Assembly (NCBI GenBank): GCA_945870865.1 | Contig: CAMBTO010000013.1 | Location: 1 to 38,128, forward strand | Direction of reading: 5' to 3' | DNA: 38,128 bases | Origin: Klebsiella pneumoniae | Lineage (GTDB): Bacteria; Pseudomonadota; Gammaproteobacteria; Eutrophobiales; Eutrophobiaceae | Shown: positions 1-38,128 of the stretch, one piece after another | Layout: every line of letters starts with the position of its first letter | Numbering within the stretch: position 1 is the stretch's first letter | The notes under the pieces: generated by a model | The model's database searches: none | What the model saw: only the letters and a program-made list of their open reading frames with translations | Told to the model about the DNA's origin: nothing | Made by a program: the position numbers and the translations under genes

Positions 1-488
1 TCCTGTTCCCGGCGACATTGGCTGGCTGGTTTGGCCAGGGCGAAGGAACACGCTGGTTGCAGAACATCGCTGCAGTAATGCAGCCAGGACAGCTTATTTA
101 CACATTGATTTATGGTGCAGGAATTGTATTTTTCTGCTTTTTTTATACCGCGATTGTATTTGACCCGCGTGAAACAGCAGAAAACCTGAAAAAATCAGGT
201 GCGTTTGTGCCGGGCATGCGACCGGGTGAGCAGACGGCAAACTATCTGGATAGCGTGCTGACCAGATTGACGATGGCCGGTGCCGTTTATATTACATTTG
301 TCTGTTTATTGCCGGAGTTTTTAATCCTGCAGTACAACGTACCGTTTTATTTTGGCGGTACATCGTTATTGATTATCGTAGTTGTAGTCATGGATTTTAT
401 GGCACAGGTACAGGCCCATCTGATGTCGCATCAGTATGATAGTCTGTTGAAGAAAGCAAACCTGAAAAGCCACGGCCGGCGTAGATAG
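1..488 (+). CDS. secY: Protein translocase subunit SecY (C-terminal part, cut by window start)
   Basis: SecY is the central channel protein of the Sec translocon in the inner membrane. Only about the last 160 residues are present. The reading frame is open to the window edge: codons before the TTG at 18 read LFPAT, which continues the SecY helix, so TTG 18 is an internal Leu codon and not a start. Diagnostic segments are [20 protein letters not shown], the [15 protein letters not shown] loop, [20 protein letters not shown] in the last helix, and a basic tail ending KSHGRRR. It is followed by rpmJ after 27 bases, as in the spc operon of gammaproteobacteria. Identification is certain; the N-terminal two thirds lie outside the window. 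Confidence 0.97.
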
Positions 489-515
489 AAAAGTATTGCC
501 ATCGGGAGATAGAAG

Positions 516-629
516 GTGAAAGTCAGAGCATCAGTAAAGAAAATGTGTCGAAATTGCCGGGTAATACGTCGTAACCGGGTCGTGCGGATTATTTGCAGTG
601 ATCCGCGCCATAAACAGCGTCAGGGATAA
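516..629 (+). CDS. rpmJ: 50S ribosomal protein L36 (bL36), zinc-ribbon form
   Basis: This 37-residue ribosomal protein binds 23S rRNA in the large subunit. It starts with GTG and reads [20 protein letters not shown], ending DPRHKQRQG. The C-x2-C, C and H residues (C11, C14, C27 and the His of DPRH) form the usual zinc ribbon, so this is the Cys-containing paralogue and not the zinc-free one made under zinc limitation. The GTG start is preceded by GGGAGATAGAAG. Its place between secY and rpsM matches the standard gene order. It is too short for routine ORF listing but is clearly real. Confidence 0.97.
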
Positions 630-647
630 GTTGGAGATTACAGAAAT

Positions 648-1004
648 ATGGCTCGTATTGCAGGCGTAAACATACCGGATAACAAGCATTTAAGGATTGC
701 CCTTACCTATATTTACGGGATTGGCTTGACTCGTGCTAAGAGTATCTGTGTCGCAACTGGACTGGACCCGAGAACAAAGGTCAAGGATCTGGTAGAGGAA
801 GAACTCGACAAAATCCGTCAGGAAATTACCGGATTTGAGGTTGAAGGAGACTTGCGGCGTGAAGTTTCCATGAACATAAAGAGATTAATGGATCTTGGTT
901 GCTACCGTGGAATCCGTCACCGCAAGGGATTGCCAGTCAGGGGTCAGCAGACACAGACCAACGCCAGAACACGTAAAGGCCCACGTCGGGCAGTTAGAAA
1001 ATAG
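648..1004 (+). CDS. rpsM: 30S ribosomal protein S13 (uS13)
   Basis: S13 sits in the head of the small subunit and contacts the P-site tRNA and the large subunit. The 118-residue length equals that of E. coli S13. The start [14 protein letters not shown], the helix-two-turn-helix region [11 protein letters not shown], and the C-terminal [20 protein letters not shown] tail, which reaches toward the tRNA, are all conserved. It has a GGAG ribosome site 10-15 bases upstream. It is the first gene of the alpha operon, followed after 18 bases by rpsK. Confidence 0.98.
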
Positions 1005-1022
1005 GCTGGAATATAGATAAAT

Positions 1023-1409
1023 ATGGCTAAGGTACGCACAACCAAGAAGAAAGTTAAAAAATCAGTAGTGGACGGAGGTGTTCACATATACTCATCCTTT
1101 AACAATACCATAATTACGATTTGTGACAGACAGGGCAACACCCTGTGCTGGGCGACTTCGGGTGCCAGTGGTTTTCGCGGTTCAAGAAAAAGCACACCGT
1201 TTGCTGCACAGATTGCAGCCCAGTCTGCTGGTGAACGCGCCCAGGAATACGGCCTGAAAAACCTTGAAGTAAATATCAAAGGCCCCGGCCCTGGCAGGGA
1301 GTCCGCAGTGCGTGCTTTGAATGCATTGGGTTTCAAGATAACCAACATAACCGACGTGACGCCAGTGCCACACAATGGCTGCAGGCCGCCAAAAAAGCGT
1401 CGGGTTTAA
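1023..1409 (+). CDS. rpsK: 30S ribosomal protein S11 (uS11)
   Basis: S11 forms part of the platform of the small subunit near the mRNA exit region. The protein is 128 residues. The N-terminal part is Lys-rich ([13 protein letters not shown]). The core includes [15 protein letters not shown] and [20 protein letters not shown], and the C terminus has the [18 protein letters not shown] tail. Residues flanking the Asn-Gly of HNGC are conserved; this Asn is modified to isoaspartate in E. coli S11. The gene is co-oriented with rpsM and rpsD and separated from rpsD by 12 bases. Confidence 0.98.
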
Positions 1410-1421
1410 CGGAGAAGGATT

Positions 1422-2042
1422 ATGGCACGTTATATTGGACCAAAATGTAAATTAAGTCGTCGTGAAGGCACAGATCTGTTTCTCAAAAGCCGTGCGCGAT
1501 CAATCGATTCGAAATGCCAGATAGACAAGACGCCCGGACAGCATGGTGGCAAGGCAAAGCGGCTTTCTGACTATGCAGTACAGCTGCGCGAAAAACAGAA
1601 GTTAAGGAGAATCTATGGCGTTCTGGAAAAGCAGTTTCGTCTCTACTACAAGGAAGCAGCCAGAAGAAAAGGTTCTACCGGTGAAAATCTCCTGCAGCTG
1701 CTTGAAACCAGACTGGACAATGTTGTCTACAGGATGGGATTCAGCAGTACCAGAAGTGAGGCACGCCAACTTGTCAGCCACAAGGCAATCCTGGTGAATG
1801 GTAAAAGCGTAAATATTCCTTCTTATCAGGTTAGTCCGAGTGATGAGATACGCATACGTGATAAGGCCAAGACGCAGTTGCGTATACAGGAAGCGCTGAA
1901 TGTAGCGGAACAGTATGGCATGCCGGACTGGGTTGAAGTGGATGTGAAAAAGATGGTGGGAGTTTTGAAAGCAGTACCTGAACGAAGCGAATTACCATCA
2001 GAGATCAATGAACAGCTTGTAGTTGAGCTCTACTCCAAGTAA
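1422..2042 (+). CDS. rpsD: 30S ribosomal protein S4 (uS4)
   Basis: S4 is a primary 16S rRNA binder that nucleates assembly of the small subunit, and in E. coli it is the translational repressor of this operon. The 206-residue length equals that of E. coli S4. Visible are the [20 protein letters not shown] start, the [20 protein letters not shown] segment, and the S4 RNA-binding fold around [20 protein letters not shown] and [16 protein letters not shown]. The ribosome site is GGAGAAGG, close to the ATG. I cannot tell from sequence alone whether the S4 autoregulatory pseudoknot exists; the leader before rpsM is only 18 bases. Confidence 0.98.
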
Positions 2043-2062
2043 GCAGATATAGGAATAGTACA

Positions 2063-3082
2063 ATGCCGTCAACTTTCAGCGAACTATTAAAGCCACGCCG
2101 GGTAGATGTTGAGACAATCAGCGAAACCCAGGCCAAGATTATAATTGAGCCTCTGAACAGGGGGTTTGGCCATACATTAGGTAATGCATTACGCCGTGTT
2201 CTATTGTCTTCCATGTCTGGTTGTGCAGTCACTGAAGTAGAAATCCAGGGCGTGTTACATGAGTACACCACAGTAGAAGGTGTGCAGGAAGACGTCACAG
2301 ATATCCTGCTCAATCTTAAGGGCTTGGCGATCACGATGCATACAAACAATGATGCCACACTCACGCTGAAAAAATCGGGTCCGGGCGAAGTGCGTGCACG
2401 GGACATCGTGCTGGACCACGATGTTGAAATCGCCAATCCTGACCATATCATAGCCCACCTGACCAAGGCCGGCGAACTGAATATGACCATGAAGATTGAG
2501 CGAGGTCGCGGCTACCGTCCAGTACTGGCAACAGCTACCGAAGATAGTGATCAGACAATTGGACGTCTGAAGCTGGATGCTTCGTTCAGCCCGGTAAAGA
2601 GAATTTCATACGATGTCCAGAGTGCACGTGTTGAGCAGCAGACTGACCTTGACAAGCTGATAATCGAGATTGAAACGAACGGCACGATTGATCCGGAAGA
2701 GGCAATTCGCGAGGCTGCGCGTATCCTGCGTAACCAGTTGTCGGTATTTGTTGATCTGGAGGCTGAAGAGGCCGAGATCGCCGCTGCGAAGAACGAGCCA
2801 GAAATTGATCCTATCCTGCTCCGGCCGGTGGATGATCTGGAACTGACAGTTCGGTCGGCCAACTGTTTGAAGGCAGAAAGCATCTATTACATAGGTGATC
2901 TGGTCCAGAGAACAGAAGTTGAATTGTTAAAAACGCCCAATCTGGGCAAAAAATCCCTGACCGAAATTAAGGACGTACTTGCATCCCGTGGTCTTTCCCT
3001 GGGTATGCGGCTAGAAAACTGGCCGCCTCCCGGTGTGACTGACACCAAGCAAAGGGAATACAGAGTCGATACGATTGATTGA
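2063..3082 (+). CDS. rpoA: DNA-directed RNA polymerase subunit alpha
   Basis: The alpha subunit dimerises to nucleate RNA polymerase assembly, and its C-terminal domain contacts UP elements and activators. At 339 residues it is about ten longer than the E. coli protein, mainly at the C terminus (the end reads [14 protein letters not shown]). The N-terminal dimerisation domain includes [20 protein letters not shown]. The linker is acidic ([12 protein letters not shown]). The C-terminal domain carries [20 protein letters not shown] and [20 protein letters not shown], the DNA-binding helix-hairpin-helix region. AGGAA precedes the ATG. It is followed by rplQ after 38 bases. Confidence 0.98.
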
Positions 3083-3120
3083 TGTCAGTTCTAAGATAAA
3101 TCTGGATAGTAGAAAATAAA

Positions 3121-3504
3121 ATGCGACATAAAGCGTTAAGTAGAAAATTCGGCCGTGACAGCTCCCATCGCAAGGCGATGTTCAGGAACATGACGGTATC
3201 TCTCATGCAGCATGAGATCATCAAGACGACTGTGACCAAGGCCAAGGAATTGCGTCGTGTAGCAGAGCCTCTGATTACGATGGCAAAGAACGATTCTGCC
3301 TCACGCAGACAGATGGCGTTCAACCGTCTGCGCGACAGGGCGATTGTAACCAAGCTGTTTAACGAACTGGGGCCACGTTATAAAGAGCGTCCCGGTGGTT
3401 ATCTGCGTATCCTCAAGTGCGGTTTCCGTGCCGGTGACAATGCACCGATGGCGATAGTGGAGCTGGTAGACAGGGCGACCAACGTAGAGGCTGCAGAAGC
3501 ATAA
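3121..3504 (+). CDS. rplQ: 50S ribosomal protein L17 (bL17)
   Basis: L17 is a large-subunit protein near the exit tunnel. The 127-residue length equals that of E. coli L17. The start [20 protein letters not shown], the segment [18 protein letters not shown], and the [19 protein letters not shown] signature are conserved. It is the last gene of the alpha operon; a strong terminator begins 24 bases after the stop. The Shine-Dalgarno is weak, which suggests coupling to rpoA translation. Confidence 0.98.
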
Positions 3505-3528
3505 GTTTCAGCAGTTTGCGGTAGTTAT

Positions 3529-3560
3529 AAAAAAACCGGCCTGAATGGCCGGTTTTTTAT
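3529..3560. terminator. Bidirectional intrinsic terminator between rplQ and the allophanate hydrolase remnant
   Basis: A perfect hairpin has arms AAAAAACCGGCC (3530-3541) and GGCCGGTTTTTT (3547-3558) around a TGAAT loop. It has an A-tract on one side and a T-tract on the other, so it can end transcription from both strands. It closes the alpha operon on the plus strand and the convergent transcript ending at 3563 on the minus strand. Confidence 0.93.
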
Positions 3561-3562
3561 TG

Positions 3563-3982
3563 TCAGCTGTTCAGTTGTTTTATGTAGTTAAGCCAGCCCC
3601 CATAATTAGTAATATCTGTTGCCGACTTGATTGCGCAGGGTTCACAGATAAAGCCGATGACATAACTTCCATCAGCCAGTTCGACCCGACCCAGTCCTAG
3701 CGGAGCGGGTATACCCAGCAGGAACTTGCCCAGATTTTCAACCGGGATGGACCATACCTCTACACTGATGGCTGCACCATGGTTCTCATCACGTACCAGA
3801 CCCGGACGGTACGGTGGATCCCCTGCCAGTGCGTACAGGCGGTAGTCAGAGGCAGTTGTTGTTGCTGTTACCAAAAACGCATCGAGCTGCTTTAATTGGT
3901 GATTAAGCGGCATTCCGCTTAGATGTGCGCCGCAGACAAGTAAGTCGGCCCGTTCCGTATTACGAACAGAGGCCGACCGGGT
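3563..3982 (-). pseudogene. Allophanate hydrolase C-terminal domain, cut off from its amidase domain by one in-frame TAA
   Basis: This is the C-terminal domain of allophanate hydrolase (the part after the amidase domain in AtzF and DUR1,2-type enzymes), which supports dimerisation or the second hydrolytic step. Reading leftwards from the amidase stop, the frame stays open and gives ERADLLVCGAHLSGMPLNHQ, then YRLYALAGDPPYRPGLVRDE, VEVWSIPVENLGKFLLGIP and a GWLNYIKQL end. The VCGAHLSGMPLNHQ strand is the conserved start of the domain. The only ATG (3913) lies inside that strand and has a weak ribosome site, so independent translation would lose the first strand. There is no frameshift: amidase and this part share one frame, interrupted only by TAA at 3983-3985. 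It could be a recent nonsense mutation, a split gene, or a read-through case. Confidence 0.8.
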
Positions 3983-5362
3983 TTAAGGTTCCCATTTCGC
4001 GCAACCCGCACCCATTACCAGCCCTGTGCTGCTGAGTAACTGCCCGGATAATTCGATAAGTTGTTGATCCATAAATTTATCGGCAAACAGGGTGACACCA
4101 AATGGCATACCATTGTCCAGTTTGCCCGCTGGTATGGCGATTGCGGAGTAGTCGAGCAGATTAACAAAGTTGGCGTAAAAGCCGAGCAGTGAGTTCAATC
4201 GATACGGATCCTCTTCAACTTGTTTGATGGTGTAAATATCACTTGCCGTAGGTGTAAGTACAAAATCAACGTTGGCCAGTATCCTGTCCGTAATATGTTT
4301 TAATTCGCGCAAACGGTAAATCGCCTGGAATGTATCCGCTGCAGAAAACCGCGTGGCCTGCGAGATAATAGTACGGGTGACCTGATGTAATACCTCGGGT
4401 CTGGTCGTGATTAATGATTGTATAGCGGCATAACGTTCAGCGACCCATGGACCTTCATACAGCAGACTGGCCGCCTGGATAAAGGGAGTGAAGTCGATCG
4501 GGATTGCTGTGCCACCGAGAGCGATCAGCTGATCGGTCATCTTATGCATTAAATCGTTTAAGCTAGGGGCACCTGATTGCATTTGACCTTCAGCGATTAC
4601 CCCGAATCGAAACGGCCTGTTTATCTGACGCACCGCTACCCTGTTCTCTCGCGAAAAAATGTCCTCATCGTCATAACGGGACATAATCGGATAGATAGTT
4701 GCAGCATCATCCGGATTCAGCGCAAACAGACTGACACAATCAATGCTGCGACACGCGGGGACGACACCACGGCTGCTGACCACACCACAACTAGGCTTCA
4801 CACCGATCAGATTATTAAACATCGCAGGTACACGCCCGGATCCGGCAGTATCTGTACCGAGCGCAAACGTGACCAGACCCAGTCCGGTAGCAACGGCCGA
4901 GCCGGAACTGGAACCTCCGGAGATGTAATCAGGATTAATGCTGTTTTTAACAGCACCATAAGGGGACCTTGTTCCCACCAGTCCAGTTGCAAACTGGTCC
5001 ATATTGGTCTTGCCGAGGGGGATTGCGCCGGCATTAATCAGTTGCTGGACAACAAAGGCAGTTTGTTCGGGTACGTAACTGAATTCCGGACAGGCGGCCG
5101 TTGTTGGTATTCCGGCGAGGTCAATATTGTCCTTGATGGCAAACGGAATCCCGAACAGGGGCAGCTTGTCTATCTGGTTTATGTCGAGACGGTCCAGATA
5201 GATGGCAACTTGCTGCCTGGTCAATCGGCAAATCCAGACATGATGTTCACTGAAGGCGGCACAACGTTCCAGTATGTAGTCGACCACCGCGGACGGTGTC
5301 AGGCTGCCATCGCGATACCGCCGGTGCAGCGTCGAAATCGATAAATCCATTGTCTGCATCAT
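3983..5362 (-). CDS. Allophanate hydrolase, amidase-signature domain
   Basis: This domain would hydrolyse allophanate to CO2 and ammonia, the second step of ATP-dependent urea use. It is a 459-residue amidase-signature protein with the Ser-cisSer-Lys triad: Lys77 in GIPFAIKDNID, Ser151-153 in SGGSSSGSA, and the nucleophile Ser175 in TDTAGSGRVPA. The run ALGTDTAGSGRVPAMFNNLI followed by GVKPSCG is characteristic of allophanate hydrolases rather than of GatA. The start ATG at 5362 has TGAGGA 6-11 bases upstream and lies 7 bases after the carrier gene stop, so the two are cotranscribed. Full-length homologues are about 600 residues; here the C-terminal domain is separated by a stop. The amidase core itself looks intact and may still be active. 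Confidence 0.88.
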   Translation of the reverse strand: MMQTMDLSISTLHRRYRDGSLTPSAVVDYILERCAAFSEHHVWICRLTRQQVAIYLDRLDINQIDKLPLFGIPFAIKDNIDLAGIPTTAACPEFSYVPEQTAFVVQQLINAGAIPLGKTNMDQFATGLVGTRSPYGAVKNSINPDYISGGSSSGSAVATGLGLVTFALGTDTAGSGRVPAMFNNLIGVKPSCGVVSSRGVVPACRSIDCVSLFALNPDDAATIYPIMSRYDDEDIFSRENRVAVRQINRPFRFGVIAEGQMQSGAPSLNDLMHKMTDQLIALGGTAIPIDFTPFIQAASLLYEGPWVAERYAAIQSLITTRPEVLHQVTRTIISQATRFSAADTFQAIYRLRELKHITDRILANVDFVLTPTASDIYTIKQVEEDPYRLNSLLGFYANFVNLLDYSAIAIPAGKLDNGMPFGVTLFADKFMDQQLIELSGQLLSSTGLVMGAGCAKWEP

Positions 5363-5369
5363 TCATTCC

Positions 5370-5639
5370 TCAGCTTGCAGTGTCTATCAATAAAAGTTGT
5401 TGACCCTGGCGGATCTGATCGCCCTGTGCACACAGTATCCGCGAGACCTTGCCAGTGCAGGGAGAGGGTACATTGAATTCCATTTTCATGGACTCCAGGA
5501 TCAGCACAGTCTGATCCTGAGTAACATCTTCTGCGGCGTAAACAACAATCTTCCAGACGCTGCCCGGCATCTGTGCAACAGCCACCATCTCGGTCGCACT
5601 GATAATAACAGTTTCCTTTGCCGGTTCTGCCACCTCCAC
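5370..5639 (-). CDS. Orphan biotin carboxyl carrier domain, probable tail of urea carboxylase
   Basis: This small protein (about 89 residues from GTG 5639) is a biotinyl-carrier domain. It has the ESMKMEFNVPSP biotinylation motif (Lys of MKM) and a second strand set ending GDQIRQGQQLLLID. In urea carboxylase this domain forms the last 80 or so residues of a protein of roughly 1,200, directly upstream of allophanate hydrolase, as here. No biotin carboxylase or carboxyltransferase domain is present upstream: there is an in-frame TAA about 18 codons before the GTG, and the next gene is unrelated. The start is uncertain (GTG 5639 or GTG 5633). The only good GGAGG lies about 20 bases upstream, too far for a normal start. 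It is most likely the residue of a deletion, though a free carrier protein cannot be excluded. Confidence 0.72.
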   Translation of the reverse strand: MEVAEPAKETVIISATEMVAVAQMPGSVWKIVVYAAEDVTQDQTVLILESMKMEFNVPSPCTGKVSRILCAQGDQIRQGQQLLLIDTAS

Positions 5640-5663
5640 TCCCGAGGCATCCCCTGTTCCTCC

Positions 5664-5684
5664 TAATGCCGACGTTCGGCATTA
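5664..5684. repeat. Short perfect inverted repeat upstream of the orphan carrier domain
   Basis: TAATGCCGA (5664-5672) and TCGGCATTA (5676-5684) form a 9-bp stem with a 3-base loop. It lies 25 bases before the carrier-domain GTG, on the minus strand. It may be a hairpin left at the deletion junction or an operator. The rest of the 147-base gap 5640-5786 shows no gene. Confidence 0.5.
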
Positions 5685-5786
5685 AAGGCCGAATACATAG
5701 TCGTGTTGCCAAAGCTCTGGATTTTTATTATGCATGGATGGCTGATTAATCGGTATCTGTAGCGTGATAATTACACCGGCAAATGA

Positions 5787-6131
5787 CTATTCACCGGTGT
5801 GGTTTGCAGCAATATACTCACCACCAAGGGTAAGAAAGATATAAAGCGTTCGTTTGCTCTGATCTTCAATGGCGTCATTCTGAAACGTCACGACCCATTC
5901 AAGGTGGCCATCAAAGGTCTTTTGTTCAATAGTGGCAACTGCCAGTGCGCTCCAGCTAGTCTCGATCTTGCCAGCTTCAGCCAATCCTTTGAGCACACCC
6001 GATGCGACTGTTTTTGCCTCATCTTCGCTGATTACCGGACCATGCGAATGGCCATGCTCGGATTGAGCAACTGAAACATTGGTTACCATGTTCATTAACA
6101 GAAACAAACTTATTATCAATATACGTATCAT
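5787..6131 (-). CDS. Exported His-containing small protein, DUF6488-like
   Basis: This is a 114-residue protein with a clear Sec signal (IRILIISLFLLMNMVTNVSV then AQ) followed by a metal-binding-looking HGHSHGP segment. The mature part (VASGVLKGLAEAGKIETSW, VATIEQKTFDGHLEWVVTFQ, RTLYIFLTLGGEYIAANHTG) resembles the DUF6488 family, periplasmic proteins that travel with heavy-metal RND operons. That family assignment is from memory of its pattern. It lies 17 bases downstream of the HupE-like gene and is the last gene of the czc-type operon. A role in periplasmic metal binding is inferred from the His cluster and the neighbours. The 75 or so bases after its stop (5712-5786) show no clear terminator. 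Confidence 0.7.
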   Translation of the reverse strand: MIRILIISLFLLMNMVTNVSVAQSEHGHSHGPVISEDEAKTVASGVLKGLAEAGKIETSWSALAVATIEQKTFDGHLEWVVTFQNDAIEDQSKRTLYIFLTLGGEYIAANHTGE

Positions 6132-6148
6132 AAATCCTCCTGTGGAAA

Positions 6149-7315
6149 TTAAAGACTGTCGTGTGTAGTTGCAGGTGTGGCAGGTATTGTTTCAGGGGTG
6201 GCCGGGGTCGGATCAACCTTGATATCAACGCGTTTATAGTCGCCCCTGGCATACAGATGGATGAGAACCGGTGTGGCGGTTTTATTCTGCCAGTACCAGC
6301 CATGTCTGCCCGCGAATGTACTGGTCAATGTGCCACTGGCACGGTCAGAGGTGTTTACCTCAAAACTTGTAAACGCACCTGTGGTATCTCCCTTGGGGTC
6401 GCCGTGAAAGTCATAATACAAGGCCTCACCGTCCGTTTGCCACGCATATTCAAAGGTGGCACCTTGCTCCAGAAAAAACTTGTATTCCCTGCCATCCCGG
6501 GGAGGTATTGTCACGGTGATGGTGTCTTTCCATCCGGCCAGAGCAATTTGTTCAGGACTTCCAGAAGCAGTAGTGTTGCCCGGTGCCTGCGACTGTAAGG
6601 TGGTCATTGCCATTTCCCCTTGCAGGCTGGTGTGTGCATAACCGTGCATCTGCATCAGAAAGAGCAGTGCGCCAGCGATGATAAGCGCATAGTTAGAAAT
6701 GACACTGAATGTCGCGAACGAACGGGCCTTGCGCCAGAAATCAATCGCCAGGATCATCAGTAATAACGCAAAAACCTGTCCCAACTCAATCCCGATGTTG
6801 AATGAGATGATATTAAGCAACAAGCTGTCCTCGCTCAACGGTAGTTCCTGCAAGCTTGAGGACAGACCGAAACCATGTATCAATCCCAGCCAAAAGATCA
6901 TGGCCATCATATTGGGAGGATTGATATTGAGGTATTTGCGGAAACCGTCAATATTGGAAAAGGCGATGTAACAGACACTGAGACCGACTATGGCATCAAT
7001 AATATAGTAGTTGAGTTGAATCGCATTAAATGTGGCAAAAATCAGTGTCACACTATGACCAAGAGTGAAGGCAGTCACATACTTGACAATGTCACGCAGG
7101 CTACGCAGAAAGAAGATGATCCCGAACACAAACAGCAGGTGATCATAACCAGTCAACATATGGGTGGCGCCGATCTGCATGTATGCCAGGTTGCCCCCGG
7201 CGATGATCGCCTGTCTTTCTGCCTCGGACATGCCATGCGCATAGGCAAACTGTGATAATAGTGTGGCTATCAATAGCCCCGCTATTATCAACATCGGGTT
7301 CCGGGTTTTTAACAT
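6149..7315 (-). CDS. HupE/UreJ-like membrane protein with a fused C-terminal periplasmic domain
   Basis: Residues 1-26 look like a signal peptide (LLIATLLSQFAYA), followed by a multi-helix HupE/UreJ_2-type domain to about residue 225. Conserved features are GATHMLTGYDHLLFVFGI, FTLGHSVTL, LIHGFGLSSSLQELPL and NIGIELGQ, which supply His and Asp residues for metal passage in this family. Residues from about 245 on form a soluble beta-rich domain: GWKDTITVTIPPRDGREYKF, LEQGATFEYAWQTDGEALYY, GRHGWYWQNKTATPVLIHLY. I recognise this part as the domain often encoded separately as a transmembrane anchor protein beside HupE and czc genes. The C terminus is Thr/Pro-rich. The family is linked to nickel, cobalt or other divalent metal transport. 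The gene lies 26 bases after czcA. Confidence 0.8.
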   Translation of the reverse strand: MLKTRNPMLIIAGLLIATLLSQFAYAHGMSEAERQAIIAGGNLAYMQIGATHMLTGYDHLLFVFGIIFFLRSLRDIVKYVTAFTLGHSVTLIFATFNAIQLNYYIIDAIVGLSVCYIAFSNIDGFRKYLNINPPNMMAMIFWLGLIHGFGLSSSLQELPLSEDSLLLNIISFNIGIELGQVFALLLMILAIDFWRKARSFATFSVISNYALIIAGALLFLMQMHGYAHTSLQGEMAMTTLQSQAPGNTTASGSPEQIALAGWKDTITVTIPPRDGREYKFFLEQGATFEYAWQTDGEALYYDFHGDPKGDTTGAFTSFEVNTSDRASGTLTSTFAGRHGWYWQNKTATPVLIHLYARGDYKRVDIKVDPTPATPETIPATPATTHDSL

Positions 7316-7340
7316 GATGTTGTGTATCCGTTTTCTGGCA

Positions 7341-10526
<3,186 letters not shown>

Positions 10527-11786
10527 TTAATGATCATGGCTGGCGCCCGACTTCTCGATGTCGGCCTTGATCAGATAACTGTTCCCGGTGACATATTCGG
10601 TCCCGGCGCTGAGACCCCCGGTGACCTCTATCCACTCGGCGTCGCTGATACCGAGTTCCAGCATGCGGACCTCGTAGGTATCACCAAACCTTGCGAACAC
10701 CACCTGAAAATCACGAAAGCCCTGTATACCCGCGCGCCGGACCGCCAGTGGCACCGCATGTTCCGCGACAGTTACCGCAGCACGTACGAACTGTCCTGGA
10801 CGCAGTTTGCCTTCCGTATTGTCGAGCGTTACACGGGCATGAATGCTCTGACTGGCATGGCTGCTCAGCGGTGACAGCTGTGTTATCGTCCCTTTGGTGA
10901 CGTTGCCATCCAGTGTCTCGATGTCGACCGGCTGTCCCGCCCTGACTGCGCCAATATCACCGGTAAAGACATCAAGCTCGATCCATACTCTGGAAAGATC
11001 CACGATCGTAAATAGCGGTTGATCCGCGGTCACTTCACCTGCCTGTACATTGCGTTTGATGATCATGCCGGTGATCGGTGCTGTCACCGCATAATCCTTC
11101 AGACTTTCACTGCTCTCGACCGTCAGCAGGCTGGTACCGGCCTGAACGATATCGCCGAGTTCAACATGCACACGCTTGACGATGCCGGGGAACCGGGGTC
11201 TGACCTGCGATACCCGGTTTGGATCAATCTCGACCCGACCCGTCAGCTTCAGTGTCTCGATGATGGTTGCCGGTCCGGCGATTTCTGTTTCAATCCCGGC
11301 CTCACTGGCAAGCGCGGCGGGGATAATGGTACGACCTTCATAACTTTCATAGCGCCACTGATAAGACTTGCCTTGATACTGAGCATTGACCGTGACATCA
11401 AAAGAGTGCGGTTCGGTCACCACGGCATTACCACGCAGCAGGTCACCTTCCGCGGCAAACTCAATCCTGTCGGTCACGTTACCGGTACGACCAAGCTCAA
11501 TCACCAGATTGACCGCTGATGGGCCAACCGGCTGTTCCTGATAATACGGGTATACGCGAAATTCCGGTGGCACACCGGTCTCAAAGATCGTGATCTCAAG
11601 TGAGAACCCGTTCTGCTGTAGCAGGCGACCGTTATGCGGACCGCGGAGAAAGTCCGCCGCGACCTCGGTATGTTCATGATCGGCGTGAATGGCGGGCTCG
11701 CTGTTTAACAACCAGCTGGCGGTAATGACAGTAACAGCGATTATGATCAGGCTCAGTATTATATTGCGTAGCATCGGGTTCACCAT
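10527..11786 (-). CDS. czcB: Periplasmic adaptor (membrane fusion protein) of the RND efflux system, CzcB-like
   Basis: This 419-residue adaptor bridges the inner-membrane pump and the outer-membrane channel. It has an N-terminal membrane anchor (IILSLIIIAVTVITASWLL), a short His-rich stretch (HADHEHTEV), an N-terminal extra domain of about 130 residues typical of CzcB, then the barrel-sandwich/lipoyl halves (VRPRFPGIVKRVHVELGDIV and YAVTAPITGMIIKRNVQAGE), a beta-barrel region (GQPVDIETLDGNVTKG) and a membrane-proximal domain. The C terminus ends SHDH. Its ATG overlaps the czcC stop by 7 bases, so translation is likely coupled. Confidence 0.92.
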   Translation of the reverse strand: MVNPMLRNIILSLIIIAVTVITASWLLNSEPAIHADHEHTEVAADFLRGPHNGRLLQQNGFSLEITIFETGVPPEFRVYPYYQEQPVGPSAVNLVIELGRTGNVTDRIEFAAEGDLLRGNAVVTEPHSFDVTVNAQYQGKSYQWRYESYEGRTIIPAALASEAGIETEIAGPATIIETLKLTGRVEIDPNRVSQVRPRFPGIVKRVHVELGDIVQAGTSLLTVESSESLKDYAVTAPITGMIIKRNVQAGEVTADQPLFTIVDLSRVWIELDVFTGDIGAVRAGQPVDIETLDGNVTKGTITQLSPLSSHASQSIHARVTLDNTEGKLRPGQFVRAAVTVAEHAVPLAVRRAGIQGFRDFQVVFARFGDTYEVRMLELGISDAEWIEVTGGLSAGTEYVTGNSYLIKADIEKSGASHDH

Positions 11787-13030
11787 TGTGTAAGTTGTGC
11801 GCCGGTCAGCCGGTCGATTTCGATCCTGTGGCTGTGATAGGCCGAGGCCATCTCCAGCAACCGGGAGCGTGCGGTATGCAGCAGTTGCTGTACCTGTATC
11901 AGTTCTTGCAGTGAGTAACGGCCAAGCTGATAGCCGCTTTCATAATCTGCCAGCATCTTTGTGGCTGCCGGGATGATGGTTTCATTTAATACCCCGACCG
12001 CTTCGCGGGAATGTTTCATCTCCTGAAAAATCTGGAACAGGGTGGCATACAGATCCAGCCGTTGTTGCTCCAGATTCAGAGGTTCAATCTGCGCCATGCT
12101 CTCGGCCTCTTCAATGCCGGGTTGGGCGCGTGCAGATGAGCCCAACGGAATGCTGGCCCATAACATGGCGGCAACATCATTACTGCTACCGAGATAGCGC
12201 AGACCGGCAGAGACCTCGATATCCGGTGTCGTCTTGCTTTGCATCAGCCGGATCCTGGCACGGGCCAGGTCTGCGGCCTTGAGGTGGCGGGTAATCTCCG
12301 GATTTTGATCAAGCAGGGCAGTGAGTACTGTAAAATCCGGCAGGGTGTCGATCTGGAATATATCCGCCTCGACACGGGCAAACCCTGCTTGCCGGTCTCC
12401 CCACAGCGTCGACAACTGCACACGCGAGGTTTCCATTTCATGGTGTATATGTTCCAGTTCGAGTTGATGGTTGGCCAGATCGATGATGACCCGTTGCTGC
12501 TCAACCTCGGCTGTCTTACCCGAGCGTATGCCTTCACGGACAGTCGCCTCTGTCATTCTGATAAGTTCGATCGCCTGCTCGACTAGTCGCAGACGCTCCT
12601 GATCGGTGGCGACATGCAGGAACTGCTGTGCAGTATCCGCGAGCAGATTCAGCCGGTCGAGGTCTTTGCGGGTCAGTAACAGCTGTGCCTCACCCGCTAC
12701 CACCTCACCACGACGCTCTGCCTTGTTACCCCGCTCAAGCGTACGCGACAGACTCAGCGTGGTCTCAACGCCGCGTATGGCGACAGTCTCGCCGGTCCCG
12801 GCAAAGTTTTCGATGGACATGTTAATCCGGTCAGCGGGTGGCTGCAGGGCACCGCGCATGCGCGCGGCCAGCGCCAGCGCCTCGTAGTCAGCGACCTTCA
12901 GTACGGGGTTGTTTTCCAGCACCTGAATAATGGTCTGATCCAGAGACAGGCCCCCCTGATCGACGGGTTCCTGCGCCGATGCATTCAGTACGAATACACA
13001 GCACAGTAAAAATACAGTTTTATTAATCAT
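11780..13030 (-). CDS. czcC: Outer membrane efflux channel, CzcC/TolC family
   Basis: This 416-residue protein has a Sec signal (INKTVFLLCCVFVLNASAQ) and two repeated alpha-helical coiled-coil halves typical of outer-membrane factors (LRLVEQAIELIRMTEATVRE; then SAGLRYLGSSNDVAAMLWAS IPLGS, and the second helix set to ALLHTARSRLLEMASAYHSH-like residues near the end). The ends of each half match those of CzcC-type rather than AcrAB-type TolC proteins. The ribosome site GGAGGGA is next to a CCGGAC/GTCCGG inverted repeat, so hairpin formation could limit initiation. It is the first of the three core efflux genes in transcription order. Confidence 0.9.
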   Translation of the reverse strand: MINKTVFLLCCVFVLNASAQEPVDQGGLSLDQTIIQVLENNPVLKVADYEALALAARMRGALQPPADRINMSIENFAGTGETVAIRGVETTLSLSRTLERGNKAERRGEVVAGEAQLLLTRKDLDRLNLLADTAQQFLHVATDQERLRLVEQAIELIRMTEATVREGIRSGKTAEVEQQRVIIDLANHQLELEHIHHEMETSRVQLSTLWGDRQAGFARVEADIFQIDTLPDFTVLTALLDQNPEITRHLKAADLARARIRLMQSKTTPDIEVSAGLRYLGSSNDVAAMLWASIPLGSSARAQPGIEEAESMAQIEPLNLEQQRLDLYATLFQIFQEMKHSREAVGVLNETIIPAATKMLADYESGYQLGRYSLQELIQVQQLLHTARSRLLEMASAYHSHRIEIDRLTGAQLTQW

Positions 13031-13042
13031 TTACTCATCCCT

Positions 13043-13113
13043 CCGGACCAGCAGTGCTGTCCGGTCATATGAATGTATTAATCACCAACAAACCGGACTA
13101 CAGCTCTGTCCGG
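13043..13113 (-). promoter_or_regulatory. Two CCGGAC/GTCCGG inverted repeats upstream of czcC
   Basis: CCGGAC (13043-13048) pairs with GTCCGG (13059-13064) over a 10-base spacer. A second copy pairs CCGGAC (13093-13098) with GTCCGG (13108-13113) over a 9-base spacer. Their centres are about 50 bp apart. The copy nearest czcC ends 12 bases before the start codon and runs into its GGAGGGA ribosome site. They could be paired operators for a metal-responsive regulator or RNA hairpins; no regulator gene is present in the window. Confidence 0.55.
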
Positions 13114-13140
13114 ATGCCGGGATTCGATTACAGCTCGTGA

Positions 13141-13548
13141 TTAGTAGGCCGGGGGTGCCCGTAACGGCGGGGCAAGGCCGTAATACAGTTTATGGAGTGA
13201 AATATTTTGAGGTAAGGTCCACAGTCTAATACCGACAGACGCTAACAGTGGTAAGAGGATTATCAGACCAAATGCCAGGACCAGGCCGCTATCGCGATCC
13301 AGACTTTTTTTGACCAGGGCATCCGGTGTGGATTCAAGTTCATGTGTACCATCGCCCGTCGCGTGTTCGACTGCATGACCGTCCGTTAAAACATGAAAAT
13401 CCATCACATGTTCATGCCCGTGAGACGGCGGGCTATCCGTGTGTCGCAGATGCACATGTAACTGGGTAAACAGCTGTATCAACAGTGCCGCTACCAGCAG
13501 GCAACCGAGAGCGCGAGAGCGTTTGATATGTTTTCCACGAAAATTCAT
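13141..13548 (-). CDS. Small His-rich membrane protein of the efflux operon
   Basis: This protein has about 135 residues from ATG 13548. It has a basic N terminus (NFRGKHIKRSR), one transmembrane helix (ALGCLLVAALLIQLF), a His-rich periplasmic loop (THLHVHLRHTD-type residues, SHGHEHVMDFHVLTDGHAVEH), a second helix (LVLAFGLIILLPLLASVGI) and a Pro-rich tail ending RAPPAY. I recognise it only as the kind of unnamed protein that often precedes czcC in efflux operons. The His residues suggest transient metal binding. A longer GTG start at 13659 overlaps the upstream stop by 4 bases (GTGA), but the added 37 residues look non-coding. No good Shine-Dalgarno precedes ATG 13548, so the start is uncertain. 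Confidence 0.65.
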   Translation of the reverse strand: MNFRGKHIKRSRALGCLLVAALLIQLFTQLHVHLRHTDSPPSHGHEHVMDFHVLTDGHAVEHATGDGTHELESTPDALVKKSLDRDSGLVLAFGLIILLPLLASVGIRLWTLPQNISLHKLYYGLAPPLRAPPAY

Positions 13549-13655
13549 TAGGCAAACATTAAATTGTTTAATCCAGACTGTCCAGTTGCTTATGGCCCAG
13601 TTTGAATTTGAAGACGTAGACGGCGCTCCTGCGCCCAGTCCTTGGGTAGAGCCAT

Positions 13656-14435
13656 TCACGGCGCGGTCGCTGACCCTACAGGCACCTCGGATAGCCGCAA
13701 ATCCAGATACCGTATCGCCGCCTCCAGATCCGCCGCTGTCGGTCGTTTGTGTGCCATGCCTGGGATGACCATCAGTTTGTTGTTTTTAATCCCGGTATCC
13801 TGATAGGCCTGATAAACCTCCCGGGTATCTTCCAGGTTAAAGTCCTCGGTACCGGTAATAAAGACATACCGATGATTAAGCATTTCCTGGTAACGGGGCA
13901 GTGCGGACTCACCCCAGAAATTGGCACCACTGTTATAGATTGCCCCTTTGATGACCCGGTTATATTCGGTCGCTACCATGCTTGCAACCCGGCTGCCGCC
14001 CGAAAAGCCCGAAACATAGATTCGTTCTAGGTCAACCTCATAACTGTTGATGATTACCCTGGGCGCCAGCACCGCATAGGCCACCCGGGTCGGCACATCA
14101 ATCTGGTTACCCGACTCGTTCGCGCCGATATAGATCAGATTGGTATTTTCCATCACCGCCTTCCATTCAGGTTCTATCAAACCCGAATTGCGGGAGTTGA
14201 TAAACACCAGCACACCTGCCGGTTTGACCGGGTCATAGTTGGCGGGTACAAATACTTCCCAGGTGATGGGTTGGTCGATCGGGATCTTTTCCCCGAACGG
14301 TTGGGCACCTTCCGCCCCCAGTAATTCCACGACCGTGCTGCGGGCCGTGTATTCACCCGTTGGTGGAGCAGACTCCTGTGCACTGGCCAGTGTTAGCAGT
14401 GCTGTCAACAGACTGGCGAGCAGCCATTGTTTCAT
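13656..14435 (-). CDS. Secreted alpha/beta hydrolase (PHB-depolymerase/esterase-like)
   Basis: This 259-residue protein has a clean Sec signal (QWLLASLLTALLTLASA then QE). The nucleophile elbow is GFSGGSR (Ser145), the likely acid is Asp198 in TGTEDFN, and the likely base is His229 in IPGMAHKRP. The VFVPANYDPVKPAGVLVFIN stretch is typical of polyester-depolymerase/esterase-like hydrolases. The ATG has GGGGGG 5-10 bases upstream. It is the first gene of the minus-strand block; the efflux genes follow it, but the 108-base gap 13549-13655 and the unrelated function leave it open whether they share a promoter. The substrate is unknown. Confidence 0.8.
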   Translation of the reverse strand: MKQWLLASLLTALLTLASAQESAPPTGEYTARSTVVELLGAEGAQPFGEKIPIDQPITWEVFVPANYDPVKPAGVLVFINSRNSGLIEPEWKAVMENTNLIYIGANESGNQIDVPTRVAYAVLAPRVIINSYEVDLERIYVSGFSGGSRVASMVATEYNRVIKGAIYNSGANFWGESALPRYQEMLNHRYVFITGTEDFNLEDTREVYQAYQDTGIKNNKLMVIPGMAHKRPTAADLEAAIRYLDLRLSEVPVGSATAP

Positions 14436-14561
14436 AATACCCCCCGTTTAATCCTCTTTCCCTGATCGCCCCCATGGATATCCATTTCTGGAATAGAGGA
14501 ATCAGTGCAACCAAAATAATTCAGTCTATACAATATGTAAACCGACTTGAAATCCCGGATT

Positions 14562-14606
14562 TGTCATCCCGAGCGTAGCCGAGGGATCTTGAACGACTGG
14601 ATTTCC
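14562..14606. repeat. Dispersed intergenic repeat unit (GTCATCCCGAG... type)
   Basis: GTCATCCCGAGCGTAGCCG is followed by AGGGATCT and, 5 bases later, GACTGGATT. The same GACTGGATT border occurs next to hairpins at 24330 and 31426. The flanking 14436-14652 is otherwise without a gene. Such units are non-coding dispersed repeats common between genes of many proteobacteria. Confidence 0.5.
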
Positions 14607-14652
14607 CCGTCGATTATCAATTGAACCACGAATAAAATTTACAAGGTCATGC

Positions 14653-14817
14653 ATGACCGACCTGATACTGTTACCCGGCTTGTTAGGCGTTTCCAGTCAA
14701 CTACGACCGCTCGGGGCCTTGCTGGAAGATAGCTGCCACCTGCATTATCTGGAACTGCCCGGCCATGGCGGGTGGCGACGGCATACAATAAAATATAATA
14801 TGGCATTAATCTCCTGA
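14653..14817 (+). pseudogene. N-terminal stump of an alpha/beta hydrolase
   Basis: A 54-codon frame reads MTDLILLPGLLGVSSQLRPL, then a DSCHLHYLELPGHGG segment, and stops after RRHTIKYNMALIS. The LILLPGLLG strand-turn and ELPGHG match the first two strands and the oxyanion-loop region of small alpha/beta hydrolases such as BioH-like or MhpC-like proteins. The nucleophile elbow, acid and base are missing. The homology stops at GHGG, after which the sequence turns AT-rich. It is a truncated remnant. The PEMT-like gene starts 19 bases after its stop. Confidence 0.6.
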
Positions 14818-14836
14818 TATCATTTTCTCTAAGCCT

Positions 14837-15583
14837 ATGTCGTTGATGAGTTTCTTCTGTTTTCTCGCGTTGATGATTGTCATCATGTTTCTGGGAGAAT
14901 ATGCAGAACCGGGAATCTACGCCTCAAGTTTCTGGCATTATCCATGTTACTGGCTGGCCTATTATTATGGTACGGTCGAGTTGAAAATATTCAAGCTTGA
15001 TGCTGTCGTAATGAAAACGATCGCGCTCGTCATCCTTGGGTATCTGTATTTGAATTTTCCGCTGGATTATCTTTCCTTGTCCGTGGTGGCCGCCGGGTTC
15101 CTGCTCAATATCCGGGCGTTCAGCAAACTGGGGCCAGAACGCACGTATTATGGTTATGAACTGGCTGACATGCCTAGCAAGGTAATTACCGGCTTTCCCT
15201 ATTCGTGGATTCCCCACCCCATGCTTACGGGAAACATCCTCGCCTATGCGGGCACGCTGATCAATGACGGTTTCCGCCAGCAATGGTGGCCACTTGCCGT
15301 GTCCCATATCGCCCTGAATTTCAGCCTGATTTTCATGGAAACCAGGATAACTTTTAAACGTCGAAGTCCGGGATTAATCTGCAGCAATAAAACGTACCGC
15401 GGTCGAATGCTGGCCGGAGGTGTGGTCATGCTGCTGGGCGCTTTGGCCGGTGGGGTCCTGGGTATGTTAGGAACAGGGAAGAGTTTGATTTGGGTTGCTC
15501 CGGTAACCGGTGCATTGATTGCTTGTCATGCCTTCGTCATGTTTCTCTGTTATTCAGGTCAACTACGTAACAAAGAGGCATAA
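14837..15583 (+). CDS. PEMT-like integral membrane methyltransferase
   Basis: This 248-residue protein has about six or seven hydrophobic segments. The central part GPERTYYGYELADMP, then GFPYSWIPHPMLTGNILAYA, resembles the SAM- and lipid-contacting region of the phosphatidylethanolamine N-methyltransferase/isoprenylcysteine methyltransferase class (the HPMLTGNI-type motif). It would methylate a membrane lipid or small molecule at the inner membrane. The start is weakly supported: ATG 14837 has no strong ribosome site, and ATG 14846 is an alternative. The next gene follows after 25 bases, so the two may form a small operon. Family assignment is by motif; the substrate is unknown. Confidence 0.7.
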   Translation: MSLMSFFCFLALMIVIMFLGEYAEPGIYASSFWHYPCYWLAYYYGTVELKIFKLDAVVMKTIALVILGYLYLNFPLDYLSLSVVAAGFLLNIRAFSKLGPERTYYGYELADMPSKVITGFPYSWIPHPMLTGNILAYAGTLINDGFRQQWWPLAVSHIALNFSLIFMETRITFKRRSPGLICSNKTYRGRMLAGGVVMLLGALAGGVLGMLGTGKSLIWVAPVTGALIACHAFVMFLCYSGQLRNKEA

Positions 15584-15608
15584 ACCATTTCTCATGGAGA
15601 CAGCGTAC

Positions 15609-16442
15609 ATGAATAGCACAGGAGAAGTCAGCAGACTGGATGAAGGTCGCCGGTTGATCAGACAGAGTCGGATATTCCCCGCTTACATAGGTTGTTTCGA
15701 AGCGGAGGAACAGCGTGCCATTGTTGACGAGCTGACCAGGTGGGTGGAGGACCGCTACAGGCGGGAATTACAGGAACGTCCTTCGAAACATGAATACATC
15801 AGCAAGCTTCCCGGGGAAGTGATCGGGAAAATCGATCGTCTGCGTGACAGTACAGTGATACGTAATGCCATCAGCCGTAATTTTCCCCCGGCCTCGGTCT
15901 TGATCCCGATGAAACATACCGATGAGCTCTATATTTCCCACTATAACAAGGATCTGGGCGGGGATCAGGGTTTGTACAGCAAGCATTACGATGGAAACCT
16001 GCGTGTCTTGCCGGGTTACACGGTCGTACGTGCGCTGATTTATCTTCAGTCCGATCAGTCCTACAAGGTGATTTTTGGCAGCAGCCAGGTCGAAAAGGCC
16101 TTCACCACGTATGATTTCGGCCTGCTGGATTTTCACCGGGAATTGCACTGGGTGGAAGGCCGGTTCGACCCGGACTCCCCGCAACGGATCCTGCTCAAGT
16201 GTAATTACCTGGTCGCCCCGGCAAACAGGCGCCTGGTGACAGCGGCTGTACTTGGCGCGAACACAATGGTGTTTTACGTGGTGAAGGCGGCCATGGAATA
16301 TTCAAAAAGCCCAAAAAATCCAGCCCAGGTCCTGGTCGGTTTACTGTGTAATCTGTTCCGCCTGCTGAATAACGTGCATCCTCTGGTACCTATGCTTTTT
16401 ATGCTGCTGGTGATCGTTGGCATAGGCTGGGGGCTAATATAG
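15609..16442 (+). CDS. Unrecognised protein with a possible 2OG-Fe(II) oxygenase core and C-terminal membrane segments
   Basis: The protein has 277 residues from ATG 15609, chosen because GGAGAC lies 9-14 bases upstream; in-frame starts at 15519 and 15594 have no ribosome site. I do not recognise a named family. The middle has SKHYDGN (an HxD pair), then 55 or so residues later LLDFHRELHWVEG with a distal His, followed by RILLKCNYLV. That spacing and the LHWV strand resemble the double-stranded beta-helix fold of 2-oxoglutarate/Fe(II) dioxygenases; this is inference. The C terminus has a hydrophobic region (VPMLFMLLVIVGIGWGLI) that may anchor it in the membrane. A TonB-receptor fragment continues in the same frame right after the TAG, so the original C terminus may have been altered. 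Confidence 0.6.
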   Translation: MNSTGEVSRLDEGRRLIRQSRIFPAYIGCFEAEEQRAIVDELTRWVEDRYRRELQERPSKHEYISKLPGEVIGKIDRLRDSTVIRNAISRNFPPASVLIPMKHTDELYISHYNKDLGGDQGLYSKHYDGNLRVLPGYTVVRALIYLQSDQSYKVIFGSSQVEKAFTTYDFGLLDFHRELHWVEGRFDPDSPQRILLKCNYLVAPANRRLVTAAVLGANTMVFYVVKAAMEYSKSPKNPAQVLVGLLCNLFRLLNNVHPLVPMLFMLLVIVGIGWGLI

Positions 16443-16898
16443 GCGCGCTGGCAGGATTCCACCGTCACGGATCCCGTCACCGGCATTACCCGGAAACTCT
16501 CGGCCAACGGCGGGTTCAGCGGAAAACCCACGATCAATTTCTACAGTGAAAACGACTATGTCGTCGATATTGCCTACTGCCAGGATTTTGAAACATCCGG
16601 CTGGGCCTGGGGCTGGAACACGGCCGTCCAGGATGATCGTCTACTGTACAAGGTCAATGAACTGGAGGGTTTTGAGGAAGGTGTGGAGTTGAATGCATTC
16701 GTAGAGACCACCGCCTGGCTGGACATGAAAATCCGGCTCGAAGGCAACAACCTGCTGGACTATCTCGAGCTTCGTGACCGCCTGATCTTTGATGGACGAC
16801 GCGATCTGAGCCCCTTGCAGCAACGCGAACTCCGCTTGCGCAAACCTTCACGCTTACACATTTACATTCAGCGGGAGTTTCTAAATAAAAAGGAATAA
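16443..16898 (+). pseudogene. C-terminal fragment of a TonB-dependent receptor
   Basis: The frame immediately after the upstream TAG encodes ARWQDSTVTDPVTG, INFYSENDYVVDIAYCQDF, WAWGWNTAVQDDRLLYKVNE, GVELNAFVETTAWLDMKIRL and LHIYIQREFLNKKE, 151 codons to a TAA at 16896-16898. It aligns without gaps of note to the last ~150 residues of the intact receptor at 35967-38078, for example RWQDSSVIDPVTG, VNELDIIDESDLELNAFVET and VEGQNILNL. It covers the last barrel strands only; plug and most of the barrel are absent. No start codon or ribosome site is visible near 16443, so it is a non-functional remnant. A 45-base inverted repeat begins 4 bases after its stop. Confidence 0.85.
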
Positions 16899-16901
16899 AA
16901 A

Positions 16902-16946
16902 GGGGTCGGAGACAAAGAAAAGTGATTCTCATTTGTCTCCGACCCC
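16902..16946. repeat. Perfect inverted repeat GGGGTCGGAGACAAA / TTTGTCTCCGACCCC
   Basis: Arms at 16902-16916 and 16932-16946 pair perfectly over 15 bp around a 15-base spacer. Related sequences occur at 21855-21893, 32724-32738, 32805-32819 and, as a diverged form, 38108-38122. The form resembles REP-type termini of the kind mobilised by REP-associated tyrosine transposases; no such transposase gene is in the window. It may also end transcription of the upstream fragment. Confidence 0.75.
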
Positions 16947-16995
16947 ATTAATCGTATAATTCCAGCCCACATACACCCTTGTTCATTTCTTGATC

Positions 16996-17715
16996 ATGCA
17001 TAACAATCGACGTTCGTTTCTTAAAGGCGCAGGCGTGGCGCTGGGCGTGGCAGGTACGGCCGGTGTGCCCGTTGCCACGGTGCTTGCACAATCCACCATA
17101 GAGGCACTGCCCGCTGATACTACTCCGGTCATCCCGGGCTACCAATCGCTCAGCCTGGAAGAATCTGCCATTACCGAGGCGCTGGTCGAGCACATGTGGC
17201 CGGCGGATGATCTGGGGCCATCGGGTGTGGAGATAGGCATTGCCACGTTTATTGATCGCCAACTTGCCGGGGCGTTCGGCCGCGGCGACCGCCTGTATTC
17301 GCAGGGCCCGTTTCGGCAGGGCAAGCCACAACATGGCTACCAGTTGCCACTGACGCCGGAACAGTGGTTCAAGCTTGGGATCGCGGCGCTGAATAGCTAC
17401 AGTCAGAAGCTGCACGGCAAGACCTACGACAGGCTCGCTACCGCAGATCGTGAGGGCGTGCTGCTGGCCGTGGCCGGTGGTGAGGCCAATCTGCCCGAGC
17501 TGAATCTCGCCAGCTGGTTTAACGAACTGTTTTACCCCTTGTTCAACCAAGGCGCGTTTGCCGATCCAATTTATGGCGGCAACCGCGACAAATCCGGGTG
17601 GAAGCTGATCGGTTATCCGGGACTACCGGCCGTGTACAACCGCGATATCGTCACTTACCGTAACAAGCGCAATCCGAAGTCAGATGCGCCAAGATCGATC
17701 CAGGACCTGTCATGA
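16996..17715 (+). CDS. Gluconate 2-dehydrogenase subunit 3-like, Tat-exported partner subunit
   Basis: This protein has 239 residues from ATG 16996; a TTG two codons upstream is also possible, and neither has a clear Shine-Dalgarno. The N terminus has the twin-arginine motif NRRSFLKGAG, then a hydrophobic stretch and a cleavage site near TVLAQS. The mature part matches the gluconate-2-dehydrogenase subunit 3 (gamma) pattern: LTEALVEHMWPADDLGPSG-like residues, IGIATFIDRQLAGAFGRGD and YSQGPFRQGKPQHGYQLPLT. In this family the small subunit carries the flavoprotein across the membrane through Tat. Its stop overlaps the GMC start by ATGA, which implies coupled translation and a stable complex. Confidence 0.85.
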   Translation: MHNNRRSFLKGAGVALGVAGTAGVPVATVLAQSTIEALPADTTPVIPGYQSLSLEESAITEALVEHMWPADDLGPSGVEIGIATFIDRQLAGAFGRGDRLYSQGPFRQGKPQHGYQLPLTPEQWFKLGIAALNSYSQKLHGKTYDRLATADREGVLLAVAGGEANLPELNLASWFNELFYPLFNQGAFADPIYGGNRDKSGWKLIGYPGLPAVYNRDIVTYRNKRNPKSDAPRSIQDLS

Positions 17716-19466
17716 CGATACTGCCTGAGCGCGAAGTGGTCTTCATTGGCGGCGGGCTCACCGCCGGTCTGGTGGCGCGATCACTGGTCCCGGCGGGGCA
17801 CGATGTGCTGGTGCTGGAGCGCGGACCGGATCGCACCGGTGGCGCTGAGGCTGAGTTACCTACCCAACGCGACGAGCTGCGCTGGGGCACCCACCGCGGG
17901 CTGACACAGCGCGAGAATGTCGAAACTCTCACCTTGCGACATAACATTGATGAGCAGGCCTTGCCGATGCGACGCCTGACCAGTTTCCTGCCGGGTTTCG
18001 GTGTCGGTGGCGCAATCTCGCACTGGAACGGCCAGTGCTGGCGCTTCCAGACCACGGACCACACACTGCGAACCCATCTGGAAGGCCGCTACGGCAAGGC
18101 CGCCGTTGCCGACCTGTCTATCCAGGATTGGGGTGTGCAGTATGACGAACTCGAACCCTGGTACACCCTGTTTGAAAAACTGTTCGGCATCTCCGGCCAG
18201 GCCGGAAATCTGAAGGGCGTTGGTGTTGCCGGCGGCAATCCGTTCGAGCCGTATCGCAGTACACCCTATCCGTTGCCACCGCTGGAATCGGCACAATTCG
18301 GTTTGATGTTTCGGGAAGCGGCCAGCAGCCTCGGCTACCACCCGTTCCCGATGCCCGCGGCCAACGCCAGCAAGGTTTATACGAATCCCGACGGTATGCA
18401 GCTCGGCGCCTGCCAGTACTGCGGCCACTGCGAGCGTTTCCTGTGTGAGGCCAACGCCAAGGCATCGGCCACCAACCTGATGTTTCCGCTGGTGCGTGAC
18501 AAACAGAACTTCGAGTTGCGCGCGAATGCCGAGGTGCTCGAACTGAAATACGACAAGCGCGCCAAACGGGTTACGGCTGTCGTCTATGCCGATGTGCGCA
18601 CCGGCGAGGTCTTCGAACAGCCCGCCTCGACTGTGGTGCTTGGCGGTTATGTGTTTACCAATACCCGCTTGTTACTGCTGTCCGGCATCGGTCAGCCCTA
18701 CGATCCCGCGACAGGAGAGGGCGTGGTCGGCAAGAACTACTGCTATCAGACCACCTCCGGCGTGAATGTGTTCTTCGAGGATCACTACCTCAATCCGTTC
18801 ATGGGCGCTGGTGCACTTGGCATGACCATCGACGACTTTAACAACGATCATTTTGATCATTCCGGTCTCGGCTTCGTCGGCGGGGCCTATATCAGCGCGA
18901 ACACAATGAACGGCCGGCCCATCGACACGCGGCCGCTGCCACCCGGCACACCGCGCTGGGGCTCAAAGTGGAAGGAGGCGAATGCCAAATGGTATCTGCG
19001 CGGTGCAAACATCAACTGTCAGGGCAGCAGTTACGCCCAGCGCACTAATTATCTCGATCTCGATCCGGAATATCGCGACGCCTGGGGACGCCCGTTGTTG
19101 CGCATGACATTTGATTTCCCGGAGAACGATCTGAAGATGTCCGAATATGTGACCGGCAAGGCGCATGAAATTGCAAAAGCGATGGGCGCCACTATCACCA
19201 ATCCGGCCCCTCGCAAAGCCCCCTACGATGCACGCCCATACCAGACCACACACAACACTGGCGGCACCATCATGGGTGCCGATCCGAAGTCCAGCGTGGT
19301 GTCGCCACACCTGCAATGCTGGGATGCCGACAATCTGTTCATCAACGGCGCCAGCGTGTTCCCACAGAACTCCGGTTACAACCCGACCGGCCCGGTGGGC
19401 GCACTGGGTCTGCGACTTGGCGTTGATCTCGTCAACTATCTGCAACGACCACGGAGGCTGGGATGA
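17712..19466 (+). CDS. GMC-family FAD oxidoreductase (catalytic subunit)
   Basis: This 584-residue flavoprotein oxidises an alcohol or polyol group on an unidentified substrate. The N-terminal Rossmann motif is VVFIGGGLTAGLVARSL with the ribose-binding Glu at the end of LVLERG. A Cys cluster C234, C237, C240, C245 (CQYCGHCERFLC) matches that of gluconate/FAD-glucose dehydrogenase alpha subunits and may hold an Fe-S cluster. The C-terminal active-site region has THNTGGTIMGADP and NSGYNPTGPVGALG with the paired His and Asn. It has no signal peptide, so export would depend on the Tat signal of the preceding subunit. It overlaps both neighbours by ATGA. Electrons would pass to the cytochrome encoded next. 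Confidence 0.88.
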   Translation: MTILPEREVVFIGGGLTAGLVARSLVPAGHDVLVLERGPDRTGGAEAELPTQRDELRWGTHRGLTQRENVETLTLRHNIDEQALPMRRLTSFLPGFGVGGAISHWNGQCWRFQTTDHTLRTHLEGRYGKAAVADLSIQDWGVQYDELEPWYTLFEKLFGISGQAGNLKGVGVAGGNPFEPYRSTPYPLPPLESAQFGLMFREAASSLGYHPFPMPAANASKVYTNPDGMQLGACQYCGHCERFLCEANAKASATNLMFPLVRDKQNFELRANAEVLELKYDKRAKRVTAVVYADVRTGEVFEQPASTVVLGGYVFTNTRLLLLSGIGQPYDPATGEGVVGKNYCYQTTSGVNVFFEDHYLNPFMGAGALGMTIDDFNNDHFDHSGLGFVGGAYISANTMNGRPIDTRPLPPGTPRWGSKWKEANAKWYLRGANINCQGSSYAQRTNYLDLDPEYRDAWGRPLLRMTFDFPENDLKMSEYVTGKAHEIAKAMGATITNPAPRKAPYDARPYQTTHNTGGTIMGADPKSSVVSPHLQCWDADNLFINGASVFPQNSGYNPTGPVGALGLRLGVDLVNYLQRPRRLG

Positions 19467-19813
19467 AGTACGGTGTTTATCTGTCATTGGCACTGCTGTC
19501 GGTTTTGTCTACCGCAGCACAGGCACAGCCATCCGGGTTTGAACGCTGTGCCGTGTGCCACACAGTGACCGGCACCAGCGGCGAACAAGGCCCCAGTTTG
19601 CTCGGCATAGTCGGCCGTGCCGCTGGCGCCCTGGAAGATTTTCGTTACAGCCGCCCGATGACACGCAGTGGCATCACCTGGGATGAAACCACGCTCAATG
19701 ACTTCCTCCGCGCACCGGACGAGCTGGTGCCTGGCACGCGCATGCCGTTTGAAGGCATTGAATCAGACGCAGAGCGGGCGGCGGTCATTGAGTACCTGAA
19801 GACACTGAAATAG
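19463..19813 (+). CDS. Periplasmic monoheme cytochrome c (electron acceptor of the GMC dehydrogenase)
   Basis: This 116-residue protein has a Sec signal (YGVYLSLALLSVLSTAAQA) and one heme c site, CAVCH (Cys29, Cys32, His33). The distal ligand is probably Met94 in GTRMPFEGI. The fold pattern (GPSLLGIVGRAAG, then WDETTLNDFLRAPDELVPG) is that of class I cytochromes similar to mitochondrial cytochrome c. It overlaps the GMC gene by ATGA. In related three-subunit dehydrogenases the cytochrome partner is usually larger and multiheme, so this is a reduced version. It would hand electrons to the respiratory chain. Confidence 0.9.
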   Translation: MKYGVYLSLALLSVLSTAAQAQPSGFERCAVCHTVTGTSGEQGPSLLGIVGRAAGALEDFRYSRPMTRSGITWDETTLNDFLRAPDELVPGTRMPFEGIESDAERAAVIEYLKTLK

Positions 19814-19831
19814 CTTTATTATAGCGACAGC

Positions 19832-19876
19832 TACTTAGTTGTTCGAAATCTGGTGTGAATTGAGTAAACTGGCCCT
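19832..19876 (+). promoter_or_regulatory. Conserved upstream element, copy 1 (before the exported alpha/beta hydrolase)
   Basis: This stretch shares about 35 of 43 aligned positions with 21919-21961, upstream of the next gene. The common core is TTGTTCGAAA, then TGTGA, TTGA, AAACTG and CCCT. It ends about 25 bases before the ATG at 19901. TTCGAA is a palindrome. It is a candidate operator or promoter shared by two adjacent catabolic genes. Confidence 0.6.
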
Positions 19877-19900
19877 CGAATCACAGGGGAGGGGCAAATA

Positions 19901-21847
19901 ATGTTTAAAATTGATAATCCATATCTGAACTGGATCTCCGGCATACTGAATTACCGGAAACCACTTCTTGTCCATATCATCCAGTCAAGCCTTCTGGCAA
20001 CCACTGTGCTTACATCTCCTGCCAGCGCGCAGACAGGCTGTGAGTATCTGGATCAGTATCTGGCGCCACTGAAGTCAGAGGTGGAAGACTGGCAGACAGC
20101 ATTGGCCGGGCCCCAGGCAGGCGAAGTGCAACAACGTATGGTCGGGCCTGAAGAGTGCAGGGTTGTTGCAGAAACCATCATTCAGAATGCCCACGGCGTT
20201 CCCTATCGTCAGATCACGATGGCCCTTAGCGGTACCGTCTTTGGTTATGCACCGGTTCAAACGAAAGTTCTCCCCCCGTTGGGAAGCGGGCAGGAGGGTG
20301 AAGGTCGGGAAAACACGTTTACCGACCATGTTTTTATCACGCAGGCGCGTGGCAATATGGGTCCGTATAAACCCGGGACTGGACGCTATACATATTCGGA
20401 GGAAAATCCTAACAGCGTCGTCATTTTAATTCCGCAAAATGCCAACGACTGGAATGGCAGTATGTGGGTACTGGCACACGGGGCCTCCAGGTTCACCCCG
20501 CTGCAGTTTCATCCGCGTGAAGCCGGTAAGTTTAACCTTTACACCCAGACCAGTGAATCTGCCGGCGCCCTGATAGATGAGGGCTTTGCCGTTGTCTGGA
20601 CCCGTCGCGACGCCTCCGATGCCAATGATATCTCCTCGGATGTATCAAACACGGTGGTGCTGGATGATGGAACGCAGCTCGGCGGCCCCGGAAAGATCGG
20701 TATGGGGCTTAACAATCACCTGGGACTGATACGTGACTGGACAATAATCAGCCAGAATTTCATAGCAGAGCAACTCGGAAGAAAACCTGAGTACAAATTT
20801 TTCCGGGGACATTCTGCCGGTGCCGCCCTGGGTCGCAGCTTTGTTGTTATCAACGGTGTCAATGTCGATCATACGGGCAGTAAATTGTTCAACGGCTTTT
20901 TTCTGAATGACACCGCCGCCGGGCACGGATCTACGGCCTACTTCTGGGAACCTGCAATAGTAGATGAGAATGGCTCATTTCGACTGCAACCCAGTGAAAC
21001 CGATACGCTGACCTTTGGCAGTGAGCAAATGTCTCTTATGCCTCCGACTGTCGAAGTCATCCATGGTGCCTATCCCGGCGCATCCACATCGACCGTTCCT
21101 CACTTGTTTGAGCGGGTACCGGGGACCTATTACGACTACAAACTCGAAAACACCCGTATCAATATTGAAAAAGGTTTGGGGAACATCTGGAAAGCCTATG
21201 AAGTCGCCGGCACCGGCCACAGTGATGCATCCGCTGAAGCCTTTGATTATCCTGATCTTGCCAGAGACATGATTGATATTGGCGGTGTTGAAATGGCGCT
21301 GCATCACGCATTGTATGACTGGGTTGATACGGGTAAAAAACCGCCTCATACGCGTGTCGATGCGGTAGACGTGTGGGATCTGGATCCGGACGCAGGACCC
21401 GCCATTCAGTTACCTGAAACGGCATGCCCTCGCGGTATATACCGTCCCTATATGAATCGTCCTGATGGGACCGCTGTTGGTTCCAGCCCGGCGCTGTTCG
21501 TCCCATACCTGACCATGCCGGTTCCCCAAATCAATGTAGACCAGAAGCGTCCACCTAGCTTCAAGGAAGAATGGCTGGAGCCACTGGATGCCAATGGTCA
21601 TCTAGTGAATATGACCAACAGCTTTCTTCGTATGACCCGACCCTCTATCCAGCAGGTCTGGCACGTGCGCTATCGCAACGGTGAAAAAACTGGGATATTA
21701 CGACCCAATGAAAAATTGACCCGCGATCGATATGTTAGCTGTGTAACCGATGTCGCCAAGAGTCTGCATGCAGACAGACTGCTCACCGATGAAGCCCTTG
21801 ACTGGTATCTGGAAAAGGCGCGGACAGACGAAATCGGCGTTGATTAA
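19901..21847 (+). CDS. Large exported alpha/beta hydrolase (Abhydrolase_10-like)
   Basis: This is a 648-residue protein with an N-terminal hydrophobic signal or anchor (LLVHIIQSSLLATTVLTSP, then ASAQ). The nucleophile elbow is FRGHSAGAALGRS (Ser305), and the probable catalytic His is His440 in VAGTGHSDASAEAF. Other landmarks are VLAHGASRFTPLQFHPREAG and GFAVVWTRRDASD. The pattern fits the alpha/beta hydrolase domain family now called Abhydrolase_10, whose members are secreted and mostly uncharacterised; this placement is from memory of the motif set. A strong GGGGAGGGG ribosome site precedes the ATG. It stands alone on its own upstream element, with the amidohydrolase following after 177 bases. 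Confidence 0.75.
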   Translation: MFKIDNPYLNWISGILNYRKPLLVHIIQSSLLATTVLTSPASAQTGCEYLDQYLAPLKSEVEDWQTALAGPQAGEVQQRMVGPEECRVVAETIIQNAHGVPYRQITMALSGTVFGYAPVQTKVLPPLGSGQEGEGRENTFTDHVFITQARGNMGPYKPGTGRYTYSEENPNSVVILIPQNANDWNGSMWVLAHGASRFTPLQFHPREAGKFNLYTQTSESAGALIDEGFAVVWTRRDASDANDISSDVSNTVVLDDGTQLGGPGKIGMGLNNHLGLIRDWTIISQNFIAEQLGRKPEYKFFRGHSAGAALGRSFVVINGVNVDHTGSKLFNGFFLNDTAAGHGSTAYFWEPAIVDENGSFRLQPSETDTLTFGSEQMSLMPPTVEVIHGAYPGASTSTVPHLFERVPGTYYDYKLENTRINIEKGLGNIWKAYEVAGTGHSDASAEAFDYPDLARDMIDIGGVEMALHHALYDWVDTGKKPPHTRVDAVDVWDLDPDAGPAIQLPETACPRGIYRPYMNRPDGTAVGSSPALFVPYLTMPVPQINVDQKRPPSFKEEWLEPLDANGHLVNMTNSFLRMTRPSIQQVWHVRYRNGEKTGILRPNEKLTRDRYVSCVTDVAKSLHADRLLTDEALDWYLEKARTDEIGVD

Positions 21848-21854
21848 AATCCAG

Positions 21855-21893
21855 GGGCAGGGGGACAAATATTTCTCATTTGTCTCCGACTCC
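21855..21893. repeat. Degenerate copy of the GGAGACAAA inverted repeat
   Basis: TTTCTCATTTGTCTCCGACT (from 21872) matches the right arm of the repeat at 16902-16946 with one or two changes. The left part, GGGGGACAAAT, is more altered. A 7-bp stem GACAAAT/ATTTGTC remains. It lies between the exported hydrolase and the second copy of the conserved upstream element. Confidence 0.65.
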
Positions 21894-21918
21894 TTTAGTT
21901 TATAGTGAAAAAGACAAT

Positions 21919-21961
21919 TACTTGATTGTTCGAAACTCGATGTGATTTGAAAACTGACCCT
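21919..21961 (+). promoter_or_regulatory. Conserved upstream element, copy 2 (before the first amidohydrolase)
   Basis: It has the same core as 19832-19876: TACTTGATTGTTCGAAA, TGTGA, TTGA, AAACTG and CCCT, with two bases deleted. The similarity extends a little upstream (TTATAG). This copy ends 63 bases before the ATG at 22025, so a further leader lies between. Confidence 0.6.
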
Positions 21962-22024
21962 GGAGTCTGCGAGTCTGACGGCGAAATATCATTACTGACA
22001 ATACGAAAACAGGAGTAGAACCGG

Positions 22025-23716
22025 ATGATTAAGCGAATTTGTCTACCCATCATGTTGTTATCACTCGCGGCAACTCCACTTTTTGCACAGCAAATGTTAT
22101 CTACTGTCCCGGATACGATTTTTTACAATGGCAAGATAGTTACGGTAGACAATGAATCGAGTATCGTCGAGGCTGTTGCGGTAAAAAACGACCGCTTTCT
22201 CGCCGTGGGTAGTACCGATGAGATCCGGGCCCTTGCCGGACCTGACACACGCCTGACTGACTTGCGCGGCCACACGGTTGTCCCCGGGTTAATGGACAAC
22301 CATAGTCATCAATATCATCTCGCCCTGCTGACCTTACGCGGTATTGATATGGAAAATGTGGGTTCGCTGAAAGAGATGCTTACGCGCCTGCAACAGGCAG
22401 TCAGGGATGCATCCCCCGGCGAAACAATTTTGACCCGAATGGGGGGCTGGGACCCCGCGAAGTTTCCTGAAGGACGCACACCTACACTCCAGGAACTGGA
22501 TCAGCTTAGCCTGGACCATCCAATTATCGTCGTGGAAAGTCGACAAACGTTACATGTTAATACCGCAGCCCTGAACGCCCTTGGCCTTTCCCAAAATACC
22601 GTGCCACCCCGGATTACCGTTGGCAAGGATAAGGCAGGCTCGCTGAATGGTGTGGTGTTCGGCCGAGGTGCAGCGGCCCTGCATCTCACCGCCAGGGGCG
22701 TTCCTCCGCCTGATCTCGATCAGAAAAAGGCCATGCTTGCAAAAATGATGGCCCAACAGAATTCAATGGGCCTGACCAGCATCCGTGACCTGCAACTTTA
22801 TCCTGAGGTGATGCGGGCGTATTACGAACTCTGGCGCGAAGGCGCACTGAGTATGCGCATCAGTATGGGTCTTGAGTTAAATGCCGGCGAGGAGTCTGGT
22901 CTTGAGCAGATGCTTAGCCCCTGGGGTGTGGGTTCCGGTTTCGGAGATGAATGGTTAAGAATTGATGGCGTTGCCGAGTTTAACCCCGGAGACACGGTAC
23001 GCGAGCCTTATAGTGATAGCGATGGAAGTGACAGGGGTGAATTTCGTACACCCGAAGCGAGTTTCAAAAAGGCCATCCTTACAATGAATCGCTATGGCTG
23101 GCGTCCTTCAATTCATGTGGAAGGGGACAGAACGCTGGATATGGTGCTTGATGCCTATGAAGCTGCCAATCAGGAACGATCCATTCTGGACAGACGCTGG
23201 ATAGTTGAACATGTACAGCTCATCCATCCCGATCAGATCGAGCGCATCAAACGTCTGGGTATCATGGTATCCGCGCAGTACCAGCCCTACACTGGTTACC
23301 GTGAAATATTGAGTGCGTGGGGGAAGGAAAGGACAGAACAGGTCTTGCCAATGCGGGATTTTCTGGATCAAGGCATCATCGTCTCCGGAGGCAGTGACTG
23401 GCCAAGTTTTCCCAACAACCCGTTCCTGAATATTTATTTCTATGTCACCCGCAAGACTATGGATCAGGAAATGGTTATCGGAGCAAATCAGAAGATTGAC
23501 CGTATGGAAGCCCTGCGGGTCATGTCGCTTAATAACGCTTATCTTACCTATGAAGAAAAAATAAAAGGGTCGATAGAGCCTGGCAAACTGGCTGACTTTT
23601 TAATACTCTCCCAGGACCTGCTGACTGTGCCAGAAGATCAGATACGGGAAATTGTCCCGTTAGCTACCTATGTAGGTGGACGTAATGTTTACTCCAGGGC
23701 TGGAGGGGGTTTTTAA
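22025..23716 (+). CDS. Exported amidohydrolase, Amidohydro_3/YtcJ-like (paralogue 1)
   Basis: This 563-residue metal-dependent hydrolase has a Sec signal (RICLPIMLLSLAATPLFA then QQ). It would cleave amide or other C-N/C-O bonds of a small molecule in the periplasm. The N-terminal composite beta-sheet reads FYNGKIVTVDN, the HxH metal site is VVPGLMDNHSHQYH, and later landmarks are IHVEGDRTLDMV, WIVEHVQLIHP and VSGGSDWPSFPNNP, where the Asp is the usual ligand. The C-terminal sheet ends PGKLADFLILSQDLLTVPED. AGGAG precedes the ATG at 9-13 bases. It is paralogous to 28423-30072, with shared LAGPDTR and PGL-DN-H motifs. Confidence 0.87.
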   Translation: MIKRICLPIMLLSLAATPLFAQQMLSTVPDTIFYNGKIVTVDNESSIVEAVAVKNDRFLAVGSTDEIRALAGPDTRLTDLRGHTVVPGLMDNHSHQYHLALLTLRGIDMENVGSLKEMLTRLQQAVRDASPGETILTRMGGWDPAKFPEGRTPTLQELDQLSLDHPIIVVESRQTLHVNTAALNALGLSQNTVPPRITVGKDKAGSLNGVVFGRGAAALHLTARGVPPPDLDQKKAMLAKMMAQQNSMGLTSIRDLQLYPEVMRAYYELWREGALSMRISMGLELNAGEESGLEQMLSPWGVGSGFGDEWLRIDGVAEFNPGDTVREPYSDSDGSDRGEFRTPEASFKKAILTMNRYGWRPSIHVEGDRTLDMVLDAYEAANQERSILDRRWIVEHVQLIHPDQIERIKRLGIMVSAQYQPYTGYREILSAWGKERTEQVLPMRDFLDQGIIVSGGSDWPSFPNNPFLNIYFYVTRKTMDQEMVIGANQKIDRMEALRVMSLNNAYLTYEEKIKGSIEPGKLADFLILSQDLLTVPEDQIREIVPLATYVGGRNVYSRAGGGF

Positions 23717-24140
23717 TCAATACTTCGATCAGATGGTGATAGGCTAAAAAGCTTAAAGGAACAGTCGCGTTTAACCGGATATGTGCCCACAGAGACTCAT
23801 CGTTAGGTTCGAACACGACCCACTTAAGCCCTTGATACAGGCTTTCCATAATAAACAGCGCCGTGCGTCGCACCGGGATATATTTATACTCATGGTACAG
23901 GCGATCGGCGCCGCGCATGGTCCTCGCGCCCAAACAGATGTTGCCTAGTCCCGGAAAGCTCCGCTTGGTGTGGCAATACGTAAGAGCCTCACCACGCATG
24001 CCGCGTCCCAACGCGGTCACCGACAGCGTGGCACCGTTGAGGGTGCTCGCTACTGCCGCTGTTAACGCCTCCCGACGCACGGCGTGCATCGTCGGTGTTG
24101 CTTCTTCCAATAACCCTTCTGGAATATGTTGTGCATGCAT
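23664..24140 (-). pseudogene. Chimeric remnant: IS4-family transposase N terminus joined to phage tail sheath fragment
   Basis: The open frame has three parts. Residues 1-60 (ATPTMHAVRREALTAAVAS, NGATLSVTALGRGM, HTKR) resemble the N terminus of IS4-family transposases. Residues 61 to about 124 (FPGLGNICLGARTM, YIPVRRTALFIMESLYQGLK, WVVFEPNDESLWAHIRLN) match the C-terminal core of phage or contractile-injection tail sheath proteins. The last 34 residues resemble nothing I know. Neither partner is complete: no DDE catalytic residues and no sheath N terminus. Recombination between mobile and phage DNA followed by decay is the likely history. The 3' end overlaps the amidohydrolase end on the other strand by 53 bases. 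Supported similarity spans about 23769-24140. Confidence 0.7.
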
Positions 24141-24257
24141 GGCGTTCTCCTATGAGTCTGTCAGTTTCGCAACCGATCAGATCATTGAAGGCCATGCATG
24201 TTCCCTGAATGCGCTACATTATTGATCAGGTGGGCGTTTTAGTGGGGATACCACAGA

Positions 24258-24412
24258 GACAGTTAACTTAATTATGGGAGTTGGGAGTGAATAATTCCAA
24301 TGTGTCTGCTTCGCAGTACGGATTAGTTCGACTGGATTCTGGCGTTCGCCAGAATGACGGGGTTGAGGTTGGTCGTAGACGGTCAGGGTATTCGAGGACG
24401 GTTAACTTAATT
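24258..24412. repeat. Direct repeats flanking a hairpin unit at the 3' end of ctaA
   Basis: GACAGTTAACTTAATT (24258-24273) and GACGGTTAACTTAATT (24397-24412) are 16-bp direct repeats with one mismatch. Between them lies ATTCTGGCGTTCGCCAGAAT (24336-24355), a perfect 9-bp hairpin preceded by the dispersed GACTGG border. The second direct repeat contains the ctaA stop codon. This looks like a small inserted element flanked by a duplicated target, or a partial tandem duplication. The rest of 24141-24406 holds no gene. Confidence 0.55.
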
Positions 24413-25459
24413 GCCCTGAATACCAGCCACTTTGTCGGGAACCGATGAACCCCGGCCTGATAAATGCACACCCCACGTCGTCGCGATAACCACCAGCGCT
24501 CCCACGGCCTGATGCAGTACCGCAAAATAGATATTGACGCCTGTCATAACGGTCGCGATACCGATCACCATCTGAATACCAAACGCACTGTGTATGGCGA
24601 TTGATGCCGCCCGGGACTGGCCGCGGACACGCCGTGCCAACATGATCAGAAAACCCACCGTCACAAAGGCCCACCAGCGGTGGATGAAGTGGATGAGCAC
24701 GGGGTGATTATTCAGCAGTGTCCAGAGACCCTCAGACCAGTTGATTCCTGCGGGCATGAGAGAGCCATTCATCAGCGGCCAGCTGTTGGAGACATAGCCG
24801 GCATTTAATCCGGCGGTATATGCTCCAAATAACAATTGCACAAACAATACGCAGAATACCAGCAGACCAAAGCCGGTTAGTTTTGAGGGTCTGGTTTGAT
24901 GACGGGCGAACTGTCGAAGGTCCAGCGCCGTCCACACCAGTCCACCGAGGATAAGAAACGCGGTGAGTAAATGGGTGGCCAGCCGAAAATGGCTGACGTC
25001 GGTGCGTTCGGTTAAACCGGAAGTGACCATCCACCAGCCGATGACTCCCTGCATGCCGCCGAGGACCAACAGTGCAACCAGGCGTCCACCATAACCGTTT
25101 GGTATGGCACGTTTAATAGCGAACCAGGCAAACGGCAACGCGAAGGCAAGCCCTATCAGCCGTCCCAACAGGCGATGCACCCATTCCCAGAAATAGATGA
25201 ACTTGAATTCTGCGAGCGTCATCCCCGCTGGGCCGTTGATTTCAAGATATTCCGGGATCTGCTGGTATTTCTCGAACTCCAATTGCCACACCGCTTCACT
25301 CATCGGCGGCAGGGCGCCAGTGATGGGTTTCCACTCGGTAATCGAAAGCCCGGACTCCGTCAGCCGCGTCACACCGCCAACGATGACCATGATAAAGACC
25401 AGCAAGGCGACGCAATAAAGCCAGTTGGAAAGGGCGATTGGGCGATGTGTGTGTGTCAT
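24407..25459 (-). CDS. ctaA: Heme A synthase (COX15/CtaA)
   Basis: This is an inner-membrane enzyme that oxidises heme O to heme A for aa3-type cytochrome oxidases. The 350-residue, eight-helix protein has VGGVTRLTESGLSITEWKPI, the COX15 signature, and the heme-binding His motifs FWEWVHRLLGRLIG, VSHFRLATHLL, LIHFIHRWWAF and VLHQAVGALV. The length and loop insertions match the proteobacterial/mitochondrial COX15 type rather than the Bacillus type. No oxidase structural genes or ctaB occur in the window, so it is separated from its usual partners. The start ATG lacks a strong Shine-Dalgarno. The divergent gene to the right starts 134 bases away. Confidence 0.93.
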   Translation of the reverse strand: MTHTHRPIALSNWLYCVALLVFIMVIVGGVTRLTESGLSITEWKPITGALPPMSEAVWQLEFEKYQQIPEYLEINGPAGMTLAEFKFIYFWEWVHRLLGRLIGLAFALPFAWFAIKRAIPNGYGGRLVALLVLGGMQGVIGWWMVTSGLTERTDVSHFRLATHLLTAFLILGGLVWTALDLRQFARHQTRPSKLTGFGLLVFCVLFVQLLFGAYTAGLNAGYVSNSWPLMNGSLMPAGINWSEGLWTLLNNHPVLIHFIHRWWAFVTVGFLIMLARRVRGQSRAASIAIHSAFGIQMVIGIATVMTGVNIYFAVLHQAVGALVVIATTWGVHLSGRGSSVPDKVAGIQGN

Positions 25460-25593
25460 TTTGGGTCAGTGTAAAATCAGGAATAATCGTATGCCAAGAT
25501 TACCACAACTTGGCCCTGTTGGGCTCCCCCCGCATATTTTTCAGCAGAATCAGGCATAATCATCATCTGTCCCTGATTTTGATAGGAATGTTC

Positions 25594-26337
25594 ATGAGCC
25601 CATATACACATCACCCCGACCACAAGCCCCGACCGTGGGTGGACCTGGCGGTCAGTATCATTATCCCCTCCGTTATACTGATGAAATTCAGTGGCGATGA
25701 ACATCTGGGTAGCGTCTATGCGCTGCTGCTTGGGCTGGCCTTTCCTCTGGGCTGGGGTCTGTTTGAGCTGATCCGGTATCACAAGAAAAACTTTATTGCG
25801 GTATTAGGTATGGTAAGCGTGGGGCTTACTGGTGGTATCGGGATCCTGGAGCTGGATACCCAGTGGTTGGCCGTGAAAGAAGCCGCCGTTCCCGCCATTA
25901 TTGGACTGGCGGTGTTGCTTTCGACCAGAACTAAATATCCATTGATACGAACACTGCTGCTCAACCCCAACATGCTGGATGTGCACAAGATTCAGACGGT
26001 ATTGGAAAGCAATAATCATACACAGGAATTTGACAAGCGCCTGTTAAACGCCACCTATTTTTTTGCGGGCACGTTTTTGTTTTCATCCATCATGAATTAT
26101 GTATTGGCGCGATGGCTGGTCACCAGTCCTTCCGGCACCCAGGCGTTCAATGAAGAGCTTGGGCGTATGACCTTGGTGAGTTACCCCATGATTGCCATCC
26201 CGTCCATGGTGATGCTGCTGCTTATTTTTTACTACCTGTGGCGCACCATACGCCGGTTAACCGGATTCACGCTGGAAGAGGTGATGGCCCCTCACTTGCA
26301 AGAAAAGCAGGAAGCTGACACAGACAAAGGAGCATAA
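25594..26337 (+). CDS. VC0807-like inner membrane protein
   Basis: This protein has 247 residues and about six membrane segments. It resembles the VC0807 family (septation-protein-A-like) by the patterns LAVSIIIPSVILMKF, LGLAFPLGWGLFELI, TRTKYPLIRTLLLNPNMLD and NATYFFAGTFLFSSIMNYVL. Function is unknown. ATG 25594 is chosen because AGGA lies six bases upstream; ATG 25588 and a much longer frame from 25438 are open but unsupported, and the latter would overlap the ctaA start. The C terminus is hydrophilic and acidic (EKQEADTDKGA). Confidence 0.7.
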   Translation: MSPYTHHPDHKPRPWVDLAVSIIIPSVILMKFSGDEHLGSVYALLLGLAFPLGWGLFELIRYHKKNFIAVLGMVSVGLTGGIGILELDTQWLAVKEAAVPAIIGLAVLLSTRTKYPLIRTLLLNPNMLDVHKIQTVLESNNHTQEFDKRLLNATYFFAGTFLFSSIMNYVLARWLVTSPSGTQAFNEELGRMTLVSYPMIAIPSMVMLLLIFYYLWRTIRRLTGFTLEEVMAPHLQEKQEADTDKGA

Positions 26338-26372
26338 TTCTCGCGTGATGCCGACCACTGTTGCGCCCAGAC

Positions 26373-26957
26373 TCAATTATTGTCGTGAGACCAGGGATCG
26401 CCAGGTTGCTCAATCACACCCGACGTCCAGGGGTTCACGCTATAGTGCGCGGCGGCGGGCATCTTTACCGCGGGGACGGTGTTTGCGTCGGCAACAAAAT
26501 CCTTCGGTACAATATTGTTTAAATGAAGTAGCAAAGCCACCAGACTATAGATCTGGTCGGGCTTGAGCGACTGCGCTGCGTAATAGGGCATGGCGCGATT
26601 GATATAATCGTACAAGGTCGTTGCACAGCAGTAATAGTTAGCGAGGTTCGGGGTGATACCCGTGTCTCCCGGATTTTCGCCTCCTGTTGGCCCATGACAA
26701 ATCAGGCATTTTGCATCGTAGACTTCGCGACCTGTGGCGACTGTCCCTGAGCCGTCCGGAAGCCCCGTGCCGTCGGCCTCAATGTCAATGTCCCAGGCAG
26801 CGATTTCATCCGCAGTAGCATCCCTGCCTATCGGTGGATTGGCTGTAACAGTCTTTTCCTGCGCCGCAACGTTGGCGATCCCGCCAGTGAACAGCAAACT
26901 TGCCGCGAGGGCGAATGCCAGCGCCAGAAATGTTCCCGATGAATTATGACCAGACAC
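26373..26957 (-). CDS. Cytochrome c subunit of a sulfite dehydrogenase (SorB/SoxD-like)
   Basis: This is a periplasmic monoheme cytochrome c of 194 residues that accepts electrons from the molybdopterin subunit. The start is taken as GTG 26957: GGAGGG sits 6 bases upstream and the product then begins MSGHNSSGTFLALAFALAAS, a proper signal sequence. It lies inside the last codons of the upstream gene (14-base overlap). Landmarks are AAWDIDIEADGTGLPDGSGT, the heme site CLICH, ATTLYDYINRAMPYYAAQSL and LHLNNIVPKDFVADA, a pattern I associate with the cytochromes of sulfite dehydrogenases. The two Cys in YYCCATT are unusual additions. Confidence 0.82.
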   Translation of the reverse strand: MSGHNSSGTFLALAFALAASLLFTGGIANVAAQEKTVTANPPIGRDATADEIAAWDIDIEADGTGLPDGSGTVATGREVYDAKCLICHGPTGGENPGDTGITPNLANYYCCATTLYDYINRAMPYYAAQSLKPDQIYSLVALLLHLNNIVPKDFVADANTVPAVKMPAAAHYSVNPWTSGVIEQPGDPWSHDNN

Positions 26958-28269
26958 TTGTAACCCTCCCGATTGAGTGGACCTGCCAGGTCTCGATACC
27001 ATTATAGGATGCGCCCTGGGGGGAGTATTTTTCCAGCCATTCATGCGTTGGTTGCTTGAAGCCCTGGTCATCCCAGGCACGGCTGGTCAATTTCACGTCT
27101 TCGCCTTTCCAGGTCCACGGGTAGGTGAACATGGTCGCCATTTTTGGTAACACCGGTTCGTGCAGACGTGCCAGATTCCACGTTGCGCCACTATCGGTGC
27201 TGATTTCGACACCCGCGATCTTGCCGTATCCCGAATAGGCCATGCCGCGCAGTTCACGGGGTGGTGGCGTCTCGGTCAGATTCATGCCACCGGACGGTGT
27301 GATGATATGTGAACGCACGCCACACTGGACCGAATACTGAAGTGTGCTCCCATCGGGTAGATGATCGGCGTAGCGCGAGGTCTCCTCCCGCATCTGGAAC
27401 ATGCTGTTCGAAAACTGGATGCGGCGGATCCATTTGTTGCTGGTATTGCCCTCATAACCCGGCAGGAGCAGACGCACCGGGTAACCGTTCTCGGGCCGCA
27501 CCGGTTCGCCGTTCTGGCCATACATCAGGTAGGCGTCATTCCAGAGCTTGTTGATGTCAATACTGCGCGCCAGGCCTGCGGCGTCGTAGGATTCGACCAG
27601 TGCCCAGGTGGACTCGGGTTTTACATTGACGAGTTCCATGATGGTACGCAGAGGCACGCCGACCCATTCGCACGCGCTTGAGCGGCCGAGTGAATCGAAT
27701 ATGGTTGAGTCCGGGTTCACCTTGCCTTTGCTGGGTGCCTGGCCATTGCCCTGGCATTCCCAGTAAAAGAAGTGCTTTTCTGCGCCGAGGCGCATGATGT
27801 CCTCAAGTGTGAAGACCATCGGACGCTCAACCATGCCATGCACGAGCAGGCGGTATTTCGCGGGGTCAATCAGCGGGATACCGGCATGGTGGCGCTCGAA
27901 GCACAGGTCAGACGGCGTCACGGTGCCGATAATTTTGGTCCAGTCGGTACTCGATCCGGTCGCATATATCCGCGTACCACTGACTTCCAGCGTACGTTTG
28001 AGTTTAACGAACGGGGATCTCCGACCTACCTCGGACGGGGCGGCACCTGCCTGTGACCAGGGCTTGTCGGTATTATTGTTTACGTAGGTATCGGGGGTCG
28101 GTTGCGGAAAAAGATTGTCATGACTGTATTGTTGGGCAAGTGCTGACCGGCTCGCAGCCCAGCCAACGACAGCGCCGGCGCCACTGAGCAACTGCCGCCG
28201 GCTGATGCGATGTTTTTTCTCGTCCGACGCACGAAAAAAATCCAAATCGGTGTCTGAATCTTTAGCCAC
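26944..28269 (-). CDS. Tat-exported molybdopterin sulfite dehydrogenase/oxidase subunit (SorA/SoxC-like)
   Basis: This 441-residue enzyme would oxidise sulfite to sulfate in the periplasm. The Tat motif is SRRQLLSGAG (residues 23-32). The oxidoreductase molybdopterin domain follows: LCFERHHAGIPLIDP, FFYWECQGNG (Cys172), and RSSACEWVGVPLRTIM, where Cys200 is the probable molybdenum ligand. The dimerisation domain starts near SGYGKIAGVEISTDSGATWN. The match is to the SoxC/sulfite oxidase superfamily; no other sox genes are nearby, so it probably acts as a stand-alone sulfite dehydrogenase with the overlapping cytochrome. It is divergent from the second amidohydrolase; the 153-base gap should hold both promoters. 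Confidence 0.88.
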   Translation of the reverse strand: MAKDSDTDLDFFRASDEKKHRISRRQLLSGAGAVVGWAASRSALAQQYSHDNLFPQPTPDTYVNNNTDKPWSQAGAAPSEVGRRSPFVKLKRTLEVSGTRIYATGSSTDWTKIIGTVTPSDLCFERHHAGIPLIDPAKYRLLVHGMVERPMVFTLEDIMRLGAEKHFFYWECQGNGQAPSKGKVNPDSTIFDSLGRSSACEWVGVPLRTIMELVNVKPESTWALVESYDAAGLARSIDINKLWNDAYLMYGQNGEPVRPENGYPVRLLLPGYEGNTSNKWIRRIQFSNSMFQMREETSRYADHLPDGSTLQYSVQCGVRSHIITPSGGMNLTETPPPRELRGMAYSGYGKIAGVEISTDSGATWNLARLHEPVLPKMATMFTYPWTWKGEDVKLTSRAWDDQGFKQPTHEWLEKYSPQGASYNGIETWQVHSIGRVTSVWS

Positions 28270-28370
28270 GCAATGCCTCCTTGTTTGTGGTCAAGAGTAA
28301 CAAATCAAACGGGTTTGTGTCGATAGAATATCGTTTCATTGCATCACACCGGAGTGTTGGTTTGCTACAA

Positions 28371-28376
28371 TATAAT
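28371..28376 (+). promoter_or_regulatory. Possible -10 box for the second amidohydrolase
   Basis: TATAAT occurs 30 bases before the upstream mini-ORF. No convincing -35 hexamer lies 16-18 bases upstream, so an activator or an extended -10 would be needed. It is weak support only. Confidence 0.3.
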
Positions 28377-28405
28377 CCAGTAAATCAATTGTTGAGGTGG
28401 GAATA

Positions 28406-28426
28406 ATGGAGATTGTTACTGGATGA
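28406..28426 (+). other. Six-codon leader ORF overlapping the second amidohydrolase start
   Basis: The strong ribosome site GAGGTGG (28394-28400) is placed for ATG 28406, which opens a six-codon frame (MEIVTG). Its TGA overlaps the ATG of the amidohydrolase (ATGA at 28423-28426). The large gene has no comparable ribosome site of its own. Translation coupling through this short leader is plausible but unproven. Confidence 0.4.
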
Positions 28427-30072
28427 AACACCAAGCCTGGATCGTAGTATCAATGACTCTTGCGCTGGTAGTGCTTTGTGCGCGAACCAGCCTCGCGCAG
28501 CAGCCCGCGCCCGATATTATTCTGAACAATGGCAAAATTATCACGGTAGACGCCCGGTTTTCGATTGCGCAAGCCGTTGCGGTACGCGGTGAGCACATCA
28601 TCGCCGTCGGCACGAATAAGGAGATAGTCGCACTCGCCGGCCCGGACACCCGGATTATCGATCTGAAGGGACGATCCGTCATCCCCGGTCTGATCGACAA
28701 CCACGGCCATGTCATGGAGGAGGGTCCGATCTGGCAGCTGGAGTTACGACTGGACGGGATCGAGACGCGTGCCGAGGCATTGCAGATGATACGTGAACAC
28801 GCAAAGACACTGGGGCCGGGAGCATGGGTGTTTACACTGGGTGGTTTTTCAACCGACCAGTTCACAGACAATCAGGCTGATTTCAGCCGCGATGAACTCG
28901 ATGCGGTGGCGCCGAAGAATCCTGTGCTGCTGCAGGTAACGCGCGATAACACCTACCTGAACAGCCTTGCCATCACCGCCGCCGGGCTGGAACAGGTGGA
29001 CGCGCCGTGGGTCGTGCGCAATGAGGCCGGTCGACCTACCGGCGTTATCGAAGCGGATGGCATCGGTGTTGTAGCCGATGTGCGTCCTCCGCCTCCGCCG
29101 GAGATCTTTGAAGCAAGCAGCATGGCGATGATCGATGACATGAACCGGGCAGGCCTGACGACGGTTGGCGGGCCTTGTCCTGCAGAATACATCGACCGCT
29201 TTCGTGCCTGGGGCGATGAAGGTCGCCTCAATCTAAGGTTCTTCTGTTTCTCACGGGCCGAGTTATCCAATACGACGGATAAGGTGGACGAATTGCTGTT
29301 GCAGATTGCGACCTTGAGACCGTTCCAGTGGGGCAACTGGGTGGACCTGACCGCCTACGGCGAAACTGTCTACCGACCTTTGCATGACAGTATGCTCGCA
29401 ACAAGCACCAGCCCGACAGTGGAAGAACTGCATCAGTGGCGCCGGATTGCAACCGAGGTTGCCCGCGCCGGTCTCCCCTTACATGTGCACGCCACCGTGG
29501 AAAACACGATCACCACATTCCTTGATCAGATTGAACAGGTGAACCTTGAATATCCGATCCGCAACCTGCGCTGGGCCCTGGCACATGTGGACCAGATCAA
29601 CGCGTCGCACCTGGAGCGGATGAAGAAGCTGGGGATGTATCTGGCAGTGCATACGCGACCTGTCGTGATGGGCGGGATCTACAAACGCGTCCATGGCGAC
29701 CGTACGCTCGACATGCCACCGCTCCAGTTGATCCAGCAAAGCGGTATCGTCTGGGGACTCGGGAGCGACGCCTTTGAGGTCAATCAATACCGGCCATTCA
29801 CCACATTATGGTGGGCGGTGACCGGGAAGATGGTTGGCGGCACCACGGTATTACGACAGACAATCAGCCGCGAGGATGCGCTGATCGCCCATACGCGGCA
29901 AAACGCGTTTCTCGTTTTCCAGGAGAACAATCTCGGCTCAATCCAGCCTGGAAAGTTTGCCGATCTCGTCGTGCTCGACCGCGACTACCTCACGATACCC
30001 GCTGATGAGATCAAGGATATCCAGCCTGTATTGACGATGGTCGGTGGCCGGATCACGATTAATAATTTATAG
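28423..30072 (+). CDS. Exported amidohydrolase, Amidohydro_3/YtcJ-like (paralogue 2)
   Basis: This 549-residue protein has a Sec signal (IVVSMTLALVVLCARTSLA then QQ). Its composite sheet ILNNGKIITVDARFSI and the metal site VIPGLIDNHGHVMEEG match those of the gene at 22025-23716, and both contain ALAGPDTR. Other sites are LPLHVHATVE, WALAHVDQINASHLERM and VWGLGSDAFEVNQYRPF, with the expected His and Asp ligands. Most of the barrel has diverged, so the substrates may differ. It would act in the periplasm on an unidentified amide, carbamate or related molecule. The start is tied to the overlapping leader ORF. Within the 160 bases after its stop no gene is seen. Confidence 0.87.
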   Translation: MKHQAWIVVSMTLALVVLCARTSLAQQPAPDIILNNGKIITVDARFSIAQAVAVRGEHIIAVGTNKEIVALAGPDTRIIDLKGRSVIPGLIDNHGHVMEEGPIWQLELRLDGIETRAEALQMIREHAKTLGPGAWVFTLGGFSTDQFTDNQADFSRDELDAVAPKNPVLLQVTRDNTYLNSLAITAAGLEQVDAPWVVRNEAGRPTGVIEADGIGVVADVRPPPPPEIFEASSMAMIDDMNRAGLTTVGGPCPAEYIDRFRAWGDEGRLNLRFFCFSRAELSNTTDKVDELLLQIATLRPFQWGNWVDLTAYGETVYRPLHDSMLATSTSPTVEELHQWRRIATEVARAGLPLHVHATVENTITTFLDQIEQVNLEYPIRNLRWALAHVDQINASHLERMKKLGMYLAVHTRPVVMGGIYKRVHGDRTLDMPPLQLIQQSGIVWGLGSDAFEVNQYRPFTTLWWAVTGKMVGGTTVLRQTISREDALIAHTRQNAFLVFQENNLGSIQPGKFADLVVLDRDYLTIPADEIKDIQPVLTMVGGRITINNL

Positions 30073-30232
30073 GCTATGTGCGGGACAGTCAGTACCGGAA
30101 CGTCGATTTATATCCGATGGTGTCCGGCTGGATCAGGCTTTCTGGATGATTGTGGTTATCTATGGGCTTGATGAACAGGGAGAGCGGAAGATTTTATTCT
30201 CCGCCCCCCGTATGCAGTTGTAAACGGTTTAT

Positions 30233-31207
30233 CTACCCGGGTACTTTCACGCTGGTGTAATACACTTTTTGACGCCCGGTTATAAAGAGTGTCTTGCCAT
30301 CGGTCCCGCCGAATGCCAGGTTGGTCAGCGCTTCAGGCATACGAATTCTGCCGAGCAGGGTACCTTCAGGAGAAATGATCCACACACCGCCAGGGCCAGT
30401 ATCATAAATATTGCCCATACTGTCTGTTCTCATGCCATCAGTTGTGCCTTCTTCAGTGTAGCCGCTCAGGTTTACAAATACCCTGCCGTTGGCAACGCTA
30501 TCATCTGCCAGCACGTCATAACGGTAAATACTCTTGTTTGAGGTATTGTTTACATAGAGTACTTTTCCGTCCGGAGACAGGGCAATGCCATTTGGCGTAT
30601 CCAGGTCCGTGATCAGGGTAGTCACCTTGCTATCCTTGATAAGATAAACTGCAGGAGGCGCTTTGCCGGTCGGATCACGTGAGTTGTCAGTAAAGAAAAT
30701 GGCGCCATTGGACTTGATTGACAGATCATTGGGCCTGTTTAGTGTTATGCCATTAAGCTGATTGGCCAGCCGGGTAAACGTACCGTCCTTTTCAATGCGA
30801 ATCACGGCATGAACCGCTGAAGAACAGAACACCAGGCGCCCCTGTGGGTCCCTGGCAGTTCCGCTGGAGGAGGAAATTCCATCTTCCATGTCAGGCAACA
30901 GCTTGTTAAAAGCGTAGGCTGTTGACAGTGGTGTATTCACTGACCATCTGGTTAGTTCCCGTTTGACCCTGTCGCTATACAGAAAGTACCCCCCATCAGG
31001 TGACGTTGCATCGGGCATCCACGTCGGACCTTCCACGGTGGGGGCAGTACCGTTAACGCCCAGATCAGCAATCATTACTACCTTTGCGTCCGCTGCAATG
31101 AGTGCGTCCAGACCCGGATCGAGCCTCTCGATAACATCCTGTGCAGATGAGACAGAAATAAATGCTGATACACACCAGGCAAATATTATTTTAAAAGTAC
31201 CTTTCAT
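30233..31207 (-). CDS. Exported SMP-30/gluconolactonase/LRE-like beta-propeller protein
   Basis: This protein has 324 residues from ATG 31207, chosen because GGGGGG lies 4-9 bases upstream; an in-frame ATG 11 codons earlier has none. It has a Sec signal (KIIFAWCVSAFISVSSAQ). The six-bladed propeller shows TVEGPTWMPDA (metal-ligand Glu), TLNRPNDLSIKSNGAIFFTD (Asn), DTPNGIALSPDGKVLYVNN and EGTTDGMRTDSMGNIYDTGP (Asp), the calcium-site pattern of SMP-30 lactonases. It would open a lactone made by an oxidative step such as that of the GMC dehydrogenase; this link is inference. A palindromic operator-like site lies 35 bases upstream. Confidence 0.83.
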   Translation of the reverse strand: MKGTFKIIFAWCVSAFISVSSAQDVIERLDPGLDALIAADAKVVMIADLGVNGTAPTVEGPTWMPDATSPDGGYFLYSDRVKRELTRWSVNTPLSTAYAFNKLLPDMEDGISSSSGTARDPQGRLVFCSSAVHAVIRIEKDGTFTRLANQLNGITLNRPNDLSIKSNGAIFFTDNSRDPTGKAPPAVYLIKDSKVTTLITDLDTPNGIALSPDGKVLYVNNTSNKSIYRYDVLADDSVANGRVFVNLSGYTEEGTTDGMRTDSMGNIYDTGPGGVWIISPEGTLLGRIRMPEALTNLAFGGTDGKTLFITGRQKVYYTSVKVPG

Positions 31208-31241
31208 AGACCCCCCGTAGTGATTGAGAACAGTGAACATG

Positions 31242-31262
31242 TTACAAATTGTAATATTACAA
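31242..31262 (-). promoter_or_regulatory. Overlapping palindromes upstream of the SMP-30-like gene
   Basis: TTACAAATTGTAA (31242-31254) and TTGTAATATTACAA (31249-31262) are two perfect inverted repeats that overlap by 6 bases. They end 34 bases before the start codon of the minus-strand gene, the normal place for a repressor site. They resemble the operators of TetR- or MarR-type regulators in general form. No regulator gene is near. Confidence 0.5.
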
Positions 31263-31425
31263 CACTAATGACGGCTTCGATAGATCGCATAAACAGGGAC
31301 AGACCACGGTTTCTGGTAATCGGCCTGTTGCGTGAGGATGTTCGGAACAGAAGGGTAAAGCCAAACGAGACGGGCATGCTGTAGTACCTAGGCAACCATC
31401 AGATCAATGTAATGGCACTTTATCT

Positions 31426-31457
31426 GACTGGATTCCGGACAATCGCTTCGGAATGAC
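31426..31457. repeat. Dispersed GACTGGATT hairpin unit in the 31241-31547 gap
   Basis: GACTGGATTCCGG is followed by ATTCCG (31432-31437) pairing with CGGAAT (31449-31454) and then GACGTC. It is the same kind of unit as at 24330-24355. The rest of the gap 31263-31547 shows no gene. Confidence 0.5.
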
Positions 31458-31547
31458 GTCGGTGAGCATCGTTGCATGCTTGTGGGTATGTCTACAAATA
31501 TCCACCCACGTATTTTATTACCAACCTGATATTGTGGTATTGACGAC

Positions 31548-32702
31548 TCAATTTGTATTCTTGTATTTCTCGTAGAATTCCAGAAATTTAAATACAACCT
31601 CATTCGCCTTTTTGGGTTCGGCATTGGTTAAAAAGGCCATACCTATCTGTGATTCGCGGTTCAGGACTATCTCGGAGCGGAAACCCTTCACCCCTCCACT
31701 GTGATGGACGACATTCTTGTAATTTCCATAATCAAATATTCGCCATCCCAGTCCGTAATGCACATTGCCTATCGATTCCTTTTGACCGTAATGTGCCTGC
31801 GAGGGGCTCGTTTTCACAACACGCGTATGCAGGGCAGCCAGTGTCGTCTCGGGGAACACGTCGGGCATGTGACCTAACTGGGCGAATATCCACTGACCCA
31901 TATCAAGAATACTGGCATTCACGCCAGCGGCAGGTGCCACATCGTAGTAGCCTTGTGTTACTTCGACCGGTACCCACTTGTTATTCCGCTTCACATGGGG
32001 AACGGCATGATTGGGTGCAGACACAAAAGACTGAAGACCATACGAGGCGTTATTCATATACAAAGGCGCAAAGATATTGCGGGCAACATAATCCTCGTAA
32101 GAGATTCCAGTATAGGATTTAACGATGTCGGCGGTCAGACTGAAGACCAGATTCTGGTAGCCGTAACAGGTCCCGGGTGGACAGACAAAGTCTACGTCTT
32201 GTAAACGTTTCAGGATCTGGTTATAGGGGACATTCTCATCCAGCAGATTGGTATAGGCATGAGCGACCAGACCTGAGGTGTGTGACAACAAATGTTTCAA
32301 GGTAATTTGCCGGCCGTAGGTCGCGTTCTTGAATTTTATATAATTGAGCCGGGGTTGGATCGGGGTATCCCAACTCACTACACCATCCTTGACCAGTAAG
32401 GCGATAGCGGATGATGCAAAGGTCTTGGACACCGATGCCAGACGAAAAACAGTGTCCGGTGCCACCGCTTGTTTGGACCCGACTTCTCTGACACCATAGG
32501 CCTTTACCAGTTGTACCTTGCCGTTCGCGACGACGATCAGCGCGGCACCGGGGACAGCCGACGCGAAGTTCTCGGTAACATATTTATCCAGTTCGATAGC
32601 GTAGTCAGGAACATTTTTATCAATGTCAGCGGCATGACTGTTCATCGTCATGATCCCGAGACACATTGTTATGGCAGCTATGGCTGACCGGTATGTTTTC
32701 AT
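31548..32702 (-). CDS. Exported serine hydrolase of the class C beta-lactamase fold
   Basis: This protein has 384 residues from ATG 32702, chosen for GGGGA 8-12 bases upstream; the in-frame start at 32768 has no ribosome site. It has a Sec signal (AIAAITMCLGIMTMNSHA). The S-x-x-K site is RLASVSKTF (Ser90, Lys93), the Y-x-N site is GYQN (Tyr182, Asn184), and the third motif is HHSGGVKG (HSG in place of KTG). HSG is usual for esterases and D-aminopeptidase-like members, so beta-lactam resistance is not the likely role. It could hydrolyse an ester or amide of the island's substrate. A GGGGTCGGAGACAA repeat lies 22 bases before the ATG. Confidence 0.83.
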   Translation of the reverse strand: MKTYRSAIAAITMCLGIMTMNSHAADIDKNVPDYAIELDKYVTENFASAVPGAALIVVANGKVQLVKAYGVREVGSKQAVAPDTVFRLASVSKTFASSAIALLVKDGVVSWDTPIQPRLNYIKFKNATYGRQITLKHLLSHTSGLVAHAYTNLLDENVPYNQILKRLQDVDFVCPPGTCYGYQNLVFSLTADIVKSYTGISYEDYVARNIFAPLYMNNASYGLQSFVSAPNHAVPHVKRNNKWVPVEVTQGYYDVAPAAGVNASILDMGQWIFAQLGHMPDVFPETTLAALHTRVVKTSPSQAHYGQKESIGNVHYGLGWRIFDYGNYKNVVHHSGGVKGFRSEIVLNRESQIGMAFLTNAEPKKANEVVFKFLEFYEKYKNTN

Positions 32703-32723
32703 GTTTAAATCCCCACAAATTAA

Positions 32724-32738
32724 TGGGGTCGGAGACAA
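32724..32738. repeat. GGGGTCGGAGACAA repeat copy in the leader of the beta-lactamase-fold gene
   Basis: The first 14 bases match the left arm at 16902 exactly. It lies 22 bases upstream of the start at 32702 (minus strand). No paired right arm is present, so it is a half copy, in the same orientation as the next copy. Confidence 0.6.
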
Positions 32739-32804
32739 CACAGTATGGTTATCACGACACCGCCTCATTTTTATTCTCTGTTGCCTTGCATTCTAGATGT
32801 AAAA

Positions 32805-32827
32805 GGGGCCGGAGACAAAGGAGAATA
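32805..32827. repeat. GGGGCCGGAGACAAA repeat copy that supplies the ribosome site of the lipoprotein gene
   Basis: It matches the left arm with one change (T to C), followed by GGAGAATA. The canonical continuation at 16932 (opposite strand) is TGAGAAT; here a T-to-G change makes GGAG, which sits 8 bases before the TTG start at 32832. Confidence 0.6.
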
Positions 32828-32831
32828 GTCC

Positions 32832-33737
32832 TTGTTATCAAGAAAATCCGCATGGTCCACGCTGTTACTTCCCTTGTTGATCAGCGGTTGTGCAAGTATG
32901 AGTCAGTTCTCTTCCAGTGATATACATTTCGGCTCCCGTCAAAATCTCGGATTAATTGAATATGATCCGATACGCGAGGCCTCGGGTATTGTGGCAAGCC
33001 ATGATAATGCCAACGTATTGTGGACTCATAATGATTCCGGTATCCCGGCGCTATATGCCGTGAATACACGCGGTGAACATCTGGGTGTATATATTCTGGA
33101 CGGCTGTGACTATAGCGACTGGGAGGATATCACGCTTGCAGAGGGTGCAGGACAGGAGCGTGATTATATCTATGTAGGTGCCATCGGCGATAACAAACGT
33201 CAGTACAAGACGCGCAGTATTTGTCGAATAACGGAACCACGGGTAGATGAAGATCAGGAACTGGTCACTCAGCATATAAACAATGTTGAGGTTATGAACT
33301 ACCGGTACCCCGAGGGCAGCCATGATGCAGAAACACTGGTGGCGGATCCACTCTCAGGTGCGCTTTACTTAATAACCAAACGTGTCACACCGGCAATTGT
33401 CTATCGCTTGCCCCTGGCTTTTCCGGAGCAGAGGCTGATTACGGCAGAGCCGGTAGCAGAGCTACCCTGGAAATACATCGTGGGTGGTGATATCTCACGG
33501 TCTGGCGAGGAAGTTCTGGTCAAGACATACACTGCCATTTATTACTGGCACAGGTTGCCCGGTGCATCACTTCAGGAAACATTCAGTCAACGACCTGAAA
33601 CTGTACCTTATATATGGGAACCAGGCGGCGAAGCGGTAGCGTGGGATGCTTCGGGCAAGGGATATTACACGGTCAGCGAGGAAAATCTGGGGCTGCCAGC
33701 CCGACTGTATTTTTATCCGCGATTACCTGGGAAATAG
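32832..33737 (+). CDS. Lipoprotein with a probable beta-propeller fold, function unknown
   Basis: This is a 301-residue protein with a TTG start. The lipobox LLLPLLISGC places it as a lipoprotein with Cys at about residue 20. I do not recognise a named family. Repeated blade-like segments are visible: REASGIVASHDNANVLWTHN, SGIPALYAVNTRGEHLGVYI, DYSDWEDITLAEG, DYIYVGAIGDN, HDAETLVADPLSGALYLITK and PGGEAVAWDASGKGYYTVSE. This pattern of EASGI, DWEDI and DAETL is seen in uncharacterised extracellular propeller proteins. GGAG lies 8 bases upstream. There is no other in-frame start before the lipobox. It is oriented away from the beta-lactamase-fold gene, with 129 bases between start codons. Confidence 0.65.
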   Translation: MLSRKSAWSTLLLPLLISGCASMSQFSSSDIHFGSRQNLGLIEYDPIREASGIVASHDNANVLWTHNDSGIPALYAVNTRGEHLGVYILDGCDYSDWEDITLAEGAGQERDYIYVGAIGDNKRQYKTRSICRITEPRVDEDQELVTQHINNVEVMNYRYPEGSHDAETLVADPLSGALYLITKRVTPAIVYRLPLAFPEQRLITAEPVAELPWKYIVGGDISRSGEEVLVKTYTAIYYWHRLPGASLQETFSQRPETVPYIWEPGGEAVAWDASGKGYYTVSEENLGLPARLYFYPRLPGK

Positions 33738-33826
33738 TGTTGATTACGGCCGCGGTTTATTGCACATTTGACCTTATCCGTATGTCGGTTGGTCTACACT
33801 TGTAAATAAAAGGGGAGGGGAACACG

Positions 33827-35323
33827 ATGTCCAGGTACCAAATACCACGACGGGATTTCCTGAAGGCCTGGGGTTCGGGCGCACTGGCAGTTGCACTGCC
33901 GACAATTGCTCTCTCTGAAGTAAGGGGACCGTCTGTGACGGGCAAAAGTGAAACAACCGTGGCCGAGGACATGGGGAAATGGATAGCCGCGCTACGCTAT
34001 GAAGACCTGCCCACGGCGGCTGTTGAAAAGGCCAAACGGGTTATCCTCGATACGGTCGGATGCGCCTTTGGGGGGCTCAATGCAGAACCGGTAAGGCTGG
34101 CACGGGAAACGGTTTTCCTGCAGGGTGGTCATCCCCAGTCAACCCTGATTGGACTCGGTCGCAAGGTTTCCGCAGACCAGGCCGCGTTCCTCAACGCAAT
34201 GGCTATTCGCTATCTCGATTTTAATGATTACACCCCACCGGGTGGACATCCCAGCAAGAATCTTGCAGCGGCACTGGCGATCGCAGAATGGAAAAACCTG
34301 AGCGGCAAAGATTTGATACTCGGTGTTTGTATCGGACACGAAGTCTTCGTCCGAATCCGGGAGGCGACGATAGGCAGTGACATGAGCGATGGCTGGGACA
34401 TCGGAACCATATTGTTAAATTATGCCTCTGCCGCACTGGCCGCCAGGCTGCTCGGGTTGGATGCAGCCGGTATAGCCAACGCGATGGCGATCGCCGGGGC
34501 ACATGGAAATACACTGGCAGAAGTCCGCCGGGGCGGGATGCTGAGTGGTGGTAGCATGACACCATCAAAAGGCACCGCCGGTCCCCTGTCGGTTCGCAAT
34601 GGCACATTTGCCGCGTTGCTGGCAGCGCAAGGCATGACCTACCCGCTCACAATTTTTGAAGGGGCGTATGGTTTCCAGAAGTATGTTACTGAAATACTGG
34701 ACGAAGACATCCTGCGCCAGCGTAGTGGGGATTTCAAGATACTATTAAGCATGACCAAGATGTGGCCTTGCCACAAATATTGTCAGGGGCCGATTGCGGC
34801 AGCTGTCGAAGTGTATGACCAGGGTGTCAGACCGGAGGACATTGAGAGTGTTACGGTATTTCTCAGTGCGATGGGAATCGAAAACCAGCAGGTTTACAAC
34901 CGGAGCGAAATCACGGTGCGGGAACATGCCGACCATAATATGCCGTATTATGTGACCAGGGCATTGCTGGACGGTAACGTAACGGATCATGATTTTGAAC
35001 CGGAACGATTCCGGGAGAGTCGTGTGCTGGATACGATGAAGCGCGTGACCTTACGCCTGAATCCGGATCTGGCTGACAGTCCGGATAACTGGGACGTTGT
35101 CAAAATTGAAGTAAAACTGCGAAACGGCAAGGTGCATAAGGCCGAGGTAATCGATCCACCCGGGTCACTGGAGAATCCTCCGACCGATACGATGCTGGTG
35201 AAGAAATTCATGGGCATGGCTGAAGATCATCTGGGCAAGGCGGGTGCGGAAAAGGCTGTTGAAACAATTCTGGAAGTGGAACAAATCTCTGACCTTGGGC
35301 GATTGATGAGTGTGCTGGGTTAG
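33827..35323 (+). CDS. MmgE/PrpD-family protein with a Tat signal
   Basis: This is a 498-residue protein of the MmgE/PrpD family, which includes 2-methylcitrate dehydratase and other hydro-lyases or isomerases. Landmarks are RVILDTVGCAFGGLNAEPVR, LNAMAIRYLDFNDYTPPGGH, ALAIAEWKNLSGKDLILGVC, LSMTKMWPCHKYCQGPIAAA and VREHADHNMPYYVTRALLDG. The N terminus PRRDFLKAWGSGALAVALP is a good twin-arginine signal, unusual for a family known mainly as cytosolic. Ribosome site GGGGAGGGG. It shows no sign of the methylcitrate cycle (no prpB, prpC), so a role in the exported pathway is more likely. The GGAGG after its stop leads into a short ORF and then the thioredoxin-like gene. Confidence 0.85.
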   Translation: MSRYQIPRRDFLKAWGSGALAVALPTIALSEVRGPSVTGKSETTVAEDMGKWIAALRYEDLPTAAVEKAKRVILDTVGCAFGGLNAEPVRLARETVFLQGGHPQSTLIGLGRKVSADQAAFLNAMAIRYLDFNDYTPPGGHPSKNLAAALAIAEWKNLSGKDLILGVCIGHEVFVRIREATIGSDMSDGWDIGTILLNYASAALAARLLGLDAAGIANAMAIAGAHGNTLAEVRRGGMLSGGSMTPSKGTAGPLSVRNGTFAALLAAQGMTYPLTIFEGAYGFQKYVTEILDEDILRQRSGDFKILLSMTKMWPCHKYCQGPIAAAVEVYDQGVRPEDIESVTVFLSAMGIENQQVYNRSEITVREHADHNMPYYVTRALLDGNVTDHDFEPERFRESRVLDTMKRVTLRLNPDLADSPDNWDVVKIEVKLRNGKVHKAEVIDPPGSLENPPTDTMLVKKFMGMAEDHLGKAGAEKAVETILEVEQISDLGRLMSVLG

Positions 35324-35333
35324 GGAGGTTCTG

Positions 35334-35414
35334 ATGGAGATGATGATGAAACGACAGGCAAGCAGTCAGGCTGAAACTATGTACTATTTTTATCAGGAGT
35401 TAACTTCATGTTGA
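35334..35414 (+). CDS. 26-residue ORF between the PrpD-like and thioredoxin-like genes
   Basis: The ATG at 35334 has GGGAGG 5-10 bases upstream. It encodes MEMMMKRQASSQAETMYYFY and six more residues. Its stop overlaps the next start region by 7 bases. It could be a leader peptide that couples translation, or chance. I do not recognise it. Confidence 0.3.
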   Translation: MEMMMKRQASSQAETMYYFYQELTSC

Positions 35415-35935
35415 AAAGACTGGTTTTGATATTGTGGCTCTGTCTGAACGTCGCGGCAGCACCAGCCGTAGATGAGGGAGATATGGCGCCTGCCTGGAAG
35501 GGAATTGATCTGGTAGATGGTGCACAGGTTGAGTTCCCTGCGGTTCTGGACAATAAACCGGCGGTCCTGGTGTTTTGGGCAACATGGTGTCCATATTGCA
35601 AGGCATTTATGCCGTATGTGAAAGAAATCCAGGCTGAATACGCAAAGCAGGGCATTCAAATCATTTCTTTTAATGCGCTCGAACGCGGTATAGGCGATCC
35701 AAAGGCCTATGTTGATGCATTAAACTTTCCCTTGATTGCGATCGCTGAAGCAGATTCGATTGCTGAACAATACAATGTGCAGTTTATACCGGGATTGATG
35801 ATCGTGAATGGAGCCGGCATGATTGTCTATCGCCGGAAAAGTACCGACCTTCCTGCTGGCAAGACTGTCTCCGAACAATGGGCTGCAGAAGTCAGGCTGG
35901 TACTGGACATACTCATTGAGGAAAGTGAAAAGTAA
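35408..35935 (+). CDS. Exported thioredoxin-like/TlpA-type disulfide protein
   Basis: This 175-residue protein has a short signal sequence (KRLVLILWLCLNVAAAPA). The active site is FWATWCPYCKAF (Cys61, Cys64), and the cis-Pro loop is VQFIPGLMIVN. It fits the TlpA/ResA-like group. It would reduce or isomerise disulfides of an exported partner; in this setting cytochrome c maturation or repair of the exported enzymes is possible. AGGAG lies 9-13 bases upstream. It is convergent with the TonB receptor; the 31 bases between the stops contain only a weak CTTTTTAAAAAG palindrome. Confidence 0.87.
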   Translation: MLKRLVLILWLCLNVAAAPAVDEGDMAPAWKGIDLVDGAQVEFPAVLDNKPAVLVFWATWCPYCKAFMPYVKEIQAEYAKQGIQIISFNALERGIGDPKAYVDALNFPLIAIAEADSIAEQYNVQFIPGLMIVNGAGMIVYRRKSTDLPAGKTVSEQWAAEVRLVLDILIEESEK

Positions 35936-35966
35936 AGTATTACGGTGACTGATCAAATTTTGCTTT

Positions 35967-38078
35967 TTAAAAAGATCCGGTCAGGATCAGGAACAGTCTG
36001 AATCCCTTCTCGCGGGCACGCCATTCGCGGCGTTCGATACCGGTCAGTGCAAGATTGCGCGTGTCGATAAATATCGTCCTGTTGCGTTCCTCCGCCAGAT
36101 TCAGGATATTCTGGCCCTCGACCCGGACCTTGATATCAGCCCAGCGCGTGGTCTCGACAAATGCGTTTAACTCAAGGTCGCTCTCGTCGATGATGTCGAG
36201 TTCATTCACCTTGAACAGGATGCGGTCGCCGCGTTCGGCAAAATCCCAGCCCCAGGCAACCCGGGTAGTATTGAAATCCTGCCGGTAGGCAACATCATAA
36301 ACATAATCGTATTCATCACTATCATCCCGGAACGGGATGATGGTCGGTCCACCAAAGCCGGTCTTGCCGGACAGTACGCGGTTCTGGCCGGTGACTGGAT
36401 CGATAACCGAGCTGTCCTGCCAGCGTACCTTTACATCAATGCGCGCACTGGTCAGCCCAGTCCATTCGAGCGGAATCGTTGATTCTAATTCCAGTCCCAA
36501 ACGGTGACCGTCACCGATATTGCCCGGCACCTCGAATTCGGGTGTCAACGGCAACAGGTCCTGCACATCGGTAATGGCATGATAGAACGCCGTTATGCTC
36601 AGCACACCCAGTTGGCCGAATCTCTTCTCTGCGCCCAGTTCGCTGACCCAGGTTCGTTCCGGCCGCAGGTCCGTATTACCGAGCGCCAGATCGTCATCCT
36701 CGAACACGGACGAGCTGATGAATTCGTTGAAGTCCAGCTGTGCGATCTCGCGGGCAATGCGCATGTGTAGCTGATGCTGTGGGTCGAGCGCCCAGACCAG
36801 CTGTGCCTGGGGTTTCAGATAGTTAAAAGTGCGCTTGCGGTTATCATCACTCTCGGACGAGATGGTTGAGCGTTCTATTCCAAGGCCATAGTTCAGGGTG
36901 ACGGTCCGGTGTGTCCAGCTATCCAGCAATAATGCGTCCCACCGCAGTTCATCTACACGTGTGTTTGCGCCTGGCACATCGACAGGTAACGGACCGAGTC
37001 CGCGGTCCTCGAACTGGCGCTGTGTCCCGTCGACCGAGTTATAAGCCAGTTCGAGATTGGCCTGCACGGAGTGGCCGGTCCAGCCAGACCAGTCCAGTTC
37101 CAGACGGCCGATATTTTCGCGCGTCCCGGTATCGGTTTTTGCCTCGCGATAAAACGTCGTCTTGCCATTGGCAGCATCGACACTGCGCTGATCCGCATCA
37201 CGCGTATTGTTTTTGCTGTAGATTAACCAGATAGCCTTGCCGGTAATGTCAGCCGAGAGTTGCCGCTCGGCATCCAGTCCAAACTCCAGCGCATGCGTCC
37301 CCTGGTCGTCACCGAAAAATTCGTCGTGGCGAGTACCGTTGTTCGCCAATGGCACACGGATCGAAGTCGTCAAACCATCCTGATTCGAAACGGCCAGTTT
37401 GGTATTCAGGCGCACCCGGGTTGCCCCAAACAACGAATTCGCATTCAGGTTGATCTCGCCGGCACTACTGTCGCGAAAGTTGTTATCATCGCGTTGCTCG
37501 ACCTGACCACCTGTACTGTTATAGATACGCTCCGGCCCCTTGTAACTGCGCGGATTCAGCTCGGCCGAGAATCCTGCATTATAATCAATCTGGTGCCAGC
37601 GGTCAGACAGTGAGATCCCCGCCTCCGGTCCAAATTGCCGATTATTGAAATTGCGGCGAAAACCTGCCCTCCAGCGGATGGCGGCCGGCTCGTCCTTATG
37701 TAATATGATATTTGCGACGACAGTCTGTCCCTGCAGGTCGGCCGCGCCGGCATTGCCACGTATCAGTTCGATACGCTCGACATGACTGGCCGGGATACGG
37801 GTCAGGATCGCAGACAGTACATCCTGCTTTGTACTTGGTCGCCGTCCATCGATCAGGATATTGCCGGCCGCTCCGCCGAATCCGCGCAGACTGTCGCCAT
37901 CATCGAGTTGAAAGCCGGGGATCTGTTGCACCATGTCGAGCGCGGTATCAGGCTGATATTGTGCGAAAAACCCGGCCGCATAATCAACCCTTTCATCCCG
38001 GTTCACGTCCTGCGCATACGCCGGTAACGCCAGAAACAAAAGCAGACAAGCTGGAACTTTTCGTAACTGACAAATCAT
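35967..38078 (-). CDS. TonB-dependent outer membrane receptor
   Basis: This 703-residue receptor imports a ligand across the outer membrane with TonB energy. It has a Sec signal (ACLLLFLALPAYA then QD). The plug domain reads DTALDMVQQIPGFQLDDGDS, then LRGFGGAAGNILIDGRRPST and IPASHVERIELIRGNAGAAD. The barrel includes a YNAGFSAELNPRS strand and ends in an aromatic residue (ILTGSF), as outer-membrane proteins usually do. No clear TonB box is identified. The group resembles receptors for organic ligands or small oligomers rather than classical siderophore receptors, but the ligand is unknown. Its C-terminal part has a paralogous fragment at 16443-16898. A GGGGTCAGAGTAAAA repeat lies 29 bases before its ATG. 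Confidence 0.9.
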   Translation of the reverse strand: MICQLRKVPACLLLFLALPAYAQDVNRDERVDYAAGFFAQYQPDTALDMVQQIPGFQLDDGDSLRGFGGAAGNILIDGRRPSTKQDVLSAILTRIPASHVERIELIRGNAGAADLQGQTVVANIILHKDEPAAIRWRAGFRRNFNNRQFGPEAGISLSDRWHQIDYNAGFSAELNPRSYKGPERIYNSTGGQVEQRDDNNFRDSSAGEINLNANSLFGATRVRLNTKLAVSNQDGLTTSIRVPLANNGTRHDEFFGDDQGTHALEFGLDAERQLSADITGKAIWLIYSKNNTRDADQRSVDAANGKTTFYREAKTDTGTRENIGRLELDWSGWTGHSVQANLELAYNSVDGTQRQFEDRGLGPLPVDVPGANTRVDELRWDALLLDSWTHRTVTLNYGLGIERSTISSESDDNRKRTFNYLKPQAQLVWALDPQHQLHMRIAREIAQLDFNEFISSSVFEDDDLALGNTDLRPERTWVSELGAEKRFGQLGVLSITAFYHAITDVQDLLPLTPEFEVPGNIGDGHRLGLELESTIPLEWTGLTSARIDVKVRWQDSSVIDPVTGQNRVLSGKTGFGGPTIIPFRDDSDEYDYVYDVAYRQDFNTTRVAWGWDFAERGDRILFKVNELDIIDESDLELNAFVETTRWADIKVRVEGQNILNLAEERNRTIFIDTRNLALTGIERREWRAREKGFRLFLILTGSF

Positions 38079-38107
38079 GTTCAGAATCTGTGTGCCTATG
38101 GATATTT

Positions 38108-38122
38108 GGGGTCAGAGTAAAA
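38108..38122. repeat. Diverged repeat copy GGGGTCAGAGTAAAA
   Basis: It shares GGGGTC-GAG with the repeats at 16902 and 32724 but ends TAAAA in place of ACAAA. It lies just upstream of the TonB receptor gene, in the opposite orientation to that gene, near the window edge. A similar GGGTCAGTGTAAAAT occurs at 25463-25477, next to the ctaA start. Confidence 0.45.
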
Positions 38123-38128
38123 ACCCGG

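Follow-up and report, generated by a model that had tools for sequence, protein, structure and literature searches.

A Conserved Gene Pair for a Putative Membrane-Anchored 2OG-Fe(II) Oxygenase and a PEMT-Like Methyltransferase

Related Systems

In the available portions of PMC10865791, LpxO proteins are described as dioxygenases that 2-hydroxylate lipid A and that, in Pseudomonas, are functionally paired with acyltransferases. For ornithine lipids, the hydroxylating enzymes are OlsC, OlsD and OlsE, and PmtA is the enzyme that methylates PE (available portions of PMC3972451). The gene pair described here lies in a stretch of 38,128 nucleotides, the whole of which is called the window. The pair encodes a methyltransferase (P0002) and, behind it, a putative oxygenase (P0001). 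By predicted role, the oxygenase is likened to LpxO, OlsC and OlsD, for which membrane-associated, site-specific bacterial lipid hydroxylation, sometimes with a cognate partner (LpxO with HtrB), is described in the available portions of PMC10865791 and PMC3972451. The partner of LpxO is an acyltransferase, whereas the partner here is a methyltransferase. P0001 and the other proteins of its 34-member alignment have no match to PF05118, presumably the family of the LpxO/OlsC-type hydroxylases. P0001 is not placed with the LpxO/OlsC/OlsD family because it matches no Pfam family.

The methyltransferase resembles PEMT and the bacterial phospholipid N-methyltransferases in that the partner matches PF04191 in all 34 members. 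It differs from PmtA, a small peripheral protein in the available portions of PMC3972451; the PF04191 partner is polytopic and its phospholipid methylation is putative. No description of a PEMT-oxygenase operon was found in the literature searched, which included the available portions of PMC10865791 and PMC3972451 and excluded most subscription journals.

The Oxygenase Gene and Its Product

The oxygenase gene contains the following features.

15596–15599, plus strand: GGAG, Shine-Dalgarno-like, 9 bases ahead of the ATG at 15609, read off the sequence
15609–16442, plus strand: 277-aa C-terminally anchored putative 2OG-Fe(II) oxygenase (P0001), from the ORF, homologues, conservation, AlphaFold2 model and fold matches
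15675–16226, plus strand: predicted oxygenase domain with a double-stranded beta-helix, about residues 23–206 (model strands 96–204; fold matches mostly 19–223)
15984–15992, plus strand: H126-Y127-D128, putative Fe(II) ligands, invariant in 34/34 rows
16146–16148, plus strand: H180, putative distal Fe(II) ligand, invariant in 34/34 rows, opening modeled strand 180–183
16185–16187, plus strand: R193, putative 2OG-binding arginine, invariant in 34/34 rows, opening modeled strand 193–204
16383–16436, plus strand: C-terminal hydrophobic helix of the model (residues 259–276), likely membrane anchor, hydropathy 2.53 in the window protein

An in-frame ATG is also present at 15594. The ATG at 15609 is the better start because the GGAG sits 9 bases before it. 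The oxygenase motifs are HYD (residues 126–128) and HRELH (residues 176–180), followed by R193. The protein has no match in Pfam and NCBIfam at E <= 1 and none among PDB sequences at E <= 10. Its sole PHROGs match (0.29) was taken as chance. The oxygenase family is absent from the curated libraries searched.

Residue conservation was read from an alignment of 34 rows (A3), made up of the window and 33 of 35 related loci. The two loci left out are L049, which contains a masked stretch, and L051, which has an unsure start. One locus was met three times (L003, L017 and L048) and is represented by L048 only. Identities to the window protein range from 57 to 64%. H126, D128, H180 and R193 are invariant in all 34 rows, and R193 falls 13 residues after H180, on modeled strand 193–204. 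H103, D105 and H176 are likewise invariant, and H103/D105 form a second conserved HxD in the family.

The original prediction, an HxD...H pattern with a spacing of about 55 residues, agrees with these positions: H126 and H180 are 54 residues apart. The hydrophobic anchor that it placed at the C-terminus is also recovered, as a 19-residue stretch with a mean hydropathy of at least 1.6 near the C-terminus in 35 of 36 oxygenase rows. To judge by this hydropathy, the C-terminal hydrophobic segment is a trait of the family. Further C-terminal residues are invariant across the 34 rows (K226, E230, Y231, K233, S234, P235, C247, N248, R251, N254 and P258). Because so many residues are invariant there, the C-terminal region is more than a plain anchor.

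Predicted Fold

The AlphaFold2 model of the oxygenase, built from A3, has a mean pLDDT of 82.7 and a pTM of 0.81. Residues 1–20 and 118–122 have pLDDT below 50, and the HxD loop is of low confidence. The modeled elements are strand 106–110, the HxD loop, and strands 138–147, 153–156, 161–163, 169–174, 180–183 (with H180) and 193–204 (with R193). Their order and positions fit a jelly-roll.

In a Foldseek search of the PDB, the model matches 105 chains at E <= 0.001, with PHD2 as the best match. Among the 50 matches listed of these 105, nearly all are 2OG/Fe oxygenases by name; the exceptions are two uncharacterised proteins (2rg4 and 3bvc) and Vaccinia C16. VIA-align places OkaE (Z 12.4, rmsd 3.5, 174 residues aligned), 3bvc (Z 12.2) and PHD2 (Z 12.1, rmsd 3.4, 167 residues aligned) close to the model, at identities of 8–15% across the structural matches. 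The fold matches mostly cover residues 19–223, with roughly the last 54 residues outside them. The double-stranded beta-helix expected of an enzyme of this kind is thus predicted, and the best solved matches are 2OG-Fe(II) oxygenases. Neither of the two outcomes named as contrary to the original prediction, a predicted fold lacking this beta-helix or loss of the His and Asp residues in homologues, was observed. On the strength of the model, the protein very probably has a 2OG-type oxygenase fold. In this superfamily, HxD...H binds Fe(II), an arginine binds 2OG, O2 is split, the substrate is hydroxylated, and succinate and CO2 are released.

Profile searches against 2OG-Fe(II) families did not place the protein. 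Membership of a named Pfam 2OG family was rejected, with no families for P0001 at E <= 1 and no 2OG family among the 34 members. In hhalign, A3 against 14 PF13640 domains from related genomes reached 0.26% probability, not above the level of shuffled columns. These 14 domains come from 19 loci, of which three (L054, L068 and L069) had no stop-free HxD frame where read and two (L063 and L070) were omitted. The core alone and subsets reached at best 1.4%, in a set-up that failed to link 9 of the 15 pairs formed among PF13640 subsets; the other 6 pairs exceeded 60% in at least one direction. Since 9 of the 15 pairs did not exceed 60% in either direction, this result does not exclude the 2OG superfamily. 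It is, at the level of profiles, an indication of how far the family lies from PF13640. The superfamily assignment rests on predicted structure and motif, because the PF13640 profile-profile comparison gave no link.

The oxygenase is like PHD2/EGLN1, bacterial P4H and OkaE in its predicted fold, its HxD...H...R order and its strand positions. It is unlike the prolyl-4-hydroxylase-like enzymes in that it has no detectable sequence-profile relation to them, a conserved C-terminal helical region with an anchor, and a fixed PEMT partner.

A separate, ordinary PF13640 2OG oxygenase is present in the window's genome (G000:C15:3895-4176, L059) and in three of four same-genus genomes.

The Methyltransferase Partner

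The gene upstream of the oxygenase is as follows.

14837–15583, plus strand: PEMT-family (PF04191) polytopic membrane methyltransferase, 248 aa (P0002), PF04191 E 5.9e-11

The PF04191 match of P0002 scores 43.2 bits against a cut-off of 25, in keeping with the PEMT-like methyltransferase proposed ahead of the oxygenase. All 34 of the aligned PEMT partners match PF04191 (E <= 0.01). The PEMT model is helical (pLDDT 83.0) and has no match in a fold search of the PDB at E <= 0.001. The fold match of highest probability, steroid 5-alpha-reductase (0.51 at E 2.5), was not used as evidence.

A PEMT homologue, detected by blastp with the window PEMT, lies upstream of the oxygenase in 33 of 35 loci and in all 33 loci with room for one; the other two, L045 and L051, begin at or near a contig end. 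In 23 of the 33 pairs the stop and start overlap by 4 bases, and all spacings fall between -35 and +32, with starts set by a simple script. A PEMT-subfamily profile finds 2 of 369 class genomes at E <= 1e-10, and these are the same two genomes that carry the oxygenase. Both had been found through the oxygenase, and for many genomes only seven first-look PEMT candidates were scored. Co-occurrence of the two genes in other genomes, one of the checks named with the original prediction, is therefore borne out both by the upstream position and by the class genomes.

Distribution of the Oxygenase

Among the 58 nearest genomes, the oxygenase gene is present in the window's own genome only; the four others in the genus and the 32 in the family gave none. 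At E <= 0.1, 14 matches came from the 369 genomes searched in the class, and only the window's own and one other (G348, 6.9e-104) were judged real. The 12 weak class matches (E 0.0013 to 0.094) and one elsewhere (0.009) were taken as chance. In a sample of the phylum, 1 of 398 genomes, the window's own, contains the gene.

A scan of 84,980 species genomes, for which two short peptide patterns served as seeds and which was thus bound to miss divergent relatives, gave 35 loci encoding relatives of the oxygenase. Their hosts are mostly Reyranella and other MAGs labeled Rhodospirillales or Enhydrobacter; the remaining hosts include single MAGs labeled Burkholderiales, Betaproteobacteria, Lysobacteraceae and Planctomycetia. 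In the order around Reyranella soli, 30 of 76 genomes contain the gene. The 20 host genomes examined, corresponding to 20 of the 35 loci, each contain exactly one copy. The phages and plasmids searched gave no oxygenase match and the viral contigs no confirmed relative, and phage or plasmid cargo was rejected on these grounds. Anti-phage defense was also rejected, as PADLOC had no match for three proteins.

Neighboring Genes in Other Hosts

An Mpo1-like gene follows the pair in 20 of 35 loci, a class-III aminotransferase is present on the opposite strand in 18 of 35, and a phosphatidylserine decarboxylase is near the pair in 16 of 35; some contigs end too early for these counts to tell. In the oxygenase tree, which omits L051 and L045, 19 of the 20 Mpo1-bearing loci sit in a single clade of 25 rows (Reyranella-type), and the twentieth is L045. 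Outside this clade, the pair alone is kept and the neighbors looked at differ (a TctC receptor, a histidine kinase, HI0933-like and bestrophin-like proteins, and others). The phospholipid-type neighbors are confined to one clade and may reflect shared ancestry.

The Mpo1-like neighbor is tentatively likened to Mpo1, a 2-hydroxy fatty acid dioxygenase, for its PF06127 match (E 1.8e-4) and a conserved H..N...H pattern. It differs in that its best score is 22 bits, below the cut-off of 24; all 8 scanned of the 20 neighbors match at E <= 0.01. The gene is also absent from the window's genome, where a search beyond the pair found no Mpo1-like gene. The literature searched held no usable statement on 2-hydroxy fatty acids of Reyranella.

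In two loci (L023:9003-12344 and L042:8829-11656), the Mpo1-like gene, a class-III aminotransferase with a hydrophobic N-terminus and the phosphatidylserine decarboxylase all stand beside the pair, a possible phospholipid island of Reyranella-type genomes.

Proposed Function and Alternatives

The reading that we favor, with somewhat better than even confidence, is that the membrane-anchored 2OG oxygenase and the PEMT-like methyltransferase together modify one membrane lipid. The oxygenase would be an Fe(II)/2-oxoglutarate-dependent enzyme with a prolyl-4-hydroxylase-like fold, and its C-terminal helix would tether it to the membrane. Fe(II) would be bound by H126, D128 and H180, and 2-oxoglutarate by R193. 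With the C-terminus anchored, the oxygenase domain would lie on the cytoplasmic side next to the membrane, within reach of SAM and 2OG. The PEMT-like enzyme, presumably co-translated, would act in the same pathway through SAM-dependent methylation of a membrane amphiphile. The same amphiphile would be hydroxylated by the oxygenase with O2 and 2OG at the cytoplasmic face; the hydroxylation, its topology and the order of the two steps are presumed. An amino-phospholipid, modified on its head group or acyl chain, is the best guess at the substrate because of the strict PEMT pairing and the phosphatidylserine decarboxylase and Mpo1-like genes in one clade.

With the genes, the likely cofactor residues and the partner enzyme now named, an undescribed modification of a lipid (or protein) is open to test. 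Should the substrate be a phospholipid, SAM-dependent methylation and O2-dependent hydroxylation of one bacterial membrane lipid would be joined in a single mobile operon. Aminolipids without identification have been reported in some soil Alphaproteobacteria (available portions of PMC11164329), and a phospholipid substrate could bear on them. A wider proposal is tentative and somewhat unlikely. It extends the pair, in the Reyranella-type clade, to a block with the phosphatidylserine decarboxylase, the class-III aminotransferase and the Mpo1-like dioxygenase. The product would be a membrane phospholipid of an undescribed class, both N-methylated and hydroxylated. The oxygenase would be the founding member of a new family of 2OG lipid hydroxylases anchored in the membrane, and lateral transfer would carry the two-gene core from one bacterial class to another.

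The oxygenase could instead be a membrane-anchored protein hydroxylase of the prolyl type that acts on a membrane or ribosome-bound protein, with the PEMT-like enzyme as an ICMT-style methyltransferase of a protein or a prenyl-type group. The best folds among the Foldseek matches listed are protein prolyl hydroxylases (PHD2, collagen P3H1 and the bacterial P4H that acts on EF-Tu), and the PEMT fold class is common to ICMT. However, the natural-product oxygenases OkaE, ColD and AviO1 score equally, so the type of substrate cannot be read from the fold. P0002 matched PF04191 and not an ICMT family, and neighborhoods read by eye have no substrate-protein gene conserved beside the pair, which leaves protein hydroxylation unlikely. 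Strict co-occurrence of the two genes would also fit an oxygenase that attacks the methylated product. It would oxidatively remove N- (or S-, O-) methyl groups from a quaternary-amine lipid or metabolite, or cleave that molecule, and the two enzymes together would turn over or remodel a head group that carries methyls. Some 2OG oxygenases are known to act on trimethylammonium or N-methyl substrates, but a writer and an eraser translated together would cancel each other out without regulation, and such turnover is considered quite unlikely.

The substrate could also be a lipophilic metabolite of small size (a quinone, a terpenoid, a thiol or a fatty acid) in place of a phospholipid, with an O- or S-methyltransferase as the partner. 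Some membrane methyltransferases of the PF04191-like and related kinds act on other molecules than phospholipids, and no PDB relative fixes the substrate. Against such a metabolite, which we regard as distinctly improbable, are the phosphatidylserine decarboxylase and Mpo1-like genes that adjoin the pair in one clade. That the protein is a beta-helix without catalytic activity, acting as a scaffold or sensor, is extremely improbable, given that none of the four putative cofactor-site residues varies across the 34 rows.

Arrival of the Pair in the Window

The pair lies within a segment that is bounded as follows.

14594–16442, no strand: segment without a counterpart in a syntenic same-genus genome, holding the pair; acquired or replaced stretch (blastn against L079: matches stop at 14593 and resume at 16442)
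16443–16898, plus strand: remaining 3' part of a TonB-receptor-like gene, with 91% identity to the C-terminal end of a 714-aa open frame in G001

The flanks are collinear with the same-genus genome G001 (window 16442–19837 at 88.6% and 13681–14382 at 87.3%, with short matches to 14593). At the place of the pair, G001 contains an intact 705-aa TonB-receptor-like ORF, with Plug and OMP_b-brl_3 matches, and a PEP-CTERM protein. About 140 last codons of the receptor remain in the window from 16443. On this comparison of flanks, the pair is best read as laterally acquired, in an acquired or replaced stretch, with displacement of part of the TonB-receptor-like gene. The junction falls at the oxygenase stop codon, so the last oxygenase residues may be shaped by it. 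In the tree, the window oxygenase groups with two Hyphomicrobiales MAGs (support 95/87) and not with its class relative L048.

The TonB-receptor-like family has 19 matches in the window's own 2.17-Mb genome. Inside the acquired stretch, a 54-codon ORF (14653–14816) has a start that resembles, by eye, the N-terminus of an alpha/beta hydrolase; it has no Pfam match and no counterpart in the fetched loci. An inverted repeat, GGGGTCGGAGACAAA ... TTTGTCTCCGACCCC, lies just past the receptor remnant (16895–16950) and is terminator- or REP-like. Upstream of the acquired stretch, an outer membrane efflux protein (PF02321, 11780–13030) lies beside long ORFs (6149–11786) in an arrangement that resembles a tripartite efflux operon. 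Downstream, at 16990–21847, are in a row a gluconate-2-dehydrogenase subunit 3, a GMC oxidoreductase, a short CxxCH ORF (cytochrome c-like by eye) and an alpha/beta hydrolase-like gene, and their order is the same in G001.

Follow-up and report, generated by a model that had tools for sequence, protein, structure and literature searches.

Two neighbouring but unrelated enzyme genes, encoding an alpha/beta hydrolase and an amidohydrolase, are preceded by closely similar non-coding segments (copies A and B) within a 38,128-nucleotide stretch of DNA that was analysed at its full length (the window). We attribute this pair, with a probability of roughly 0.6, to an old local duplication of a promoter-carrying intergenic segment of about 55 bases, which would have left the hydrolase and the amidohydrolase genes each starting from similar sequence. 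The shared element is real but ordinary. On sequence grounds, duplication is a simpler account of it than a regulon, and at most the element suggests joint expression of the two enzymes.

An extended similarity confined to one locus

Local alignment of copies A and B yields 45 matches over 54 aligned bases with three short gaps. Its score is 46 (44–46 overall), whereas none of 2000 dinucleotide-shuffled pairs exceeded 28. Elsewhere in the 38 kb window, no place scores above 28 in local alignment with either copy. In the interval 16400–24400, no direct repeat returned by an ungapped repeat search was longer than this pair (38 nt, 76%, spacing 2087), which places the two copies as direct repeats on either side of the hydrolase gene. 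Common to both are TTGTTCGAAA, TGTGA-TTGA, AAACTG-CCCT and GA, with the AAACTG register requiring a two-base gap between GAGTAAACT in copy A and GAAAACT in copy B. The coordinates first given for the shared upstream stretch were correct, and the similarity runs slightly further on both sides (Table 1).

Both copies are non-coding: copy A follows the stop of the cytochrome c gene (19813) and precedes the ATG of the hydrolase gene (19901), and copy B occupies the next spacer, which runs from the hydrolase stop (21847) to the ATG of the amidohydrolase gene (22025). The genes behind them are indeed unrelated, as the preliminary description had held, belonging to Abhydrolase_10-like and Amidohydro_3 families. 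The similarity ends near the expected transcript beginnings and does not reach the start codons; leftward, its extension behind the cytochrome c gene is barely above the locus background. We also considered a larger duplicated unit, reaching left to the cytochrome c stop and represented in a sister species by complementary halves, and rejected it: striking against shuffles, it exceeded the locus background only marginally. Because the similarity of about 55 bases takes in bases outside the recognizable motifs, we prefer common ancestry by duplication, and both the extended similarity and the confinement of its copies to one locus are what a local duplication predicts.

Table 1 Features at and around the two copies of the shared upstream element
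Feature	Position	Strand	Basis or remark
Cytochrome c gene	19463..19813	+	Ends the series Gluconate_2-dh3, GMC oxidoreductase, cytochrome c that precedes copy A
Copy A, upstream of hydrolase gene	19826..19882	+	Core TTGTTCGAAATCTGGTGTGAATTGAGTAAACTGGCCCTCGA 19839-19879; alignment, repeat search
Possible -10 hexamer TAAACT, copy A	19865..19870	+	Inferred
Alpha/beta hydrolase gene, 648 aa	19901..21847	+	Weak Abhydrolase_10 match, below Pfam cut-off
REP-like palindrome/stem-loop right after hydrolase stop	21854..21893	+	Degenerate member of GGGGTCGGAGACAAA family; adjoins copy B, not part of it
Copy B, upstream of amidohydrolase gene	21913..21967	+	Core TTGTTCGAAACTCGATGTGATTTGAAAACTGACCCTGGA 21926-21964; alignment, repeat search
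Possible -10 hexamer AAAACT, copy B	21950..21955	+	TTGTTC 18 nt upstream = weak -35
Amidohydrolase gene (Amidohydro_3), 563 aa	22025..23716	+	Pfam

Possible promoter signals at the two copies

Given their location, we infer that each copy is a promoter. A scan for sigma-70 promoters listed no site at copy A or B, and neither copy has a near-consensus -35/-10 pair with 16–18 nt spacing: in combination with TAAACT or AAAACT, the best -35 matches 3–4 of 6 bases, and no spacing gives either copy a good -35. If AAACT is taken as the -10, the distance to the ATG is about 20–22 nt for copy A versus about 60–61 nt for copy B; since these distances differ, the copies are not a translation signal. The preliminary description had called the shared stretch a regulatory or promoter element rather than shared coding ancestry. 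Its non-coding character and promoter-like position before two starts bear this out, but the missing sigma-70 site and the poor -35 leave promoter activity putative.

Elsewhere in the genus, a TTGACH-N17-GANACT motif lies upstream of 8 of 14 hydrolase homologues (loci L014, L015, L016, L019, L021, L022, L023 and L025) and may represent a common promoter whose -10 is unusual. With the GAMACT form of the TTGACH-N17 motif occurring only 9 times in 832 kb of fetched DNA (both strands), this form is strongly tied to hydrolase-homologue genes. Because eight hydrolase homologues have TTGACH-N17-GANACT upstream, NAAACT is credible as a -10 in this genus.

Under the duplication that we favour, a promoter-bearing intergenic segment would have been copied within the module, giving two unrelated enzyme genes similar upstream DNA. 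Each promoter would combine an NAAACT -10 and a poor -35, the latter possibly helped by an activator acting on the invariant TTGTTCGAAA-N5-TGTG block, and the hydrolase and amidohydrolase genes would be co-expressed.

A sister species retains one of the two copies

The sister species (G001, locus L010) has the same run of GMC, cytochrome c, hydrolase and amidohydrolase genes, with hydrolase and amidohydrolase 95% and 96% identical to those of this genome, and the surroundings of the module differ between the two. Copy B is kept there before the orthologous amidohydrolase (39/43 aligned bases). Its identity of 90–91%, set against 94% for the left flank and 85% for the right, makes the element no better conserved than its flanks; a deletion lies directly beside copy B in this comparison, and copy B is still 91% identical. 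Copy A is absent from the sister: homology behind the cytochrome c gene ends at window position 19837, coinciding exactly with the left edge of the copy A core, and restarts at 19897. In its place are about 2.1 kb (L010 10042-12001) with a LuxR-type regulator gene, divergent from the hydrolase gene, and a PEP-CTERM protein gene. In this one relative with both orthologues, the element is present before the amidohydrolase and absent before the hydrolase.

Copy A is about equally distant from both B copies (82–83% identical), and the B copies are closer to one another (90%). These values hint at a duplication that predates the species split, followed by loss of copy A from the sister as its hydrolase leader was replaced, the counts being too small for certainty. 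Invariant bases are not significantly clustered among the three copies (p about 0.14); as the element is also conserved about as well as its flanks, selection on it is not demonstrated. The sister comparison offers a small case of putative promoter duplication and replacement.

Comparison of the two loci also identified positions 16437-16859 as the remnant of an outer-membrane receptor gene, comprising the last ~140 codons only and 91% identical to the receptor that heads the module in the sister (L010 14969-16915). A full-length receptor, 47% identical, is encoded at 35967-38078.

The element does not recur as a regulon would

The two copies had been proposed to define a regulon for the unknown substrate, a reading that a genome-wide motif scan does not support. 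In the 2.17 Mb genome a gapped pattern matches copies A and B and nothing else, and a longer pattern allowing up to three mismatches again returned these alone. The core pattern with three mismatches added one match in this genome, inside the coding sequence of another hydrolase, and across the genus such matches were about as frequent as those of a reversed-pattern control (0 to 3 per strand and genome). Relaxing the pattern to a very loose 14-base form raised the count to 21 matches versus 8 in the control, most of them within long ORFs; among those inspected, none continued into AAACTG.

Searching 58 related genomes produced one other bona fide match, in the sister species of the same genus. 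A second match within the family falls in a CRISPR array and was set aside as chance; the array itself (L007 448-3025) has a 36–37 nt repeat, GTTGTGATTTGAAGGGAATCGTTGTTTGGTTACACT. Across 84,980 species the exact core has five matches, one of which must be the sister-species locus (CAMDWI010000008.1, L050). We regard the other four as chance, given that they come from unrelated archaea or bacteria and do not have the AAACTG-CCCT tail.

Within the genus, five genomes together encode 15 homologues of the hydrolase. Neither the 14 others nor seven other amidohydrolase homologues have the element upstream, which ties it to the locus rather than to either gene family. Nor is a cognate regulator evident nearby: Pfam scans, which left a few ORFs without any match, assigned none of the main window ORFs to a DNA-binding regulator family. 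Being local and lineage-specific, the shared element is of no use for finding further genes for the unknown substrate.

A dispersed palindrome adjoins copy B

The stem-loop between the hydrolase stop and copy B (-18 kcal/mol, z -2.85) probably limits read-through from the hydrolase gene. Its position directly after the hydrolase stop makes a separate amidohydrolase promoter sensible, and copy B would let the amidohydrolase be transcribed separately past it. The stem-loop appeared single-copy only under too strict a pattern; the repeat search placed it as a degenerate member of a dispersed family, GGGGTCGGAGACAAA-N15-TTTGTCTCCGACCCC, which has 9 half-sites here and 9 in the sister, the reversed control giving at most one. 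The family consensus is AAAGGGGTCGGAGACAAAGGAGAAT...TTTGTCTCCGACCCCTTT, its members in the window lie at 16899-16949, 21854-21893, 32725-32739 and 32805-32819, and its copy number is low for REP.

The preliminary description had named origin as a fragment of a dispersed repeat as grounds for abandoning its proposal. We found no such origin: the element exists in two copies, it falls inside none of the inverted repeats of the locus returned by the repeat search, and the palindrome adjoins copy B without including it.

Alternative explanations

A dedicated regulator could bind an operator, TTGTTCGAAA-N5-TGTGA-N-TTGA, before both genes and switch them on jointly with the substrate, forming a two-site local regulon. 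The catabolic gene setting, the palindromic TTCGAA and the rigid spacing of TTGTTCGAAA, TGTG and TTGA in all three copies (with the next two bases varying) lend this idea some appeal, but we consider it unlikely: apart from the sister, neither the genome nor the 84,980 other species yielded additional sites, the window proteins scanned include no transcription-factor family, the invariant positions are not significantly clustered, and the sister has the site before the amidohydrolase gene alone, its hydrolase gene being preceded by a divergent LuxR-type gene. A narrower version, in which a lineage-specific regulator recognizing an undescribed putative site, TTGTTCGAAA-N5-TGTG-N2-TTGA, controls only the hydrolase/amidohydrolase pair, and control of the sister's hydrolase has passed to the newly inserted divergent LuxR-type gene, seems to us improbable; if true, it would be a snapshot of regulatory rewiring. 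The similarity might instead be a functionless duplicated spacer, a by-product of module rearrangement such as insertion of a hydrolase block between the cytochrome c and amidohydrolase genes. This would fit direct repeats flanking the hydrolase gene, a break in sister homology that coincides precisely with the left boundary of the copy A core (19837), the different surroundings of the module in the sister and the equal conservation of element and flanks. We nevertheless find it doubtful, as copy B in the sister is still 91% identical although a deletion adjoins it, and both copies stand at promoter distance from start codons.

Derivation from a REP, MITE or other dispersed repeat draws on the real dispersed palindrome directly upstream of copy B, yet it is very improbable for an element that has only two genome copies, that does not follow the other palindrome members listed and whose copy A is not accompanied by a palindrome. 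Hardly credible at all are chance similarity, which the alignment score sets far outside the 2000 shuffles, and a structured RNA element, for which neither copy gave an Rfam match beyond noise or a fold more stable than shuffles (z -0.46 for A and +1.07 for B).

Comparison with known systems

REP/BIME palindromes and RAYT-associated repeats (PMC2817692) resemble the palindrome adjoining copy B; the element itself differs from them in having two copies and no palindrome. The usual REP abundance is given as >100 copies per genome (PMC2817692), of which the 9 half-sites of the adjacent family fall short. Operator pairs of local catabolic regulons likewise present two similar sites before catabolic genes, but here no regulator was found beside the genes and no further sites were detected, there is no clear symmetry, and the sister keeps one site. 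Examples of such operator pairs are LysR-, AraC- or GntR-type sites. Duplicated or captured promoter segments also occur in bacterial genomes. The present case departs from these in a -35 that is poor by the sigma-70 consensus and in promoter activity that is putative, and it matches them in its short non-coding stretch standing before two unrelated neighbours at one locus.
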